Program-made: the position numbers and the translations under genes
Shown here: positions 1 through 64,000 of the stretch, piece after piece
Layout of the letters: each line of letters starts with the position of its first letter
Position numbering within the stretch: the stretch's first letter is position 1
Notes under the pieces: generated by a model
Seen by the model: only the letters and a program-made list of their open reading frames with translations
Databases searched by the model: none
Told to the model about the DNA's origin: nothing
Origin: Arthrobacter sp. Leaf141
GTDB taxonomy: Bacteria > Actinomycetota > Actinomycetes > Actinomycetales > Micrococcaceae
Direction of reading: 5' to 3'
Assembly (NCBI RefSeq): GCF_001424565.1
Contig: NZ_LMOL01000003.1
Coordinates: 1,198 to 65,197 of the forward strand
DNA length: 64,000 nt

Positions 1-16
1 CCCGGAACATCGTCCC

Positions 17-72
17 TGCCGTCCGTGCCTGGAGCTTCGTTGCCGTCCATAACCCCAGCATAGGCAGGGGGT
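17..72. repeat. 56-bp imperfect direct repeat, copy 1
   Basis: The first 19 bases, 17-35, are identical to 141-159. Both copies then carry CCGTCCATAA, and both end in CAGGGGGT at base 56. The copies are offset by 124 bp. Parts of the sequence between and after them also look alike (CCGAAACCGG against CCGAAATAGCC), so the duplication may have been about 124 bp long and since decayed. Confidence 0.7.
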
Positions 73-140
73 ACGACAACCGGATCCGACCCGAAACCGG
101 ACGGAGCGGCCCCGCAAACAGCAGCCGGAACGGAGTCCAC

Positions 141-196
141 TGCCGTCCGTGCCTGGAGCCTCTTCACCGTCCATAAAGGCAGCATAAACAGGGGGT
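141..196. repeat. 56-bp imperfect direct repeat, copy 2
   Basis: This is the second copy of the repeat at 17-72. It keeps the identical 19-base head (141-159) and the CAGGGGGT tail. No open frame or recognisable protein-binding motif explains it. It may be a relic of a tandem duplication upstream of the broken LuxR-type gene. Confidence 0.7.
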
Positions 197-317
197 GTGA
201 CCTTCCGGCTGGGCCCCGAAATAGCCAGGACATCAAGGCCCCGCCCGAAGCCGGCGCCAGTCCCAAGCGGTCTGCGGGACGGACCCTGGCACAATCCCGG
301 AACGGGACCGGAATCCC

Positions 318-845
318 GTGCTCCCTGACCAAGCCATCCTGACCCTAAGCCAAGGATTGGCAGTCGTCGGGTACAGCCCTTCAGCCAAGGCACGGCTGAC
401 AATGCTGCAGCCCGGACCCCCGCCACACCAGGGCGTGCCCGGCGAAGTGCTGAACGTGGCGGCACAACTGCTCGCGTGCGGGGCGGGCGGGGATAGGCAG
501 GCACCGGAAGCCCGGGTCTGCATCGGCTCCGGCAGGTGGCTGCGGGCAACCAGGATGGCTGCGCTCTCCGCCGGCAGCACGTCGCCACTCGCAGTCACAA
601 TCCATGGCTGTTCGCCGGCGGCGAGGCTGGACATGTTTGCCCGGTGCTTCGGCCTGACCCGGCCACAAGGGGAACTGCTCGACCTGGCCGCCGCGGGGGC
701 CAGGACTGCTGCCATCGCGGCAGCCCAGGCGGTCAGCCCCTATACGGTCCGGGACCAGATCAAGCAGATCTCCCAGACAGGCGCCGTCCACAGCCGCGCG
801 TCACTGCTGGCACTGGCCATGGGCACAGCGCCCCGGCTCTCCTGA
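318..845 (+). pseudogene. LuxR-type HTH regulator, N-terminally truncated remnant
   Basis: The frame from GTG 318 encodes about 175 residues. The last 65 or so read as a LuxR-type helix-turn-helix (FGLTRPQGELLDLAAAG, then SPYTVRDQIKQIS, then SRASLLALAMG). The preceding part (VLNVAAQLLA, GSGRWLRATR, LAVTIHG, RLDMFARCFGL) resembles the middle of longer actinobacterial LuxR-family regulators of 350 residues or more. The expected N-terminal half is missing, because the frame closes at 222-224. The usual LTPRE-type start of the HTH is altered (LTRPQG). This looks like a 5'-deleted, decaying gene rather than a working regulator, though a short HTH protein cannot be excluded. Confidence 0.6.
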
Positions 846-962
846 AACACATACCCAAACATCACGCACCACAGGACCAGCAAAGCTTCCGGCAAAGTGT
901 GCAGCCCGGACTCGACCAACCATTTCCACCTCAACCGGTAACGCACAAAAGGACGAAGCGCC

Positions 963-1229
963 CTATCCGCCGGCAAACGGCGGCAGCACGTCAACGGTGT
1001 CGTCGGCGCCGACAACCGTGGACCGGTCCCGGACTGCCACCTCGTTCAACAGGAAGCTGGAGCGGGCCAGGATGCGTGGCAGCGGGGGAGTGCCTGCGGG
1101 CGGCGCACTCCGTTCCACGGCTTCGATTGCCGCCAGGAGGTCGGCAACGGACGCGCCGGCGGGCAAGGTGAAGGACTCTTCCTCCAGGCCTGCGGCAGCG
1201 CGCGCGGCAGCGAAGTATCGTACGTTCAT
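963..1229 (-). CDS. moaD: Molybdopterin synthase sulfur-carrier subunit MoaD
   Basis: An 88-residue ubiquitin-fold protein (MNVRYFAAARAAAG...) ending in the diagnostic Gly-Gly (PPFAGG). In the family this C-terminus is thiocarboxylated and donates sulfur to precursor Z, which becomes molybdopterin within the MoaD-MoaE complex. The start at 1229 is chosen because the conserved MNVRYFA begins there; an upstream in-frame ATG would add 34 residues lying inside moaA. It follows moaA after 5 bases, so the two are almost certainly one transcript. The partner moaE is on the opposite strand at 6520-6999. Confidence 0.9.
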   Translation of the reverse strand: MNVRYFAAARAAAGLEEESFTLPAGASVADLLAAIEAVERSAPPAGTPPLPRILARSSFLLNEVAVRDRSTVVGADDTVDVLPPFAGG

Positions 1230-1234
1230 TGCTG

Positions 1235-2362
1235 TCAGCCCCCGATGGCGCTCATGCTGCGATCCGGTTGGACAAAGTCCGGAGCGTCGAGTCCCACGTG
1301 GTCCATGCCGTGGGCTTTGGGTTTGATCCACATGGCATCCTGCCAGCGCCGGGCCAGGGCATCATCGTCAGCCCCGGAGCGCAGCAGGCCCAGCAGGTCG
1401 AATTCCTCGCGCGAGAACAGGCAGCTCATGATCTTGCCTTCGGCGGTGATCCGGGTCCGACGGCAATCGGAACAGAACGGCTCCGTGACGGAGGCGATAA
1501 TTCCCACGGTGCCCACCACCGGTCCGGACTGATCCGCGGTCCCGGGCTCCCGGCGTCGTACTTCAAAGCGTTCCGCCGGTGCGCCGTCACGTGCGCGGCC
1601 GTCCGGGCTGAGGACAAAGTCCTTGGAGAGCAGTTCGCGGATCTCCGCCGCTGTGATCATGTTGCGCCGGGTCCAGCCGTGGTCGGCGTCCAGCGGCATC
1701 TGTTCGATGAACCGCAGCTCGTACCCGCGCTCCACCGCCCAGGCGAGGAGCGAGGGGGATGCGGCGTCGTTGATGCCGCGCATCAGCACCGCGTTGATCT
1801 TGACGGGTCCCAGGCCCGCAGCCCACGCCGCGTCCACGCCCGCCAGCACCTGGTCCAGGAACGGCCGGCGGGTCAGCTGCGTAAAAGTTTCCTCATGCAA
1901 AGTATCCAGCGACACGTTGATCCGGGTCAGGCCTGCAGCCTTGAGCGGCGCAGCTTTTTTGGCCAGCCCAACACCGTTGGTGGTCATGGAAATGGGAAGG
2001 TCCGGGTGGTTGCGCCGCAGCGCCGAGATGATGTCCACGAGGTCGTGGCGCACCAGCGGTTCGCCGCCGGTCAGCCGCAGTTCGCGGACGCCCAGGTGGT
2101 CCACGCCGATCCTGACAATCCGGATGATTTCGTCCGCCGACATCACTGCCTGCTTGGCCAGCCACTCCAGCCCTTCGGCCGGCATGCAATAGGTGCAGCG
2201 AAGGTTGCACTTGTCCGTCAGGGACAGCCGCATGTCGGTGGCGCGACGGCCGTAACGGTCAGCGAGTCCCGCCGGGGCGTCTGACGGCCGGGCCGGGGGC
2301 ACGCCGGGGCCCTCCTGGTCTGTCCCCTCCCGGGGCTGCGGCATGCCTAGCTGGACACTCAT
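1235..2362 (-). CDS. moaA: GTP 3',8-cyclase MoaA (radical SAM)
   Basis: 375 residues. Catalyses the first step of molybdenum-cofactor synthesis, converting GTP to the cyclic pterin precursor together with MoaC. The N-terminal radical SAM cluster motif is C52-x3-C56-x2-C59 (CNLRCTYC). A second cluster motif near the C-terminus uses C297, C300 and C314. The protein ends in Gly-Gly, as functional MoaA proteins do. The first 40 residues are a poorly conserved extension. The start at 2362 is supported by TAGCCT placed six bases upstream, giving a leaderless mRNA. It is divergent from the molybdoenzyme gene and is followed by moaD. Confidence 0.95.
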   Translation of the reverse strand: MSVQLGMPQPREGTDQEGPGVPPARPSDAPAGLADRYGRRATDMRLSLTDKCNLRCTYCMPAEGLEWLAKQAVMSADEIIRIVRIGVDHLGVRELRLTGGEPLVRHDLVDIISALRRNHPDLPISMTTNGVGLAKKAAPLKAAGLTRINVSLDTLHEETFTQLTRRPFLDQVLAGVDAAWAAGLGPVKINAVLMRGINDAASPSLLAWAVERGYELRFIEQMPLDADHGWTRRNMITAAEIRELLSKDFVLSPDGRARDGAPAERFEVRRREPGTADQSGPVVGTVGIIASVTEPFCSDCRRTRITAEGKIMSCLFSREEFDLLGLLRSGADDDALARRWQDAMWIKPKAHGMDHVGLDAPDFVQPDRSMSAIGG

Positions 2363-2374
2363 GATTTCAGGCTA
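2363..2374 (-). promoter_or_regulatory. Leaderless promoter of moaA
   Basis: On the minus strand TAGCCT is followed by six bases and then the moaA ATG. This TANNNT-N6-ATG spacing puts transcription start at or next to the A of the start codon. It lies back to back with the promoter of the gene starting at 2478. Confidence 0.65.
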
Positions 2375-2465
2375 CGCCACCCCGGCAAGGACGCCATACC
2401 AGATGACGGACCTGACCGTTTCCAGTGAATCCCCGGATGCCGCCGCCGGGGGCAAATTACCGCCC

Positions 2466-2477
2466 TATGCTGGGTTT
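2466..2477 (+). promoter_or_regulatory. Leaderless promoter of the molybdoenzyme gene
   Basis: TATGCT at 2466-2471, then six bases, then GTG at 2478. This spacing argues for the GTG at 2478 as the true start rather than in-frame ATGs further upstream (2343, 2403), which would lie at or before the -10 element and partly inside moaA. Confidence 0.6.
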
Positions 2478-4202
2478 GTGGATATCTCCCGGAACGATCA
2501 GGCAACGCACGACGGCGGCGCTGGCGGTGGGCGGGCAGGTGGCAGTTCTTCGCCGTCGGGCCCGGGCGCGGGGCAGGAAAGCGGTCCGCGCACGGCCCGG
2601 GAAAATGGCCGGGAACAGGCGCAGGAGTCCACCCAGGCGGCCGCACCCCCAACCGTCCCGGTGTCCCGTTCCCGCTACGCCGCAGCCGCCGGAGTGGTGG
2701 CCGTGGGAGCGGCAGTTGTTGTGGGGGAGACGCTCGCCGGGCTGGTGAGCCCATCCCTGTCACCCCTGACCGCTGTCGGCGGCTCGGTGATCGACGCAGT
2801 TCCGCCCGGCGTGAAGGAATGGGCGATTTCGCTGTTCGGCACAGCAGACAAAGCGGCACTCCTGGTGGGCATGGCCCTGGTCATTGCGTTGCTGGCCGCC
2901 GTTGCCGGTGTGGTGGAGGACCGCCGCCGGTACGCCGGCGTGGCGATCGCAGGGATCTTCGGCCTCGCCGGCGTCGCTGCCGTCCTCACCCGGGCGCAGC
3001 TGACGCCCGTCGCCCTGGCCATGCCCGTGGTCACTGCGGTGGTTGCCGGTTTCCTGCTGAGCTTCCTCATCCGCAGGCTCCAGGCCTGGCTAGGGGCAAA
3101 GGAACCGGGAACTACGTCCGGCACTGTTGCCGCCAACCGCCGCCGCTTCCTGCAGGTGCTCGGTGGCGGCGCCGTGGCCACCGCCGTGGGCGGGACGCTG
3201 GCGGGGATCTGGCGGGACGCCGCGGACGGGGTCCGCGAAGCCAGGGCCCGCATCAGCCTCCCGTCACCCGCGGCCCCGGCACCGGCCATCCCCGCAGGAG
3301 CGGAGACAGGCCTGGCCGGCATGCAGCCGCTCGTTACGCCCAACGATGATTTCTACCGCATCGACACCGCACTCGCCGTACCCACCATCAACCCCGATAC
3401 GTGGACGCTGAAGGTCACCGGATTGGTGGACCGCAACGTGGAGCTCAGCTTCGCGGACCTGATGGCCAAGCCCCTGACCGAACGCCACGTCACCATCGCC
3501 TGCGTGTCCAACAACGTAGGTGGCGACCTGATCGGCAACGCCCGCTGGCTGGGCTGGCCCATCCGGGAACTCCTCGCCCTGGCCGGGCCGCAGGCCGGTG
3601 CTGACATGGTGCTCTCCCGCAGCGCTGATGGCTGGACCGCCGGCACACCCCTCGAAGCCCTCACCGACAACCGGGATGCCTTGCTCGCGGTGGGTATGAA
3701 CGGCGAGCCGCTGCCCGTGGAACACGGCTTTCCCGTCCGGATGATCGTCCCGGGCCTCTACGGCTACGTCTCCGCGACCAAATGGGTGACGGAACTGAAG
3801 CTGACGCGCTTCGCCGATGACGAGGGCTACTGGACGCCCCGCGGCTGGTCCGAACGCGGACCCATCAAGATCTCCTCCCGGATCGATGTCCCCCGCAGCA
3901 ACGCGTCCGTCGCTGCAGGCACAGTCATGGTGGGCGGGGTGGCCTGGGCCCAGCACACCGGCATCGGCAAAGTGGAAGTACGGATCAACCGCGGGCCGTG
4001 GCAGGAAGCCGGCCTGGCCCCCGGGATCTCCGTGGACACCTGGTACCAGTGGCAGCTCGGGGTGGACCTCACGCCCGGCCAGTACGAACTCCAGGTCCGG
4101 GCCACGGATCTCAACGGCAGGGCGCAGGACGAGGCAGGCAGGCCCGTCGCGCCGGACGGAGCCACGGGTTTCCATACGGTTAGAGTTGACGTGAAATCCT
4201 GA
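2478..4202 (+). CDS. Membrane-anchored sulfite-oxidase-family molybdenum enzyme with internal Tat motif
   Basis: 574 residues from GTG 2478. After a disordered Gly/Ser/Pro-rich head come four hydrophobic segments. Then comes a twin-arginine-like motif, NRRRFLQVLGGG (arginines about 221-223), leading into a fifth hydrophobic segment. The rest is an oxidoreductase molybdopterin-binding domain with the metal-ligand cysteine in HVTIACVSNNVGG (about Cys342), followed by the Ig-like dimerisation domain typical of sulfite oxidases. Multi-pass proteins of this kind use Sec for the first helices and Tat for the folded cofactor domain, so the catalytic domain should face outward. Substrate unknown. It overlaps the start of moeA (TGATG), so enzyme and cofactor genes are coupled. 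Confidence 0.85.
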   Translation: MDISRNDQATHDGGAGGGRAGGSSSPSGPGAGQESGPRTARENGREQAQESTQAAAPPTVPVSRSRYAAAAGVVAVGAAVVVGETLAGLVSPSLSPLTAVGGSVIDAVPPGVKEWAISLFGTADKAALLVGMALVIALLAAVAGVVEDRRRYAGVAIAGIFGLAGVAAVLTRAQLTPVALAMPVVTAVVAGFLLSFLIRRLQAWLGAKEPGTTSGTVAANRRRFLQVLGGGAVATAVGGTLAGIWRDAADGVREARARISLPSPAAPAPAIPAGAETGLAGMQPLVTPNDDFYRIDTALAVPTINPDTWTLKVTGLVDRNVELSFADLMAKPLTERHVTIACVSNNVGGDLIGNARWLGWPIRELLALAGPQAGADMVLSRSADGWTAGTPLEALTDNRDALLAVGMNGEPLPVEHGFPVRMIVPGLYGYVSATKWVTELKLTRFADDEGYWTPRGWSERGPIKISSRIDVPRSNASVAAGTVMVGGVAWAQHTGIGKVEVRINRGPWQEAGLAPGISVDTWYQWQLGVDLTPGQYELQVRATDLNGRAQDEAGRPVAPDGATGFHTVRVDVKS

Positions 4203-5467
4203 TGGCCGCAACCGAAGGCGCACCCATGACCAGCCAGCACTCCGCCGGCCATTCCCACCACGGCGCACGTTCCGTCGCCGCGCACACGGCTGCAGTGCGG
4301 CAACTGTTGACTGCACTCAGCTCCGACGGACGGACGGAAGTCCTTCCGCTGGTGCAGGCCCTGGGCCGTGCCCTGGTTGACGGGGTGATCGCCCCCGTCA
4401 GCCTGCCGCCCTTCGCCAATTCGCAGATGGACGGATACGCGGTGCGGTCCGCTGACGTGTCCGACGGCGGCGCGGAGCTCCGCATAGCCGCTCCCGTTCC
4501 AGCGGGGCAAAGTCCGCAGCCGCTGGCACCGGGAACGGCGGCACCCATCATGACCGGCGCTCCGATCCCGGCAGGTGCCGACGCCGTAGTACAGATCGAA
4601 CGCGCCGTTCCGGACCGTTTCCTGGCGCCGGGTGGGAAGGGGACCGTCCAGCTGCCGGCCGTGGCGCCGGGGACCTTTGTCCGGGCCACGGGCAGCGATG
4701 TGGCTGCCGGTCAGCAGGTACTGGCGGCGGGGACCTTCCTTGGCCCCGCGCAGTTGGGGCTCCTGGCAGCCCTGGGCCTCCCGGAGGCCACCGTGCACAG
4801 CAAAGTCACTGTGCTCCTGGTGACCACCGGCGACGAGGTAGTGGAACCGGGCAAACCCCTGGCGCCAGGGCGGATCTACGACGCCAACGGCACCCTCCTT
4901 GAAGCCGCCATGACGCAGGCGGGCCTGCGGGTGCTGCGTGCCGGCATCGCCACGGACAACCCGGTTCACTTCCGGGAACTGCTGCGCACCGAAGGCGCCG
5001 CAGCGGACCTGATCGTCACCACCGGCGGTGTCAGCAAGGGTGCCTACGAGGTGGTGCGGCAGGCCATGGCGGACGAACCCGTGGAGTTCCTGCACGTGGC
5101 CATGCAACCGGGCGGGCCCCAGGGCATCGGCACCTTCGACGGCATCCCGTTCCTTGGCTTTCCGGGAAACCCGGTCAGCGCCCTGGTGTCCTTTGAGATG
5201 TTCCTCCGCCCGGCGCTTTCGGCACTGTTCGGCTCACCCGCCGTCAGGCTGCCGCTCCGGGCCAGGCTGGGCCACAGCCTGTCCTCGCCGGCAAACAAGC
5301 ACCAGGTCCGCCGCGGCAGCCTCGCCCCGGACGGCACGGTCCGGCTGGAGGGTGGCGAAAGCTCGCACCTCCTGCACGCCCTGGCAGGCTCCAACGTCCT
5401 GGTACACGTCCCGGAGGGCGTCTCCGCGCTCGGCGCAGGGGAAGAGGTGGAAGTATGGATGCTGTGA
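4202..5467 (+). CDS. moeA: Molybdopterin molybdenumtransferase MoeA
   Basis: 421 residues. Inserts molybdate into adenylylated molybdopterin. Family signatures are SQMDGYAVR near residue 80, [18 protein letters not shown], the MPT-binding loop TTGDEVV, and TTGGVSKG followed by [17 protein letters not shown]. The C-terminal beta-barrel domain IV closes the protein. The ATG at 4202 overlaps the stop codon of the preceding molybdoenzyme gene, a sign of translational coupling. It shares 13 bases with moaC. Some actinobacteria have several moeA copies; whether another exists outside this window is not visible. Confidence 0.93.
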
Positions 5468-5949
5468 ATCCTGAACCGATCCCTGCCGCCCTGACGCACC
5501 TGCGTACCGATGGCAGCGCCCAGATGGTGGATGTCTCCGCCAAGGCCGAGACCACCCGCGAGGCCACCGCCACCGCCACCGTGCAGACCACCGCCGAAGT
5601 AATGGGCCTGCTCGGCTCCGGAGGACTGCCCAAGGGCGATGCGCTCGCCGTCGCCCGTGTGGCCGGCATTATGGCCGCCAAAAAGACCCCCGAGCTCATC
5701 CCGTTGTGCCACCCCTTGCCGCTGGCGAAGGTCACCGTTGACTTTGAACTGGAAGCAGCGGCCGTCACCGTGAACGCCACCGTTAAGACCCGAGGCGTCA
5801 CCGGGGTGGAGATGGAAGCACTCACCGCGGTAAGTGTCGCGGCCCTCAGCGTGTACGACATGATCAAGGCCGTGGACAAACACGCGGTCCTGACGGACAT
5901 CAAGGTCCTCGCGAAAAGCGGCGGCAAGAGCGGAGACTGGACCCTGTGA
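5455..5949 (+). CDS. moaC: Cyclic pyranopterin monophosphate synthase MoaC
   Basis: 164 residues, the normal family length. MoaC converts the MoaA product to cyclic pyranopterin monophosphate. Recognisable blocks are [14 protein letters not shown] near the N-terminus, [10 protein letters not shown] with the active-site histidine, [27 protein letters not shown], and a late lysine-rich GGKSG. It begins inside the end of moeA and its stop overlaps the GTG of the next gene, so moeA-moaC-mog-moaE form a tightly packed unit. Confidence 0.95.
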
Positions 5950-6530
5950 GCATAACGCCCCATGAAGTGAACAGTACGGATACTACCAGGGTCCCTGGCG
6001 GGGATACCGCGCGCCCTGCCGTTCCGGCGGAACCGCACACCCACGGTGAGGTGCAGGGCCGCAAAGCCGGTGTGGTGATCGCCTCCACGCGGGCCGCCGC
6101 CGGAATCTACACCGACGAAACCGGCCCCGTGATCACCGACTGGCTGACCGAACACGGCTTTGAGGTGTTTCCCGCCATGGTGGTTCCCGACGGCGAGCCC
6201 GTGGGCGCAGCCATCCGCGCCCTGCTGACCCAGCACCCCGCCGTCGTGATTACCAGCGGCGGCACGGGCCTCAGCCCGGACGACCGCACCCCTGACGTCA
6301 CCCTGCCCCTCCTGGACCGGGAAATCCCGGGCATTATGGAGGCCATCCGGCGCGCCGGAACGGAAAAGACCCCGCTTGCAGCGCTCAGCCGCGGGCACGC
6401 AGGTGCGTCCGGCAGCACCTTCATCGTCAACCTGCCGGGCTCGCCCAAGGGGGTCATGGACGGCCTGCACGTCCTGGATCCCGTGCTGGGTCACCTCTGC
6501 GACCAACTGGACGGCGGACATGGCCACTGA
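5946..6530 (+). CDS. mog: MogA/MoaB-family molybdopterin adenylyltransferase
   Basis: 194 residues from GTG 5946. Activates molybdopterin by adenylylation before MoeA inserts molybdenum. The first 35 residues are a variable extension. The conserved core starts at [12 protein letters not shown] and includes [17 protein letters not shown] (the MPT-binding GGTG) and [11 protein letters not shown] near the end. MogA and MoaB are hard to separate on sequence alone. The neighbourhood and the presence of MoeA argue for the adenylyltransferase role. It overlaps moaC by 4 bases and moaE by 11. Confidence 0.88.
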
Positions 6531-6999
6531 ATCAACCTTCGAGGTGGTCTCCGCGGTCCTGAGCGCCGACCCCATTTCCGTGGACCACGCCATCGCGGCC
6601 GTGGAAAGCGACACCGCCGGCGCCGTGGTCAGCTTCTCCGGCGTGGTCCGCAACCACGACGGCGGCAAGCCCGTGGACCGGCTCAGCTACAGCGCGCACC
6701 CCACCGCGCACCAGGTGATGGCCGACGTCGTTGCCCGCCTTGTGGCGGAGCAGTCGGCCGCCGCTGGGGGAGCGGAAACCGGCGCGCCCGCCCAACCGGT
6801 CAGGATCTGGGCCGCGCACCGGATCGGTACGCTGGAAATCGGCGACCCCGCCCTGGTCTGCGCCGTCTCCGCCGCCCACCGCGGCCAGGCTTTCGCGGTC
6901 TGCTCGGAACTGGTGGACCGGATCAAGGACCAGGTGCCCATCTGGAAGGAACAGTTCTTCTCCGACGGCACCGTGGAATGGGTGGGCGCCGGCAGCTGA
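6520..6999 (+). CDS. moaE: Molybdopterin synthase catalytic subunit MoaE
   Basis: 159 residues. The large subunit of molybdopterin synthase, which transfers sulfur from MoaD thiocarboxylate to the precursor. Visible signatures are [34 protein letters not shown]-type (here [14 protein letters not shown]) and the lysine-bearing [20 protein letters not shown] at the C-terminus. ATG 6520 is chosen because the conserved sequence begins there; an earlier in-frame start would lie deep inside mog. It is the last gene of the Moco block, with a 107-base gap before dapB. Confidence 0.93.
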
Positions 7000-7094
7000 C
7001 CGGCGCCACGGAGAGGCTTCCCGGACCGCCGCTCACTGCTGTTCCTGCGAGGTAACGCACACCGCCCGGTTCCAGCGCGCGCCGGGCCCACCGG

Positions 7095-7106
7095 TAGGGT
7101 TAACCC
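7095..7106 (+). promoter_or_regulatory. Leaderless promoter of dapB
   Basis: TAGGGT at 7095-7100, six bases, then ATG at 7107. No ribosome-binding site could fit, so dapB is predicted to be translated from a leaderless mRNA. Confidence 0.65.
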
Positions 7107-7877
7107 ATGACCCAAAAACACCCCGATCCCAAGCTGGTGGCCGTGCTGGGCGCCAATGGCCGTATGGGCGCCGAAGCCGTAAAAGCCATCAACGCAGCAG
7201 CGGACATGGAGCTTGTCGCGGCACTGGGCCGCGGCGATTCCCTGGACCGGGTTGCCGCCGCAGGCGCGCAGTATGTGGTGGACCTGACGGTTCCCGAAAG
7301 CACCGAGGAGAACGTCCGCTTCGCCGTGGAGCACAACATGCACGCTGTGGTGGGCACCACGGGCTGGGATGCCCACCGGCTCTCCGCCCTGGAGGCCCTG
7401 CTGGCGGAGCATCCGGAAACCGGGGTGCTGATTGCGCCCAACTTTGCCCTGGGCTCTGTGCTTGCGTCCGCGTTCGCGGCCAAGGCTTCCCGTTACTTTG
7501 AATCGGTGGAGATCATCGAGCTGCACCACCCGGACAAGGTGGATGCCCCGTCCGGTACCGCCGTGCGCACCGCCCAGCTGATCGCGGCCGAGCGCAGTGC
7601 CGCGAAGGTGCCGGCCAGCCCCGACGCCACCACCAGCGAACTTGCCGGCGCCCGCGGCTGCGACGTCGACGGGGTCCGCGTGCACAGCGTCCGCCTCCGC
7701 GGCCTGGTGGCGCACCAGGAAGTCTTGCTGGGCGGACCCGGTGAGCAGTTCACCCTCCGGCACGACTCCTTCGACCGGGCGTCCTTTATGCCCGGCGTCC
7801 TGCTGGGTGTCCGCAGCGTTGCGGACCACCCCGGCCTGACCGTGGGCCTGGACGGCTACCTGGATCTGGGGCTGTAG
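7107..7877 (+). CDS. dapB: 4-hydroxy-tetrahydrodipicolinate reductase DapB
   Basis: 256 residues. Reduces the DapA product in lysine and meso-diaminopimelate synthesis. The N-terminal nucleotide-binding loop is VLGANGRMGAEAV. VVGTTGWD and the catalytic and substrate-binding HHPDKVDAPSGTA (about residues 136-148) are intact, and the C-terminal MPGVLLGVRSV is family-typical. The leaderless promoter supports the ATG at 7107. It is followed after 3 bases by a membrane-protein gene. dapA is 2.5 kb further on. Confidence 0.96.
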   Translation: MTQKHPDPKLVAVLGANGRMGAEAVKAINAAADMELVAALGRGDSLDRVAAAGAQYVVDLTVPESTEENVRFAVEHNMHAVVGTTGWDAHRLSALEALLAEHPETGVLIAPNFALGSVLASAFAAKASRYFESVEIIELHHPDKVDAPSGTAVRTAQLIAAERSAAKVPASPDATTSELAGARGCDVDGVRVHSVRLRGLVAHQEVLLGGPGEQFTLRHDSFDRASFMPGVLLGVRSVADHPGLTVGLDGYLDLGL

Positions 7878-7880
7878 GCA

Positions 7881-8360
7881 GTGAAGGCGTTTTTTGCGGG
7901 ATTCCGAAAGAACCGCACCAAAATCTGGGTTGGCGCGGTTACGCTGCTGCTGGTGTTCTACCTTGTGGTGTCGTTCCAGCGCTCCATCCTGCTGCTGGCG
8001 GACAACAACCTGGCGGCCAAGGCGATCGGTGCCGCCTACCTGGTGCTCCCCGTCATTGGCGCCTGGGCCATGATCCGTGAGCTGATGTTTGGTGCCCGCA
8101 CCGAGCAGATGGCCAATGTCCTCGCCGCCGAGGGTGGCCTGCCCGTGGACGACCTGCCCCGCACACCTGCGGGCCGGATCATCAGGTCCGCCGCTGATGC
8201 CGAATTCGAAAAATACAAAGCCGAAGCCGAGGCTGCCCCCGGTGACTGGCGTTCCTGGTTCAGGCTCAGCTGCGCCTATGACGCCGCGGGCGACCGGAAA
8301 CGTGCCCGCGCCTCGATGCGTGATGCCGTCAAGCTGTTCCAGGGCAAAGTCCCCGCCTGA
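7881..8360 (+). CDS. Two-helix membrane protein with TPR-like tail, function unknown
   Basis: 159 residues from GTG 7881, three bases after dapB, so probably co-transcribed. Two hydrophobic helices (IWVGAVTLLLVFYLVVSF and AIGAAYLVLPVIGAWAMI) form a hairpin. The soluble C-terminal half includes GDWRSWFRLSCAYDAAGDRKRARASMRDAVKLF, which looks like one tetratricopeptide-type repeat. I do not recognise a named family beyond actinobacterial hypothetical membrane proteins. A scaffolding role is only a guess from the TPR-like helix pair. Confidence 0.75.
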   Translation: MKAFFAGFRKNRTKIWVGAVTLLLVFYLVVSFQRSILLLADNNLAAKAIGAAYLVLPVIGAWAMIRELMFGARTEQMANVLAAEGGLPVDDLPRTPAGRIIRSAADAEFEKYKAEAEAAPGDWRSWFRLSCAYDAAGDRKRARASMRDAVKLFQGKVPA

Positions 8361-8481
8361 CAGGGTGGTGTGCGCTGACCCGGTGCGGCGCACTGAGGGG
8401 TGCCACACGCTTAGCCGGTGCGGTGCGGCCGGTTGCCCTGGAGTTCGTCCCGGGAATTCCCAGGGGTGCGTTCGGGCATGG

Positions 8482-8523
8482 CAGCCGGCCTGGGTCAGCC
8501 GGCCTGGGTCAGCCGGCCTGGCT
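8482..8523. repeat. 14-bp tandem repeat, three copies
   Basis: CAGCCGGCCTGGGT occurs at 8482-8495 and 8496-8509, and again, diverging at its end, from 8510. The last codons and the stop of the minus-strand acyltransferase gene lie in this array. Because 14 is not a multiple of three, a change in copy number would alter that protein's C-terminus. Confidence 0.8.
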
Positions 8524-9747
8524 GCCCCGGCCGGCCCGGTTCGCCGCGTGGCCCAGCAGCTCCAGTGGGCCCCGCCATTTAAGGAGCGCGAACAGCACTC
8601 CCACGGCAACGGCAGCGCCCGCCTGAGCGAAGTACATGCCCTCCTCCGTCCACCCCGCAGGGAGCGGCTTGAGGTAGAGGGCGGAGACCACCCATACGTG
8701 GAGGGTATAGAGCGTCAGCGTCATGGCGCCGGCGCCGCGCAACGGCAGCAGCAGGTCAAGGTCCACCCATTCGGCCAGCCTGCCCAGCAGCAGGCAAGCA
8801 CCGATCACAGCCGCGGCCACGGCGGACGTGTGCAACAGGTCCAGGGTGGTCCCTGAATGCGGTGCTGCCGACGCCAGCCACCACCAGGACCCCTCCTGGG
8901 GTATCCCCGTGAGGTTGACCTGCAGGATGCTCTTCAGCGGATAGCCGGGCGCGTTCAGCAGGTCCTCCAGTGCTGCCCTGCCGCCCCAGTTCTCCATGGC
9001 CGTAACTCCAAGGGTTTTCGCCAGGACCGCGGTGACGGTTCCGCCCACCAGGAGCAGGACGGGAACCTGGGCCTTGCTGAGCGCCAGCCGGCCGATCACC
9101 AGGCCCACCAACAGGTACGACAACCATTGGAAGACGGGGTAGTAACCCGTGAAAAACAGGTCAGCGAGAAGCCGCGCCGGGGTCCCCAGATCCTCCCAGG
9201 AAGGGTTGTGTCCCAGTTTCAGCGGGGGAGTACCCGCCAGCAGCCAGGGCCGAAGCAGGTACGCCAGGACCGGTGAGGCGAGGAGCCAGCCTGCCGCCCA
9301 GGCGCACAAGGGCTTTAATCCCAACCCCATGAAGGGCAGGACGCACAGGAACAGCAACGCGTAATGGACCAGGATGATGGCCAGGTTCACTTCCAGCCCG
9401 CCCAGGGTGAGCCCGACGGCGGCAATCACCAGGGCGCGCAGTGCCACACCCCGCCGGGCTGCCCACAGCGGCGACCCGGCCAGGGGCTGGTGCTTTCCGG
9501 TGGACAGGGCGAGGCCCACACCGGCAAGGACAGCAAACAGGGCTGCTGCCCGGCCGGAAAAGGCCAGGCCAATCCAGGTGGGGGTCAGGTTGGCGTTCTG
9601 TTCAAACGTGGCCAGCAGGTGGGTGGCCATCATGCCCAGCAGGGCCAGGCCCCGGGCAGCGTCGATGCCGTAAAGCCGTCCTGTCGCTGGCCGGCCGGTG
9701 GGCTTTCCGGTCTTCCCGGTCGATCGGGCCTGACGGCTGGAAGTCAT
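8509..9747 (-). CDS. Polytopic membrane acyltransferase-like protein (HGSNAT/DUF1624-DUF418 type)
   Basis: 412 residues with about ten hydrophobic segments. The N-terminal GRLYGIDAARGLALLGMMATHLLATF is the signature of the heparan-alpha-glucosaminide N-acetyltransferase/DUF1624 group. The histidine in MATHLL is the residue expected to carry or face the acyl group in relatives. Further helices include AALFAVLAGVGLAL, ALVIAAVGLTLGGLEV and LTLYTLHVWVVSALYL. Such proteins are thought to move acetyl groups across the membrane to sugars, but the substrate here is unknown. It is convergent with the preceding gene and ends inside the 14-bp repeats. Confidence 0.75.
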   Translation of the reverse strand: MTSSRQARSTGKTGKPTGRPATGRLYGIDAARGLALLGMMATHLLATFEQNANLTPTWIGLAFSGRAAALFAVLAGVGLALSTGKHQPLAGSPLWAARRGVALRALVIAAVGLTLGGLEVNLAIILVHYALLFLCVLPFMGLGLKPLCAWAAGWLLASPVLAYLLRPWLLAGTPPLKLGHNPSWEDLGTPARLLADLFFTGYYPVFQWLSYLLVGLVIGRLALSKAQVPVLLLVGGTVTAVLAKTLGVTAMENWGGRAALEDLLNAPGYPLKSILQVNLTGIPQEGSWWWLASAAPHSGTTLDLLHTSAVAAAVIGACLLLGRLAEWVDLDLLLPLRGAGAMTLTLYTLHVWVVSALYLKPLPAGWTEEGMYFAQAGAAVAVGVLFALLKWRGPLELLGHAANRAGRGSQAG

Positions 9748-9862
9748 GACCAGATCGTCTCATACCGGGCCATGAAGGGCTGCGGCCCCGCAGCGCTCAA
9801 GCCACAAGGCCCAGGTCCCGGGCGGATTATCCAGCGGCCCATTCCATCCCGGGTGCGCACCC

Positions 9863-9898
9863 TTGAATTCGAATATATGTTCGAATAGACTGACCCGC
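9863..9898 (+). promoter_or_regulatory. LexA-controlled leaderless promoter
   Basis: TTGAAT (9863-9868), a 17-base spacer, TAGACT (9886-9891), seven bases and then ATG 9899. The box TCGAATATATGTTCGA at 9869-9884 fills the spacer. It matches the mycobacterial-type LexA consensus TCGAAC-N4-GTTCGA at 11 of 12 fixed positions. Bound LexA would block polymerase, so SOS induction of the next gene is expected. Confidence 0.8.
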
Positions 9899-10237
9899 AT
9901 GCACACTCCACCACACCGGGTCCCTGCCCCCGAAACCGGCAGTACGGGGCTTATGAAAGCCATGAGTCCGGGCACCGTCGACTACCTTTTCCGGCAGCTC
10001 GTAGCCGGCAGGCCGGCCGAGGACGTCCAATGGGCCAACGAGGGCATCAGCCTCACCGCACAGCCGGAGGGTGCTGAGCTCGCGCGCCGGCTGGCCGAGA
10101 CGGACCTTGACGCCCTCACTCCGCTGGAGCTCTTCAATTACGTCAGGGCCGCCCAGCGGCTGGCCGACTGGGCCGAAAACCTTCGGCAGGCAGCCGTTGG
10201 AAGATACTGCCACGCGCCGGAGCAACGGCCGGCCTGA
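9899..10237 (+). CDS. SOS-regulated DUF222-like small protein
   Basis: 112 residues. The segment LTPLELFNYVRAAQRLADWAENLRQAAVGRY resembles the N-terminal DUF222 helices of actinobacterial HNH/13E12-repeat proteins, but there is no HNH nuclease domain, so this is a short stand-alone version. ATG 9899 is chosen because it sits seven bases after the TAGACT -10 element, making it leaderless; an in-frame ATG 36 bases upstream lies before the -35 element. Genes of the 13E12 family are LexA targets in mycobacteria, which fits the LexA box here. Molecular role unknown. Confidence 0.7.
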   Translation: MHTPPHRVPAPETGSTGLMKAMSPGTVDYLFRQLVAGRPAEDVQWANEGISLTAQPEGAELARRLAETDLDALTPLELFNYVRAAQRLADWAENLRQAAVGRYCHAPEQRPA

Positions 10238-10390
10238 GCCTCCCACGCCCGTCCGCAGAGCGGCTTCCCGGGGCAGGCGGCCACCCGCCAGCACCGCAAA
10301 GCGGCTTCGGAAGCCCCATCATGACTTATGAAGCCGGTTGTTTGACGTTCATCACGCCCGTGGCATTGTCCTAACCAGCATGGGACAGGG

Positions 10391-10403
10391 TAACGTTTTT
10401 TCC
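10391..10403 (+). promoter_or_regulatory. Leaderless promoter of dapA
   Basis: TAACGT at 10391-10396, seven bases, ATG at 10404. The spacing selects 10404 over two earlier in-frame starts at 10338 and 10380. Confidence 0.6.
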
Positions 10404-11312
10404 ATGTCTGACTTTTCCGCGCACACCCCTGCCCTTGGTTCACTCCTGACTGCCATGGTTACTCCGTTCACCAAGGACGGCGCAGTGGACTACGAGCAGG
10501 CAAAAGCGCTCGCCACCAAGCTTGTGGATGACGGCTGCGACGGCCTGGTGGTCACCGGAACCACCGGCGAAACCTCCACCCTCACGGATGCGGAAAACCT
10601 CGGCATGTTCCGTGCCGTCAAGGAAGCTGTGGGGGACCGGGCCGCCATCATCGCCGGTACCGGCACCAACGACACGGCACACTCGGTTCACCTCTCCCAG
10701 GAAGCCGCAGCCCTCGGCGTCGACGGCCTGCTCCTGGTGACCCCTTACTACAACAAGCCCAGCCAGGCCGGCATCAGGGCGCATTTCGAGGCCGTCGCCA
10801 ACGCCGTCGACGTTCCCGTGATGCTCTACGACATTCCGGGCCGCTCCTCCATCGCCATCGAACCGGACACCATGATCCGCCTGGCGCAGCACCACAACAT
10901 CGTCGCCGTCAAGGACGCCAAGGCCGACTTCGTCGCCGCCGCACGCGTGATGGCCGAAACCGACCTCGCGTTCTACTCGGGCGACGACGGACTGACGCTG
11001 CCTTGGATGGCCCTCGGCGCCGTCGGCCTCGTCGGTGTCACCACGCACGTGGCCACCCGCCGGTTCCGCGAACTCATCAACGCCGTCAACGCCAACGACC
11101 TCGGCACCGCCCGGAAGATCAACGCCGAACTGCTGCCCGTGGTCCGCGCCACCATGACCCGGGTCCAGGGCGCCGTCGCAGCGAAACAGATTCTTAAATG
11201 GCAGGGAGTCCTGCCCAACTCGATTGTCCGTTTGCCCCTCGTGGAGCCGGACGAAGCCGAGATCGAAACCATCCGCGGGGATTTGGCGGAAGCGGGGCTG
11301 GTCTTCTCCTGA
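10404..11312 (+). CDS. dapA: 4-hydroxy-tetrahydrodipicolinate synthase DapA
   Basis: 302 residues. Condenses pyruvate with aspartate semialdehyde, the first committed step to lysine and diaminopimelate. Visible signatures are GLVVTGTTGETSTL (substrate loop), LLLVTPYYNKPSQ with the catalytic tyrosine, and IVAVKDAKAD carrying the Schiff-base lysine. The leaderless promoter fixes the start at MSDFSAHTPAL. It is followed after 40 bases by RNase J, the usual actinobacterial arrangement dapA-rnj-ftsK. Confidence 0.95.
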   Translation: MSDFSAHTPALGSLLTAMVTPFTKDGAVDYEQAKALATKLVDDGCDGLVVTGTTGETSTLTDAENLGMFRAVKEAVGDRAAIIAGTGTNDTAHSVHLSQEAAALGVDGLLLVTPYYNKPSQAGIRAHFEAVANAVDVPVMLYDIPGRSSIAIEPDTMIRLAQHHNIVAVKDAKADFVAAARVMAETDLAFYSGDDGLTLPWMALGAVGLVGVTTHVATRRFRELINAVNANDLGTARKINAELLPVVRATMTRVQGAVAAKQILKWQGVLPNSIVRLPLVEPDEAEIETIRGDLAEAGLVFS

Positions 11313-11352
11313 AAACGCTGACCCGCACCTTCCGCCTGGAAAGAAGTGCACT

Positions 11353-13044
11353 ATGACCCAAGTCGCCCTCACCGGCCTCGTTACTCCTCCCCGCCTGCCC
11401 CAGGGCACGCTGCGGATCGTCCCCCTGGGCGGGCTCGGGGAGATCGGCCGGAACATGGCCGTGTTCGAAATCGACGGCAAGCTGCTGATCGTGGACTGCG
11501 GTGTCCTCTTCCCTGAGGAAACCCAGCCCGGCGTGGACCTGATCCTGCCCGATTTCTCCTACATCGAGGACCGCCTCGACGACATCGTCGCCGTGGTCCT
11601 CACGCACGGCCACGAAGACCACATCGGCGCCGTTCCGTACCTGCTCCGGCTGCGCGCCGACATCCCGCTGGTGGGCTCGCAGCTCACGCTTGCCCTCATC
11701 GAGGCCAAGCTGCAGGAACACCGCATCCGGCCCTACACCTTGACCGTCGAGGAAGGGCAAGTGGAGAAGTTCGGTCCGTTCGAATGCGAATTCGTCGCCG
11801 TCAACCACTCAATCCCGGACGCCTTGGCCGTCTTCATCCGCACCGCAGGCGGCACCGTCCTGCACACGGGCGACTTCAAGATGGACCAGCTGCCCCTGGA
11901 CGGCCGCATCACCGACCTCCGGCACTTTGCCAAGCTCGGCGAAGAGGGCGTTGACCTGTTTATGTCGGACTCCACCAACGCCGACGTCCCCGGCTTCACC
12001 ACCGCGGAAAAGGAAATCGGCCCCACGCTGGAACGGCTGTTCGGCCAGGCCAGCAAGCGGATCATCGTCGCCTCGTTCTCCTCGCACGTGCACCGCGTCC
12101 AGCAGGTCCTTGACGCCGCGGCCAAGCACAACCGGAAGGTGGCCTTTGTGGGCCGCTCCATGGTGCGCAACATGGCCATCGCGGAGAAGCTTGGCTACCT
12201 TGACGTCCCTTCAGGCCTGATTGTGGACATCAAGAACATCGATAACCTGCCGGACAACCGCGTGGTCCTGATGTCCACCGGCTCGCAGGGCGAGCCCATG
12301 GCGGCGCTGTCCCGCATGGCCAACGGTGACCACAGGGTGGTGGTGGGTGACGGCGACACCGTCATCCTGGCCTCCAGCCTCATCCCCGGCAACGAAAACG
12401 CCGTCTTCCGGATCATCAACGGCCTGCTGAAGCTCGGCGCCGACGTGATCCACAAGGGCAATGCGAAGGTTCACGTCTCCGGCCACGCCGCCGCGGGCGA
12501 ACTGCTGTACTGCTACAACATCCTCGAGCCGCTGAACGCCATGCCGGTCCACGGCGAAACCCGCCATCTGATGGCCAATGGCAAGATCGCCATCGAATCC
12601 GGCGTTCCCGAGGCCAGCGTGATCCTCGCCGACAACGGCACCGTCATCGACCTCAAGGACCACCGCGCAGACGTGGTGGGCCAGGTCGAGGTCGGTTTTG
12701 TCTACGTCGACGGTTCCAGCGTGGGTGAAGTCACGGAAGCGGACCTCAAGGATCGCCAGACCTTGGGCGACGAAGGATTCATTTCCATCATCACCGTGAT
12801 CAACCGGACCACCGGCAAGGTGGTCTCCGGCCCCGAAATCCACGCCCGCGGCGTGGCCGAAGATGATTCAGTCTTCGATGAGATCATTCCCAAGATCAAC
12901 GCCGCCCTGGAAGAGGCAGTGCTGAACCGCACCGACCACACCAGCCACCAGCTGCAGCAGGTGGTCCGCCGGGTGGTGGGCACGTGGGTCAACCGCAAGC
13001 TCCGCCGCAAGCCGATGATCATCCCCGTGGTGCTCGAAGCGTAG
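11353..13044 (+). CDS. rnj: Ribonuclease J
   Basis: 563 residues. A metallo-beta-lactamase/beta-CASP nuclease with 5' exonuclease and endonuclease activity in RNA maturation and decay. The zinc-binding motif is LTHGHEDHIGAVPYLL. The beta-CASP segment (FMSDSTNADVPGFT, SFSSHVHRVQQVLDAA) and HVSGHAAAGEL follow, and the last 130 residues are the RNase J C-terminal domain. ATG 11353 follows a purine-rich GGAAAGAAG and starts the conserved part; the frame is open upstream into dapA but that part is not family-like. A perfect hairpin terminator lies just after the stop. Confidence 0.94.
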   Translation: MTQVALTGLVTPPRLPQGTLRIVPLGGLGEIGRNMAVFEIDGKLLIVDCGVLFPEETQPGVDLILPDFSYIEDRLDDIVAVVLTHGHEDHIGAVPYLLRLRADIPLVGSQLTLALIEAKLQEHRIRPYTLTVEEGQVEKFGPFECEFVAVNHSIPDALAVFIRTAGGTVLHTGDFKMDQLPLDGRITDLRHFAKLGEEGVDLFMSDSTNADVPGFTTAEKEIGPTLERLFGQASKRIIVASFSSHVHRVQQVLDAAAKHNRKVAFVGRSMVRNMAIAEKLGYLDVPSGLIVDIKNIDNLPDNRVVLMSTGSQGEPMAALSRMANGDHRVVVGDGDTVILASSLIPGNENAVFRIINGLLKLGADVIHKGNAKVHVSGHAAAGELLYCYNILEPLNAMPVHGETRHLMANGKIAIESGVPEASVILADNGTVIDLKDHRADVVGQVEVGFVYVDGSSVGEVTEADLKDRQTLGDEGFISIITVINRTTGKVVSGPEIHARGVAEDDSVFDEIIPKINAALEEAVLNRTDHTSHQLQQVVRRVVGTWVNRKLRRKPMIIPVVLEA

Positions 13045-13060
13045 GGCGCCTTACCCCCGC

Positions 13061-13096
13061 CAGGAAGGCCCGGTTCTTCGGAACCGGGCCTTCCTG
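13061..13096. terminator. Perfect 16-bp hairpin terminator with UUCG loop
   Basis: 13061-13076 pairs perfectly with 13081-13096 around a TTCG tetraloop. It lies 16 bases after the rnj stop and 55 before the ftsK -10 element, so it should end the dapA-rnj transcript. There is no clear T-run, which is common in actinobacteria. Confidence 0.85.
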
Positions 13097-13151
13097 CGTG
13101 GAACCGCACCCTGAAGGGCCCGAAATCCGCGGAATACCGGCCCGGTTCGGG

Positions 13152-13164
13152 TACCGTGGCTACC
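13152..13164 (+). promoter_or_regulatory. Leaderless promoter of ftsK
   Basis: TACCGT at 13152-13157 followed by seven bases and ATG 13165. A GTG at 13156 is in frame but lies inside the -10 element, so 13165 is the better start. Confidence 0.6.
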
Positions 13165-16074
13165 ATGGCCACACGTACTACTTCCGCGCCCAACGGGACC
13201 GGCAAGGGCAGCTCCGGCAACAAATCCGGCGGCTCCACGGGCCGCGGTTCCGGCGCGGCTGCCGCCCGGACCGGCCGGGCTGCCGGCTCCGCTGGTTTCC
13301 AGCGCACCCGCCAGCTTCCCGTCGTCGAGCACCACCAGCCCTGGCTGCTGCGGGTGGTGGGTGGTGCCTGGCTGGGCATCGGGCACCTGGTGGGCGGCGG
13401 CGTACGCCGGATCGGCCACGACGTCAGCGACCTCCCCGCGGAGGAACGCCGCGACGGCGCAGCCCTGTTCAACCTGGCCCTTGGCGTCTTCATCGCCACC
13501 TTCGCCTGGTGGGGCCTCACCGGCTGGTTCCCCGACGCCGTCTACGCCGTTGTCAACGGCACCTTCGGCTGGATGTCACTGCTGCTGCCGCTGATGCTCT
13601 TTGTGTGCGCTTTCCGGCTGTTCCGTAGTCCGTCCGACGGGCGCGGCAACAACCGGGTGGGCATCGGCTTCCTGATCATGACCTTCGCCGGCAGCGGCCT
13701 GGCCCACGTCATCGGCGGCCAGCCCACCGTGGCGCAGGGCTTCGACGGACTCCGGCAGGCCGGCGGCATGCTCGGCTTCCTGGCCGCGACTCCCCTGGCT
13801 GCCATTCACCCCGCCGTGCCCCTGGTGGCCTATGGCGTGGTGGCCTTCGTGTCGCTGCTCATCATCACCGCCACCCCCTTCGGCGCGATCCCGCGGCGGC
13901 TCCGCGGCGGCTACGAGCACCTGATGGGCATCGACCTGATGGAACAGGACGGGGACAGCGACACCCACGACCGCAGCTACCTGGAGCGCCCGGCACCGGC
14001 GGCACCCAAAAAGAAGAAGCGCCGCCTCTTCGGCAGGGACGACGACGGCGATACAGGTTTGGAGGGCTACGTCGGGGACGAGGCCTTCGAGCATGCAGTG
14101 ATCGATGACGACGCTGAAGCACCGAAGAAGGGCCGCCCGGCCCCGGGCGTCCGCCGTCCCACCCAGGCGGAAATCGCCGTCGAGAAGATCAAGGCGGCCC
14201 AGGGCCTGGGCAGCGCCGCCGCGCCGGCCGGGAACGCCACGGAGTCCATCCCGCTGATCACGCCCGGCATGGCCGCAGCCGGCCTGGCAGCCTCCGCGGC
14301 GCCCGCCGCAGCCCCGCACGTTCCGGCCAAGCCGGTCACGCCCGCGCCGCCGCCCACCCCCATCCCGCAGCGCACCGAGCAGCTGTCCCTGGCCGGCGAC
14401 GTTACCTACACCCTGCCGTCGTCGGACGTCCTGACCCCCGGGTCCATCCCCAAGGAACGCACCGAAGCCAACGACGCCATTGTTGCCTCCCTCACGGAAA
14501 CCCTGACCCAGTTTAATGTCGAGGCCCAGGTCACCGGGTTCAGCCGCGGCCCAACCGTGACCCGGTACGAGATTGAACTTTCGCCGGGCACCAAGGTGGA
14601 GCGGGTTACGGCCCTGTCCAAAAACATCTCCTACGCCGTTGCCTCCAGCGATGTGCGCATCCTGAGCCCCATCCCGGGAAAGTCCGCCATCGGGATCGAA
14701 ATCCCCAACACGGACCGCGAGACGGTCTCGCTCGGCGACGTGCTCCGCAGCCAGAACGCCCGCCGCACCGACCACCCCATGGTGATGGGTGTGGGCAAGG
14801 ACGTTGAGGGCGGCTACGTGGTGGCCAACCTCGCCAAAATGCCCCACCTGCTGGTGGCCGGTGCCACCGGTGCCGGTAAGTCCTCATTTGTGAACTCGAT
14901 GATCACCTCCATCCTCATGCGGGCCACCCCGGACGAGGTGCGGATGGTTATGGTGGACCCCAAGCGTGTGGAGCTCACCGCCTATGAAGGTGTCCCGCAC
15001 CTGATCACCCCCATCATCACCAACCCCAAAAAGGCCGCCGAGGCGCTGCAGTGGGTGGTCCGGGAAATGGATGCCCGCTACGATGACTTGGCCAACTACG
15101 GTTTCAAGCACATCGACGACTTCAACAAGGCCGTCCGCGCCGGCAAAGTCCAGCCGCCCGTCGATTCCAAGCGGGTCATCCGGCCGTACCCGTACCTGCT
15201 GGTGATCGTGGATGAGCTCGCCGACCTCATGATGGTGGCCCCGCGCGATGTTGAGGATTCCATTGTCCGCATCACCCAGTTGGCCCGCGCCGCCGGCATC
15301 CACCTGGTGCTCGCCACCCAGCGGCCGTCCGTGGATGTTGTCACCGGCCTGATCAAGGCCAACGTGCCCTCCCGCATGGCCTTCGCCACGTCCTCCGTGA
15401 CGGACTCCCGCGTGGTCCTTGACCAGCCCGGCGCCGAGAAGCTGATTGGCCAGGGTGACGCGCTGTTCCTGCCCATGGGCGCCTCCAAGGCCATGCGTGT
15501 CCAGGGCGCCTGGGTCACCGAATCGGAAATCCACAAGGTGGTGGAACACGTCAAGGGCCAGCTGAAGGCCGTCTACCGCGACGATGTGGCCCCCGAGGCG
15601 CAGAAGAAGCAGATCGACGACGACATCGGGGACGACCTCGAGGTCCTGCTGCAGGCCACCGAACTGGTGGTCACCACCCAGTTCGGCTCCACCTCCATGC
15701 TCCAGCGGAAACTGCGTGTGGGCTTCGCGAAGGCGGGCCGGCTGATGGACCTGCTGGAGTCCAGGGGAGTGGTGGGTCCCTCCGAGGGCTCCAAGGCCCG
15801 CGACGTCCTGGTCAAGCCGGACGATCTTGCCCCCGTCCTCGCCGCGATGAAGGGCCAGGACGCACCCGCCGTACCTGACGCCCAGACTGCGGCGCTGAGC
15901 GATAACGCCAACGCCAACGTCGCCCAGGGCGGCTACGCCGAGGACCTGGTGGCCGCGGATCTGGACCAGCGCAAGCAGAACGTGGAATATTACGACGGCT
16001 CGGATTCGGCCCCGGGAGGCTACGGAGATGACGAGGAAGGCTCCGAGGACGCCTGGTCGCTGACCGGACGCTAG
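13165..16074 (+). CDS. ftsK: DNA translocase FtsK/SpoIIIE family
   Basis: 969 residues. A septum-associated DNA pump that clears chromosome ends during division. The N-terminal part has four or five membrane helices (for example GVFIATFAWWGLTGWF, GWMSLLLPLMLFVCAF, HPAVPLVAYGVVAFVSLLIITATPF). An Ala/Pro-rich linker follows to about residue 410. The RecA-like motor carries Walker A VAGATGAGKSSFVNSM, Walker B YLLVIVDELADLMM and the conserved LATQRPSVDVVTGLIKANVP. The C-terminal winged-helix gamma domain (LRVGFAKAGRLMDLLESRGVVGPSEGSKARDVL) recognises polar DNA motifs. Twenty-three bases separate it from pgsA. Confidence 0.95.
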   Translation: MATRTTSAPNGTGKGSSGNKSGGSTGRGSGAAAARTGRAAGSAGFQRTRQLPVVEHHQPWLLRVVGGAWLGIGHLVGGGVRRIGHDVSDLPAEERRDGAALFNLALGVFIATFAWWGLTGWFPDAVYAVVNGTFGWMSLLLPLMLFVCAFRLFRSPSDGRGNNRVGIGFLIMTFAGSGLAHVIGGQPTVAQGFDGLRQAGGMLGFLAATPLAAIHPAVPLVAYGVVAFVSLLIITATPFGAIPRRLRGGYEHLMGIDLMEQDGDSDTHDRSYLERPAPAAPKKKKRRLFGRDDDGDTGLEGYVGDEAFEHAVIDDDAEAPKKGRPAPGVRRPTQAEIAVEKIKAAQGLGSAAAPAGNATESIPLITPGMAAAGLAASAAPAAAPHVPAKPVTPAPPPTPIPQRTEQLSLAGDVTYTLPSSDVLTPGSIPKERTEANDAIVASLTETLTQFNVEAQVTGFSRGPTVTRYEIELSPGTKVERVTALSKNISYAVASSDVRILSPIPGKSAIGIEIPNTDRETVSLGDVLRSQNARRTDHPMVMGVGKDVEGGYVVANLAKMPHLLVAGATGAGKSSFVNSMITSILMRATPDEVRMVMVDPKRVELTAYEGVPHLITPIITNPKKAAEALQWVVREMDARYDDLANYGFKHIDDFNKAVRAGKVQPPVDSKRVIRPYPYLLVIVDELADLMMVAPRDVEDSIVRITQLARAAGIHLVLATQRPSVDVVTGLIKANVPSRMAFATSSVTDSRVVLDQPGAEKLIGQGDALFLPMGASKAMRVQGAWVTESEIHKVVEHVKGQLKAVYRDDVAPEAQKKQIDDDIGDDLEVLLQATELVVTTQFGSTSMLQRKLRVGFAKAGRLMDLLESRGVVGPSEGSKARDVLVKPDDLAPVLAAMKGQDAPAVPDAQTAALSDNANANVAQGGYAEDLVAADLDQRKQNVEYYDGSDSAPGGYGDDEEGSEDAWSLTGR

Positions 16075-16085
16075 GCGCTGGCAGG

Positions 16086-16097
16086 TAGCCTAGGAGG
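16086..16097 (+). promoter_or_regulatory. Leaderless promoter of pgsA
   Basis: TAGCCT at 16086-16091, then six bases, then GTG 16098. The six bases are AGGAGG, which looks like a Shine-Dalgarno sequence but directly abuts the GTG and so could not act as one. Confidence 0.6.
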
Positions 16098-16742
16098 GTG
16101 ACTAGCACCGATGCAACCGCCGCCGGCTCCAGCCGTGCCGGGGTCTGGAACCTGCCCAACATCCTGACCATGATCCGCATCGCCCTGGTGCCCTTCTTTG
16201 TCTGGTTCCTGCTTGCCGACGCGCCTGGCCTGGAAAGCACCTCCGGGCCGTGGCGCTGGGCGGCAGTGGCCGTGTTCGCCGTCGCGATCTACACGGACAA
16301 GCTCGACGGCGACATCGCCAGGAGCCGGAACCTCATCACCGACTTCGGCAAAATCGCCGACCCCATCGCCGACAAGATGCTTATTGGGTCCGCGCTGGTG
16401 ATGCTTTCCGTCCTTGGTGAGCTGCCCTGGTGGGTCACCGTGGTGATCCTGGTCCGTGAATGGGGGATCACGGCGCTGCGCTTCGTGGTGATCCGCTACG
16501 GCGTGATCCCAGCCTCCCGCGGCGGGAAGCTGAAAACGGTGGTCCAGACGCTGGCCATCTTCCTGTACCTGCTGCCGCTCGCCGCCATTGCCGGCTGGCT
16601 GACCTGGGTGGCGCTGGCCGTGATGCTGGCGGCCGTGGCCATCACGGTCTGGACCGGCGTCGAATACGTCGTTGAAGCACTGCGCCTCCGGACCAAAGGC
16701 AAACTGCAGGCCAAAACCGGCAACGGTCCGGCAGCACCATGA
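16098..16742 (+). CDS. pgsA: CDP-diacylglycerol-glycerol-3-phosphate phosphatidyltransferase
   Basis: 214 residues. A membrane enzyme for phosphatidylglycerol synthesis. The CDP-alcohol phosphotransferase motif D-x2-DG-x2-AR-x8-G-x3-D-x3-D is complete (DKLDGDIARSRNL, then DFGKIADPIADK). About six hydrophobic segments are visible. GTG 16098 is supported by the leaderless promoter. The stop overlaps the ATG of the cinA-type gene (ATGA), as in many actinobacteria. Confidence 0.93.
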   Translation: MTSTDATAAGSSRAGVWNLPNILTMIRIALVPFFVWFLLADAPGLESTSGPWRWAAVAVFAVAIYTDKLDGDIARSRNLITDFGKIADPIADKMLIGSALVMLSVLGELPWWVTVVILVREWGITALRFVVIRYGVIPASRGGKLKTVVQTLAIFLYLLPLAAIAGWLTWVALAVMLAAVAITVWTGVEYVVEALRLRTKGKLQAKTGNGPAAP

Positions 16743-17224
16743 GCAGCCTGCACCTGCTGGCCGGGCAGGCGGTTGCGGCGGCGCTCGACGCCGGAACCAC
16801 CGTGGCAACGGCCGAATCCCTGACCGCGGGGATGGTCTCCGCCATCCTGGCCGACACCCCCGGCGCATCAGGCATGCTGCAAGGCGGGGTGGTGGCGTAC
16901 CGGAACTCGGTGAAGGAAGAGGTCCTGCACGTCTCCGGCAGCCTCCTGGCCAGCGCCGGATCCGTGGACGCGGACGTCGCCGCCGCCATGGCGGCAGGCG
17001 CCCGGACCGTCCTCGGCGCCGGCATCGGCGTGTCCACCACTGGCGTGGCGGGCCCCGAACCGCACGACGGCAAACCCGTGGGAACCGTTTACATCGGTGT
17101 CGCCACCGCGGCCGGCGCTGAAGCGTTTGGTTACTCGTTCGCCGGGAGCCGGGCGGAAATCCGCGGCCAGGCGTGCGCTGCCGCCCTCGAACGGTTGCTG
17201 GCTGCGCTGGCCGCCCAGGCGTAA
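16739..17224 (+). CDS. CinA-family amidohydrolase (C-terminal domain only)
   Basis: 161 residues corresponding to the stand-alone C-terminal domain of CinA, related to PncC nicotinamide-mononucleotide deamidase. Signatures: TVATAESLTAGMVSAILADTPGAS, FQGG-like LQGGVVAY, GVSTTGVAGPEPHDGKPVGTVYIGV. It overlaps pgsA by 4 bases and lies upstream of the clgR-type regulator, the standard order next to recA. The historical link to competence does not imply that function here. Recycling of NMN is the likelier role. Confidence 0.88.
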   Translation: MSSLHLLAGQAVAAALDAGTTVATAESLTAGMVSAILADTPGASGMLQGGVVAYRNSVKEEVLHVSGSLLASAGSVDADVAAAMAAGARTVLGAGIGVSTTGVAGPEPHDGKPVGTVYIGVATAAGAEAFGYSFAGSRAEIRGQACAAALERLLAALAAQA

Positions 17225-17333
17225 CACCATTCCCGGCAACCCTTTGAGTGCTGCCTGTGGGATGCGCCACATAGTTACCGGACGTAAAGTAGCCGGGAAC
17301 AAATGCCACCGGCGATTAGTTATTACATTGTGT

Positions 17334-17362
17334 CGCTTCCGAAGAGCGGAGGCGCCTAGGAT
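17334..17362 (+). promoter_or_regulatory. Candidate clgR promoter with overlapping dyad
   Basis: TAGGAT (17357-17362) is a plausible -10 element. The inverted repeat CGCTTCCGAAGAGCG (17334-17348) covers the expected -35 position. A dyad overlapping the promoter of an XRE-type regulator suggests autoregulation. The half-sites CGCT/AGCG resemble those of known ClgR sites, but the spacing differs from the C. glutamicum consensus as I remember it, so the assignment is tentative. Confidence 0.35.
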
Positions 17363-17517
17363 GAAATCACCACGTTGGCCCGCATCTCCGCGGACCTGAC
17401 ATAAGAGGGAGCAAGGCGATACAGATGGTAAAGCAGCCCGTATCCGTAAACGGCGTTGTCCGCTGGAAGGATGTGGGCCTCGCCGATCAGGCTAAGAGCG
17501 AACAGAAGGAGCGCAAG

Positions 17518-17877
17518 ATGGTTGTACTTCGTCACGAAATCGGTGATGTCCTGCGCGATGTCCGCCAGCGCCAGGGGCGCACGCTCCGTGAAGTTTCGCA
17601 CAGCGCCCGCGTTTCCCTGGGTTACCTCAGCGAAGTGGAGCGCGGCCAGAAGGAAGCTTCCTCCGAGCTCCTCTCCTCGATCTGCTCGGCCCTGGACGTT
17701 CCGCTGTCCACCATGCTCCGCGAGGTCAGCGACCGGGTGGCAGTCGCCGAAGGCGTCGCCGTGCCGGACACCGTGCCGCAGGAATTCTCCCAGCGCTACG
17801 GCCGCGACCTGGAGCGCGACCTCAGCTCGGAGCTGAACGACGAACTCTCCACCGGACTCCTGTCCGGCGCCCGCTAA
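17518..17877 (+). CDS. clgR: ClgR-type XRE-family transcriptional regulator
   Basis: 119 residues. The HTH is near-identical in character to ClgR, the activator of clp protease genes ([51 protein letters not shown]). A short acidic C-terminal tail follows. ATG 17518 has a good ribosome-binding site (AAGGAG about 8 bases upstream) and starts where relatives start. An in-frame ATG at 17425 would add 31 residues and has a weaker site. A strong hairpin terminator follows. Confidence 0.85.
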
Positions 17878-17900
17878 GGGCATTCCAGCCGCTTTTCAGC

Positions 17901-17948
17901 AAACGCAGCGAAGCCCCCGACCGTCCGGTCGGGGGCTTCGCTGCGTTT
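17901..17948. terminator. 23-bp perfect bidirectional terminator
   Basis: 17901-17923 pairs perfectly with 17926-17948, leaving a two-base loop that must open further in RNA. The forward side ends in TTTT and the reverse side also ends in a short T-run. It separates the convergent clgR and MarR-type genes. Confidence 0.9.
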
Positions 17949-17985
17949 TCTGGCCGGTGGCCCAAGCGGGCCCGATCCAGCAGGG

Positions 17986-18519
17986 CTAGGCGTCCTTGCT
18001 GCCCGGTTCCGCAGGTTCGTCCTTCGGGAAACCGTCGCGCTCATACGTTGCGTTCAACTTGGCCATGTAGCGGGCCAGTTCTTCCAGGTCGGCCACCGGC
18101 CATTCGCCCAGGCGTTCCTGGAATACCTGCCGGCGGGCGTCCTGGACCTGGTGCATCTTCTCCTCGCCCTTTGGCGTCAGCTGGATGGACTGGGCGCGCC
18201 CGTCCAATGGATCCGCTTCCTTGGACACCAGGCCGATGCTCTCCAGGAACGCAATCTGCCGGCTGACGGACGGCTTGCCCACGCCGATGTTCATGGCCAG
18301 CTCCGTCAGCCGGATGGGACCTTCGCGCCGGATGATGGTCAGCAGGCCGTAGGCGGCAGGCTCCATATCCGGGTGGACCTGGCGGGACAACTGGTTTGAA
18401 ATGGCCCGGGCACGCCGCCAGAACACGCTGATCTGGTGCTCAACGTTCCTTAGGGCGGCGTCAACCACATCAATGTCTGCGGGGCGGTCAACTGATTGGC
18501 CGCCGGGAGAGTTGCTCAT
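17986..18519 (-). CDS. MarR-family transcriptional regulator
   Basis: 177 residues. The winged-helix core is MEPAAYGLLTIIRREGPIRLTELAMNIGVGKPSVSRQIAFLESIGLVSKEADPLDGRAQSIQLTPKGEE. The DGRAQ wing and LTPKG are family hallmarks. N-terminal and C-terminal helices would form the dimer interface. It is divergent from the DUF3046 gene with a 41-base gap, so it may control itself and possibly that gene. Ligand unknown. Leaderless promoter at 18520-18532. Confidence 0.9.
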   Translation of the reverse strand: MSNSPGGQSVDRPADIDVVDAALRNVEHQISVFWRRARAISNQLSRQVHPDMEPAAYGLLTIIRREGPIRLTELAMNIGVGKPSVSRQIAFLESIGLVSKEADPLDGRAQSIQLTPKGEEKMHQVQDARRQVFQERLGEWPVADLEELARYMAKLNATYERDGFPKDEPAEPGSKDA

Positions 18520-18532
18520 GGCAACAATTCTA
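18520..18532 (-). promoter_or_regulatory. Leaderless promoter of the MarR-type gene
   Basis: On the minus strand TAGAAT is followed by seven bases and the ATG at 18519. GTTGC-N6-GCAAC-type symmetry overlaps the start codon (gttgc at 18511, gcaac at 18521), a possible autoregulatory operator. Confidence 0.55.
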
Positions 18533-18560
18533 GGGTCCGCGGCCGTGAGAGGATTTACCG

Positions 18561-18785
18561 ATGCGGATCAGCGACTACTGGCGACTCATGGACGACGAGT
18601 TCGGCGCGGGCTATTCCCGCGTGCTGGGCAACACCCTGGTCCTGGCCGGGGTGGGTGGCCGCACGGCCCAGCAGGCGCTGGCCGCCGGGGTGGAACCAAG
18701 GAAGGTCTGGCTGGCCATGTGCGACGTGCAGGACGTCCCTGCAGACCGGCGCCTGGGCCGCGACATCAAACCCGCCGCCGACTGA
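18561..18785 (+). CDS. DUF3046 protein
   Basis: 74 residues (MRISDYWRLMDDEFGAGYSRVLGNTLVLAGVGGRTAQQALAAGVEPRKVWLAMCDVQDVPADRR...). This small family sits immediately upstream of recA across actinobacteria. The conserved positions W, MxxEFG and the C-terminal D-V-P-x-x-R are present. A GAGAGGA ribosome-binding site lies about 8 bases before the ATG. Function unknown. The location suggests a link to DNA metabolism, but it is separated from recA by recA's own promoters. Confidence 0.85.
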   Translation: MRISDYWRLMDDEFGAGYSRVLGNTLVLAGVGGRTAQQALAAGVEPRKVWLAMCDVQDVPADRRLGRDIKPAAD

Positions 18786-18877
18786 TCCCGGCTGCGTTTC
18801 CGGCCGGCCCAAGCGCCCTCCGCGCCTGCCGGGGCGAGCGAAAAATCCGGAATACCTGCTGACACGCCGGGCGCGGG

Positions 18878-18907
18878 TTCGAATACCTGTTCGGATAAAG
18901 TTATGCT
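18878..18907 (+). promoter_or_regulatory. SOS (LexA-dependent) recA promoter
   Basis: TCGAATACCTGTTCGG at 18879-18894 matches the LexA consensus TCGAAC-N4-GTTCGA at 10 of 12 positions. It overlaps a -35-like TTCGAA (18878-18883), followed 18 bases later by TATGCT (18902-18907). This is the expected damage-inducible recA promoter. Confidence 0.75.
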
Positions 18908-18951
18908 TTTACCAGCGGGTTATCCACATAGCCGATGCCATCCGGCGGAAA

Positions 18952-18973
18952 TGTCAGTGGGTCCCCCTAGCGT
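18952..18973 (+). promoter_or_regulatory. RecA-NDp/PafBC-type second recA promoter
   Basis: TGTCAGTG at 18952-18959, exactly eight bases, then TAGCGT at 18968-18973. This is an exact match to TGTCRGTG-N8-TANNNT, the LexA-independent DNA-damage promoter consensus described in mycobacteria and attributed to PafBC. recA is therefore predicted to have two separate damage inputs. Confidence 0.75.
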
Positions 18974-18978
18974 CAGAG

Positions 18979-18999
18979 ATGACCAATAAACGGCCCTGA
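18979..18999 (+). CDS. Possible six-codon upstream frame in the recA leader
   Basis: ATG-ACC-AAT-AAA-CGG-CCC-TGA (MTNKRP). The ATG lies five bases after the TAGCGT -10 element of the second recA promoter, at or next to the expected transcript start. It could be translated without a leader, 35 bases before the recA start. Its small size means chance occurrence cannot be excluded. Confidence 0.3.
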
Positions 19000-19034
19000 A
19001 GGCCACCATCGAGAAAGCATTAGAGGTGTCAACC

Positions 19035-20090
19035 ATGGCGGCAGCCCCGGATCGTGCAAAAGCGCTGGAAGCAGCTTTGGCCCAGATTGACAAGCAGTTC
19101 GGCAAGGGCTCGGTCATGCGCCTGGGCGATGAGGTCCGTGCCCCCATCGAGGTCATCCCCACCGGCTCCATCGCACTGGATGTCGCGCTTGGAATTGGCG
19201 GCCTGCCCCGCGGTCGGGTTGTGGAGATCTATGGCCCGGAATCCTCGGGTAAAACCACCGTTGCGCTGCACGCGGTGGCCAACGCACAGCGCCAGGGTGG
19301 CATCGCAGCGTTTATCGACGCCGAGCACGCCCTTGACCCCGAATACGCCGCCAAGCTCGGCGTGGACACGGACGCCCTCCTGGTCTCCCAGCCGGACACC
19401 GGTGAGCAGGCCCTCGAAATCATGGACATGCTGATCGGCTCAGGCTCCCTGGACGTGATCGTCATCGACTCCGTAGCCGCCCTGGTGCCCCGCGCCGAAA
19501 TCGAAGGCGACATGGGCGACAGCCACGTGGGCCTGCAGGCCCGTCTGATGAGCCAGGCGCTGCGTAAGATCACCGGCCGCCTGAGCCAGACCAAAACCAC
19601 CGCCATCTTCATTAACCAGCTGCGTGAGAAGATCGGCGTGTTCTTCGGCTCGCCCGAGACCACCACCGGTGGTAAGGCGCTGAAGTTCTACGCTTCCATC
19701 CGCATTGACGTACGCCGGATCCAGACCCTGAAGGAAGGTGCCGACTCCGTCGGCAACCGGACCAAGGCCAAAATTGTGAAAAACAAGATGGCCCCGCCCT
19801 TCAAGATCGCCGAATTCGACATTATCTACGGCCAGGGCATCTCCCGCGAGGGTGGCATCATCGACATGGGTGTGGAGCACGGCCTCATCAAGAAGTCCGG
19901 TTCCTGGTTCACCTACGACGGCGACCAGCTGGGCCAGGGCATGGAAAACTCCCGCCGGTTCCTGCGCGATAACCCGGAGCTTGCCGCAGAGCTCGAACGG
20001 CTCATCAAGGAGAAGCTCGGTGTGGGTGTGAAGCCGGCTGAGGCCGAGTCCGCCGATTCGCCGAAGCTGAAGGCCGTCGACGGGTTTTAG
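19035..20090 (+). CDS. recA: Recombinase RecA
   Basis: 351 residues. Strand exchange and LexA co-protease. Walker A is GPESSGKT (residues 67-74), Walker [13 protein letters not shown], and the conserved [27 protein letters not shown] is intact. No intein is present. ATG 19035 is preferred because AGAGG lies 8 bases upstream; an in-frame GTG at 19026 directly abuts that site. Two promoters, one LexA-dependent and one PafBC-type, precede it. recX follows after 3 bases. Confidence 0.97.
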
Positions 20091-20093
20091 CAG

Positions 20094-20702
20094 TTGACCG
20101 GATTCGGAGAACCGCGCAGCAGGCGGGCCCGCCGCTCCACCCCTGAGGTGGAGGAAGGCGGACCCGCCGGCTTCCCGGCGGATGCGGAGGCGGACCCGGA
20201 GGCGGTGGCCAAGGCCATCGTCTACCGGCAGCTGTCGGTGGCACCCAAAAGCAGGCTCCAGCTGGCCCGCAAGCTGGCCGAACGGGACGTTCCGGAAGAT
20301 GTCGCAGAAAAGGTCCTGGACAAGTTCGAGGACGTTCGGCTCATTAACGATGCCGAGTTCGCGGACATGTGGGTCCGCAGCCGCGCGCAGTCACGGAAAC
20401 TCGCCAAGGGCGCGCTCCGGCGGGAACTGGCAGAGAAAGGCATCGAGCCGGACACCGCGGAAGCCGCCCTGGAACAGCTGTCCGACGCCGACGAGGAACT
20501 GGCAGCCCGGAGCCTGGTGGAGCGCAAGCTCCGGCCCGGCCTGGACCTTGACGACCGCGCTGGGCGCGACAAAACAACCCGCCGGCTGGCGTCCATGCTC
20601 GCCCGCAAGGGGTATCAGCCCGCCCAGGCCTTCCGGATTGTGGCTGACGTCATCGATGCGCACGCGGCAGACACCGGCCAGCCGGTAAGCGGCTACCCTT
20701 AA
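20094..20702 (+). CDS. recX: Regulatory protein RecX
   Basis: 202 residues from a rare TTG start, three bases after recA. RecX limits RecA filament extension. The protein is built of helical repeats, seen in AKAIVYRQLSVAPKSRLQLARKLAERDVPEDVAEKVLDKFEDVRLINDAEFADMW and the following KGALRRELAEKGIEPDTAEAALEQL. The N-terminal 35 residues are a variable charged and proline-rich region. Its end contains the -10 element for miaB. Confidence 0.92.
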   Translation: MTGFGEPRSRRARRSTPEVEEGGPAGFPADAEADPEAVAKAIVYRQLSVAPKSRLQLARKLAERDVPEDVAEKVLDKFEDVRLINDAEFADMWVRSRAQSRKLAKGALRRELAEKGIEPDTAEAALEQLSDADEELAARSLVERKLRPGLDLDDRAGRDKTTRRLASMLARKGYQPAQAFRIVADVIDAHAADTGQPVSGYP

Positions 20703-20705
20703 CAG
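20694..20705 (+). promoter_or_regulatory. Leaderless promoter of miaB inside the recX 3' end
   Basis: TACCCT at 20694-20699, six bases that include the recX stop codon, then GTG at 20706. miaB can therefore be transcribed independently of the SOS-induced recA-recX message. Confidence 0.55.
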
Positions 20706-22283
20706 GTGAGTTTGACCATTCCTTCCCCCCTTCCCGGCAACGGTTCCGTTGCAGCGCCCGCAACCGAAGCGGAGCCGGCTCCGCCGCTGCACTCCGGCCC
20801 TGCCGGCGCCCGCACCTACCAGGTGCGGACCTTCGGCTGCCAGATGAACGTGCACGACTCCGAGCGGATGGCCGGGATGCTGGAGGACGCCGGCTACGTA
20901 CCGGCCGAAGGCGCCCAGGCAGACGTTGTGGTCTTTAACACCTGCGCGGTCCGGGAAAACGCCGACAACAAGCTCTACGGCAACCTGGGCATGCTGGCCC
21001 CCATCAAGGCCGCCAACCCGGGCATGCAGATCGCCGTCGGAGGCTGCCTGGCCCAGAAGGACCGGGACACCATCCTGAAGAAGGCGCCGTGGGTGGACGC
21101 TGTCTTCGGTACCCACAACGTGGGTGCGCTGCCGGCACTGCTGGACCGGGCCCGGCACAACAACGAAGCGCAGCTGGAAATCCTTGAATCACTGGACGTC
21201 TTCCCGTCCACGCTGCCCACCAAACGCGACTCGGTCTACTCGGGCTGGGTATCCATCTCCGTGGGCTGCAACAACACCTGCACGTTCTGCATCGTGCCCG
21301 CCCTCCGGGGCAAGGAAAAGGACCGCCGCCCGGGCGACATCCTCGCCGAAATCCAGGCCCTGGTGGCTGACGGCGCCATCGAGGTCACCTTGCTTGGCCA
21401 GAACGTCAACTCCTATGGCGTGGAATTCGGCGACCGGCAGGCCTTCTCCAAGCTGCTGCGCGCCTGCGGCGACATTGAGGGGCTCGAACGCGTCCGGTTC
21501 ACCAGCCCCCACCCGGCCGCTTTCACTGACGACGTCATCGATGCCATGGCCGAAACCCCCAACGTGATGCCGCAACTCCACATGCCGCTGCAGTCCGGTT
21601 CGGACGCCGTCCTGCGGGCCATGAAGCGCTCCTACCGGTCCGCCAGGTTCCTCGGCATCCTGGACAAGGTCCGGACCCGGATCCCGCATGCCGCCATCTC
21701 CACGGACATCATCGTGGGCTTCCCCGGCGAGACCGAGGAGGACTTCCAGGCCACCCTTGACGTGGTGGAGCAGTCCCGGTTCGCCACCGCCTTCACCTTC
21801 CAGTACTCCAAGCGGCCGGGCACTCCCGCCGCCGACCTGCCTGACCAGCTGCCCAAGGCCGTCGTGCAGGAACGCTTCGAACGGCTCACCGCACTTCAGG
21901 ACAGGATCGCCGCAGAAGAGAACCGCAGCCAGCTGGGCCGCCGGGTGGAAGTGCTGGTCACCGCGCAGTCAGGACGCAAGTCCGAAGAGACGCACCGGCT
22001 CTCCGGCCGTGCCCAGGACCAGAGGCTGGTGCACTTCTCGGTTCCGGCAGGGGCCCCGGCCCCGCGTCCGGGTGACCTGGTCACCGTCACCATCACCGAG
22101 GCAGCAGCCTTCCACCTCGTCGCCGATCCTGCTCCGGAGGACTACAGCCTCAGGCGCTCACGCGCCGGGGACGCCTGGGACCGGTCCCTGGCGGACTCCT
22201 GCGGCGCTCCCGCACCAGGGGCTGCAAAGGGTGGTTCCGGCGTGTCCCTTGGCATGCCTGCCCTGCCGCTGCGCACCCGCTGA
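20706..22283 (+). CDS. miaB: tRNA-2-methylthio-N6-dimethylallyladenosine synthase MiaB
   Basis: 525 residues. Methylthiolates i6A37 in tRNAs. The N-terminal cluster cysteines are in [18 protein letters not shown] and VGGCLAQKD. The radical SAM motif is [19 protein letters not shown] (C-x3-C-x2-C). A C-terminal TRAM domain follows ([34 protein letters not shown]). The tail beyond the TRAM domain is longer than average. It works in sequence with MiaA, encoded 3 bases downstream. Confidence 0.95.
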
Positions 22284-22286
22284 CCG

Positions 22287-23189
22287 GTGGCAGCCCCGGC
22301 CGTCATCGCCGTCGTCGGCCCCACCGGCTCCGGTAAGTCAGACCTCGCTGTTGACCTCGCCCTCGCTCTGGACGGCGAGGTCATCAACGCTGATGCCATG
22401 CAGTTTTACCGGGGCATGGACATCGGCACCGCAAAAATCACCATCGCCGAACGCCGGGGTGTGCCGCACCACCTGCTGGACATCATGGACGTCACCCAGG
22501 AAGCGAGCGTTGCGGACTTCCAGGAGCAGGCCCGGGCAACTGTGGCAGCCATCCATGCCCGCGGCAAACGGGCCATCCTGGCCGGCGGCTCGGGACTGTA
22601 CGTCCGGGCGGCCCTCGACGTCCTGGAGTTCCCCGGCACCAGCCCCGAACTTCGCGGGCAGCTGGAAGCGGACCTTGCAGCCCAGGGAACGGCGTCGCTG
22701 CGCGAACGCCTTCGCACCGTGGACCCGGTGTCGGCGGAGCGGCTCACGGATGACCGCCGCATCATCCGTGCACTGGAAGTCCAGCAGCTCACAGGCCGCC
22801 CGTTCAGCGCCTTTATGCCCCGCCGGGAGTACTTCCAGCCGGCCGTGCAGATCGGCCTGGCAGTGGACCGGGAGGTGCTCCGCGTCCGGCTCGCTGACCG
22901 GGTGCACGGCATGGTTGCCAACGGCCTGACCGCCGAGGTCCGGCGGCTCGATGCTGAGGGCCTGCGGCGCGGCAGGACAGCTGCCAGGGCCCTCGGGTAC
23001 TCCCAGTTCCTCAACGTCCTGGATGGAGTGGCAACAGAGGCCCAGGCGGCAGAGGAAACCATCGTGGCCACCCGCCAGTTCGCCCGCCGCCAGCTCACCT
23101 GGTTCCGTGCCGACCCGCGCGTGGACTGGCTGGACTGGAAGGACCCGGAGCTCGCGGCGAAGGCAGTTGCGCTCAGCCGGCATGCCTGA
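22287..23189 (+). CDS. miaA: tRNA dimethylallyltransferase MiaA
   Basis: 300 residues from GTG 22287. Transfers the dimethylallyl group to A37, making the substrate of MiaB. The P-loop is [42 protein letters not shown] and [15 protein letters not shown] are intact, and ARALGYSQF and [13 protein letters not shown] are visible near the C-terminus. It is coupled to miaB. dapF starts 37 bases after the stop under its own promoter. Confidence 0.95.
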
Positions 23190-23213
23190 TTCGGGTGCCG
23201 GCACCGTGGCCGG

Positions 23214-23226
23214 TAACCTAGGACCC
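23214..23226 (+). promoter_or_regulatory. Leaderless promoter of dapF
   Basis: TAACCT at 23214-23219, seven bases, ATG 23227. It fixes the dapF start and gives it expression independent of miaBA. Confidence 0.6.
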
Positions 23227-24171
23227 ATGGACGCAGCCACCGCACGCACCGCCACCCCGGCCCTGCCCGACCTTGCCGGCCTCCGGTTCGCCAAAGGACA
23301 CGGCACCGGCAACGACTTCGTCCTGGTGGCCGATCCTGAGGGAACCTCCGTTATCGGCGCAGACCACGTTGCTGCGCTGTGCGACAGGCACCGCGGCATC
23401 GGTGCGGACGGCCTCATCCGCGCTGTCCCTTCCCGATTCCTGCCCGAAGGCCGCGACCTGCTGGCCTCCAGCCCCGACGCCGAATGGTTCATGGACTACC
23501 GGAACGGGGACGGCTCACTGTCCGAAATGTGCGGCAACGGCGTGCGTGTCTTTGTCCACTTCCTGCGCGCCGAAGGCCTGATCGACCTGCCCGACGGCGG
23601 CGCCCTCACCATCGGCACGCGCGGCGGCGTCAAGACCGTGGTCCGGACGGGCGACGGCTACGCGGTGGACATGGGCCCCTGGGAGTTCATCTTCCCCGGC
23701 GATGCCACCGCCAAGGCCATGGACTCGCTGGTCACCGCCGACGGCCTCGAAGTGCCGCGGCCTGCCCTGTCCATCAGCATGGGCAACCCGCACACCGTAG
23801 TTGCCCTGGCCGAACTTTCTGAACTCAGCGCCACCCGGCTGTACACAGCGCCCACCGTTGAGCCCGTGCCGCCCCACGGCACCAACGTCGAATTTGTGGT
23901 CCCCGCCGACCCGCTGGTGCACAACGGCGTCGGGTCGGTCACCATGCGGGTGCACGAGCGCGGCGTGGGGGAGACCCAGTCCTGCGGCACCGGGGCCTGC
24001 GCTGCGGCTGTGGCCATCCGTCACTGGGCTGGGGCCGAAGCCCCGGACACGTGGCAGGTCAACGTCCCCGGCGGTGCGGTGGGCGTGAAGTTCTTCGCCG
24101 GGCCCGGCGGCCACGAACACGTGGAGCTCAGCGGCCCCGCCGTTATTGTGGCGACAGGGACGCTTTCCTGA
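23227..24171 (+). CDS. dapF: Diaminopimelate epimerase DapF
   Basis: 314 residues. Converts LL- to meso-diaminopimelate, the peptidoglycan and lysine precursor. Both catalytic cysteines are present in EMCGNGVRVF and QSCGTGACAAA, and GHGTGNDFVLV opens the conserved core. It is longer than the typical 275 residues owing to an N-terminal extension and an insertion around residue 70. Its last 29 bases overlap the end of the convergent methyltransferase gene. Confidence 0.95.
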   Translation: MDAATARTATPALPDLAGLRFAKGHGTGNDFVLVADPEGTSVIGADHVAALCDRHRGIGADGLIRAVPSRFLPEGRDLLASSPDAEWFMDYRNGDGSLSEMCGNGVRVFVHFLRAEGLIDLPDGGALTIGTRGGVKTVVRTGDGYAVDMGPWEFIFPGDATAKAMDSLVTADGLEVPRPALSISMGNPHTVVALAELSELSATRLYTAPTVEPVPPHGTNVEFVVPADPLVHNGVGSVTMRVHERGVGETQSCGTGACAAAVAIRHWAGAEAPDTWQVNVPGGAVGVKFFAGPGGHEHVELSGPAVIVATGTLS

Positions 24172-24766
24172 CCTTCAGGATCCGGAACGTCTTGGCCGTG
24201 GATTCGCGGGTCACGCTGAACGTGGCGTCCAGCTCCGAGGCAAGCCACCGCTGAAGTGAATCCGAGCCGAGGTTCTTCTGGACCACCAACCAGGCGGTGC
24301 CGCCCGGGGCCAGCCGGGGCAGCCAGAGCCGAAGCAGGGAATGCAGCTCGTCCTTGCCGATCCGGATGGGCGGATTGGACCAGATGGTGTCGAAGCGCAC
24401 CCCCGGATCCACCGCATCCGGAAGGGCTGCTGCCACATTGGCCAGCCCCAGGGCCGCCGCGTTTTCGTTGGTCAGCGTGATGCACCGTTCATTGACGTCC
24501 ACGGCGTGGACTGTGGCTTCGGGTGCCAGCAGCGCCATGGTCAGGGCGATCGGGCCCCACCCGCAGCCAATGTCCAGCAGGTTTCCCTGCGGGGAGGGCG
24601 CCGGGACTTCGGCCAGGAGGACAGCGGTTCCCTTATCGATGCCGTCAGGGCTGAAGATGCCTGCGGAGGTGTGGAGGTGCCGGGTTTCGCCGGCGAGATC
24701 CACGGTGAGCGGCTTGCGGGTAAAAGGGCCGGCGGGTGATGCGCTGAAATAATGTGCTGACTCCAT
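24143..24766 (-). CDS. RsmC-like class I SAM-dependent methyltransferase
   Basis: 207 residues. Matches the catalytic half of 16S rRNA (guanine) methyltransferases of the RsmC/RsmD type. The start MESAHYFSASPAG is family-typical. GNLLDIGCGWGPIALTMAL is the SAM-binding motif I. WSNPPIRIG is the NPP-type catalytic motif for base N-methylation. The duplicated N-terminal domain of E. coli RsmC is absent, as usual for the actinobacterial short form. TATTCT eight bases before the ATG suggests a nearly leaderless mRNA. It overlaps dapF tail to tail by 29 bases. Confidence 0.85.
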   Translation of the reverse strand: MESAHYFSASPAGPFTRKPLTVDLAGETRHLHTSAGIFSPDGIDKGTAVLLAEVPAPSPQGNLLDIGCGWGPIALTMALLAPEATVHAVDVNERCITLTNENAAALGLANVAAALPDAVDPGVRFDTIWSNPPIRIGKDELHSLLRLWLPRLAPGGTAWLVVQKNLGSDSLQRWLASELDATFSVTRESTAKTFRILKVRKASLSPQ

Positions 24767-24826
24767 AACGAGCCAGAATAGTTCCCCTTGGAGCGTAATG
24801 GGAAACCGCGTACTTTGGCGCTCTGC

Positions 24827-24839
24827 TAGTGTTGGGAGC
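24827..24839 (+). promoter_or_regulatory. Promoter for the hflX leader
   Basis: TAGTGT at 24827-24832, then seven bases, then the ATG of a six-codon frame at 24840. By the spacing rule seen at other genes here, transcription should start at this ATG and produce an hflX leader of about 360 bases. Confidence 0.5.
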
Positions 24840-24860
24840 ATGTTCCTGATCTTCGAGTAG
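24840..24860 (+). CDS. Leaderless hexapeptide upstream frame (MFLIFE) ahead of hflX
   Basis: ATG-TTC-CTG-ATC-TTC-GAG-TAG at the predicted transcript 5' end. It is a hydrophobic micro-frame of the kind that can stall ribosomes in attenuators. It lies 341 bases before the hflX start, and the interval contains two strong hairpins. HflX rescues antibiotic-stalled ribosomes in other bacteria, so sensing of translation arrest by this frame is plausible but unproven. Confidence 0.45.
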   Translation: MFLIFE

Positions 24861-25201
24861 CACGCGCCGGGCCCCGCCCGCCCCGTGCCCCGTCCCACAG
24901 CGACGCAGGTTAGCCAACCTTCCGCTTGTGCACCGGACCAGCCGCGATCCGCGCTGTTCCGGCCGCCGGACAATCCTCGAAGCATCAGCCTGGCTGGCGC
25001 TCCTGCCTTTTCCGGCCCTATTTCTTCCCTGCACCGGGAGCGAAAGCATGATGTCCCGTGCAGGCACGCCAACCGCAGCCCAGGGGGCTGCGCGAAAAAC
25101 AGGAGGCATGGATGACTGCAGGCCGTCACCCCAGCTCAGAGACTTCACCACAGCACAGCGATCGGCACTATTCTGGAAATGCCGAATCTTCAAAGGAGAC
25201 C
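24861..25201 (+). other. Structured 341-base leader of hflX
   Basis: No protein gene fits here. Hairpin one pairs 25028-25039 with 25054-25064 (CCTGCACCGGGA with TCCCGTGCAGG, one bulge). Hairpin two pairs 25074-25080 with 25086-25092 (CGCAGCC with GGCTGCG) and is followed by A-rich GCGAAAAAC. A clean AAAGGAG ribosome-binding site precedes ATG 25202. The arrangement suggests a regulatory leader. Confidence 0.45.
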
Positions 25202-26770
25202 ATGACCGACCAGCCCAACCCCGGATCCGATCCCGCCGCCTCGGACCTCAGCCCCGCCGACATCCAGGCTGTGATCGACCGGATCCTCTCCAAGGACGTG
25301 CCGGCCGGCAGCAACGGGAAGTCGGACGACGGCGGGAAGGCAGTCTTTGGCAAAGCCCAGGCGATCTCCCACCAGGAGCAGGAGCATTCCAGCTACGACG
25401 GCGACCAGCAGGACCTTGAGGAACGCCGGGCGCTGCGCCGCACCGCAGGGCTGTCCACGGAACTCGAGGACGTCACCGAAGTCGAGTACCGCCAGCTTCG
25501 GCTTGAGCGGGTGGTCCTTGCCGGGCTGTGGTCCGAAGGGACCCTCGCCGATGCCGAGAACTCGCTGCGCGAGCTGGCGGCCCTTGCCGAAACGGCCGGC
25601 TCCGAGGTCCTCGACGGCCTGGTCCAGCGCCGCGCCAAACCGGACCCCGGAACGTTCCTGGGCTCGGGCAAGGCCCTGGAGCTCAAGGACATTGTGATGT
25701 CCACGGGCGCGGACACTGTGGTGGTGGACGCGGAGCTGGCACCATCCCAGCGCCGTGGCCTGGAGGACATCGTCAAGGTCAAGGTGATCGACCGTACCGG
25801 CCTGATCCTGGACATCTTCGCCCAGCACGCCAAGAGCCGCGAAGGCAAGGCCCAGGTTGAACTGGCCCAGCTCGAATACCTGCTCCCGCGCCTGCGCGGC
25901 TGGGGCGATTCGATGTCCCGCCAGGCAGGCGGCCAGGTGGGTGGAGCCGCCGCAGGTATGGGTTCACGTGGTCCCGGTGAGACAAAGATCGAGCTGGACC
26001 GCCGGCGCATCCGGACCCGGATGGCAAAGCTGCGGCGCGAAATAGCCGCGATGAAGCCCGCCCGGGAAACCAAACGGGCCAACCGCCGTCGTAACGAAGT
26101 ACCATCCGTTGCCATTGCCGGCTATACCAACGCCGGGAAATCCTCGCTGCTCAACCGCCTGACGGATGCCGGTGTCCTGGTGGAGAACGCCTTGTTCGCC
26201 ACGCTGGACCCCACCATCCGCAAGGCGGAGACCGCGGACGGCCTGGGCTACACCCTTGCCGACACCGTGGGCTTTGTCCGGTCACTGCCCACCCAGCTGG
26301 TGGAGGCCTTCCGGTCCACCCTGGAGGAGGTAGCGGACTCGGACCTGATCCTGCATGTGGTGGACGTCTCGCACCCCGATCCCGAGGGGCAGATCGCTGC
26401 CGTCCGCAAGGTCTTCACCGAGGTGGACGCGCGCAAGGTCCCCGAGATCATCGTGCTGAACAAGGCCGACGCCGCGGATCCGTTTGTGGTGGAGCGGCTC
26501 AAGCAGCGCGAACCCCGCCACGTGGTGGTTTCGGCGCGCACCGGTGAAGGCATCGACGCGCTGCTGCAGGCCATCAGCGACGGTATCCCGCGGCCCGGCG
26601 TCAAGCTGGAGCTGCTGATCCCGTACGACCGCGGGGACCTGATCAGCAAACTGCACGAATCGGATGCCGAGATCATCAGCGTTGACCACGTTGAGAACGG
26701 TACCCGGGCCGTGGTGATGGTCCGGGAAGGCCTTGCGGCCGAGCTCGAACCATTCGCCAGCAATGACTGA
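25202..26770 (+). CDS. hflX: GTPase HflX
   Basis: 522 residues. A ribosome-associated GTPase that splits stalled or stressed 70S ribosomes. The N-terminal HflX domain spans about residues 90-270, with the glycine-rich GGQVGGAAAGMGSRGPGETK linker region. The GTPase G1 is GYTNAGKSSLLNRLTDAG, G3 lies in DTVGFVRSLPTQLVEAF, and G4 is LNKADAAD. A 90-residue acidic N-terminal extension is poorly conserved. ATG 25202 has AAAGGAG 4 bases upstream. The gene overlaps dinG by 8 bases. The long leader suggests regulated expression. Confidence 0.94.
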   Translation: MTDQPNPGSDPAASDLSPADIQAVIDRILSKDVPAGSNGKSDDGGKAVFGKAQAISHQEQEHSSYDGDQQDLEERRALRRTAGLSTELEDVTEVEYRQLRLERVVLAGLWSEGTLADAENSLRELAALAETAGSEVLDGLVQRRAKPDPGTFLGSGKALELKDIVMSTGADTVVVDAELAPSQRRGLEDIVKVKVIDRTGLILDIFAQHAKSREGKAQVELAQLEYLLPRLRGWGDSMSRQAGGQVGGAAAGMGSRGPGETKIELDRRRIRTRMAKLRREIAAMKPARETKRANRRRNEVPSVAIAGYTNAGKSSLLNRLTDAGVLVENALFATLDPTIRKAETADGLGYTLADTVGFVRSLPTQLVEAFRSTLEEVADSDLILHVVDVSHPDPEGQIAAVRKVFTEVDARKVPEIIVLNKADAADPFVVERLKQREPRHVVVSARTGEGIDALLQAISDGIPRPGVKLELLIPYDRGDLISKLHESDAEIISVDHVENGTRAVVMVREGLAAELEPFASND

Positions 26771-28817
26771 TACCGGGCGGAGCGCCACGGGCACACCCGG
26801 CGAGGAGTTCGCCATTGAACTCCTCGACCGGGCGGTGTCCGGCATGGGCGGGCAGAGCCGCAGCGGCCAGCACGAGATGACCCGCCAGGTGGCCCGCGCC
26901 CTCGAAACCGGCAACCACCTGCTGGTCCAGGCCGGTACCGGTACGGGCAAATCGCTGGCCTACCTGATCCCGCTGATCGCCCATGCCATCGAAAGCAACA
27001 AACCGGCGCTGGTGTCCACAGCGACGCTGGCACTGCAGACCCAGATTGTGGGCCGCGACCTGCCCCGCCTGCTCAAAGCGATCACCCCCGCCCTTGAGCG
27101 GCCCGTCAAAGTGGCCCTGGTCAAAGGCCGGTCCAACTATGCCTGCCTGCACAAGCTCGAAGGCGGCTTCCCGTCCGAGGAACCCGCCGAAGGCCAGCTG
27201 TTCTCCCTGGCCGAAGACACCAGCGTGCCGCACTTTGCCGCGTCGATGGGCGGTCCCTCATCCCAGCTGGGCCGAGAAGTGGTCCGGCTGCGTGAATGGG
27301 CGGAGAAGACCACCACGGGAGACCGCGACGAGCTGCTTCCCGGCGTAACCGACAAGGCGTGGCGGCAGGTGTCCGTGACCTCCATGGAGTGCCTGGGGGC
27401 ACAGAAGTGCCCCATGGCCGCCGAGTGCTTCAGCGAGCTGGCCCGCCAGGACGCCGCCGAGGCGGACCTGGTGGTGACCAACCACGCCATGCTGGCCGTC
27501 AGCGCGTTCGAGGGCCTTGCCGTGCTGCCCGAGTATGACGTGGTGGTGGTGGACGAGGCCCACGAACTCCAGGACCGGGTGACGGGCGCGGTCTCCGGCC
27601 AGCTGTCCGTTGCCATGATCCACGCCGCCGCCTCCGGAGCCCGGAAGCACACGGCCATCACCGTGGATGCTCTCAACGCCGCCGCCGGGAACCTGGAGTT
27701 GGCGCTGGACGGTGTCCCCAACGGCCTGCTGCCCAACGGGCTCAATGACGAACAACTCGACTGTGTGGACCAGCTCCGTGAAGCGTGCCGGGCGGCGCTG
27801 TCCGATTCCAAGGCCGACGGAAGCGCTGCGGCCGACGGCGGGCGGCAGCTGGCGCGGTCCCGGCTGATGCTCATCCTGGAACTGTGTGAGCGGCTCCTGA
27901 CAGCCCGCGACAACCGCGAAGTGGTGTGGTTCTCCCGCGCCAGCAGCTTCGATCCCGGCCAGGGCTATTCGCCGCCGGACGAGACCGCCCCGGTCCTGGT
28001 GAACATTGCCCCGTTGTCAGTGGCGGGCCGCCTGCGTGAAGGCCTGTTTGCCGGCCACACCGTGGTCCTTACCTCCGCCACCCTTGCCATCGGCTCGGCG
28101 TTCGAACCCGCAGCCGGTGGGCTGGGCCTGGTGGGGGAAGGTGCCCCCACCTGGACGGGCATCGACGTCGGCTCGCCCTTCGACTACCCGCGGCAAGGCA
28201 TCCTGTACGTGGCAGGGCACCTGCCCAAGCCCGGGCGCGGGGTCTCCCCGGAATCGCTGGCTGAACTCGAAACCCTCATTACGGCCTCCGGCGGGGGAGC
28301 CTTGTGCCTGTTTTCGTCCCGCCGCGCGGCAGAGGAAGCGGCGGAGGCGCTGCGGCCCAAACTGGAACAGACAGTCCTGTGCCAGGGCGATTCCACCATG
28401 ACCGCGTTGGTGAAACAGTTTGCTGACGAGCCCGACACCTGCCTTTTCGGCACCATGTCGCTGTGGCAGGGCGTGGACGTGCCCGGCGGTTCATGCCGGC
28501 TGGTGGTGATTGACCGGATCCCGTTCCCGCGCCCGGACGATCCGCTGATGACCGCCCGCTCCCGCGCCGTGGCGCAGGCCGGCGGGAACGGCTTTATGTC
28601 CGTCTCGGCCACCCACGCGGCCATCCGGCTCGCCCAGGGCGCCGGCCGGCTGATCAGGTCCACCGGGGACAAAGGCGTGGTGGCAGTCCTGGACTCCCGC
28701 CTGGCCACCGAACGTTATGCGGGCTTCCTGCGCGGGGCGCTGCCCCCGTTCTGGGCCACAACGGATCCCAAGACTGCTGTGGCAGCCCTGGAGCGGCTGG
28801 CCCGGGAAAACGCCTAG
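26763..28817 (+). CDS. dinG: ATP-dependent helicase DinG (XPD-like)
   Basis: 684 residues. A superfamily 2 DNA helicase of the DinG/XPD group. Walker A is VQAGTGTGKSLAYLIPL. The DEAH-like box is VVDEAHELQDRV. Iron-sulfur ligand cysteines are visible as YACLHK and MECLGAQKCPMAAECF. The C-terminal motif VI region is IRLAQGAGRLIRSTGDKG. The start overlaps hflX, so the two are co-expressed; no LexA box is seen immediately upstream. It is convergent with lexA across a strong hairpin. Confidence 0.92.
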   Translation: MTDTGRSATGTPGEEFAIELLDRAVSGMGGQSRSGQHEMTRQVARALETGNHLLVQAGTGTGKSLAYLIPLIAHAIESNKPALVSTATLALQTQIVGRDLPRLLKAITPALERPVKVALVKGRSNYACLHKLEGGFPSEEPAEGQLFSLAEDTSVPHFAASMGGPSSQLGREVVRLREWAEKTTTGDRDELLPGVTDKAWRQVSVTSMECLGAQKCPMAAECFSELARQDAAEADLVVTNHAMLAVSAFEGLAVLPEYDVVVVDEAHELQDRVTGAVSGQLSVAMIHAAASGARKHTAITVDALNAAAGNLELALDGVPNGLLPNGLNDEQLDCVDQLREACRAALSDSKADGSAAADGGRQLARSRLMLILELCERLLTARDNREVVWFSRASSFDPGQGYSPPDETAPVLVNIAPLSVAGRLREGLFAGHTVVLTSATLAIGSAFEPAAGGLGLVGEGAPTWTGIDVGSPFDYPRQGILYVAGHLPKPGRGVSPESLAELETLITASGGGALCLFSSRRAAEEAAEALRPKLEQTVLCQGDSTMTALVKQFADEPDTCLFGTMSLWQGVDVPGGSCRLVVIDRIPFPRPDDPLMTARSRAVAQAGGNGFMSVSATHAAIRLAQGAGRLIRSTGDKGVVAVLDSRLATERYAGFLRGALPPFWATTDPKTAVAALERLARENA

Positions 28818-28846
28818 CTGCAGACCCTGGCCGGACGCGGAGACAA

Positions 28847-28893
28847 GTACGGCCGGTGGGCAGGCAGCGACGCTGCCAGCCCACCGGCCGTAC
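28847..28893. terminator. 47-base bidirectional hairpin between dinG and lexA
   Basis: 28847-28860 pairs perfectly with 28880-28893 (14 bp). An inner stem pairs GGCAGC (28863-28868) with GCTGCC (28872-28877). The structure is symmetrical and separates two convergent genes. It has no T-run. Confidence 0.85.
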
Positions 28894-28926
28894 CGGCAGT
28901 TCGGGGGAACAGGAGTTTGGCGACAG

Positions 28927-29670
28927 TCAGAGGGACCGCAGCACCGAGACCACTTTGCCCATGATGGTGGCGTGGTCACCAAGAATGGGCTCGTACTGGG
29001 TGTTTTGCGGGAGCAGCCAGGTGTGGCCGTCACGCTGGCGGAACGTCTTGACCGTTGCCTCGTCATCGAGGAGGGCGGCGACGATGTCGCCGTTCACGGC
29101 GTCCGCCTGGCGGCGCACCACCACCCAGTCACCATCGCAAATGGCGGCGTCCACCATGGAATCGCCGGCCACCTTGAGCATAAAAAGTTCGCCCTGGCCC
29201 ACCAGCTGGCGGGGGAGAGGCATCACGTCCTCCACCACCTGGTCCGCCAGGATGGGGCCGCCGGCGGCAATACGGCCCACCAGTGGCACCATGGCCGTAT
29301 CCAGCGCGGTGGGCAAGACGGTGACGGTTGCGCCGCCCGCAGAGGCGCCGTTGGCCGGGCGTGACTCAGCTTTGGCTGCGCCGCCGTCCAGCGTGAGGGG
29401 CATCAGGACTTCCATGGCGCGGGGCCGCTTGGGATCGCGGCGAAGGTAGCCGAGCTTTTCCAGCTGCGAGAGCTGGTGCGTCACGCTGGAGAGGCTGGCG
29501 AGCCCCACGGTGTCGCCGATTTCACGCATGGACGGCGGGTAGCCGTTGTCATTGACGGACCGCTGGATGGTCTCGAGGATTTTCTTCTGCCGGGGGGTCA
29601 GGCCCTTGGCGGTCCTCTTCGGTTGCGGGGTTGCCCTGCTTCCGGCGGCTGCTGCTGCCATATTCGCCAA
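28927..29670 (-). CDS. lexA: SOS repressor LexA
   Basis: 247 residues. The N-terminal winged helix is [44 protein letters not shown]. The self-cleavage bond is expected at Ala136-Gly137 in IAAGGPI. The catalytic dyad is Ser171 (GDSM) and Lys208 (EATVKTF). It represses itself and the divergent LysM gene through boxes in the 314-base intergenic region. Four other likely LexA boxes occur in the window. Confidence 0.96.
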
Positions 29671-29775
29671 TGCCTTTCGGTTGCCACCGGGCTGTCCGTG
29701 CCCCCGGGCCGGTTGGTCCCGTCCTCATTGTCAGACCCTGGTGATCAACTTCAGAGGTGGTTGTTCGTTGGTTCA

Positions 29776-29816
29776 AAACTAGGCCAGCCACAAGGCTTTT
29801 TCAAACATTTGTTCTA
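29776..29816 (-). promoter_or_regulatory. Autoregulated lexA promoter with LexA box
   Basis: On the minus strand TTGAAA (29804-29799), a 17-base spacer and TAGTTT (29781-29776) form the promoter. TCAAACATTTGTTCTA at 29801-29816 matches the LexA consensus at 10 of 12 positions and overlaps the -35 element. Confidence 0.7.
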
Positions 29817-29867
29817 GCGAGTCTCGACATTGTTCGTTGATAGATGCTAAAACTGAAGAAGCAAAGT

Positions 29868-29883
29868 TCGAATATGTGTTCTA
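29868..29883 (+). promoter_or_regulatory. LexA box of the LysM division-inhibitor gene
   Basis: TCGAATATGTGTTCTA matches TCGAAC-N4-GTTCGA at 10 of 12 positions. It lies 102 bases before the LysM gene start. I could not assign a confident -10 element next to it. Confidence 0.7.
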
Positions 29884-29984
29884 TTCCTTGCTTGCCCCGT
29901 TCGAAGAAGATGCCGGATACGCCGGGGCGTGGCTGCTGGGAAGGACAACCGGGCAGCACAGTACGGTCCAGGAGGGCTCAGTTC

Positions 29985-30410
29985 ATGTCAGCTACATCAC
30001 TCACCCAGGTTTCACTTCCCGTGGTTGCACACCCCGCGGCTTCCATCCGCCAGGTTCCGCGTACAGGGGCTTCCCGTTCCAAGGCTTCAAAGGCCCTGCC
30101 GCCGCTCCGCCTCACCCGGCGCGGCCGGATTGTCCTGGTGGGCATCCCGCTGATGCTGCTGGCAGCGGTCCTGCTCTCCCTGGCCGGCTTCTTCACCTCG
30201 CCGGCCAAAGCGTCCGACTCCGTTGCGGATCTCGCCCCCACGCCCTCGGTGTCGGTGACCGTCCAGCCGGGCGACTCACTGTGGGCCATTGCCGGCTATG
30301 TGGCTCCGGACCGGGACGCGCGGGACGTCATTGCGGACATCGTGCAGCTCAACAACCTCACCGGCGGAGCAGTCCTCCCCGGCCAGCAGCTCTTCGTCCC
30401 CACGTACTAG
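29985..30410 (+). CDS. SOS-linked LysM membrane protein (Rv2719c/YneA-like division inhibitor)
   Basis: 141 residues. One membrane helix near residue 60 (GRIVLVGIPLMLLAAVLLSLAGFF) follows a basic, Ser/Ala-rich N-terminus. The C-terminal LysM domain is SVTVQPGDSLWAIAGYVAPDRDARDVIADIVQLNNL...LPGQQLFVP. ATG 29985 has AGGAGG about 10 bases upstream. Genes divergent from lexA with this architecture (Rv2719c in mycobacteria, divS in corynebacteria, yneA in Bacillus) block division during SOS. The location and LexA box support the same role here. Confidence 0.85.
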   Translation: MSATSLTQVSLPVVAHPAASIRQVPRTGASRSKASKALPPLRLTRRGRIVLVGIPLMLLAAVLLSLAGFFTSPAKASDSVADLAPTPSVSVTVQPGDSLWAIAGYVAPDRDARDVIADIVQLNNLTGGAVLPGQQLFVPTY

Positions 30411-30540
30411 CTTGTTCGAACGCACGTGCGGGCTGTTCGTCCCCACGTTCGGGCCAGCACCAACGGCTGGAAACAAGGACACCCCACCCGCAGGATGGCA
30501 GTCCCGGACCGTCACATTTTCCGGGGCCGGGCAGGGCCAC

Positions 30541-30552
30541 TAAACTGTTCAG
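30541..30552 (+). promoter_or_regulatory. Leaderless promoter of the his operon
   Basis: TAAACT at 30541-30546, six bases, GTG at 30553. No histidine leader peptide or terminator is visible between the LysM gene and hisC. Confidence 0.6.
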
Positions 30553-31671
30553 GTGAATGACCAGCTAGAGCGTTTGAACCGGCTTCCCCTCCGCAGCAAC
30601 CTCCGTGGGCTGACCCCTTACGGGGCCCCCCAGCTGGATGTTCCCATCCTGCTCAACGTCAACGAGAACACCCATGGCGTCCCGGCGGACGTCCGTGCCG
30701 CCATCAGCGCAGCAGTCACCGAGGCCGCTGCCGGGCTCAACCGCTACCCGGACCGCGAATTCACCGATCTGCGGAAGGCCCTGGCGGAATACCTGGGGCA
30801 CGGCCTGGACGAGGCCAACCTCTGGGCCGCCAACGGCTCCAACGAGGTCCTCCAGCAGATCCTGCAGGCGTTTGGCGGCCCCGGCCGGACCGCCCTGGGT
30901 TTTCCTCCCACGTATTCCATGTACCCGCTCCTGGCCAGCGGCACGGATACCGAATACATCGCAGGGGTACGCGCCGAAGGGTACGGCCTCAGCGCGGAGT
31001 CGGCTGCCCGCCAGGTGCGCGAGCTGCAGCCCAACGTCGTTTTCCTCTGCTCACCTAACAATCCCACGGGAACCGGGCTGGGCCTGGACGTGGTTGAGGC
31101 TGTCTACGAAGCCGGCAACGACAGCCAGACCATCGTCATCGTCGACGAGGCGTATCACGAGTTTGCCCACGAGGGCACACCCAGCGCCCTCACCCTCCTG
31201 CCTGGCCGGGAACGCCTGATCGTCACCCGCACCATGAGCAAGGCCTTCGCCCTGGCCGGCGCCCGGCTCGGCTACATGGCGGCGGCCCCGGAAGTCACCG
31301 ACGCCCTCCGCCTGGTCAGGCTGCCGTACCACCTGTCAGCCATCACGCAAGCCACTGCCCTTGCCGCACTTGAGCACCGCGAGGCCCTGATGGCGGACGT
31401 GCAGGACATCATGGTCCAGCGCGACCGCATCGTGGCCGGGCTGGAGCTGCTGGGCCTCAAGCCCGCGGCGTCCGACTCGAACTACGTGTTCTTCGGCGGC
31501 CTCACGGACCCGCACCAGGTCTGGCAGGAACTCCTGGACGCCGGCGTGCTGATCAGGGACGTAGGGATCCCCGGACACCTGCGCGTCACTGCGGGCACGG
31601 AGAAGGAAACAACGGCGTTCCTGTCCGCCCTGGAGAGCATCCTTGCCAGGACGCCCGGGCTTCGCGCCTAG
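30553..31671 (+). CDS. hisC: Histidinol-phosphate aminotransferase HisC
   Basis: 372 residues from GTG 30553. A PLP-dependent aminotransferase of histidine synthesis. Visible signatures: LNVNENTHG (substrate loop), [39 protein letters not shown], and [17 protein letters not shown] with the PLP lysine. It is the first gene of the his cluster, and hisB follows after 61 bases. HisC can also act in aromatic amino-acid transamination in some actinobacteria, so a broader role is possible. Confidence 0.94.
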
Positions 31672-31732
31672 ACTTGACCAACAGGGCGCACCCCGTCCCA
31701 CCACCCCCACTTCCCTCAAAGGACCCTTGACC

Positions 31733-32359
31733 ATGAGTTCCACCGGATCGAACGCAGCCGAGTCCCGGACCGCACGCATGGAGCGTGCCACCAGTGAATC
31801 GTCAGTGCTCGTGGAGATCAACCTTGACGGCACCGGTGTATCGGACATCGACACCTCGGTGCCGTTCTACGACCACATGCTCACAGCACTGTGCAAGCAC
31901 TCGCTGATCGACATGACCGTCAAGGCCACCGGTGACACCCACATCGACGTCCACCACACCGTCGAAGACGTCGCCATCACCTTCGGGGAAGTCCTCCGCA
32001 CCGCCCTGGGCACCAAGGCCGGGATCCGGCGCTTCGGCGAAGCCACTGTCCCGCTGGACGAGGCCCTTGCCCACGCCGTTGTTGATGTCTCGGGCCGGCC
32101 CTACCTGGTGCACGGCGGCGAGCCCGCAGGCCAGGAGTACCACCTGATCGGCGGGCACTTCACCGGGTCCCTGACCCGCCACGTTTTCGAAGCCATCACC
32201 TTGCACGCCGGCATCTGCCTGCACATGAACGTCATGGCCGGCCGCGATCCGCACCACATCGTGGAGGCACAGTTCAAGGCGTTCGCCCGGGCCCTGCGCG
32301 CGGCCGTTGAACCCGACCCCCGCGTTGAAGGCATCCCGTCCACCAAGGGCGCCCTGTGA
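31733..32359 (+). CDS. hisB: Imidazoleglycerol-phosphate dehydratase HisB
   Basis: 208 residues, the monofunctional dehydratase. The metal-binding histidine clusters are [15 protein letters not shown] and [18 protein letters not shown], and [14 protein letters not shown] is intact. ATG 31733 has AAAGGA upstream and starts a variable 20-residue head. Its stop overlaps the GTG of hisH. Confidence 0.95.
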
Positions 32360-33129
32360 CGGGCCGGATCCTCAAGGACGGCGCGATCATCGACCCCTCG
32401 GCAGCCCAGCGGCTCGAGTCGCCCCAGGGCAAACCCACCGTCACCGTGCTTGACTACGGTTCCGGAAACGTACGCTCCGCCGTCCGCGCCCTTGAGCGTG
32501 CCGGAGCCGAGGTCATCCTGAGCGCCAAGCCCGGGGACGTGCTGAACGCGGACGGCCTGGTGGTGCCCGGCGTCGGCGCCTTTGAAACGGTGATGCGCGA
32601 GCTCAAAGCCGTGGACGGGATCCGCCTGATCGGCCGCAGGGTGGCCGGCGGACGCCCGGTCCTGGGCATCTGCGTAGGACTCCAGGTGCTTTTTGAAGCC
32701 GGTGTGGAGCACGGCACCGAAGCTGAAGGCATCGGCGAATGGCCCGGCAAGGTGGAACTGCTGCCCGCCGAGGTGGTGCCCCACATGGGGTGGAACACCG
32801 TGAAGTCTCCGGCCGGCTCCAAACTGTTTGCCGGCGTCGAAAACGAACGCTTCTACTTTGTGCACTCCTACGGGGTGCAGGAATGGAACTTCGACATCAT
32901 CCAGCCGCGTATGGCGGCGCCCCTGGTGACCTGGTCCGAGCACGGCGCCCCGTTCATTGCCGCGGTGGAGAACGGGCCGCTGTGCGCCACCCAGTTCCAC
33001 CCGGAAAAGTCCGGGGACGCCGGAGCCCGGCTGCTGCGCAACTGGGTGGACGCCCTGCGCCGCCCCGCAACCAGCGATGCCACCGCAGCCGAAACCGCTG
33101 CCCAGCCCGCGGCCGGCGGCGATTCCTGA
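32356..33129 (+). CDS. hisH: Imidazole glycerol phosphate synthase glutaminase subunit HisH
   Basis: 257 residues from GTG 32356, longer than the usual 200-210 because of a 27-residue N-terminal head and a 25-residue Ala-rich tail. The class I glutaminase core is complete: [17 protein letters not shown], the nucleophile in [20 protein letters not shown], and the His-Glu pair in [14 protein letters not shown]. It would supply ammonia to HisF, which is not in the window. An internal start nearer VTVLDYG is possible, but the overlap with hisB favours 32356. Confidence 0.93.
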
Positions 33130-33288
33130 ATGTGGTCCATTGTCCTGATGGGCCTGGCCGGTCTCCTGGTGGGCGGCGCACTGTCCTTCCGCCAGCAGGC
33201 CAAACCGCTCTGGACCCAGGTCTCGTTCTACGTCCTGGCCGCGATGTCGCTGGTGGCCGCGTATCTCCTGACCCTGCCTGGCTCGTGA
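33130..33288 (+). CDS. Small two-helix membrane protein in the his operon
   Basis: 52 residues ([20 protein letters not shown], then a short polar loop [10 protein letters not shown], then [20 protein letters not shown]). It starts one base after the hisH stop and ends 40 bases before priA, so it belongs to the operon. The two hydrophobic helices predict a membrane hairpin. I do not recognise a characterised family. Its fixed place between hisH and priA suggests it is a real gene. Confidence 0.75.
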
Positions 33289-33328
33289 CCGGGCCCGCGT
33301 ACTCCGTCACCCAACCCTGAGGAAACTG

Positions 33329-34075
33329 ATGACCACCGCAAACGACCTGCCGGTCCTGGAACTGCTGCCCGCCGTCGACGTTGTTAATGGACAGGCCGTC
33401 CGGCTGGTCCAGGGCGAGGCCGGCAGCGAAACCAGCTACGGCACCCCGCTGGAAGCTGCGCTGAACTGGCAGGACCAGGGTGCCGAGTGGGTGCACCTGG
33501 TGGACCTCGACGCAGCCTTCGGCCGGGGGTCCAACGCGGAACTGCTCCGCGAAGTGGTGGGCCGGCTGGACATCAAAGTGGAACTGTCCGGCGGGCTGCG
33601 CGACGACGAAAGCCTCGAAGCTGCCCTTGACTTGGGCGTCGCGCGCGTGAACCTGGGCACCGCCGCGCTGGAGAACCCGGACTGGACCCGCCGGGCAATC
33701 GACCGCTTCGGCGACCGGATCGCCGTGGGCCTCGACGTCCGCGGCACTACACTGGCAGGCCGCGGCTGGACCAAGGAAGGCGGGGACCTCTGGGACGTCC
33801 TGGCACGCCTTGAGGACGCCGGCTGCGCACGCTACGTGGTCACGGACGTCACCAAGGACGGCACCCTGCAGGGCCCCAACGTGGAGCTCCTCCGCCGGAT
33901 GGTGGAGAAGACCGGCAAGCCCGTGGTCGCCTCGGGAGGCATCTCCAGCCTCGAGGACCTCAAGGTCCTCCGTTCGCTGGTTCCGCTGGGCGTCGAAGGT
34001 GCCATTGTGGGCAAGGCCCTGTACGCCGGCGCCTTCACCCTGCCCGACGCCCTCGACGTTGCCGGCCGCCGCTGA
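33329..34075 (+). CDS. priA: Bifunctional HisA/TrpF isomerase PriA
   Basis: 248 residues. A (beta/alpha)8 isomerase. In actinobacteria lacking trpF, PriA acts both in histidine synthesis (ProFAR isomerase) and tryptophan synthesis (phosphoribosylanthranilate isomerase). The two catalytic aspartates lie in [14 protein letters not shown] and [16 protein letters not shown]. The phosphate-binding [13 protein letters not shown] and [12 protein letters not shown] are present. The bifunctional assignment rests on lineage; a trpF elsewhere in the genome is not excluded. Confidence 0.92.
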
Positions 34076-34094
34076 GGCGCAACAGGGAAACCGC

Positions 34095-34982
34095 ATGACA
34101 AGCCGAGAGTCCGGTCCGGACAGCCCCGCGCCCCGGCACCTGCCCGGGCATATCGCCGCCGCGTTGGCCGGTGCCGGCGGCGCCGCCGACTCTGCCGGAC
34201 AGCCCTGGGCAGGCCGCAGCCTGGCCGGCGATGACGCCCGGATCCACAATTTCGACGACGACGACGGCGCTGCCGACGCCGGTTACCTCGCCGCCGTCGC
34301 GGCACTCCGGTCCGGCACCGGCGACGAAGCCGGGGTCGTGGCTTCGCTGGCCACGGCCCGGGTGTTTATCCCGATCGTTGCGCAGCTGGCCGAGGAAGCC
34401 GAAACGGACTCGGGGCTGCACGCCGACAAGCAGGCCGACATGGCATTGGTCACCCTCAAAGCCGCGGACGGACGGACGGCCATGCCGGCCTTCACGTCAG
34501 CCGGGGCCCTTTCGGCCTGGCACCCGGACGCCCGGCCGGTGGCCGTCTACGCCGCCAGGGCCGCGCTGTCCGCGGTGGCAGAGGGCGCCGAGCTTATGGT
34601 GCTTGACCCAGGGGCCGGGGTCACCTTTGTGGTCCGCAGACCGGGCCTGTGGGCGCTGGCCCAGCAGCGCTCCTGGTCGCCGTCCTATGCGGACGCGGAA
34701 CTGGCCACCGAAATGCGGCAGGCTGCAGCGGCCTTCCCCGCCGTCCGGGACCTTCAGCTGAAACCCGGCAGGGGAGTGGCCACCGCCGCAGCGGATGGCT
34801 CAACCCTTGCCGGTGGCGGCGCCGGTCCCGAGCTGCAGGTGGTGCTCTACCTGGCGGACGGGCTGGACGCTGCCGGGGTACAGCAGCTGGTGGCGGGGCT
34901 CCAGGGCGAGTGGTCGCGGAATGTATTGTTTGGGGAGCGGGTCGACTCGATCGAGGTCAAGTTGAGGCGCGCCATACACTAG
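34095..34982 (+). CDS. SseB-family protein
   Basis: 295 residues. The N-terminal 60 residues are acidic and disordered (NFDDDDGAADAG). An SseB-like domain follows (VFIPIVAQLAEEAE, ADMALVTLKAADGRTAMPAFTSAGALSAWHPDARPVAV, GAELMVLDPGAGVTFVVRRPGLWAL). A C-terminal domain resembles enhanced-serine-sensitivity SseB proteins. It begins 19 bases after priA and is a common partner of priA in this lineage. Biochemical function unknown. Confidence 0.8.
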   Translation: MTSRESGPDSPAPRHLPGHIAAALAGAGGAADSAGQPWAGRSLAGDDARIHNFDDDDGAADAGYLAAVAALRSGTGDEAGVVASLATARVFIPIVAQLAEEAETDSGLHADKQADMALVTLKAADGRTAMPAFTSAGALSAWHPDARPVAVYAARAALSAVAEGAELMVLDPGAGVTFVVRRPGLWALAQQRSWSPSYADAELATEMRQAAAAFPAVRDLQLKPGRGVATAAADGSTLAGGGAGPELQVVLYLADGLDAAGVQQLVAGLQGEWSRNVLFGERVDSIEVKLRRAIH

Positions 34983-35037
34983 CCGGCAGCCAGGCGGGAA
35001 ACCCCGGGAGGCTGCGGCAGACCTAAGGATCATTTTC

Positions 35038-36339
35038 GTGAATTTCGCTCTCTACCGGGAGTTGCTCGCCGTCCAAGCCATCCGGCGCCTGCTGCTGGTG
35101 GGCATGATCGCCCGTATTCCCCACTCCGCAGCCGGCGTGCTGCTGACCCTGCACATCGTCCTCACCCTGGACCAGGGCTATGCCGCCGCCGGAGCCGCCG
35201 CCGCCGTGATGACCATCGGCATCGCCGTTGGCGCGCCGTGGCGGGGCCGCAGGGTGGACACCGTGGGCCTGCGGAAGGCCCTCATACCATCCGTGGTTTC
35301 CGAAGCGGTCATCTGGACCGTGGTGCCCCACGTCTCGTACCAGTGGCTGCTGCCCCTGGTGTTTGTGGGCGGCCTGCTCACCCTCCCCATCTTCAGCGTG
35401 GTCCGCCAATCGCTGGGCATCCTCGCTGAGGGGGACCAGCGCCGCACGGCCTTCGCCCTCGACGCGATCACCACCGAACTGGTGTTTATGATCGGCCCGG
35501 CGGCCGGCGCCATCATTGCCACCAGCGGCCACACCGTCGCCGGCCTCACCGTTGTAGGCCTGGCCACATCCTTCGCCGGCCTGTTTCTCATGTGGTTCAA
35601 CCCACCCACCCGCAGCCCGGCCCAGACCGCAGACGCCGAGGGGGAGCGCAGCCGGGACGAGCGCCACGCCGCCGAAGCGGCAGTGGTGGCCGCGGCCCCG
35701 GCCCACCTTCAGGAGGCGGCGGCGGAACTGGTGCCGGCAGGTGCCCCAGCCCCGGGGATCCGGGGACGGGTGGCGCACAACTTCGCCTGGTTCACGGCGA
35801 CCGTAGCGGCATTGTTCGCCGTGGCAGCCGGAACCGGGATGGTCCTCAGCGGCACCGATGTGGGCATCGTCGCTGCCCTGGAAGGAGGCGGACACCAGGG
35901 CGAAATCGGGATTGTTTTCCTGTTCTGGTGCGCCGCGTCCGTGGTCGGTGGACTGATTTACGGTGCCATGCACCGGCCCGTGTCACCCATCCTGCTGCTG
36001 CTCGGAATGGCCGCCTTCACCATCCCCATGGGCTTCGCGCACGATACCTGGACCCTGGCGCTGGTCTCCCTGCTCCCCGGCCTGCTCTGCGCGCCGGTGC
36101 TGTCCTCCGCGTCGGAGAAGGTCGCGGATCTGGTCTCGGAGGAACGCCGCGGCGAAGCCATGGGCTGGTACGGCTCTGCACTGACCGGCGGCGTTGCCCT
36201 GGGCGCGCCGCTTGCCGGGGTGTTCATCGACGGTGTCGGTCCGTCCGGCGGCTTCTTCGCCGTCGGCACCGCCGGAGTCCTGCTGTGCCTGGTGGGACTG
36301 GTGCTTCAGCAGGTTCGCCGGCGACGCGCAACCGCCTGA
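35038..36339 (+). CDS. MFS transporter
   Basis: 433 residues from GTG 35038, with AAGGATC about 8 bases upstream. About 12 hydrophobic segments lie in two halves. The central loop of about 70 residues is polar and Ala/Glu-rich (SPAQTADAEGERSRDERHAAEAA). GIAVGAPWRGRRVDTVGLRKALIPSVV matches the conserved MFS loop 2-3 motif. Substrate unknown; relatives are annotated as exporters. A 20-bp-plus inverted structure follows the gene. Confidence 0.85.
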   Translation: MNFALYRELLAVQAIRRLLLVGMIARIPHSAAGVLLTLHIVLTLDQGYAAAGAAAAVMTIGIAVGAPWRGRRVDTVGLRKALIPSVVSEAVIWTVVPHVSYQWLLPLVFVGGLLTLPIFSVVRQSLGILAEGDQRRTAFALDAITTELVFMIGPAAGAIIATSGHTVAGLTVVGLATSFAGLFLMWFNPPTRSPAQTADAEGERSRDERHAAEAAVVAAAPAHLQEAAAELVPAGAPAPGIRGRVAHNFAWFTATVAALFAVAAGTGMVLSGTDVGIVAALEGGGHQGEIGIVFLFWCAASVVGGLIYGAMHRPVSPILLLLGMAAFTIPMGFAHDTWTLALVSLLPGLLCAPVLSSASEKVADLVSEERRGEAMGWYGSALTGGVALGAPLAGVFIDGVGPSGGFFAVGTAGVLLCLVGLVLQQVRRRRATA

Positions 36340-36353
36340 GCTGCACGGCCGGG

Positions 36354-36368
36354 GTTGGTAAAACCAAC
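36354..36368. repeat. GTTGGT/ACCAAC dyad, copy 1
   Basis: GTTGGTAAAACCAAC is an almost perfect palindrome with GTTGGT and ACCAAC arms. A second dyad with the same arms lies 98 bases away at 36452-36465. Both are in the convergent gap after the MFS gene. Confidence 0.6.
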
Positions 36369-36451
36369 AACAACGGCCGCCGGCGCTGCGGCGTGGGCTG
36401 GATTGCTGTCTGAGCCGGCCCGCCGGCGCAGCCGCCAGGCCCGTAGAGCCG

Positions 36452-36465
36452 GTTGGTTAACCAAC
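36452..36465. repeat. GTTGGT/ACCAAC dyad, copy 2
   Basis: GTTGGTTAACCAAC is a perfect 14-base palindrome with the same arms as the dyad at 36354. It directly precedes the strong hairpin at 36467-36504. Confidence 0.6.
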
Positions 36466-36466
36466 G

Positions 36467-36504
36467 ACGGCGGCGGCAGGCCCGTGTGGGCCGGCCGCCG
36501 CCGT
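36467..36504. terminator. GC-rich hairpin between convergent genes
   Basis: ACGGCGGCGGC (36467-36477) pairs perfectly with GCCGCCGCCGT (36494-36504). An inner stem pairs GGCCC with GGGCC around GTGT. It lies between the MFS gene and the convergent DUF1844 gene and probably terminates both. Confidence 0.75.
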
Positions 36505-36547
36505 GGTGGTCATCAGTCTCCGGAGCCGGCGCCCCGGAAGGTGTCCG

Positions 36548-36934
36548 TCAGTTGACGGCGCCGGTGAACTTCTCGCCCGGACCCTTGCCCGGCGGATCCT
36601 GGATCAGGGATTCCTCGCGGAAGGCCAGCTGCAGCGACCGCAGGCCATCACGCAACGGGCCCGCGTGCTGGGAGCCGATCTCGGGTGCCGCGGCGGTTAC
36701 CAGACCGGCCAGGGCGTGGATCAGCTTCCGGGCCTCGTCGAGGTCCTTGAGCTCTTCGGCGTTTTCCTCGGCGGCGAGGCCCAGCTTGACGGCGGCCGCG
36801 CTCATCAGGTGCACGGCGGCGGTGGTGATGACCTCAATGGCCGGAACTTCGGAAATGTCCCGGATCTGCTGCGAGACGCCACCGGCGTCACCTGCAGGCT
36901 CGAAAACATGTGAATTACTGTCTGGGGTGCTCAT
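36548..36934 (-). CDS. DUF1844 protein
   Basis: 128 residues. The core SEVPAIEVITTAAVHLMSAAAVKLGL is typical of DUF1844, as are KDLDEARKLIHALAGLVTAAAPEIG and LRDGLRSLQLAF; all are helical. The gene is regularly divergent from infC in actinobacteria. Function unknown. No clear TANNNT spacing or ribosome-binding site was found at the ATG. Confidence 0.88.
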   Translation of the reverse strand: MSTPDSNSHVFEPAGDAGGVSQQIRDISEVPAIEVITTAAVHLMSAAAVKLGLAAEENAEELKDLDEARKLIHALAGLVTAAAPEIGSQHAGPLRDGLRSLQLAFREESLIQDPPGKGPGEKFTGAVN

Positions 36935-36995
36935 ACTGGTAAGCTTGACACAGACCGACTGGATGCTGTTATTTCAGAGATTGTCCTTACGATCG

Positions 36996-37035
36996 GATTC
37001 CTGCGGCGCCCCGCGGCGTTGACAGGAATCTTTTT
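36996..37035 (+). terminator. Terminator-like hairpin with T-run upstream of infC
   Basis: GATTCCTG (36996-37003) pairs with CAGGAATC (37023-37030), followed at once by TTTTT. This is the only clear stem plus U-tract terminator in the window. Its orientation matches infC, so it could end an upstream transcript or act as an attenuator. Confidence 0.65.
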
Positions 37036-37213
37036 CTGTAGAATGGCATGCAGTTTGCAAGCGGAGTTCTCTCCCACCCGCGTCAGCCGTTGTCCTTCGA
37101 TGTTCCTGAACATCTGATGGACGCAAGGTTGCCGGGTACCTGGTTGGGCATGGCGCCGGCAGTAGCCGGTGTGTGCGGGCAGTCCCTTAGTGGGGCAGTC
37201 CAGTCAACCTTTT

Positions 37214-37250
37214 AGAGGCCTTCGATTGCTCCGGCAATTGGGGGCCTTCT
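37214..37250 (+). promoter_or_regulatory. Hairpin in the infC 5' untranslated region
   Basis: GGCC (37217-37220) pairs with GGCC (37243-37246) and ATTGC (37225-37229) with GCAAT (37234-37238) around a TCCG tetraloop. It lies about 30 bases before the AGGAG site of infC and may influence translation or termination. Confidence 0.4.
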
Positions 37251-37289
37251 CTATTTGCCGGAATCCACAACAAACACAGGAGCTTTAAC

Positions 37290-38354
37290 ATTAGCGAGCC
37301 AAGAATCAATGAGCGTATCCGCGTCCCCGAGGTGCGGCTGGTCGGCCCTGCAGGTGAACAGGTAGGAATCGTCCGTATTGATGATGCACTGCGCCTGGCT
37401 GCCGAGTCCGATCTTGATCTCGTTGAAGTTGCGCCGCAGGCCAAGCCTCCGGTGTGCAAGCTGATGGACTTCGGCAAGTACAAGTACGAAGCCGCTGTCA
37501 AAGCCCGTGAAGCCCGGAAGAACCAGACGAACACCGTTCTGAAGGAAATCCGCTTCCGCCTGAAGATCGACACCCACGACTACGAGACCAAGCGCGGCCA
37601 CGCCCTCCGCTTCCTCGGCGCCGGGGACAAGGTCAAGGCCATGATCCAGTTCCGTGGCCGTGAGCAGCAGCGTCCCGAGATGGGCATCCGCCTGCTCCAG
37701 CGCTTCGCCGACGACGTCGCTGAAGTCGGTGTGGTGGAGTCCAGCCCCCGCATCGACGGCCGCAACATGGTGATGGTGGTTGGCCCGCTCAAGAACAAGG
37801 CTGAGGCCAAGGCCGAAGCCCGCCGTGCCACCCAGCGCGCCGAGTCCAAGGCACAGAACGAAGCCCGGGCAACGGGCGGCCACATCGACGTTTCCGGCGA
37901 TGACCAGGCACCCTTCACGCAGTCCCTCGCGGACCTGCTGCCCGAGGGCTTCGCCATCACCACCGAACCCGCCGCAGCAGTCGAGGCTCCGGAGGAAAAG
38001 CCGGCAGCCGCCGTCGAACCTTCCGAAGCCGCCGCGGCACCGGCTGAAGCCCCCAAGCAGGAGGCTCCGAAGCAGGAAGCCCCCAAGCAGGAGGCCAGCA
38101 AGGCCGCCGCGCCGAAGGCTGCCGCTCCTAAGGCCGCTGCTCCCAGGGCCGCTGCCCCCAAGGCTGCAGCCCCGAAGGCCGCCGCCCCGGCTGCCAAGCC
38201 TGCTGCTGCTGAAAAGACGGAAGCCGCCACCCCGGCTGCCGCTCCCAAGCCGGCTGCTGTGCCGAAGCCGATGGCCCGGCCTGCTGCCCCCAAGCCTGCT
38301 GCACGCCCTGCCCCCAAGGCAGCGCCGAAGCCGGCTGCGAAGAAAACCACTTAG
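37290..38354 (+). CDS. infC: Translation initiation factor IF-3, AUU start, long C-terminal tail
   Basis: 354 residues from ATT 37290, giving (I)[27 protein letters not shown], the canonical IF3 N-terminus. AGGAG lies seven bases upstream. Starting at the next GTG (37332) would delete the conserved head. An AUU start lets IF3 repress its own synthesis, as in other bacteria. The two IF3 domains occupy about residues 1-180. The rest, about 150 residues, is a low-complexity Lys/Ala/Pro tail built of APKQE and AAAPK units. rpmI follows after 118 bases with a hairpin between. Confidence 0.94.
38041..38345 (+). repeat. Low-complexity repeats encoding the IF-3 tail
   Basis: Short degenerate 15-base units encode APKQE (three times) and AAAPK or AAAPR (about six times), then looser Ala/Pro/Lys sequence. 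Copy number is likely to vary between strains. Confidence 0.8.
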
Positions 38355-38361
38355 TCCACAA

Positions 38362-38387
38362 CTGCCGGCGGTAAGTCCCGCCGGCAG
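38362..38387 (+). terminator. Hairpin between infC and rpmI
   Basis: CTGCCGGCGG (38362-38371) pairs perfectly with CCGCCGGCAG (38378-38387). There is no T-run. It could be a partial terminator or RNA-processing element that sets the ratio of IF3 to L35 and L20. Confidence 0.5.
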
Positions 38388-38472
38388 CCAGCAACCAGCA
38401 CGCCGCCCGTAAGGGTGGCTGCTCGATAGAACTGCAGGCCCAGCCTGCGGACACGTAAGGAGATCGGTTCCC

Positions 38473-38667
38473 ATGCCGAAGATGAAGACCCACAGTGGTG
38501 CTAAGAAGCGCTTCAAGCTGACCGGCAGCGGCAAGCTGCGCCGCCAGCAGGCCAACCGCCGCCACTACCTCGAGCACAAGTCCTCCAGGCTGACCCGCCG
38601 CCTCGCCGGCGACAAGATCGTCTTCAAGGGCGACGCCAAGGTCATCCGGAAGATGCTCGGCATCTAA
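38473..38667 (+). CDS. rpmI: Ribosomal protein bL35
   Basis: 64 residues ([38 protein letters not shown]...), a complete and typical L35. AAGGAG lies upstream of the ATG. It lies between infC and rplT in the conserved IF3-L35-L20 operon. Confidence 0.97.
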
Positions 38668-38785
38668 TTTCCAAGTTCTTTGACGGGCCGCCAACCGGCA
38701 GCCGGTCAGCTACCAAAAAGCCTTCTCAGGCCGCCGGGAAACCGGCAGTAGATGCTTGGGATCAGATTTTCGAAGGAGTACGCAC

Positions 38786-39265
38786 GTGGCACGTGTGAAG
38801 AGGGCGGTAAACGCCCACAAGAAGCGTCGGGTTATTCTTGAGCGCGCAAAGGGTTACCGTGGTCAGCGTTCACGCCTGTACCGCAAGGCCAAAGAGCAGC
38901 TGCTGCACTCGTTTGTGTACAGCTACGGCGACCGCAAGAAGAAGAAGGGCGACTTCCGCCGCCTGTGGATCCAGCGCATCAATGCTGCATCCCGCGCCAA
39001 CGGCCTCACCTACAACCGACTGATCCAGGGCCTGAAGGCCGCTGAGGTTGAGGTTGACCGCCGCATGCTGGCCGAGCTGGCCGTCTCGGACGCCAACGCT
39101 TTCGCCGCGCTGGTCCAGGTTGCCAAGAACTCGCTGCCCGCCGACACGTCCGCTCCGGCCGTCCAGGTTGAAGCCGCAGCGCCGAAGGCCGAGAAGAAGA
39201 AGCCTGCTGCGAAGAAGCCCGCTGCGAAGAAGCCTGCCGCCAAGAAGGCTGCAGCAGCCGAGTAG
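38786..39265 (+). CDS. rplT: Ribosomal protein bL20 with Lys/Ala/Pro tail
   Basis: 159 residues from GTG 38786 ([26 protein letters not shown]...), with GAAGGAG upstream. The L20 fold ends near residue 120. The last 40 residues are a repetitive basic tail ([24 protein letters not shown]) absent from E. coli L20. L20 represses this operon in other bacteria; no specific L20 mRNA site was identified here. Confidence 0.95.
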
Positions 39266-39319
39266 CAGCAAAGCGTTCCTTCGGGAAACGGCAGTTCAGG
39301 AACGGGTGGCAGCAGCCAT

Positions 39320-39331
39320 TACAGTTCTTAT
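39320..39331 (+). promoter_or_regulatory. Leaderless promoter of the RNA methyltransferase gene
   Basis: TACAGT at 39320-39325, six bases, ATG at 39332. Confidence 0.55.
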
Positions 39332-40249
39332 ATGAACGAAACCGGGCGCCCGCAAGATTTTCCACTTTCCAACCCCCGAGCAGATCGGGTCCGGGACGTG
39401 GCGAAACTTGCAGGGCGCCCGGCCCGTTTAAGGCGCGGCGAATTCCTGGTGGAAGGCCCCCAGGCGGTGCGGGAAGCCCTGAAGCTGCACCAGCAGCGGC
39501 TGGCCGCAGGTGCGCCGGGCATCGTGACCGAAGTGTTTGCCAGTGAGGCCTGCCTGGACCGCTACCCGGAGTTTGACGGGCTCGCGGAGGGCACCGATGC
39601 GCGGCTGGCAACCGAGGACGTCCTGGCAGCCATGGCGGACACCGTCAACCCGCAGGGAATTGTGGCCGTCTGCCGCTTTGTGGACGTGTCCCTCACTGAC
39701 GTGCTCGACGCCGGCCCCCGCCTGATTGCCGTCCTGTGCCAGGTCCGGGACCCGGGGAACGCCGGGACGGTCCTCCGGGCCGCCGACTCCGCCGGGGCGG
39801 ACGCCGTGGTGCTGACCGGTTCCAGCGTGGACATCTACAATCCCAAAGCCGTCCGCTCCACGGCAGGCTCGCTTTTCCACCTTCCGGTGGTCATCGGTGC
39901 AGACGTGGCGGAAGTGGTGGCAGCCTGCAAGGAACGGGGGATCGGGGTCCTCGCCGCCGACGGCTATGGCGCCCTGAACCTGGACACGCTCCAGGACGGC
40001 AGTGCCCGGCGCAGGCTGACCGGTGACGGGCCGGAGACCGGCTACGACCTGGCGGCCCCCACGGCCTGGTTGTTCGGCAACGAGGCGCAGGGCCTCTCGG
40101 AGGAAGAACTGGCCCTGGCCGAGCATCGGGTGGCGGTCCCCATCTACGGCGCTGCCGAAAGCCTCAACCTCGGCACCGCGGCCACCGTGTGCCTTTACGC
40201 CAGCGCCCGCTCGCAGCAGGAGCCAGCCGCGCAGCCAGCTGACCGGTAA
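39332..40249 (+). CDS. SpoU/TrmH-family RNA 2'-O-methyltransferase
   Basis: 305 residues. A trefoil-knot methyltransferase with an N-terminal substrate-binding domain. Motif 1 lies in CQVRDPGNAGTVLRAADSAGADAVVLTGSSVDIYNPKAVRSTAGS, motif 2 is WLFGNEAQGLS, and motif 3 is VPIYGAAESLNLGTAATVCLY. It resembles 23S rRNA ribose methyltransferases of the RlmB/TsnR type. The exact nucleotide modified cannot be read from sequence. It lies 66 bases after rplT with its own leaderless promoter. Confidence 0.88.
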   Translation: MNETGRPQDFPLSNPRADRVRDVAKLAGRPARLRRGEFLVEGPQAVREALKLHQQRLAAGAPGIVTEVFASEACLDRYPEFDGLAEGTDARLATEDVLAAMADTVNPQGIVAVCRFVDVSLTDVLDAGPRLIAVLCQVRDPGNAGTVLRAADSAGADAVVLTGSSVDIYNPKAVRSTAGSLFHLPVVIGADVAEVVAACKERGIGVLAADGYGALNLDTLQDGSARRRLTGDGPETGYDLAAPTAWLFGNEAQGLSEEELALAEHRVAVPIYGAAESLNLGTAATVCLYASARSQQEPAAQPADR

Positions 40250-40372
40250 GGCGCCGCCGGGCCGAACTGCCGTGCGCTCCAGGTTCCGGCCGGGTACGGT
40301 AATGCATGGGCGGAGCCAGGCTGGGTCCGCAATAAGTGCTGGATTCCTGATCCTGGAGAGGTGGATGCCACC

Positions 40373-41296
40373 GTGGCTGCCAATGGCGGTACCAAAGCGA
40401 TCGTGGCGGCCCTGGCTGCGAACCTGGGCATCGCCGTCCTCAAGTTCGTGGCGTACCTGCTGACGCTGTCCTCGTCGATGCTGGCCGAAGCCATCCACTC
40501 GCTGGCGGACTCCGGCAACCAGCTCCTGCTGCTGGTGGGCGGAAAGAAGTCCCGGCGTGCTGCCAGCCCGGAGCACCCGTTCGGCTACGGCCGGGAGCGC
40601 TACATCTACGCATTTATCGTTGCCATTGTGCTGTTCAGCGTCGGTGGCCTGTTTGCCCTCTACGAGGCCTACGAAAAATTTCTGGAACCGCATCCCATCG
40701 AGGGCAGCTTCTGGTGGGTGCCACTGGCCGTGCTGTTGGGCGCGATCGTGGCGGAATCCCTTTCGTTCCGGACGGCGATCCGCGAATCCAACACCGTCCG
40801 CGGCAAGCAGACCTGGGTGAAGTTCATCCGGAGCGCAAAACAGCCGGAACTGCCCGTCATCCTGCTCGAGGACTTTGGCGCCCTTATAGGCCTGGCCTTC
40901 GCCCTGATGGGGGTGGGCCTGACCCTGCTGACAGGGAGCGGGGTGTGGGACGCCGCCGGCACTGGCATGATTGGTCTCCTGCTGGTGGCCATCGCCGTGG
41001 TACTGGCCATGGAGACCAAGTCCCTGCTGGTGGGGGAGTCCGCCGGTAAAGAGGACCTGGAGCGCATCAGGGCCGCCATCGAGGCCGACGGCGGCCGCAT
41101 CATCCACCTCAAGACCCTGCACCTTGGACCCGATGAACTGCTGGTGGCAGCCAAGATCGCCGTGGACAGCACGGAGACGGGCCGGCAGATCGCCCAGGAA
41201 ATCGACAGGACCGAGGCGCGGATCCGGGCAGCAGTGCCCATCGCCAGGGTCATCTACCTGGAACCGGACCTCAACCGGTCGGATACCGGCGAATAA
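40373..41296 (+). CDS. Cation diffusion facilitator transporter
   Basis: 307 residues. Six membrane helices and a C-terminal cytoplasmic domain. The TM2 metal site is AEAIHSLADSGNQ. The TM5 equivalent reads LLEDFGALIGLAF, with E-D replacing the more common H-x3-D, a variant seen in some CDF branches. A GYGRERY loop follows TM2. GTG 40373 lies 12 bases after GGAGAGG; an alternative GTG at 40361 abuts that site. The metal (Zn, Mn, Fe or Co) is unknown. Confidence 0.85.
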   Translation: MAANGGTKAIVAALAANLGIAVLKFVAYLLTLSSSMLAEAIHSLADSGNQLLLLVGGKKSRRAASPEHPFGYGRERYIYAFIVAIVLFSVGGLFALYEAYEKFLEPHPIEGSFWWVPLAVLLGAIVAESLSFRTAIRESNTVRGKQTWVKFIRSAKQPELPVILLEDFGALIGLAFALMGVGLTLLTGSGVWDAAGTGMIGLLLVAIAVVLAMETKSLLVGESAGKEDLERIRAAIEADGGRIIHLKTLHLGPDELLVAAKIAVDSTETGRQIAQEIDRTEARIRAAVPIARVIYLEPDLNRSDTGE

Positions 41297-41317
41297 TCCC
41301 AGGAGTCCAACCCGGGA

Positions 41318-42526
41318 TCAGACGGTCAGCGGCTTTTTGCGTTCCAGGAGGCCGCTGAGGATGGCGACGCCGAAGCCCAGGAGGGCCAGCACCGCACCGA
41401 CCAGGGCCGGGGCGACGTAGCCCCAGCCGAGGGCGATGACCACGCCGCCCAGGAATGCACCCAGGGCGTTGGCCACGTTCAGGGCCGCGTGGTTCAGGGA
41501 CGAGGCCAGTGAGGGGGCGTCCGGGGACGCGTCCAGCAGCCGGGTCTGCAGGGCCGGGATCAGCATGGACCCGGCGGCTCCCACCACAAACACCATGACG
41601 TAGGCGGACCAGGGCCAGTGCACGGCCACCGCGTAGACCACCAGTGCCACGGCAACGCCGGGCAGCACCTTGTAGATGGTCCCCATCACGGATTTGTCGG
41701 CCAGCCGCCCGCCCACCACGTTGCCGGCCACCATGCCCAGCCCATAGAGGGCTACCACCAGCGGGATCAGCGACGACGGGATCCCGGCCACCAGTGTCAT
41801 GGTGTGGGCGATGTAGGTGTAGGTGGCGAAGAACCCGCCGAAGCCCACGATGCCGATGGCGATGGCCAGCCACACCTGGATCCGTTTCAGTGCGCCGAGT
41901 TCACGCCTGATGCTCGCGTCCGGGTGGGCCGCCTGGAACGGCACGAACTTCCAGATCAGGGCCATGGTGACCAGGCCAATGGCGCCCACCAGGATGAACA
42001 GCAGCCGCCAGCCGTAGGTTTGGCCCAGCCAGGTGGCGAAGGGGACACCCACCACGTTGGAGATGCTGAGGCCGGCCATCACCATGGAAATGGCCCAGCC
42101 GCGCCGGGACGCGGGCACCAGGGATGCGGCGATGACGGCGGCGACACCGAAGAACGCGCCGTGCGGAAGGCCGGCGGCAAACCGGGACAGCAGCATGGTG
42201 CCGTAGTCGGGGGCCAGGTAGGACGTGAGGTTGGCCAGCGTGAAGAAGAGCATCAGGCCCAGTGCCAGCTGCTTGCGCGGCAGCTTGGCTCCCACCGCCG
42301 CCAGCAGCGGCGCGCCCACCACCACGCCCAGGGCATAGGCGGAAATCAGGTGGCCGGCCTCCGGGGTGGAAATCCCCAGGCCTTGCTCCACCTCCTTGAG
42401 CAGCCCCATCATGGTGAATTCCGTGACCCCGATCCCCACCCCGCCCATGGCCAGGGCGATGATGGCCATGGCAAGGAAGGAGGAGGTGGCCGGGGACGCC
42501 GTGGACGTGCGGAGGTCGCTGCTCAT
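41318..42526 (-). CDS. MFS transporter of the AraJ/DHA1 type
   Basis: 402 residues, 12 hydrophobic segments. It matches the drug:H+ antiporter and arabinose-efflux-like group (MAIIALAMGGVGIGVTEFTMMGLL, ISAYALGVVVGAPLLAAVGAKLPRKQLAL, AAGLPHGAFFGVAA). ATG 42526 is chosen because the conserved part starts soon after; the upstream extension is not family-like. It is convergent with the CDF gene (21 bases apart). Substrate unknown. Confidence 0.87.
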   Translation of the reverse strand: MSSDLRTSTASPATSSFLAMAIIALAMGGVGIGVTEFTMMGLLKEVEQGLGISTPEAGHLISAYALGVVVGAPLLAAVGAKLPRKQLALGLMLFFTLANLTSYLAPDYGTMLLSRFAAGLPHGAFFGVAAVIAASLVPASRRGWAISMVMAGLSISNVVGVPFATWLGQTYGWRLLFILVGAIGLVTMALIWKFVPFQAAHPDASIRRELGALKRIQVWLAIAIGIVGFGGFFATYTYIAHTMTLVAGIPSSLIPLVVALYGLGMVAGNVVGGRLADKSVMGTIYKVLPGVAVALVVYAVAVHWPWSAYVMVFVVGAAGSMLIPALQTRLLDASPDAPSLASSLNHAALNVANALGAFLGGVVIALGWGYVAPALVGAVLALLGFGVAILSGLLERKKPLTV

Positions 42527-42676
42527 GTGCCTGCTTCTCGAACGTGGTGCTTGATGGTGGGACATGCCACGGCAGTGGGGCGGTGGTACGGGGGTGGGCC
42601 TTTTGCGGAAACCGCGGTGCCGGCTGCGGTATTCCCGCCCGTGCGGCGCGCTGCCCGGTCCTTCCATTGTCCCTCA

Positions 42677-42688
42677 TAGAATGGGGCG
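42677..42688 (+). promoter_or_regulatory. Leaderless promoter of the NUDIX gene
   Basis: TAGAAT at 42677-42682, six bases, GTG at 42689. Confidence 0.65.
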
Positions 42689-43141
42689 GTGACTGGACTG
42701 ATACAGGTAGTGGGCGGAGCCCTGGTGGACAGCCTGGCCGAACCGGCCCGTTTGCTCGTGGCGCGCCGAAGCGCACCGGAGCAGCTTGCAGGGTTGTGGG
42801 AGTTCCCCGGCGGCAAGGTTGAGCCCGGCGAAAGCCCCGACGATGCACTGGTGCGGGAGCTTGCCGAGGAACTTGGAATAGCAGCCCGGTTGGGCGCTGA
42901 GCTGCCGGCACCGGAGGCCACGGGCTGGCCCCTGAACGCAAAGGCCAGCATGCGGGTGTGGCTGGCGGAGATCGTCACGGGTGAGCCGGAGCCTCTGGAG
43001 GACCACAACGAGCTGCGCTGGCTGCCGCTGGCGGATCCGGAAGCGATCCTGGCCCTGCCGTGGATTCCGGCGGACTTTCCGATCGTCAGGGCCCTGCTCG
43101 CAGAGCTGGGTGTTGCCGGCGAAGCTGCGCGGCAGGCTTAG
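42689..43141 (+). CDS. NUDIX hydrolase (MutT-like)
   Basis: 150 residues from GTG 42689. The NUDIX box GGKVEPGESPDDALVRELAEELGI fits G-x5-E-x7-REUXEEXGU completely. The start (IQVVGGALVDSLAEPARLLVARRS) and WEFPGGK resemble MutT 8-oxo-dGTP pyrophosphatases. The stop codon TAG lies in the first unit of a 15-base repeat that stays in frame for another 29 codons, so the protein may once have had a repetitive tail. Confidence 0.9.
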   Translation: MTGLIQVVGGALVDSLAEPARLLVARRSAPEQLAGLWEFPGGKVEPGESPDDALVRELAEELGIAARLGAELPAPEATGWPLNAKASMRVWLAEIVTGEPEPLEDHNELRWLPLADPEAILALPWIPADFPIVRALLAELGVAGEAARQA

Positions 43142-43225
43142 ACCCGGCAGGCTTGGACCCGGCAGGCTTGGACCCGGCAGGACTGGATCCGGCAGGACTG
43201 GACCCGGCAGATAGGGATGCGGCAG
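43136..43225. repeat. 15-bp tandem repeat, six copies
   Basis: Units begin at 43136, 43151, 43166, 43181, 43196 and 43211, each close to GCTTGGACCCGGCAG. The first has A for G, which creates the NUDIX stop codon (TGG to TAG). The array occupies the gap between the convergent NUDIX and radical SAM genes. Confidence 0.9.
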
Positions 43226-43227
43226 GC

Positions 43228-44355
43228 CTAGAAGAGGGCGTCCTGCCCCGCCGGCCCGGCGCTCGGACCCGCGGCCAGGGCATGCTGCCCGGCACGGCGG
43301 TGGTTGGCTGCCCCCGGTTCCGGGATGCTCCCGGCCGGGTACTGCGCCTCTTCGCCGCGGGGATCGTCCACGTCATCATGGCTGAAGCCGGACGTGCCCG
43401 TGAAGCCGTGCCGCGCCTTGAAGTACCGGACCTTGGCCGCCAGCCAGGTGCGGTATTCCTTGGAAGCGTAGGACCCCGTGCCGTACAGCCGCCGGTACTT
43501 GCCGGCAAGCTCCGGGTGCCTGGCGGCGAGCCATTGCATAAACCATTCGCGGGTGCCGGGCTTCAGGTACAGGGCGCCGGCGGAGACCCCCGTGGCGCCG
43601 GCCGCGGCCAGCGCGGCGAACAGCGAATCCAGGGCCTCGTCGCTGTCGGAGAGCCACGGCAGGATGGGCATGGCCATCACGCCGCAGGGCAGGCCGGCTT
43701 CCCGCAGCCGGGAGACCAGTTTCAGCCTGGCGCGCGGCCCCGGGGTGCCGGGTTCAATGGCTTCGGACAGCTCTTCGTCCGTCATCGCCAGCGAGATGCC
43801 CAGGCCCACCGGAACCTGCGAGGCAGCGCTTTTAAGCAACGGAATGTCCCGGCCCAGCAGGGTGCCTTTGGTCAGGATGGAGAACGGCGTGCCGGTCTCT
43901 GCCAGGGCGGCGATGATCCCCGGCATCAGCTTGTACCGGCCTTCGGCGCGCTGGTAGGGGTCGGTATTGGTTCCCAGGGCCACCTGGTGGCCCTTCCACG
44001 ACGGCTTGGACAGTTCGCTGCGGAGCACCTCGGCGGCGTTGACTTTGACCACCACCTGGCTGTCGAAGTCCAGGCCGGCGTCGAAATCCAGGTAGGTGTG
44101 GCTTTTCCGGGCGAAGCAGTACACACAGGCGTGGCTGCAGCCGCGGTAGGGATTGACCGTCCACTCGAACGGCATCCGGGATCCCGCCGGCACCTTGTTG
44201 AGCACCGATTTGGCGGTGACCTCATGGAACGTGATGCCGGCGAACTCCGGAGTGGTGACGGAGCGGACCAGGCCCGCCAGGGGCAGGAGCGCCGGAGCTG
44301 CTCCCGCCGTGCCGGGGTCCGGTGCCGGTACCAGTGCTTGCGCATCCCATCTCAT
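43228..44355 (-). CDS. Rv2578c-type radical SAM protein, SOS-regulated
   Basis: 375 residues. The radical SAM cluster motif is NPYRGCSHACVYCFARKSH (C-x3-C-x2-C), followed by VNAAEVLRSELSK, GTNTDPYQRAEG and FSILTKGTLLGRD. These match the Rv2578c/SplB-like family often found near DNA-repair functions. ATG 44355 is preferred because it sits seven bases after the -10 element; an ATG at 44364 overlaps it. The Pro/Gly-rich last 50 residues are variable. A LexA box in the promoter predicts induction by DNA damage. The substrate is unknown; spore photoproduct lyase is only a distant relative. Confidence 0.85.
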   Translation of the reverse strand: MRWDAQALVPAPDPGTAGAAPALLPLAGLVRSVTTPEFAGITFHEVTAKSVLNKVPAGSRMPFEWTVNPYRGCSHACVYCFARKSHTYLDFDAGLDFDSQVVVKVNAAEVLRSELSKPSWKGHQVALGTNTDPYQRAEGRYKLMPGIIAALAETGTPFSILTKGTLLGRDIPLLKSAASQVPVGLGISLAMTDEELSEAIEPGTPGPRARLKLVSRLREAGLPCGVMAMPILPWLSDSDEALDSLFAALAAAGATGVSAGALYLKPGTREWFMQWLAARHPELAGKYRRLYGTGSYASKEYRTWLAAKVRYFKARHGFTGTSGFSHDDVDDPRGEEAQYPAGSIPEPGAANHRRAGQHALAAGPSAGPAGQDALF

Positions 44356-44391
44356 GGCTTCCATTCGAAGGTATGTTCGAATGATTGTCAA
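44356..44391 (-). promoter_or_regulatory. LexA-controlled leaderless promoter of the radical SAM gene
   Basis: On the minus strand TTGACA (44391-44386), a 17-base spacer, TCGAAT (44368-44363), seven bases, ATG 44355. The box read on the minus strand as TCGAACATACCTTCGA (44380-44365) matches the LexA consensus at 11 of 12 positions and covers the spacer and -10 element. Confidence 0.8.
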
Positions 44392-44411
44392 GGAGGTGCC
44401 GCGGCGGAGCC

Positions 44412-45083
44412 TCAGGATTCCGGGACGATTTCCCAAACGACGGTGACGGCGGCATCCACCCTGTCCTCGCCCGCCTCAATGGCGACGCCCTCCACCGCAG
44501 CGGCGCGTTGCAGGCCCGCCGCGGGCACCGGCCCCGCCGCGGGACCCCGCTCCGCCACGGACACCACCCTGCCCAGCCGGGCGGAAGCGAGGGCTGCGAA
44601 CTGGGATGCTGCGGCCTGGGCGTTGCGCCAGGCAGCGTCGCGGGCACTGGCACGCACCGCTGCGTCGTCCAGGATGGCCAGCTGGAGGTTGTGCAGGCGC
44701 ACGTCGTTGCCGCCGGCTGCTGCTGCGGCCGAGACCGTTGCCGACGCGGACTCCATGTCCCGGAGCTGGACCGACAGCGAGCTGGTGGCAATGTAGCCTG
44801 CCACCCGCTGGCCCTCGCCATCGCGCCAGACCAGGTCCGCGCGGACGCCGAGCCCGGTTGTCCGGATATCGGCTGGGGCCACGCCGTTGCCTTTGAAGGT
44901 GGCGGCCACGGCGGACAGGGCCCTTCCTGCAGCGGTATAGGCCTCGTCCACGGACGGGGCGCGGCTTTCCACGCCAATGGCGACCACCATCAGGTCCGGC
45001 GCGGCATCGGCCCAGCCCGTGCCGGTGACGGTCACGGTGCCCGGCATGGGCCCGGATGTTTCGAACAGCTGGTTGCTACTCAT
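44412..45083 (-). CDS. SIMPL-domain protein (DUF541)
   Basis: 223 residues. The core VTVTGTGWADAAPDLMVVAIGVESRAPSVDEAYTAAGRALSAV, IRTTGLGVRAD and YIATSSLSVQLRD is typical of SIMPL/DUF541, and VVSVAERG and the final VTVVWEI complete the fold. No signal peptide is visible, unlike many Gram-negative relatives. Its ATG overlaps the stop of the upstream HEERH protein gene, so the two are co-expressed. Molecular function unknown. Confidence 0.85.
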   Translation of the reverse strand: MSSNQLFETSGPMPGTVTVTGTGWADAAPDLMVVAIGVESRAPSVDEAYTAAGRALSAVAATFKGNGVAPADIRTTGLGVRADLVWRDGEGQRVAGYIATSSLSVQLRDMESASATVSAAAAAGGNDVRLHNLQLAILDDAAVRASARDAAWRNAQAAASQFAALASARLGRVVSVAERGPAAGPVPAAGLQRAAAVEGVAIEAGEDRVDAAVTVVWEIVPES

Positions 45084-45607
45084 ACGGTTCTCCTTTGAAC
45101 ACGTGGTGGCGGGGGTGGGAAAAAGCCAAAAAGCCGTCGGACCGAACCAGCAACGGCCTTCCGGGGTGGCGTGTGCACGGGGTAGCCGCCGGCGGCCAGC
45201 CCGGCGTTGCGCTCAAAGACGTTGCCGGTTCCGGGGTTTCCGGTGCGCGCCACGGACCAGCCGGCAGCCAACAGGTACAACGGGATGAAGGGCAGGCCCA
45301 GGCACCAGGCATACTGCGTGCAGTGGCGCTCCTCATGGCCCAGCAGCGCCGGCCGGGCCAGCATTCCTGCCGTGCTCCCGCGGCACAGGACCACGTTGCC
45401 CAGCGTGAAAGCACCGGCAACCGGTAGCCGCCACGCATACCCTTCGGCCAGGATCAGGCCCCGCGGGCCGGCGCTGAGCCGGGTCCTGGCGGCCAGTGCC
45501 ACCACAACGCCGGCCAGGGTGCTGCCGTTGACCACATTGGCGGCCTGCCGCAGCCGCTGTCCTGCCGTGAGGGGCGGGCGGGGTCCCGGACCCGGCCGTA
45601 ATGTCAT
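45080..45607 (-). CDS. Membrane-associated protein with HEERH motif, function unknown
   Basis: 175 residues. Hydrophobic segments lie around VNGSTLAGVVVALAA, LPVAGAFTLGNVVL and LGLPFIPLYLLAAGWS. Between them lies LLGHEERHCTQYAW, an H-E-x-x-H-x-x-Q arrangement like metal sites in small zinc-peptidase-like or DUF4157-like proteins. No characterised family was recognised with confidence. The C-terminus is basic and Pro-rich. ATG 45607 has a TACCAT-N6 leaderless promoter, and the stop overlaps the SIMPL gene (ATGA). Confidence 0.65.
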   Translation of the reverse strand: MTLRPGPGPRPPLTAGQRLRQAANVVNGSTLAGVVVALAARTRLSAGPRGLILAEGYAWRLPVAGAFTLGNVVLCRGSTAGMLARPALLGHEERHCTQYAWCLGLPFIPLYLLAAGWSVARTGNPGTGNVFERNAGLAAGGYPVHTPPRKAVAGSVRRLFGFFPPPPPRVQRRTV

Positions 45608-45619
45608 GAGGCCATGGTA
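45608..45619 (-). promoter_or_regulatory. Leaderless promoter of the HEERH-SIMPL pair
   Basis: On the minus strand TACCAT (45619-45614), six bases, ATG 45607. It drives the two-gene unit. Confidence 0.5.
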
Positions 45620-45634
45620 GCCGGAGCGTTCAAT

Positions 45635-45676
45635 TAGACTGGAGAAAAAGGCCCACCGGTTTTTTCCGGTGTGCCC
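45635..45676 (+). promoter_or_regulatory. pheS promoter and leader hairpin
   Basis: TAGACT at 45635-45640 is the best -10 element before pheS and gives a leader of about 160 bases. CACCGG (45654-45659) pairs with CCGGTG (45666-45671) around a T6 loop, flanked by a further GGC/GCC pairing. No Phe-rich leader peptide with a usable start codon and no convincing T-box sequence were found. Confidence 0.45.
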
Positions 45677-45807
45677 TGAACCTGGTCATTGGAAGCCCTG
45701 AAACCGGGGGCGTCCGTCCATGACCTGCCAGTGACGGGACGCGCCGCCGGGAAACCGGGACGGCTGCCCCGCCGCCGGCAGCCGCAACTCGTAGCTAAGA
45801 ACAGTAG

Positions 45808-46869
45808 ATGACTGAAACTTTGCCGGGCGCCGCCATCCCGAACCCCACGGATGAAGCCGCCATCAACGCCGCTGTAGACCAGGCCATCACCGCCATTGCC
45901 GGTGCTGGCACCCTCGATGGGCTGAAGGCGGTGCGGCTGGCGCACACGGGCGAAAAGTCGCCCCTGAGCCTCGCCAACCGCGAAATCGGAGCCCTTCCCA
46001 AAGACCAGAAAGCCATCGCCGGCAAGCTGATGGGGTCTTCCCGCGGCAAGGTCAACAAAGCGCTCGCGGACCGGACAGCCGAGCTGGAAGCCGAAAACGA
46101 CGCCCGGATCCTGCTGGAAGAAACCGTTGACGTTACCGCCGCGCCCCGCCGTCGTCGTGCCGGCGCCCGGCACCCGCTCTCAACGCTGCAGGACCGCGTT
46201 GCGGACATCTTTGTGGGCATGGGCTGGGAAATCGCCGAAGGCCCCGAGGTTGAATCGGAATGGTTCAACTTCGACGCACTGAACTTCAAGCCGGACCACC
46301 CGGCCCGCGAAATGCAGGACACCTTCTTTGTGGAGCCGCCCGAGGCGCACCTGGTGATGCGCACCCACACCTCCCCGGTGCAGGTGCGCTCCATGCTGGA
46401 ACGCGAAGTCCCCATCTATGTGCTGTGCCCCGGCAAGGTGTTCCGCACCGATGAACTCGATGCCACCCACACCCCGGTGTTCCACCAGTTCGAGGGCCTG
46501 GCCATCGACAAAAACCTGAGCATGGCCGACCTCCTGGGCACCCTGGAGCACTTCACCCGGCAGATGTTCGGCGATGAGGCCTCCGTCCGGCTGCGGCCCA
46601 ACTATTTCCCGTTCACCGAGCCGTCCGCCGAACTGGACATCTGGCACCCCGGCGCCAAGGGTGGTCCGCGCTGGATCGAGTGGGGTGGCTGCGGCATGAT
46701 CAACCCCAACGTCCTGCGCGCCGCCGGCATCGACCCGGACGTGTACTCGGGTTTTGCCTTCGGCATGGGGATCGAACGCGCCCTGATGTTCCGCAACGAG
46801 GTGGGCGACATGCGCGACATGATCGAAGGCGATGTACGTTTCAGCGAGCACTTCGGGATGGAGATCTAA
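45808..46869 (+). CDS. pheS: Phenylalanine-tRNA ligase alpha subunit
   Basis: 353 residues. A class II synthetase catalytic subunit. An N-terminal coiled-coil (to about residue 110) leads to the core: [75 protein letters not shown] and [12 protein letters not shown], ending in [30 protein letters not shown]. pheT follows after 2 bases. No rescue of a missing motif is needed; the gene looks intact. Confidence 0.96.
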
Positions 46870-46871
46870 GC

Positions 46872-49415
46872 ATGCGTATCCCAATTTCCTGGCTGCGTGA
46901 ATTCGCGGCAGTACCGGCCGGAGCAACGGCCGAAGATGTGATGGCGGAACTGGTCAAGGTCGGTTTCGAAGAGGAGGACGTGCACCGTCCCACCGACACC
47001 CTGCAGGGTCCCATTGTGGTGGGCCAGGTCCTGAGCATCGTCAAGGAACCCCAGACCAACGGCAAAACCATCAACTGGTGCCAGGTCCGCGTTGTCCCCG
47101 AAGGCCAGGAGCAGACCCTCACCGGCGACGGCATCGACCCCTACGGTGTGCAGGGCATCATCTGCGGCGCGCACAACTTCGTGGCAGGGGACAAAGTGGT
47201 GGTCACACTGCCCGGCGCCGTCCTGCCCGGCGACTTCCGCATCTCGGCGCGGAAAACCTACGGCCACCTTTCCGCCGGCATGATCGCCTCCGTCCGTGAA
47301 CTGGGGATCGGCGATGACCACGACGGCATCCTGGTGCTGTCCCGGATCGGCCTGGACCCGGAAATCGGCACCGACGCCATGGAACTGCTGGGCCTCTACG
47401 ACCAGGCAGCCGAAATCAACGTCACCCCTGACCGCGGCTACGCGTTCTCCATCCGCGGTGTGGCCCGCGAGTATGCCCACGCCACCGGCACACCATTCAC
47501 GGACCCCGCCGCCAACGTGCAGGCGCCCCAGGGCCTCACCGGCGGCTACGCCGTGACACTTGACGACGCCGCCCCCATCTACGGCAAGCCGGGCTGCGAC
47601 AGGTTTGTGGCCCGCACCGTCTCAGGCGTTGACGCCACCAGGCCCACGCCGCCGTGGATGACGTCCCGGCTGCGGCTGGCCGGCATCCGTTCCATTTCCC
47701 TTCCCGTGGACATCTCCAACTACGTGATGCTTGAACTGGGCCAGCCCACGCACTGCTACGACAAGGACAAATTGTCCGGCGGCATTGTGGTGCGCCGCGC
47801 CGCCGCGGGCGAGAGGCTCACCACCCTTGACGGGAAGGACCGGGCGCTCGACGCCGGGGACCTCCTGATCACCGACGGTTCCGGCCCGATCGGCATTGCC
47901 GGTGTGATGGGCGGCGCCGCGACCGAGGTGGGCGATTCGACGTCGACCATCCTGGTGGAGGCCGCCCACTTCGACGAGGTGTCAATCGGCCGCTCCCGGC
48001 GCCGCCACAAGCTGCCGTCCGAGGCGTCCAAGCGCTTCGAGCGTGGCGTGGACTGGCACGTGGCGGATGTTGCAGCCCAGCGTGTGGTTGACCTGCTGGT
48101 TGACCTCGCCGGCGGCACCGCCGACGCAACCGGGACGGATGTTGGGACCGCGCCCGGCGCCGTCACCATCACCCTGCCGGCAGGCTTCGCCGCGCAGCGG
48201 ATCGGCATCGACTTCACCGCGGAGCAGATCACCACCTCCCTGGTGGACCTCGGCGCCACCGTTGAAGCGTCCGACGCCGGCTGGACCGTCACGGCGCCCA
48301 GCTGGCGGAGCGACCTGGAAACCAAGGAAGACCTGACCGAGGAAATCGCCCGGCTGGTGGGGTACGACAAGATCCCTGCCACCTTGCCCGTGGCGCCACC
48401 CGGCCGCGGCCTGACCCGGCTGCAGCAGCAGCGCCGGCGCCTCATCCAGGCCCTGGCGGACGCCGGCCTCACCGAGGTCCTGTCCTACCCGTTTGTCACC
48501 AAGGCAGCGAACGACACGTTCGGCGTCGCCGAGGCCGGCGCTGTCCGCAGCGCCGTCAAGCTGGCCAACCCCATCAGCGAGGAGCAGGGCTTCCTGCGGA
48601 CCTCCATCCTGCCGGGCCTGATCGAGGTGGCCAAGCGCAACCACTCCCGCGGCTTCCGCGACCTCGCCGTCTTCGAAAGCGGCCTGGTGTTCCTGCCGTC
48701 CGGTACCGTGGGCACCGCGGAGATCCCGCCGTTGGGCGCCAAGCCTTCGGACGAGGTGCTTGATGGACTGTACGACGGCGTCCCGGACCAGCCGTTCCAC
48801 GTCGCCGCCGTATTCACCGGACACGACTCACCGGCAGCCGCGGCCCACACGCCGCGCGCCTGGGACTGGGCCGACGCACTGGACATCGCCCGGTTTGCCG
48901 GCGACGTCCTGGGCGTTGACCTGGTGGCCAGCCAGGGCAGGCACCAGGCCTTCCACCCGGGCCGGGCGGCGCTGCTGTCGCTGCGTTCCGGGGAACCGGT
49001 GGGCTACGCCGGCGAACTGCATCCCAAGCTCCTGGCCGCAGCGGACATGCCCGCCCGCTCCGTGGCGCTGGAACTGAACGCGGACGCCCTGTTCCAAGCC
49101 GCGCCGGACGTGATTGTGGCCCGCCACATCTCCGCGTTCCCCGTGGCCACCCAGGACGTGGCACTCGTGGTGCCTGCCGACGTGCCGGCTGACAGTGTCC
49201 TCGCTGCGCTCCGCGAAGGCGCCGGCGAACTCCTGGAGGACGTGGCACTGTTTGACGTCTACGCCGGCAAGGGCATCGAGGACGGCCGGAAGTCGCTGGC
49301 CTTCGGGCTCCGGTTCCGGGCCGCCGACAGGACACTGACGGCGGATGAGGCCTCGGCAGCCCGCGAAAGTGCCGTGGCGCTGGCCGGCGAGCGGTTCGGC
49401 GCCGTCCAGCGCTAG
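46872..49415 (+). CDS. pheT: Phenylalanine-tRNA ligase beta subunit
   Basis: 847 residues. Domain order: B1 core (MRIPISWLREFAAV), an EMAP/OB-type tRNA-binding domain, the B3/B4 editing module (SRLRLAGIRSISLPVDISNYVMLELGQPTHCYD), the B5 DNA-binding-fold domain, the catalytic-like domain (LANPISEEQGFLRTSILPGL) and the C-terminal FDX-ACB anticodon-binding domain (FPVATQDVALVVPADV...DVYAGKGIEDGRKSLAFGLRFRAADRTLTADE). Length is normal. ATG 46872 begins the conserved sequence. Confidence 0.96.
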   Translation: MRIPISWLREFAAVPAGATAEDVMAELVKVGFEEEDVHRPTDTLQGPIVVGQVLSIVKEPQTNGKTINWCQVRVVPEGQEQTLTGDGIDPYGVQGIICGAHNFVAGDKVVVTLPGAVLPGDFRISARKTYGHLSAGMIASVRELGIGDDHDGILVLSRIGLDPEIGTDAMELLGLYDQAAEINVTPDRGYAFSIRGVAREYAHATGTPFTDPAANVQAPQGLTGGYAVTLDDAAPIYGKPGCDRFVARTVSGVDATRPTPPWMTSRLRLAGIRSISLPVDISNYVMLELGQPTHCYDKDKLSGGIVVRRAAAGERLTTLDGKDRALDAGDLLITDGSGPIGIAGVMGGAATEVGDSTSTILVEAAHFDEVSIGRSRRRHKLPSEASKRFERGVDWHVADVAAQRVVDLLVDLAGGTADATGTDVGTAPGAVTITLPAGFAAQRIGIDFTAEQITTSLVDLGATVEASDAGWTVTAPSWRSDLETKEDLTEEIARLVGYDKIPATLPVAPPGRGLTRLQQQRRRLIQALADAGLTEVLSYPFVTKAANDTFGVAEAGAVRSAVKLANPISEEQGFLRTSILPGLIEVAKRNHSRGFRDLAVFESGLVFLPSGTVGTAEIPPLGAKPSDEVLDGLYDGVPDQPFHVAAVFTGHDSPAAAAHTPRAWDWADALDIARFAGDVLGVDLVASQGRHQAFHPGRAALLSLRSGEPVGYAGELHPKLLAAADMPARSVALELNADALFQAAPDVIVARHISAFPVATQDVALVVPADVPADSVLAALREGAGELLEDVALFDVYAGKGIEDGRKSLAFGLRFRAADRTLTADEASAARESAVALAGERFGAVQR

Positions 49416-49453
49416 GAGCCGCTGCGGCGGGAAGTCCTGGAAGGGCGGGATGC

Positions 49454-50152
49454 ATGGCCTCGAGGTTTGTGGTGCGTGCCATCCCGCCCTTTTTGCTGCC
49501 GCCGCAGGCCCCAACAGCCGGCGCGGAGCTGGACACGTCAGAGCTGGCCCGCGCCGCGGCCATGGCACCGGCGGTGCGGGCTGTGTTCGTGGCCGGCCGG
49601 CTGGCCCAGCGCCGGTTCGCGGCGGAGCTCCTGGGAGTGCCGGCCGGCGACCTCACCGCCAGCTATCGCTGCCCGCGCTGCGGCCCGGACGCCGGCCACG
49701 GCAGGCCCGGCTACACCCTGGCCGGTGTTCCGGCGCCCCTGGTCCTCAGCCTTTCCCGGGCGGCGGGCTGGACCCTGCTGGCCGCCGTGACGGATCCGGC
49801 GCCGGGTTTTTTGCTCGGCGTTGATGTGGAGGACCCGGCCCGGACCGGTTTTGCGGGCTTTGCCGGCGTGGCCCTGACGGCAGCCGAGCAGCGGGCGGTG
49901 GCGCCGCTCCACGGGGACATGTTGCTGGCCGCCCAGGCCCGGCTCTGGGCGCGCAAGGAAGCCTGGTTGAAAATGACCGGCGAGGGGCTGCGGACGTCCC
50001 CGGCCGGACTGGACGTCACCGCCCTGCCGGGCCTGGCTGACTTGGCCCCCGCCCGGAGCGGGCTGCCCGCCCACCTGGCGGCCGCCGTCGCCCGTTCCGA
50101 CGGGACGCTGCCGGAGCTGGCTGGAGACCCGGCACTGGAACAGCAGGCCTGA
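49454..50152 (+). CDS. Sfp-type 4'-phosphopantetheinyl transferase
   Basis: 232 residues. The metal-binding motif GVDVED (D124, E126) and the downstream WARKEAWLK (K168, E169, K173) are the two signatures of Sfp/AcpT-type transferases that attach phosphopantetheine to carrier domains. A cysteine pair in RCPRCG (residues 72-76) is an unusual addition. It is convergent with the aminopeptidase gene (4 bases apart) and 1.4 kb from the synthetase, whose carrier-domain serine is the obvious local target. A cell-wide role in activating acyl carrier proteins is also possible. Confidence 0.85.
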   Translation: MASRFVVRAIPPFLLPPQAPTAGAELDTSELARAAAMAPAVRAVFVAGRLAQRRFAAELLGVPAGDLTASYRCPRCGPDAGHGRPGYTLAGVPAPLVLSLSRAAGWTLLAAVTDPAPGFLLGVDVEDPARTGFAGFAGVALTAAEQRAVAPLHGDMLLAAQARLWARKEAWLKMTGEGLRTSPAGLDVTALPGLADLAPARSGLPAHLAAAVARSDGTLPELAGDPALEQQA

Positions 50153-50156
50153 GCCC

Positions 50157-51518
50157 TCAGCTCCCGGGCAGTGGCGGCAGGGCTTCCTCGTAGAGCCACG
50201 GGTGGAGCAACGCCTCCGAATCAAGCCCCGTGGCCCGGTCCACGGCCAGGATGAAGTCGGCGGTGGCCACCGATCCGTGGCGGTGCGCCGTGGCCCATTC
50301 CTGCAGCAGCGCAAAAAAGGCCAGGTCGCCGCAGGCCACCCGGACCGCGTGCAGGGCCAGGGCGCCGCGCTTATACACCCGGTCATCAAACATGTGTTCC
50401 GGGCCGGGATCGCCCACCAGCAGGTCCTGGGCATCGGCGTTGAGCCGGCGCCAGGCAGCAGCCGCCCGGTCCGCCACACCCATCACGCCGGCCTCCTCGG
50501 ACCAGATCCATTCGGCGTAGCAGGCAAAGCCCTCATGCAGCCAGATGTCCTGCCAGGAAGCGGCGGTCAGCGAATTGCCGAACCATTGGTGGGAGAGCTC
50601 ATGGGCGACCAGGCGCTGCGCCTCCCAGTCCAGCTCAAGGTGGTTGGGGCCCAGGATGGACATGCCCTGCGCCTCCAGCGGGATCTCCAACACGTCCTCC
50701 GCGACCACCACCGTGTAGGCAGGGAAGGGATAGGGCCCAAAGCAGTTGATGAACGTGCGCATCATGGCCGGCTGGTGGGCCAGGCCAAGGCGGGCCTGGC
50801 CGGCGAGGGCCGGGGGAACGGCCACCAGCTGGGTGACCTGGCCGGGGTGGCGGCCGGCGTCGAGCTCCAGCAGCTGGTACCGGCCGATCTGCACGGTGGC
50901 GAGATACGTGGCCATGGGTTCGGCCTGGTCATAGGTCCAGGTCTCGCGGCTGGATCGGGTGGTGTGGCCCTGCAGGGTGCCGTTGCATACGGCCCGGTAG
51001 TTCGCGTCCGTGGTGACAGTGAACCGGTAGCTGGCCTTGTCGCGCGGGTGGTCGTTGCAGGGGAACCAGGACGGCGCGCCGTTGGGCTGGCCGGCCACCA
51101 GGACCCCGTCGGAAAGCTCCTCCCAGCCCACCTCGCCCCAGAAGCCCCGGCGCGGCGCCGGATTGCCTTCGTACCGGACTTCAAGCGTGAACGGCTGCCC
51201 GGGTTCCAGGGGTACCGGTGTTGAGACCACCAGCTGCTCGGCGCGCTGGCTGAAGCGGGCTGCCTTCCGGCCGTCCAGCTGGACTTTGGTGGCGCGCAGC
51301 CCGGTCAGGTCAAGGACAATGGCCGACGCCTGTTCCTGGGCCACGCCGCGCAGCACCGCCCTGCCGCTGAGGCGGTTGCTGGCCACTTTGTAGTCGAGGA
51401 ACAGGTCGTAGTGCTCCACCCGGTATGCGCTGGTACCTGCACCGGGCAGGTAGGGGTCGGGCGCGCCGCCGCCCGGCAGGCCGATCGGGCTGCCGGCGGG
51501 TGGTGCTGTGGGACTCAT
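50157..51518 (-). CDS. M1-family zinc aminopeptidase (short form)
   Basis: 453 residues. The zinc motif HExxH-x18-E is complete (H306, E307, H310 in VAHELSHQWFGNS; E329 in WLHEGF), and EAQGMS replaces the usual GAMEN-type exopeptidase loop. The large C-terminal helical domain of longer M1 enzymes is missing. No signal peptide is visible. The gene starts 19 bases after the Pls-like synthetase on the same strand and is surely co-transcribed. An epsilon-polylysine-degrading aminopeptidase is known in producer streptomycetes; a similar trimming or self-protection role is an inference. Confidence 0.87.
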   Translation of the reverse strand: MSPTAPPAGSPIGLPGGGAPDPYLPGAGTSAYRVEHYDLFLDYKVASNRLSGRAVLRGVAQEQASAIVLDLTGLRATKVQLDGRKAARFSQRAEQLVVSTPVPLEPGQPFTLEVRYEGNPAPRRGFWGEVGWEELSDGVLVAGQPNGAPSWFPCNDHPRDKASYRFTVTTDANYRAVCNGTLQGHTTRSSRETWTYDQAEPMATYLATVQIGRYQLLELDAGRHPGQVTQLVAVPPALAGQARLGLAHQPAMMRTFINCFGPYPFPAYTVVVAEDVLEIPLEAQGMSILGPNHLELDWEAQRLVAHELSHQWFGNSLTAASWQDIWLHEGFACYAEWIWSEEAGVMGVADRAAAAWRRLNADAQDLLVGDPGPEHMFDDRVYKRGALALHAVRVACGDLAFFALLQEWATAHRHGSVATADFILAVDRATGLDSEALLHPWLYEEALPPLPGS

Positions 51519-51537
51519 GAACGACCTTAGGTTTGTG

Positions 51538-54500
51538 TCAGGCAGGCGGGGCGGCGGGGCCGGTCCACGGACTGACCGGGTTGCCCATCCAGTACGTGGC
51601 GGCAGGCACCGATTCGCCGCGCATCACCAGGGATGCCGGGCCTACGGTACCGCCGGCGCCGATGCTGGCCTGTGGCAGGATGACCCCGTGCGGTCCCATG
51701 GTGGCACCGTCTTCGAGCGTAACAGCGTCCAGGCTCATCACCCGGTCGTGGAAAAGGTGGGTCTGGACCACGCAGCCGCGGTTGACTGTTGCGTTGCGGC
51801 CCAGGGTTACCAGGTCCGCTTCCGGCAGCCAGTAGCTCTCGCACCAGGTGCCGGTGCCGATGCTGGCGCCGAGGCTCCGGAGCCACCAGACCAGGGCCGG
51901 GGTGCCGGTGGCTGCGCGGGCGAACCAGGGGGCGCTGACCATCTCGATGAACGTGTCCACCACTTCGTTCCGCCAGATGAAGGAACTCCACAGCGGATGT
52001 TCGCCGGCCCGGATCCTGCCCACCAGGATCCATTTGGCCAGCACGGAAGCCGCGGCGGCCGCGGCCCCGGCCAGGATCATCACCACGCCGCTGAGCAGGG
52101 CGGCCACGGCGTAGTTGAAGGTACCGGCCAGCCAATCGAAGGCGAGCATCACTGCCACGGCGATGCCAACGGTGAGCATCACGGGAATAAACCGGCCCAG
52201 TTCCCAGAGGGTCCTGGCCACTTTGAGCCGGAACGGCGGCTGGAAGGTGCGGGCGTCGTCGGAGGCAATCGCGGTACGCCGCAGCCGGACGGGCGGGCTG
52301 CCCAGCCATGAGGTGCCGGACTTCGCCTTGGCCGGCGTGGCGGACAGGACGGCCACCAGCGAGTTCTTGGGCACGTTCCGGCCCGCGGCCGTCATGCCGG
52401 AGTTGCCCAGGAACGAGCGCTTGCCGATCTTGGCCGGGGCCACACGGAGCCAGCCGCCGTCCAGTTCGTAGGACGCCACCATGGTGTCGTCGGCCAGGAA
52501 CGCGCCTTCGCCCACGGTGGTCATCTTGGGGATCAGCAGGACAGTGGAGGCTTCGACGTTTTTGCCGATTTTGGCGCCCAGGAGGCGCAGCCACACCGGG
52601 GTGAACAGGCTGGCGTAGATGGGGAACAGCAGGTCCCGGGCCAGGTCCAGGACTCGTTCGGTGGCCCACACCTGCCAGCCAACCCGGCTGCGCACCCGGT
52701 GGTGGCCTTCGACCAGCCCGATGCCCAGCAGCCTCGTGGCGGCCAGGATCAGCAGGGCGTTGGTGAGTAACCAGGCCAGCGCTGCCGGTGCCAGCGCCAG
52801 GGCCAAGCCGGGAATCGCGGCAGAAAGCGAGGAGCTGCCCTGGATGAACGGGTACGCCACCGCGAGTGCGGCACCGGCCGCCACGATGGGCAGCAGGGCC
52901 AGGGCCGCCGAGGCCGAGGCAAACCCGGCAAACCACAGCCTGGCCAGGAACCTGCCCTGCGCCGGGGCGTCCGGGAAGGAGTGCCGGGCTTTGCCGCGGC
53001 GCACTGCGGGGGAGCCGGCCACCAGCTGGCCGGCCTTGACCTTCCCCAGCACCGCGGACCCGGCCTCCACCTGCGCCCCGGCACCGATCGAGGCGCCGGG
53101 CATCAGCGTGCTCCGGGCTCCCACCGTGGCGCCTGCACCGATCCGGACGGCGCCGATATGGACGCTGTCGCCGTCGATCCACCAGCCGGACAGGTCCACT
53201 TCCGGTTCCACGTTGGCCCCCGGTCCCAGCGTCAGCAAACCTGTAACCGGCGGCAGCGAATGGAGCTGGACGTCCCGGCCGATCTTCGCGCCAAGGGCCC
53301 TGGCGTAGTAGGGCACCCACGGCGCGCTGGCCAGGCTGATGGCGCCGGAAAGGTCCTGGATCTGCTCGGCCAGCCACAGCCGGAGATGAACCCGGCCCGA
53401 GCGTGGATACGTCCCCGGCCCGACACCGCGCAACAGGAACCGGGCTGCGGCCACCGACATCAGCATCCGGCCGGCCGGGCTGACGAAGAGCAGCCAGGCG
53501 GCGGCCACCCACCACCAGGAAACGGTGGGCGCTGCCGAGAAACCTGCCACCGCCGCGAGCACGTTGTTGGCGGCCATCACGTAGGTCAGCCACCGCATGC
53601 CCACCAGGATGTGCAGCGGGACGCCCATCAAGGTCTGGAAGATCTGCGATTTCCGGGCCGTGGGCCGGACGGGCCGTTCCCTGGCCGGCCCGGCCGTACC
53701 GCCCGGGTTGGACTGCCGGGCCACTTCCACCAGTGCTCCGATGCGGGGCGTGGCGTAGATGTCCGCAACGGTGATGGTGGGGTAGCGCCGGCGCAGGGCC
53801 GAGACCAGTTGCGCGGCGGACAGCGAGCCGCCGCCGTAAGCAAAGAAGTCAGCGTCGAGGGACGTGACCGGGCTGCCCAGCACGGCGCTCCACTGCTCCA
53901 CGATCCAGGCGGCGTCGTCCGGCAGGTTCAATGGGGCGGCATCGGCTGCCGCGGCACCGGCGCCGGCCAGCGGCCAGGGCAGCGCGTGGCGGTCCACCTT
54001 TCCGCTGGTTTTGGTGGGCAGCGAGGGGACCACGGTCAGCAGGGGAACCAGGGCCGCCGGCAGGCTGGTGCCGAGCAGCGCACGGGCTGCAGCCAGGTCG
54101 ATGTCCTGTCCGGAAGCGGGGGCCAGGTATCCCACCAGGATCTGGTTCCCTGCCGCCGTGGTGCGGACGGCCGCCGCGGCGCCGCCCACGTGCGGCAACG
54201 ACTGGAGGGCGGCATCGATCTCGCCGAGTTCGATCCTGCGGCCGCCCAGCTTGACCTGTTCGTCCGCGCGGCCCTGGAAGATCAGGCCGGCCTGCTCGTA
54301 CTTGACCAGGTCGCCGGAGCGGTAGGCGCGTTTCCAGCCGAGGCTGGGCATGGGGGCGTACTTCTCGGCGTCCTTGGCGGGGTCGAGGTAGCGGGCCAGG
54401 CCTACGCCGCCGATGATCAGCTCACCGACTTCCCCTTCGGCAACGGGCACCCCATCGGCGTCCACCACTGCCAGGTCCCAGCCGTCCAGCGGCAGCCCGA

Positions 54501-55587
54501 TCCGGACCGGCCCGGGGCCGCCCAGCGGGGCAGCGCAGGCAACCACTGTCGCTTCCGTGGGGCCGTAGGTGTTCCAGACTTCGCGGCCATCCACGGCCAG
54601 GCGTTCGGCGAGTTCCGGCGGGCAGGCTTCGCCGCCGAAAATCAGCAACCGGACGCTCTCCAGCGATTCCGCGGGCCACAGCGCCGCCAGCGTGGGGACT
54701 GTGGAGACTGCCGTGATGCCGTGGCTGATCAGCCACGGGCCAAGGTCCATTCCGGTGCGCACTAGGGCCCGCGGGGCGGGCACCAGGGCTGCACCGTGGC
54801 GCCAGGCCAGCCACATCTCCTCGCAGGAAGCGTCAAAGGCCACCGACAGCCCGGCCAGGACCCGGTCCTGTGGCCCCAACGGCTCCCCGGTCAGGAAAAT
54901 CCGGGCTTCGGCGTCCACAAACGCGGCGGCCGACCGGTGTTGGACGGCCACCCCCTTGGGCGTACCGGTTGAGCCGGACGTAAAAATGATCCAGGCGTCG
55001 TCGTCCGGGCCCGGCGGCCGCGCACCGGCAAAAGGCCCGGTGCGTCCGGTGCCGGACAGGACTCCGCCCGTACCCAGCACCCCCGCCACCTTGGCTTCAC
55101 CGAACACCAGGCGGGCCCGTTCGTCGGGATCGTCAGCGTCCACGGGCACGTAGGCGGCGCCCACCAGCAGCACCGCGAGGATGGCGATGTAAAGCTCGTT
55201 GGTGCCGGAGGGGATCCGCACCCCGATCCGGTCCCCGGCGCCCACCCCCGCCTGGTGCAGCTGCAGCGCCGCAGCCCGGACTTCCACCAGAAGCTGGGCG
55301 TAACTGAGGGACTGCCGGCCGTCGTCTAGCGCGGAAGCGTCGGGGTAGCGGGCCGCCGTGTCCTGGAGGATGTCGATCAGGGTGCGGACCGGCGGGGTTG
55401 CCGGGAGGCCGGGCAGCTGCGGGGCGTGGACCAGGTCCCCGCCGGGCAAAGTTCCGGGCGCAGCATCCGCGGGTCCGGGCTGGCCGGGCACCCCCGGAGC
55501 CGGCCCCTCCGGTGGCGCCAAAGGCGCCGCAGCGGAGGTTGCCGGGCCGGAAAGGATGTTCCCCGAAGGGGCATGCTGCGAAGTCAC
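51538..55587 (-). CDS. Pls/PosA-type non-ribosomal peptide synthetase (cationic homopolymer synthetase-like)
   Basis: 1349 residues from GTG 55587. The adenylation domain spans about residues 65-540: A3 IIFTSGSTGTPKGV, A4 AFDAS, A5 NTYGPTEAT, A7 YRSGDLVK, A8 GRADEQVKLGGRRIELGEID and A10 Lys530. A hand alignment to GrsA gives specificity residues D252-A253-E256-S295-I316-G318-T340-V348-V349-K530, close to the published lysine code. The carrier serine is Ser588 (GGGSLS). The rest has six hydrophobic segments in three pairs, separated by three hexapeptide-repeat (left-handed beta-helix-like) domains near 765-865, 1000-1100 and 1238-1340. No ordinary condensation or thioesterase domain is present. 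This is the layout of epsilon-poly-L-lysine synthetase. The product is not known. Confidence 0.88.
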   Translation of the reverse strand: MTSQHAPSGNILSGPATSAAAPLAPPEGPAPGVPGQPGPADAAPGTLPGGDLVHAPQLPGLPATPPVRTLIDILQDTAARYPDASALDDGRQSLSYAQLLVEVRAAALQLHQAGVGAGDRIGVRIPSGTNELYIAILAVLLVGAAYVPVDADDPDERARLVFGEAKVAGVLGTGGVLSGTGRTGPFAGARPPGPDDDAWIIFTSGSTGTPKGVAVQHRSAAAFVDAEARIFLTGEPLGPQDRVLAGLSVAFDASCEEMWLAWRHGAALVPAPRALVRTGMDLGPWLISHGITAVSTVPTLAALWPAESLESVRLLIFGGEACPPELAERLAVDGREVWNTYGPTEATVVACAAPLGGPGPVRIGLPLDGWDLAVVDADGVPVAEGEVGELIIGGVGLARYLDPAKDAEKYAPMPSLGWKRAYRSGDLVKYEQAGLIFQGRADEQVKLGGRRIELGEIDAALQSLPHVGGAAAAVRTTAAGNQILVGYLAPASGQDIDLAAARALLGTSLPAALVPLLTVVPSLPTKTSGKVDRHALPWPLAGAGAAAADAAPLNLPDDAAWIVEQWSAVLGSPVTSLDADFFAYGGGSLSAAQLVSALRRRYPTITVADIYATPRIGALVEVARQSNPGGTAGPARERPVRPTARKSQIFQTLMGVPLHILVGMRWLTYVMAANNVLAAVAGFSAAPTVSWWWVAAAWLLFVSPAGRMLMSVAAARFLLRGVGPGTYPRSGRVHLRLWLAEQIQDLSGAISLASAPWVPYYARALGAKIGRDVQLHSLPPVTGLLTLGPGANVEPEVDLSGWWIDGDSVHIGAVRIGAGATVGARSTLMPGASIGAGAQVEAGSAVLGKVKAGQLVAGSPAVRRGKARHSFPDAPAQGRFLARLWFAGFASASAALALLPIVAAGAALAVAYPFIQGSSSLSAAIPGLALALAPAALAWLLTNALLILAATRLLGIGLVEGHHRVRSRVGWQVWATERVLDLARDLLFPIYASLFTPVWLRLLGAKIGKNVEASTVLLIPKMTTVGEGAFLADDTMVASYELDGGWLRVAPAKIGKRSFLGNSGMTAAGRNVPKNSLVAVLSATPAKAKSGTSWLGSPPVRLRRTAIASDDARTFQPPFRLKVARTLWELGRFIPVMLTVGIAVAVMLAFDWLAGTFNYAVAALLSGVVMILAGAAAAAASVLAKWILVGRIRAGEHPLWSSFIWRNEVVDTFIEMVSAPWFARAATGTPALVWWLRSLGASIGTGTWCESYWLPEADLVTLGRNATVNRGCVVQTHLFHDRVMSLDAVTLEDGATMGPHGVILPQASIGAGGTVGPASLVMRGESVPAATYWMGNPVSPWTGPAAPPA

Positions 55588-55599
55588 CCGGGCATTGTG
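55588..55599 (-). promoter_or_regulatory. Possible leaderless promoter of the Pls-like gene
   Basis: On the minus strand CACAAT, six bases, then GTG 55587. The hexamer departs from TANNNT at its first base, so the assignment is weaker than at other genes. No ribosome-binding site is visible before the GTG. Confidence 0.4.
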
Positions 55600-55691
55600 C
55601 CTGCGCCAGATGAACGGAAGGTGTCCGTGACGGCGGTTTACGTCCCGCTCCCGGAACGTCTGTGTGTCCGCTGTTCCATCCCGGGACGTGC

Positions 55692-56657
55692 CTAGGGCAC
55701 CAGGAGGACCTTGCCGGTGGTCCGGCGGCCCTCGAGGTCGCGGTGTGCCTGTGCCGCGTCGGCGAGGCTGTACTGTGCGCCGATCCGGACTTTCAGGCTG
55801 CCGTCGGCGGCTGCCGCGAAGACCTCGCCCGAACGCCAGCGCCGCTCGGCGGCGTCCTGCAGGTAGTGCGCCATGGTGGGCCGGGTCAGGAACAGGGAGC
55901 CGCCGGCGTTAAGGCGCTGCGGGTCAACCGCGGGCACCGGCCCTGATGCGGCCCCAAAAAGGACCAGGGTGCCGCGGATGCGCAGCGCCGCCAGTGAGCC
56001 ATCGAACGTATCCTTGCCCACGCCGTCGTACACCACGTCCGCGCCGGTGCCCCCGGTGATGTCCCGGACTTTGTCCGCGAATCCGTCGTACCGGAGCACA
56101 TGGTCAGCCCCGGCGCCGGCTGCCAGTTCCGCCTTCGCGTCGCTGGAGACAGTGGTGATGACCCTGGCGCCGCGGGCCTTGAGCAGCTGGATCAGCAGCA
56201 GGCCAACCCCGCCCGCGCCGGCATGGAGCAGGACCGTGTGGCCGGCGGCCACCTTGAACGTCGAGTTCATCAGGTAGTGGGCGGTGATGCCCTGCAGCGG
56301 CAGGGCGGCGGCCGTCAGGTCATCCACACCGTCGGGAACGGGCAGTGCCGCTTCTTCGGGAACCAGGGCGTAACCGGCGTAGCACGCGATGCCCTCCGCG
56401 GTGGCGATCCGGTCTCCGGCGGTAAAGTCCTTGACTCCGGCGCCCACAGATTCCACGGTGCCTGCTGCTTCGGAACCGGGCGTGAAGGGATAGGGAACCT
56501 GGTAGGCGCCGCTGCGCTTGTAGGTATCAATGAAATTGACGCCCGCGGCGCCCACTTTGATGAGCAGCTGTCCGGAGCCCGGCGTGGGCCGCTCAACGTC
56601 CTGGTACTCCAGTACTTCCGGTCCGCCGGCCTGCCGTGCGACGATTGCGTGCGTCAT
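55692..56657 (-). CDS. Quinone oxidoreductase-like NAD(P)-binding protein (Qor type)
   Basis: 321 residues of the zinc-free medium-chain dehydrogenase group. Visible blocks are GVNFIDTYKRSGAYQ and PFTPGSEAAGTVESVGAGVKDFTAGDRIA, the nucleotide-binding HAGAGGVGLLLIQLLKARGA, and YDGVGKDTFDGSLAALRIRGTLVLFGAASG. ATG 56657 begins the conserved sequence and has GAAAGAGAG upstream; a further 40 upstream codons lack family character. It is divergent from argC with 149 bases between. Confidence 0.9.
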   Translation of the reverse strand: MTHAIVARQAGGPEVLEYQDVERPTPGSGQLLIKVGAAGVNFIDTYKRSGAYQVPYPFTPGSEAAGTVESVGAGVKDFTAGDRIATAEGIACYAGYALVPEEAALPVPDGVDDLTAAALPLQGITAHYLMNSTFKVAAGHTVLLHAGAGGVGLLLIQLLKARGARVITTVSSDAKAELAAGAGADHVLRYDGFADKVRDITGGTGADVVYDGVGKDTFDGSLAALRIRGTLVLFGAASGPVPAVDPQRLNAGGSLFLTRPTMAHYLQDAAERRWRSGEVFAAAADGSLKVRIGAQYSLADAAQAHRDLEGRRTTGKVLLVP

Positions 56658-56757
56658 AGCTCTCTTTCCCCGGGACCGGCGTTTCCGGCCCGGCTGCCGC
56701 TTCCATCCTAGGTTCTGCCCCCATCGGCGGGGCAAGGGGGCCGCCCTCCGGCGGCGG

Positions 56758-59001
<2,244 letters not shown>

Positions 59002-59020
59002 CCCACGCCCGGAGGCACGC

Positions 59021-59974
59021 ATGAACACCGAAACCCGCGAAAACACCTCGATGCTGGACGCGCAAAGCAAAGCCGGCACGCTGATTGAAGCCCTGCCCTG
59101 GATCCAGCGTTTCGCCGGGACCACCATGGTGATCAAGTACGGCGGCAACGCCATGGTCAACGACGAGCTCCGGCGTGCCTTCGCCGAGGACGTGGTGTTC
59201 CTGCACCACGTGGGCATCCACCCCGTGGTGGTCCACGGCGGCGGCCCGCAGATCAACTCCATGCTGGCGCGCCTGGGCATTGAATCCGAGTTCAAGGGCG
59301 GACTGCGCGTCACCACGCCGGAGGCCATGGACGTGGTCCGCATGGTCCTGACCGGCCAGGTGGGCCGGGAGCTGGTGGGACTCATCAACTCCCACGGTCC
59401 GTACGCGGTGGGCATGTCCGGGGAAGACGGCGGCCTGCTCCGCGCCGTCAGGACCGGAACCGTGGTTGACGGCGAAGACGTGGACCTGGGCCTGGTGGGC
59501 GAAGTAGTGGGGGTGAACCCGGAAGGCATCCTCGACATCCTCGCCGCCGGCCGCATCCCGGTGATCTCCACCGTTGCCCCCGAAATCGAAGCCGGCGCCG
59601 ATCCTGCCGACAGCCGGGTCCAGACCACCGGCCAGGTGCTCAACGTCAACGCCGACACCGCCGCGGCTGCCCTCGCCGAAGCCCTGGGCGCCTCCAAGCT
59701 GGTCATCCTCACCGACGTCGAGGGCCTGTACGCCAACTGGCCGGACAAGTCCTCGCTCATCTCCTCGCTGAAGGCCTCGGACCTCCGGGACCTCCTGCCC
59801 ACGCTGGAGTCGGGGATGATCCCCAAAATGGAAGCCTGCCTCAAGGCAGTGGACGGCGGGGTGGAACGGGCGCATATCGTTGATGGCCGCCTGCCGCACT
59901 CCATGCTCCTTGAAACCTTCACCACCGCCGGCATCGGCACCCAGGTGGTTCCCGACCAGGAAGTGAGCGCATGA
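59021..59974 (+). CDS. argB: Acetylglutamate kinase ArgB
   Basis: 317 residues. Amino-acid kinase fold. The nucleotide and substrate motifs are [26 protein letters not shown] and [15 protein letters not shown], with GGMIPK-type [17 protein letters not shown] near the end. A 25-residue N-terminal helix is typical of arginine-inhibited hexameric forms. GGAGG lies 7 bases upstream of ATG 59021. It overlaps argD by 4 bases. Confidence 0.96.
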
Positions 59975-61239
59975 ACGACACTGTTGACATGGGTCCGGCC
60001 GGGCCTGACGCCAAAGCATCCGTGATGACCGGAATGGGCAGCGGCGCCGAGTGGCTGTCCCGCTACTCAAGTTCCCTGATGGGTGTCTTCGGCACCCCGC
60101 AACGGGTCCTGGTGCGCGGCGCCGGCTGCCTGGTCTGGGACGCCGACGGCAAGGAATACCTTGACCTCCTGGGAGGCATCGCCGTCAACGCGCTGGGCCA
60201 CGCCCACCCGTTCGTGACCTCCGTGATCGCCAGCCAGCTGGCCACCCTGGGCCACGTCTCCAACTTCTTCACCAGCCCCACCCAGATCGCGCTGGCCGAG
60301 AAGCTGCTGGCCCTGGCCAAGGCACCGGCCGGCTCCAAGGTTTTTTTCGCCAATTCCGGCACCGAAGCCGTGGAGGCCGCCTTCAAGCTGGCCCGCCGCA
60401 ACACCGGCACAGCGGACGCACCACGGACCAAGGTCATTGCGCTGGAGGGCGCCTTCCACGGCCGCACCATGGGCGCCCTGGCCCTCACAGCCAAGGAAGC
60501 GTACCGGGCACCCTTCGAACCGCTGCCCGGCGGCGTGGTGCATATCCCCTTCGGCGACCTCGAAGCCCTGCGTGCCGCCGTCGACCATTCCACTGCGGCC
60601 GTGTTCCTGGAACCCATCCAGGGTGAAGCCGGTGTCCGGCCGCTGAGCGCCGAATACCTGCAGGCCGCCCGCCGGCTCACCACCGAGGCCGGCGCGCTGC
60701 TGATCCTCGACGAGGTCCAGACCGGTGTAGGCCGGACCGGCACCTGGCTGGCCAGCGAAGACGCCGGAATTGTTCCGGACGCCATCACCCTGGCCAAGGG
60801 CCTGGGCGGCGGGTTCCCCATCGGCGCGCTGCTGACCATGGGGGAGAAGCCGTCCGCCCTGTTGTCCGCCGGCCAGCACGGCACCACCTTCGGCGGCAAC
60901 CCGGTGGCAACGGCCGCTGCCCTGGCAACACTGCACGCCATCGAAAACCAGCACGTCCTGGCCAACGTCAACACCGTGGGGGAACACCTGCGCGCCGGCC
61001 TGGCCGCCGTTCCCGGCGTGACCGGCGTCCGCGGCAGGGGACTGCTGATCGGCTTCGACCTCGACGCCGACGTGGCACCGGCAGTGGTCCAGGCCGGCCT
61101 GGACGCGGGGTTCATCGTTAACGCCCCCGGCCCGCACACCATCCGCCTGGCACCCCCGCTGGTCCTGACGACCGCCCAGGCAGAGACCTTCCTCGCCGCC
61201 TTCCCGGCCATCCTCCAGACTGCTAAGGACGCCCAGTGA
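59971..61239 (+). CDS. argD: Acetylornithine aminotransferase ArgD
   Basis: 422 residues. PLP-dependent class III aminotransferase. Signatures: [65 protein letters not shown] and the PLP lysine in [16 protein letters not shown]. It may also act on succinyl-diaminopimelate, as in other bacteria. It overlaps argB and argF by 4 bases each. Confidence 0.95.
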
Positions 61240-62231
61240 CAGCAACCCCAACCCGGCACTTCCTCAAGGACACCGACCTCAGCCCGGCTGAGCAGGCGGA
61301 GGTCCTGGACCTTGCAGTCCGCATGAAAGCCGCGCCGTACAGCGTCCAGCCGTTCGCCGCGGAAGGCAACGGCCGCAAAACGGTAGCGGTGATCTTCGAC
61401 AAGACCTCCACCCGCACCCGGGTCTCGTTCGCCACCGGCATCGCCGACATGGGCGGCAACGCCCTGATCATCAACCCCGGCGAGGCACAGATCGGGCACA
61501 AGGAATCCGTGGCGGACACCGCCAAGGTCCTGGAGCGTATGGTCTCCACCATCGTGTGGCGGACCGGGGCGCACACCGGACTCATGGCCATGGCGGAAAA
61601 CTCCAGGGTGCCCGTCATCAACGCACTGTGCGATGACTACCACCCGTGCCAGCTCCTGGCGGACCTGCTGACCGTCAAGGAGCACAAGGGCCCGCTGCAG
61701 GGCCTCACCATGGCCTACCTCGGCGATTCCGCCAACAACATGGCCAACTCCTACCTGCTGGCCGGGGTCACCGCCGGCATGCACGTCCGGATCGCCGGTC
61801 CCGAAGGCTACCTTCCCACCGCGGAGATCGTGGCCGCCGCAGAGGAGCGGGCTGCCCTGACAGGCGGCTCCGTCCTGGTCACCACCGATGCCACCGAAGC
61901 CCTCACCGGCGCGGACGTGGTGGCCACCGACACCTGGGTCTCCATGGGCCAGGAAGCGGAAAAGGAAGCCAGGATGCAGCTGTTCCGGAAGTACTCCGTC
62001 GACGAGGCGGCCATGTCCCTCGCCGCGGACGACGCCGTGGTGCTGCATTGCCTTCCCGCTTACCGCGGCTACGAGATCTCCGCCGGCGTCATCGACGGTC
62101 CGCAGTCCATCGTCTGGGACGAGGCAGAGAACCGGCTGCACGCCCAGAAGGCCCTGATGGCCTGGCTGCTGCACCGGTCCGGCCTGGCAGTGGTGGCTGG
62201 CCTTGAGCCCGTGGCGGCTGGCAGCCAGTGA
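61236..62231 (+). CDS. argF: Ornithine carbamoyltransferase ArgF
   Basis: 331 residues from GTG 61236. The carbamoyl-phosphate site is DKTSTRTRVSFATGIADMGG. The ornithine-binding HPCQLLADLLT and the catalytic HCLPAYRGYEIS are present. It overlaps argD and argR by 4 bases, part of a continuous translationally coupled operon. Confidence 0.96.
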   Translation: MTATPTRHFLKDTDLSPAEQAEVLDLAVRMKAAPYSVQPFAAEGNGRKTVAVIFDKTSTRTRVSFATGIADMGGNALIINPGEAQIGHKESVADTAKVLERMVSTIVWRTGAHTGLMAMAENSRVPVINALCDDYHPCQLLADLLTVKEHKGPLQGLTMAYLGDSANNMANSYLLAGVTAGMHVRIAGPEGYLPTAEIVAAAEERAALTGGSVLVTTDATEALTGADVVATDTWVSMGQEAEKEARMQLFRKYSVDEAAMSLAADDAVVLHCLPAYRGYEISAGVIDGPQSIVWDEAENRLHAQKALMAWLLHRSGLAVVAGLEPVAAGSQ

Positions 62232-62758
62232 CCGTCCCGTCAGCCGGGCCCGCCTCCAGCCCGGCCACCAAAACGGCCCGCCAGGCCCGGATCACGGCCC
62301 TGCTCACGGGCCAGTCCGTGCGCTCCCAGGCGGAGCTTGCGGCGCTGCTGGCGGACGACGGCGTCCAGGTCACCCAGGCCACCCTGTCCAGGGACCTGGT
62401 GGAGCTCGGCGCCGTCCGGGTCCGCGGCCAGGAGGGCGTGCTGGTTTACGCAGTCCCGGGTGAAGGCGGGGAACGGGCCGCCAAAAGCGGGGTGAGCCAG
62501 GAAATCCTGGACGCCCGGCTGGCCCGGCTCTGCAGCGAACTGCTGGTCACGGCGGAAGCCTCGGCCAACATCGCCGTCCTCCGCACCCCGCCCGGCGCGG
62601 CGAACTTTCTGGCTCTCGCAATCGACCATTCGGTGATGCCGTCCATCCTGGGCACCATCGCCGGTGACGACACCGTCCTGCTGGTCTCCCGGGACCCCCT
62701 GGGCGGACCCGACCTCGCCGCGCGCTTCCTGCAGCTGGCCGAGGAAGCCGGGCAATAA
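62228..62758 (+). CDS. argR: Arginine repressor ArgR
   Basis: 176 residues from GTG 62228. The N-terminal winged helix is ARITALLTGQSVRSQAELAALLADDGVQVTQATLSRDLVELGAVRVR. The C-terminal arginine-binding hexamer domain is VLRTPPGAANFLALAIDHSVMPSILGTIAGDDTVLLVSR. It is encoded within the operon it should repress through the boxes upstream of argC, forming a feedback loop. argG follows after 49 bases. Confidence 0.95.
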   Translation: MTVPSAGPASSPATKTARQARITALLTGQSVRSQAELAALLADDGVQVTQATLSRDLVELGAVRVRGQEGVLVYAVPGEGGERAAKSGVSQEILDARLARLCSELLVTAEASANIAVLRTPPGAANFLALAIDHSVMPSILGTIAGDDTVLLVSRDPLGGPDLAARFLQLAEEAGQ

Positions 62759-62807
62759 GCTTGATGGCAACAACACCAACCAAACCCTCAATTCAAGGAG
62801 CATTTAA

Positions 62808-64000
62808 GTGACTGAACGCATTGTGCTGGCCTACTCCGGCGGCCTGGACACCTCAGTAGCCATCGGCTGGATCGGTGAAGCCACCGGTGCCGAGGTCATC
62901 GCCGTGGCCGTTGACGTTGGACAGGGCGGCGAGTCGCTGGAGACCATCCGTCAGCGCGCCCTGGGCTGCGGCGCCGTCGAAGCCTACGTGGCCGACGCGT
63001 CGGATGAGTTCGCCAACGAGTACTGCATGCCCACGCTGAAGGCCAACGCCCTCTACCAGGGCCACTACCCGCTGGTCTCGGCCATTTCCCGTCCGGTGAT
63101 CGTGAAGCACCTGGTCAAGGCCGCCCGCGAATTCGGCGCCACCACCGTGGCACACGGCTGCACCGGCAAGGGCAACGACCAGGTCCGCTTCGAAGTCGGC
63201 ATCCAGACCCTTGGGCCGGACCTGAAGTGCATCGCCCCCGTCCGCGACCTCGCCCTCACCCGCGACAAGGCCATCGCCTTCGCCGAGGAAAAGGGCCTGC
63301 CCATCGAGACCACCAAAAAGAACCCGTACTCGATCGACCAGAACGTCTGGGGCCGTGCCGTCGAAACCGGCTACCTTGAGGACATCTGGAACGCCCCCAC
63401 CAAGGACATCTACGACTACACCGCCACCCCGGAGTTCCCGCCGGCCCCGGATGAAGTCACCATCTCCTTCGAAGCCGGCGTGCCGGTGGCGATCGACGGC
63501 GTCCGGGTCACCCCGCTGCAGGCCATCAAGGAACTGAACCGCCGGGCCGGCGCCCAGGGCGTGGGCCGGATCGACGTTGTCGAGGACCGCCTCGTGGGCA
63601 TCAAGTCCCGCGAAATCTACGAGGCCCCCGGCGCCATGGCGCTGATCACCGCGCACAAGCACCTCGAGGACATCACCGTCGAGCGCGAGCAGGCCCGCTT
63701 CAAGGCCACCGTTGGCCAGCGCTGGGCCGAGCTGGTCTACGACGGACAGTGGTTCTCCCCGCTGAAGCGTTCCCTCGACGCCTTCATCGAAGACACCCAG
63801 AAGTACGTCACCGGCGACATCCGCATGACCCTGCACGGCGGCCAGGCAATCGTCAACGGCCGCCGCTCCGACACGTCCCTGTACGACTTCGACCTGGCCA
63901 CCTACGACACCGGCGACACCTTCGACCAGTCACAGGCCAAGGGCTTCATCGAACTGTGGGGCATGTCCGCCAAGGTGGCCTCGGGCCGCGACATCCGCGT
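62808..64000 (+). CDS. argG: Argininosuccinate synthase ArgG (3' end beyond the window)
   Basis: About 397 codons are visible, so only a few C-terminal residues are missing from the usual 400 or so. The PP-loop ATPase motif is [41 protein letters not shown] and [21 protein letters not shown] are intact. GTG 62808 has AAGGAG about 8 bases upstream. It is probably co-transcribed with argR. argH is expected next. Confidence 0.96.

What the first reader, a model, noticed from the sequence alone, without database searches (positions are those of the whole stretch)
51538..55587. A poly-lysine-synthetase-like (Pls/PosA) enzyme with a lysine-type specificity code
The 1349-residue protein has one adenylation domain, one carrier domain (Ser588), six membrane helices in three pairs and three interspersed left-handed beta-helix-like domains. 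It has no condensation or thioesterase domain. This is the distinctive layout of epsilon-poly-L-lysine synthetase. Hand alignment to GrsA gives D-A-E-S-I-G-T-V-V-K. As I recall it, the published bacitracin lysine code is D-A-E-S-I-G-S-V-C-K, so 8 of 10 positions agree and Glu256 is suited to a basic side chain. The organism may make a lysine or other diamino-acid homopolymer, an activity little studied in Arthrobacter-like bacteria.
Basis: partly seen in the sequence, partly recalled or inferred. Interest (0 to 1): 0.88.

Follow-up and report, generated by a model that had tools for sequence, protein, structure and literature searches.

The report
Epsilon-poly-lysine synthetase gene in Arthrobacter relative
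This Arthrobacter-like bacterium carries the gene for a known kind of enzyme that links lysines into the antimicrobial polymer epsilon-poly-L-lysine, next to genes that probably degrade the polymer and activate the enzyme; such genes are already reported in its relatives, so the find is real but ordinary.

Summary
Window 51538-55587 (minus strand) encodes a 1349-residue protein with one adenylation (A) domain, one carrier domain (Ser588), no condensation or thioesterase domain, and a Pls/PosA C-terminal region (TIGR02353, 704 bits, cut-off 423). An AlphaFold2 model shows three helix pairs alternating with three beta-helix-like domains.

It differs from the published ornithine and beta-lysine codes. 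An M1 metallopeptidase gene lies 19 bases downstream; one starts within 800 bases downstream in 79 of 80 named relatives. In Streptomyces and Corynebacterium pls likewise has a peptidase partner (PMC8117764). A phosphopantetheinyl transferase gene follows, convergent; one lies within 3.5 kb downstream in 29 of 80.

Most likely this is a working epsilon-poly-L-lysine synthetase with its degrading enzyme. Pls homologues with identical or very similar codes were already reported in coryneforms including Arthrobacter (PMC8117764), and NAPAA-type clusters as shared by Micrococcaceae isolates (PMC11078813). New member of a known kind; production untested.

The parts
51538..55587 (-). pls-like gene, 1349-aa epsilon-poly-L-lysine synthetase (A-T-membrane region)
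53980..55365 (-). adenylation domain (residues about 75-536)
   Evidence: Pfam AMP-binding 75-399, TIGR01733 95-471; 7WEW match 63-542, 654 bits
53998..54834 (-). stretch holding the ten specificity-code residues D252 to K530: DAESIGTVVK
   Evidence: identical to 7WEW
53725..53907 (-). carrier (thiolation) domain, residues 561-621
   Evidence: Pfam PP-binding 44.4 bits
53824..53826 (-). Ser588, phosphopantetheine attachment site
   Evidence: GGGS motif, conserved in at least 97% of 110 sequences
51574..53640 (-). Pls/PosA C-terminal polymerising region, residues 650-1338
   Evidence: TIGR02353, 704 bits
53434..53655 (-). helix pair 1, residues about 645-718
   Evidence: AlphaFold2 helices; weakly hydrophobic
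52981..53286 (-). left-handed beta-helix-like domain C1, residues about 768-869
   Evidence: Pfam Hexapep 814-846
52723..52953 (-). membrane helix pair 2, residues about 879-955
52276..52581 (-). left-handed beta-helix-like domain C2, residues about 1003-1104
52021..52233 (-). membrane helix pair 3, residues about 1119-1189
51562..51873 (-). left-handed beta-helix-like domain C3, residues about 1239-1342
51742..51759 (-). HLFHDR motif of C3 (1277-1282), candidate active-site histidines
   Evidence: invariant in the 47-sequence alignment and at least 97% of 110 sequences; catalytic role inferred
50157..51518 (-). M1-family metallopeptidase in the PldII position, 19 bases after pls
   Evidence: Pfam Peptidase_M1 94.3 bits; HELSH at residue 306 and HExxH-x18-E pattern; within 800 bases downstream of pls in 79 of 80 named loci
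49454..50152 (+). 4'-phosphopantetheinyl transferase superfamily protein (232 aa), convergent with the peptidase gene; possible activator of the carrier domain
   Evidence: Pfam ACPS 42.2 bits; best NCBIfam match HetI only 20.5 bits, far under its cut-off; within 3.5 kb downstream in 29 of 80 named loci

Best explanation
This is a member of the epsilon-poly-L-lysine synthetase (Pls) lineage. The A domain activates L-lysine with ATP. A phosphopantetheinyl transferase, perhaps the one encoded nearby, arms Ser588, which then holds lysine as a thioester. The membrane-embedded region, three beta-helix domains packed together like an acyltransferase trimer, joins each lysine through its side-chain (epsilon) amine to the next carboxylate and releases the lysine chain to the outside. 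The M1 peptidase cuts the polymer, limiting its length or protecting the producer. Shown here: the genes, domains, code identity, conserved gene pair and predicted fold. Taken from published work on Pls and PldII: lysine chemistry, isopeptide linkage, export and degradation. Inferred: that this strain expresses it, that this PPTase serves Pls, and that C3 holds the active site.
For: TIGR02353 704 bits over cut-off 423. Best solved-structure match is the epsilon-poly-L-lysine synthase A domain 7WEW, 654 bits, next best 386 bits; 319 of 475 aligned residues identical, code 10 of 10. Code DAESIGTVVK in 111 of 111 rows (window, 7WEW and 109 loci chosen by similarity, some duplicate genomes) and in 21 of the 23 new loci over the TIGR02353 cut-off from a 396-genome phylum sample (three more matches over the cut-off were given no locus and not read). 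M1 peptidase within 800 bases downstream in 79 of 80 named loci and downstream in 20 of those 21 phylum loci. PPTase gene within 3.5 kb downstream in 29 of 80. The A-domain tree separates window, 7WEW and the lysine-code copies from the nine other-code copies with support 100/99. In three loci of the same bacterial family other codes sit beside other precursor genes (DAB transaminase in L158 and L163, lysine 2,3-aminomutase family in L156), which supports reading the code as substrate. Heterologous expression of the Corynebacterium variabile homologue gave epsilon-poly-L-lysine (PMC8117764).
Against: No assay exists for this protein. C. variabile itself made no detectable polymer, nor did C. 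glutamicum expressing its gene; it took a Streptomyces promoter and host, so the gene here may be silent. The full-length S. albulus Pls was not available, so the C-terminal region was compared only through TIGR02353 and relatives. Orthology with 7WEW is unresolved: 7WEW groups weakly (85/74) with the second class of Micrococcaceae copies, not with the window's class. That second class has a near-identical code but no directly adjacent M1 peptidase, so code and peptidase do not always go together. The code does not tell L- from D-lysine or fix the linkage. The PPTase link is seen in two bacterial families only, the gene is on the opposite strand, and the genome has five PPTase-family matches. 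A hydropathy scan found no N-terminal membrane segment in the M1 protein, whereas PldII is placed outside the membrane.
Confidence: 0.92

Rival explanations
1. A cationic homopolymer synthetase for another diamino acid (ornithine, diaminobutyrate, diaminopropionate or beta-lysine).
For: The overall layout is shared by the whole family. The window also holds arginine-pathway genes next door (argC, argJ, a class-III aminotransferase, OTCace), which could suggest ornithine supply.
Against: The code equals lysine Pls at 10 of 10. At the position that tunes substrate length (Met218 in PosA) it has Ala, as lysine enzymes do. Published PosA code DMEHNGTVSK and beta-lysine code DGESISVVNK differ. The seven copies with Phe there (DFECLSVVTK) are only 27-29% identical to the window protein; of three whose neighbours I scanned, two (L158, L163) have a DAB transaminase and L162 showed none among the neighbours scanned. 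The arg genes lie on the other strand and look like an ordinary arginine pathway.
Confidence: 0.05
2. A Pls relic or diverged enzyme that no longer makes polymer, or is not expressed.
For: C. variabile did not make the polymer natively; no production assay in Arthrobacter showed in the listings.
Against: The frame is open over 1349 codons, the code and Ser588 are intact and the widely conserved C-terminal residues are kept, the peptidase partner is conserved, and 10 of the 11 other listed genomes of the genus have a copy at 79-85% identity.
Confidence: 0.03

Closest known systems
Epsilon-poly-L-lysine synthetase Pls (A domain PDB 7WEW; from Streptomyces albulus as I recall, one search gives only the molecule name)
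   Same: A domain with 10 of 10 code residues and 67% identity; same domain order and a peptidase gene next to pls as described for S. albulus.
   Different: Different host (Arthrobacter-like), locus between pheST and argC, and a PPTase gene close by; full-length identity not measured.
Pls of Corynebacterium variabile and coryneform homologues (Jiang 2021, PMC8117764)
   Same: Same layout, peptidase neighbour, and code reported as identical or highly similar; Arthrobacter, Glutamicibacter and Micrococcus homologues are named there.
   Different: Product shown there for the C. variabile gene in S. coelicolor; the main text does not mention a phosphopantetheinyl transferase (0 occurrences).
PosA, delta-poly-L-ornithine synthetase of Acinetobacter baumannii (PMC10522769)
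   Same: Same family and predicted C-terminal fold: six helices and three left-handed beta-helices.
   Different: Code DMEHNGTVSK, ornithine substrate, and a single-gene operon.

Membership tests
Pls (epsilon-poly-L-lysine synthetase) | One A and one carrier domain, no condensation or thioesterase domain | tested here: met
Pls (epsilon-poly-L-lysine synthetase) | Pls/PosA C-terminal region with six membrane helices and three tandem domains | tested here: met
   TIGR02353 704 bits; AlphaFold2 model pTM 0.87; first helix pair weakly hydrophobic
Pls (epsilon-poly-L-lysine synthetase) | Lysine specificity code as in characterised Pls | tested here: met
   10 of 10 positions identical to 7WEW
Pls (epsilon-poly-L-lysine synthetase) | Peptidase (PldII-type) gene directly downstream | tested here: met
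   M1 peptidase 19 bases downstream. No comparison with the PldII sequence itself was made
Pls (epsilon-poly-L-lysine synthetase) | Groups with characterised Pls in a tree | tested here: met
   same side of a 100/99 split from the nine other-code copies; branching beside 7WEW unresolved
Pls (epsilon-poly-L-lysine synthetase) | Makes epsilon-linked poly-L-lysine | not testable with these tools
   needs expression and mass spectrometry
PosA (delta-poly-L-ornithine synthetase) | Ornithine code with Met at the PosA 218 position | tested here: not met
   Ala253 in the window; PosA code
Epsilon-poly-beta-lysine synthetase | Code DGESISVVNK and adjacent lysine 2,3-aminomutase | tested here: not met
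   code differs; no aminomutase among the ten neighbouring ORFs scanned
Gamma-poly-diaminobutyrate synthetase | Adjacent DAB transaminase and aspartate kinase | tested here: not met
   the ten neighbouring ORFs scanned include M1 peptidase, PPTase, pheST, a quinone reductase and arg genes, no aspartate kinase; the class-III aminotransferase at 59971-61239 lies among the arg genes and was scanned with Pfam only

The most novel reading that the evidence does not exclude
In Micrococcaceae and Microbacteriaceae the polymer locus is a self-contained module of synthetase, peptidase and a dedicated phosphopantetheinyl transferase, the synthetase being kept in nearly half of the window's family (91 of 197 genomes, the own one included), so that epsilon-poly-lysine or a cell-retained form of it is a standing surface or stress polymer of these soil bacteria rather than an occasional antibiotic.
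Probability: 0.25. Interest if true: 0.45.

Novelty: new member of a known kind. Interest (0 to 1): 0.22.

Why it matters
Epsilon-poly-L-lysine is a commercial food preservative. A single-celled bacterium with an intact synthetase whose code matches the characterised enzyme, a peptidase partner and a possible activating enzyme is a reasonable expression source, and a good place to ask why so many non-filamentous actinobacteria keep the gene. The gene itself is not a discovery.

Tried and rejected
Ornithine, diaminobutyrate and beta-lysine products were considered and set aside on code and neighbours. The idea that some relatives carry an insert between pls and the peptidase (about 5 kb in L020, L053, L077, L104 and L111, 2.2 kb in L068, in the table) proved an artefact of split tblastn segments for L020 and L053, whose ORFs I read; with the corrected measure only L068 of the 80 named loci lacks a peptidase within 800 bases (L104 and L111 were not re-measured). 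The PDB second look by VIA-align 2 listed carrier-domain matches in the main and was uninformative for the C-terminal region; that no beta-helix row appears there is no evidence against it. Sequence search of the C-terminal region in the PDB gave only weak matches, the best a gamma-carbonic anhydrase at E 0.00089 and many hexapeptide acyltransferases. A search for a PPTase partner of Pls in print found one review, seen in the listing only; a search for a lysine-supply paralogue cluster listed four papers, none read for it. The first paper search, with the phrase 'poly-lysine synthetase', Pls and Arthrobacter, returned nothing.
Full report
What is there. The ORF at 51538-55587 on the minus strand encodes 1349 residues. 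NCBIfam places residues 650-1338 in TIGR02353, 'Pls/PosA family non-ribosomal peptide synthetase', at 704 bits against a curated cut-off of 423, and residues 95-471 in the amino-acid adenylation subfamily. Pfam gives AMP-binding (75-399), PP-binding (561-621) and two hexapeptide models (814-846), and no condensation or thioesterase domain. The gene is the only TIGR02353 match over the cut-off in its genome of 4.36 Mb, 45 contigs, 99.5% complete. That genome also has six condensation-domain matches at two other places, on contigs C5 and C37, so ordinary NRPS clusters exist but elsewhere.

Substrate. The best solved-structure match is 7WEW, 'epsilon-poly-L-lysine synthase', at 654 bits; the next is at 386 bits. 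That 7WEW comes from S. albulus is recalled; PMC10522769 cites it as the epsilon-PL synthetase A domain. On a MAFFT alignment 319 of 475 aligned residues are identical (67%), and the ten code residues, D252 A253 E256 S295 I316 G318 T340 V348 V349 K530, read DAESIGTVVK in both. In PosA, Asp217 and Glu221 bind the two amines and Met218 limits substrate length, lysine enzymes having Ala there; the window has Asp252, Ala253 and Glu256. PosA reads DMEHNGTVSK and the beta-lysine enzyme DGESISVVNK. Lysine is therefore much the best reading.

Relatives. The 109 loci aligned (80 named plus 29 of the family search, a few the same genomes), with the window and 7WEW, all carry DAESIGTVVK, 111 of 111 rows; they were chosen by similarity, so this is not an unbiased sample. 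In an even sample of 396 genomes of the phylum, the own one included, 24 have a TIGR02353 match over the cut-off. Of the 23 new loci over the cut-off that I read, 21 have the same code; L121 gave no readable code and L138 reads DFEYNGTVTK; three further matches over the cut-off had no locus and were not read. In the family sample, 129 of 197 genomes match the whole protein at 1e-30, a number that includes ordinary A domains; by my count of the listing 91 of 197, own genome included, have a copy scoring 1589 bits or more at 62% identity or better, some with a stop codon in the matched stretch. Of 11 other listed genomes of the genus, 10 have a copy at 79-85%.

Neighbours. The M1 metallopeptidase gene at 50157-51518 starts 19 bases after the pls stop codon. 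The protein has HELSH at residue 306 and the HExxH-x18-E pattern, as do 132 of 133 sequences examined, a set that includes duplicates and the window's own. An M1 gene starts within 800 bases downstream of pls on the same strand in 79 of 80 named loci; in the other, L068 (Tsukamurella), the match is about 2.2 kb downstream. It is downstream of pls in 20 of the 21 same-code phylum loci, L127 showing none in its short flank. PMC8117764 (parts 1 and 2 of 4 read, plus passages) states that the pls-peptidase operon is a context different from that of the other three synthetases then known and that PldII degrades epsilon-PL. PMC9223678 (passages) describes pldII as translationally coupled to pls and needed for self-protection. 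Identity of this M1 protein with PldII was not measured. The PPTase-superfamily gene at 49454-50152 converges on it. Such a gene lies within 3.5 kb downstream in 29 of 80 named loci, convergent in 28 and on the same strand in L021; by genus name all 29 are Micrococcaceae or Microbacteriaceae (titles, families partly recalled). In 14 of these 29 no pheT was found downstream in the held flank (one, L011, has only 2.4 kb of flank), so the link is not merely inherited with the pheST location. In five more loci the best PPTase match lies further off or upstream. The genome has five PPTase-family matches; two lie 4-6 kb from the two condensation-domain loci. That each carrier system has its own PPTase is inference.

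Fold and mechanism. The AlphaFold2 model of residues 545-1346, with 46 homologues in the alignment, has mean pLDDT 85.5 and pTM 0.87 and shows helix pairs followed by beta-helix stretches three times. Foldseek gives 129 matches at E 0.001 or better; the 50 listed are almost all hexapeptide-repeat acyltransferases, matched over single domains (TM-score by target at most 0.55, several rows with rmsd over 20 where the alignment spans more than one domain). PMC10522769 section 13 describes the same architecture for PosA, with approximate three-fold symmetry like sugar-nucleotide acyltransferases, so this is not new. The invariant HLFHDR in C3 (1277-1282) has no counterpart that I noticed in C1 or C2; a single asymmetric site is my inference.

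Placement. An A-domain tree of 60 rows puts the window, 7WEW, the window-type copies and the second class described below on one side (51 rows) and the nine other-code copies on the other, with support 100/99. Branching inside the large group is partly unresolved; 7WEW falls weakly (85/74) beside the second class, so I call the window a member of the Pls lineage without claiming strict orthology.

Known or new. Jiang 2021 already lists Arthrobacter among genera with Pls homologues and reports identical or highly similar codes. Pseudarthrobacter sp. So.54 (PMC12025171, passages) has an antiSMASH NAPAA (epsilon-polylysine-type) cluster, and the Micrococcaceae strains among Antarctic isolates are said to share NAPAA clusters (PMC11078813, passages). 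The review PMC8506220 (passages) repeats the coryneform finding. I saw no production assay in Arthrobacter in the listings of searches, which cover only the open-licence library and were not all opened. Verdict: a new member of a known kind, well supported, of modest interest.

Limits. Nothing here shows expression or product. Against the reading: C. variabile made no polymer in culture, nor did C. glutamicum carrying its gene, and production needed a Streptomyces promoter and host; the second class of copies has a near-identical code without the adjacent M1 gene; the M1 protein shows no N-terminal membrane segment in a hydropathy scan although PldII is placed outside the membrane; and the first helix pair is weakly hydrophobic.

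Noticed in passing
Code DAESIGTVIK in 11 of 12 (L154 has DAESIGTVVK), no directly adjacent M1 peptidase (L154 has a peptidase match at its edge over 3 kb away). A HGSNAT-type membrane acetyltransferase gene (PF07786) lies in the flanks in 12 of 12 and a dihydrodipicolinate synthase, a lysine-pathway enzyme, in 7 of 12. It could be a lysine polymer cluster with its own precursor supply and N-acetylation in place of hydrolysis as self-protection.
   Followed up: partly
L157, L158, L159, L160 (11911-16359), L161, L162, L163 (the last from the window's genus): A third class, seven copies, 27-29% identical, code DFECLSVVTK. L163 has a diaminobutyrate transaminase and an aspartate kinase upstream; L158 has a diaminobutyrate transaminase and an M28 peptidase beside it; L162 showed neither among the neighbours scanned but has a HGSNAT-type gene. 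Probable poly-diaminobutyrate clusters in Micrococcaceae.
   Followed up: partly
L156:3976-8016 and 9049-10398: A copy with code DGESVSVVNK, one residue from the published beta-lysine code, with a KamA/lysine 2,3-aminomutase-family gene (246 bits, cut-off 199), a dihydrodipicolinate synthase and a HGSNAT-type gene around it: a candidate epsilon-poly-beta-lysine cluster.
   Followed up: partly
window 51538-55587: The first 50 or so residues of the protein are proline- and alanine-rich; by my count, 63 of 80 named relatives align only from residue 43 or later, so the true start may lie further in.
   Followed up: no
G000 contigs C5 (302-316 kb) and C37 (25-34 kb): Two ordinary NRPS loci with condensation domains, each with a PPTase-family gene 4-6 kb away.
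   Followed up: no
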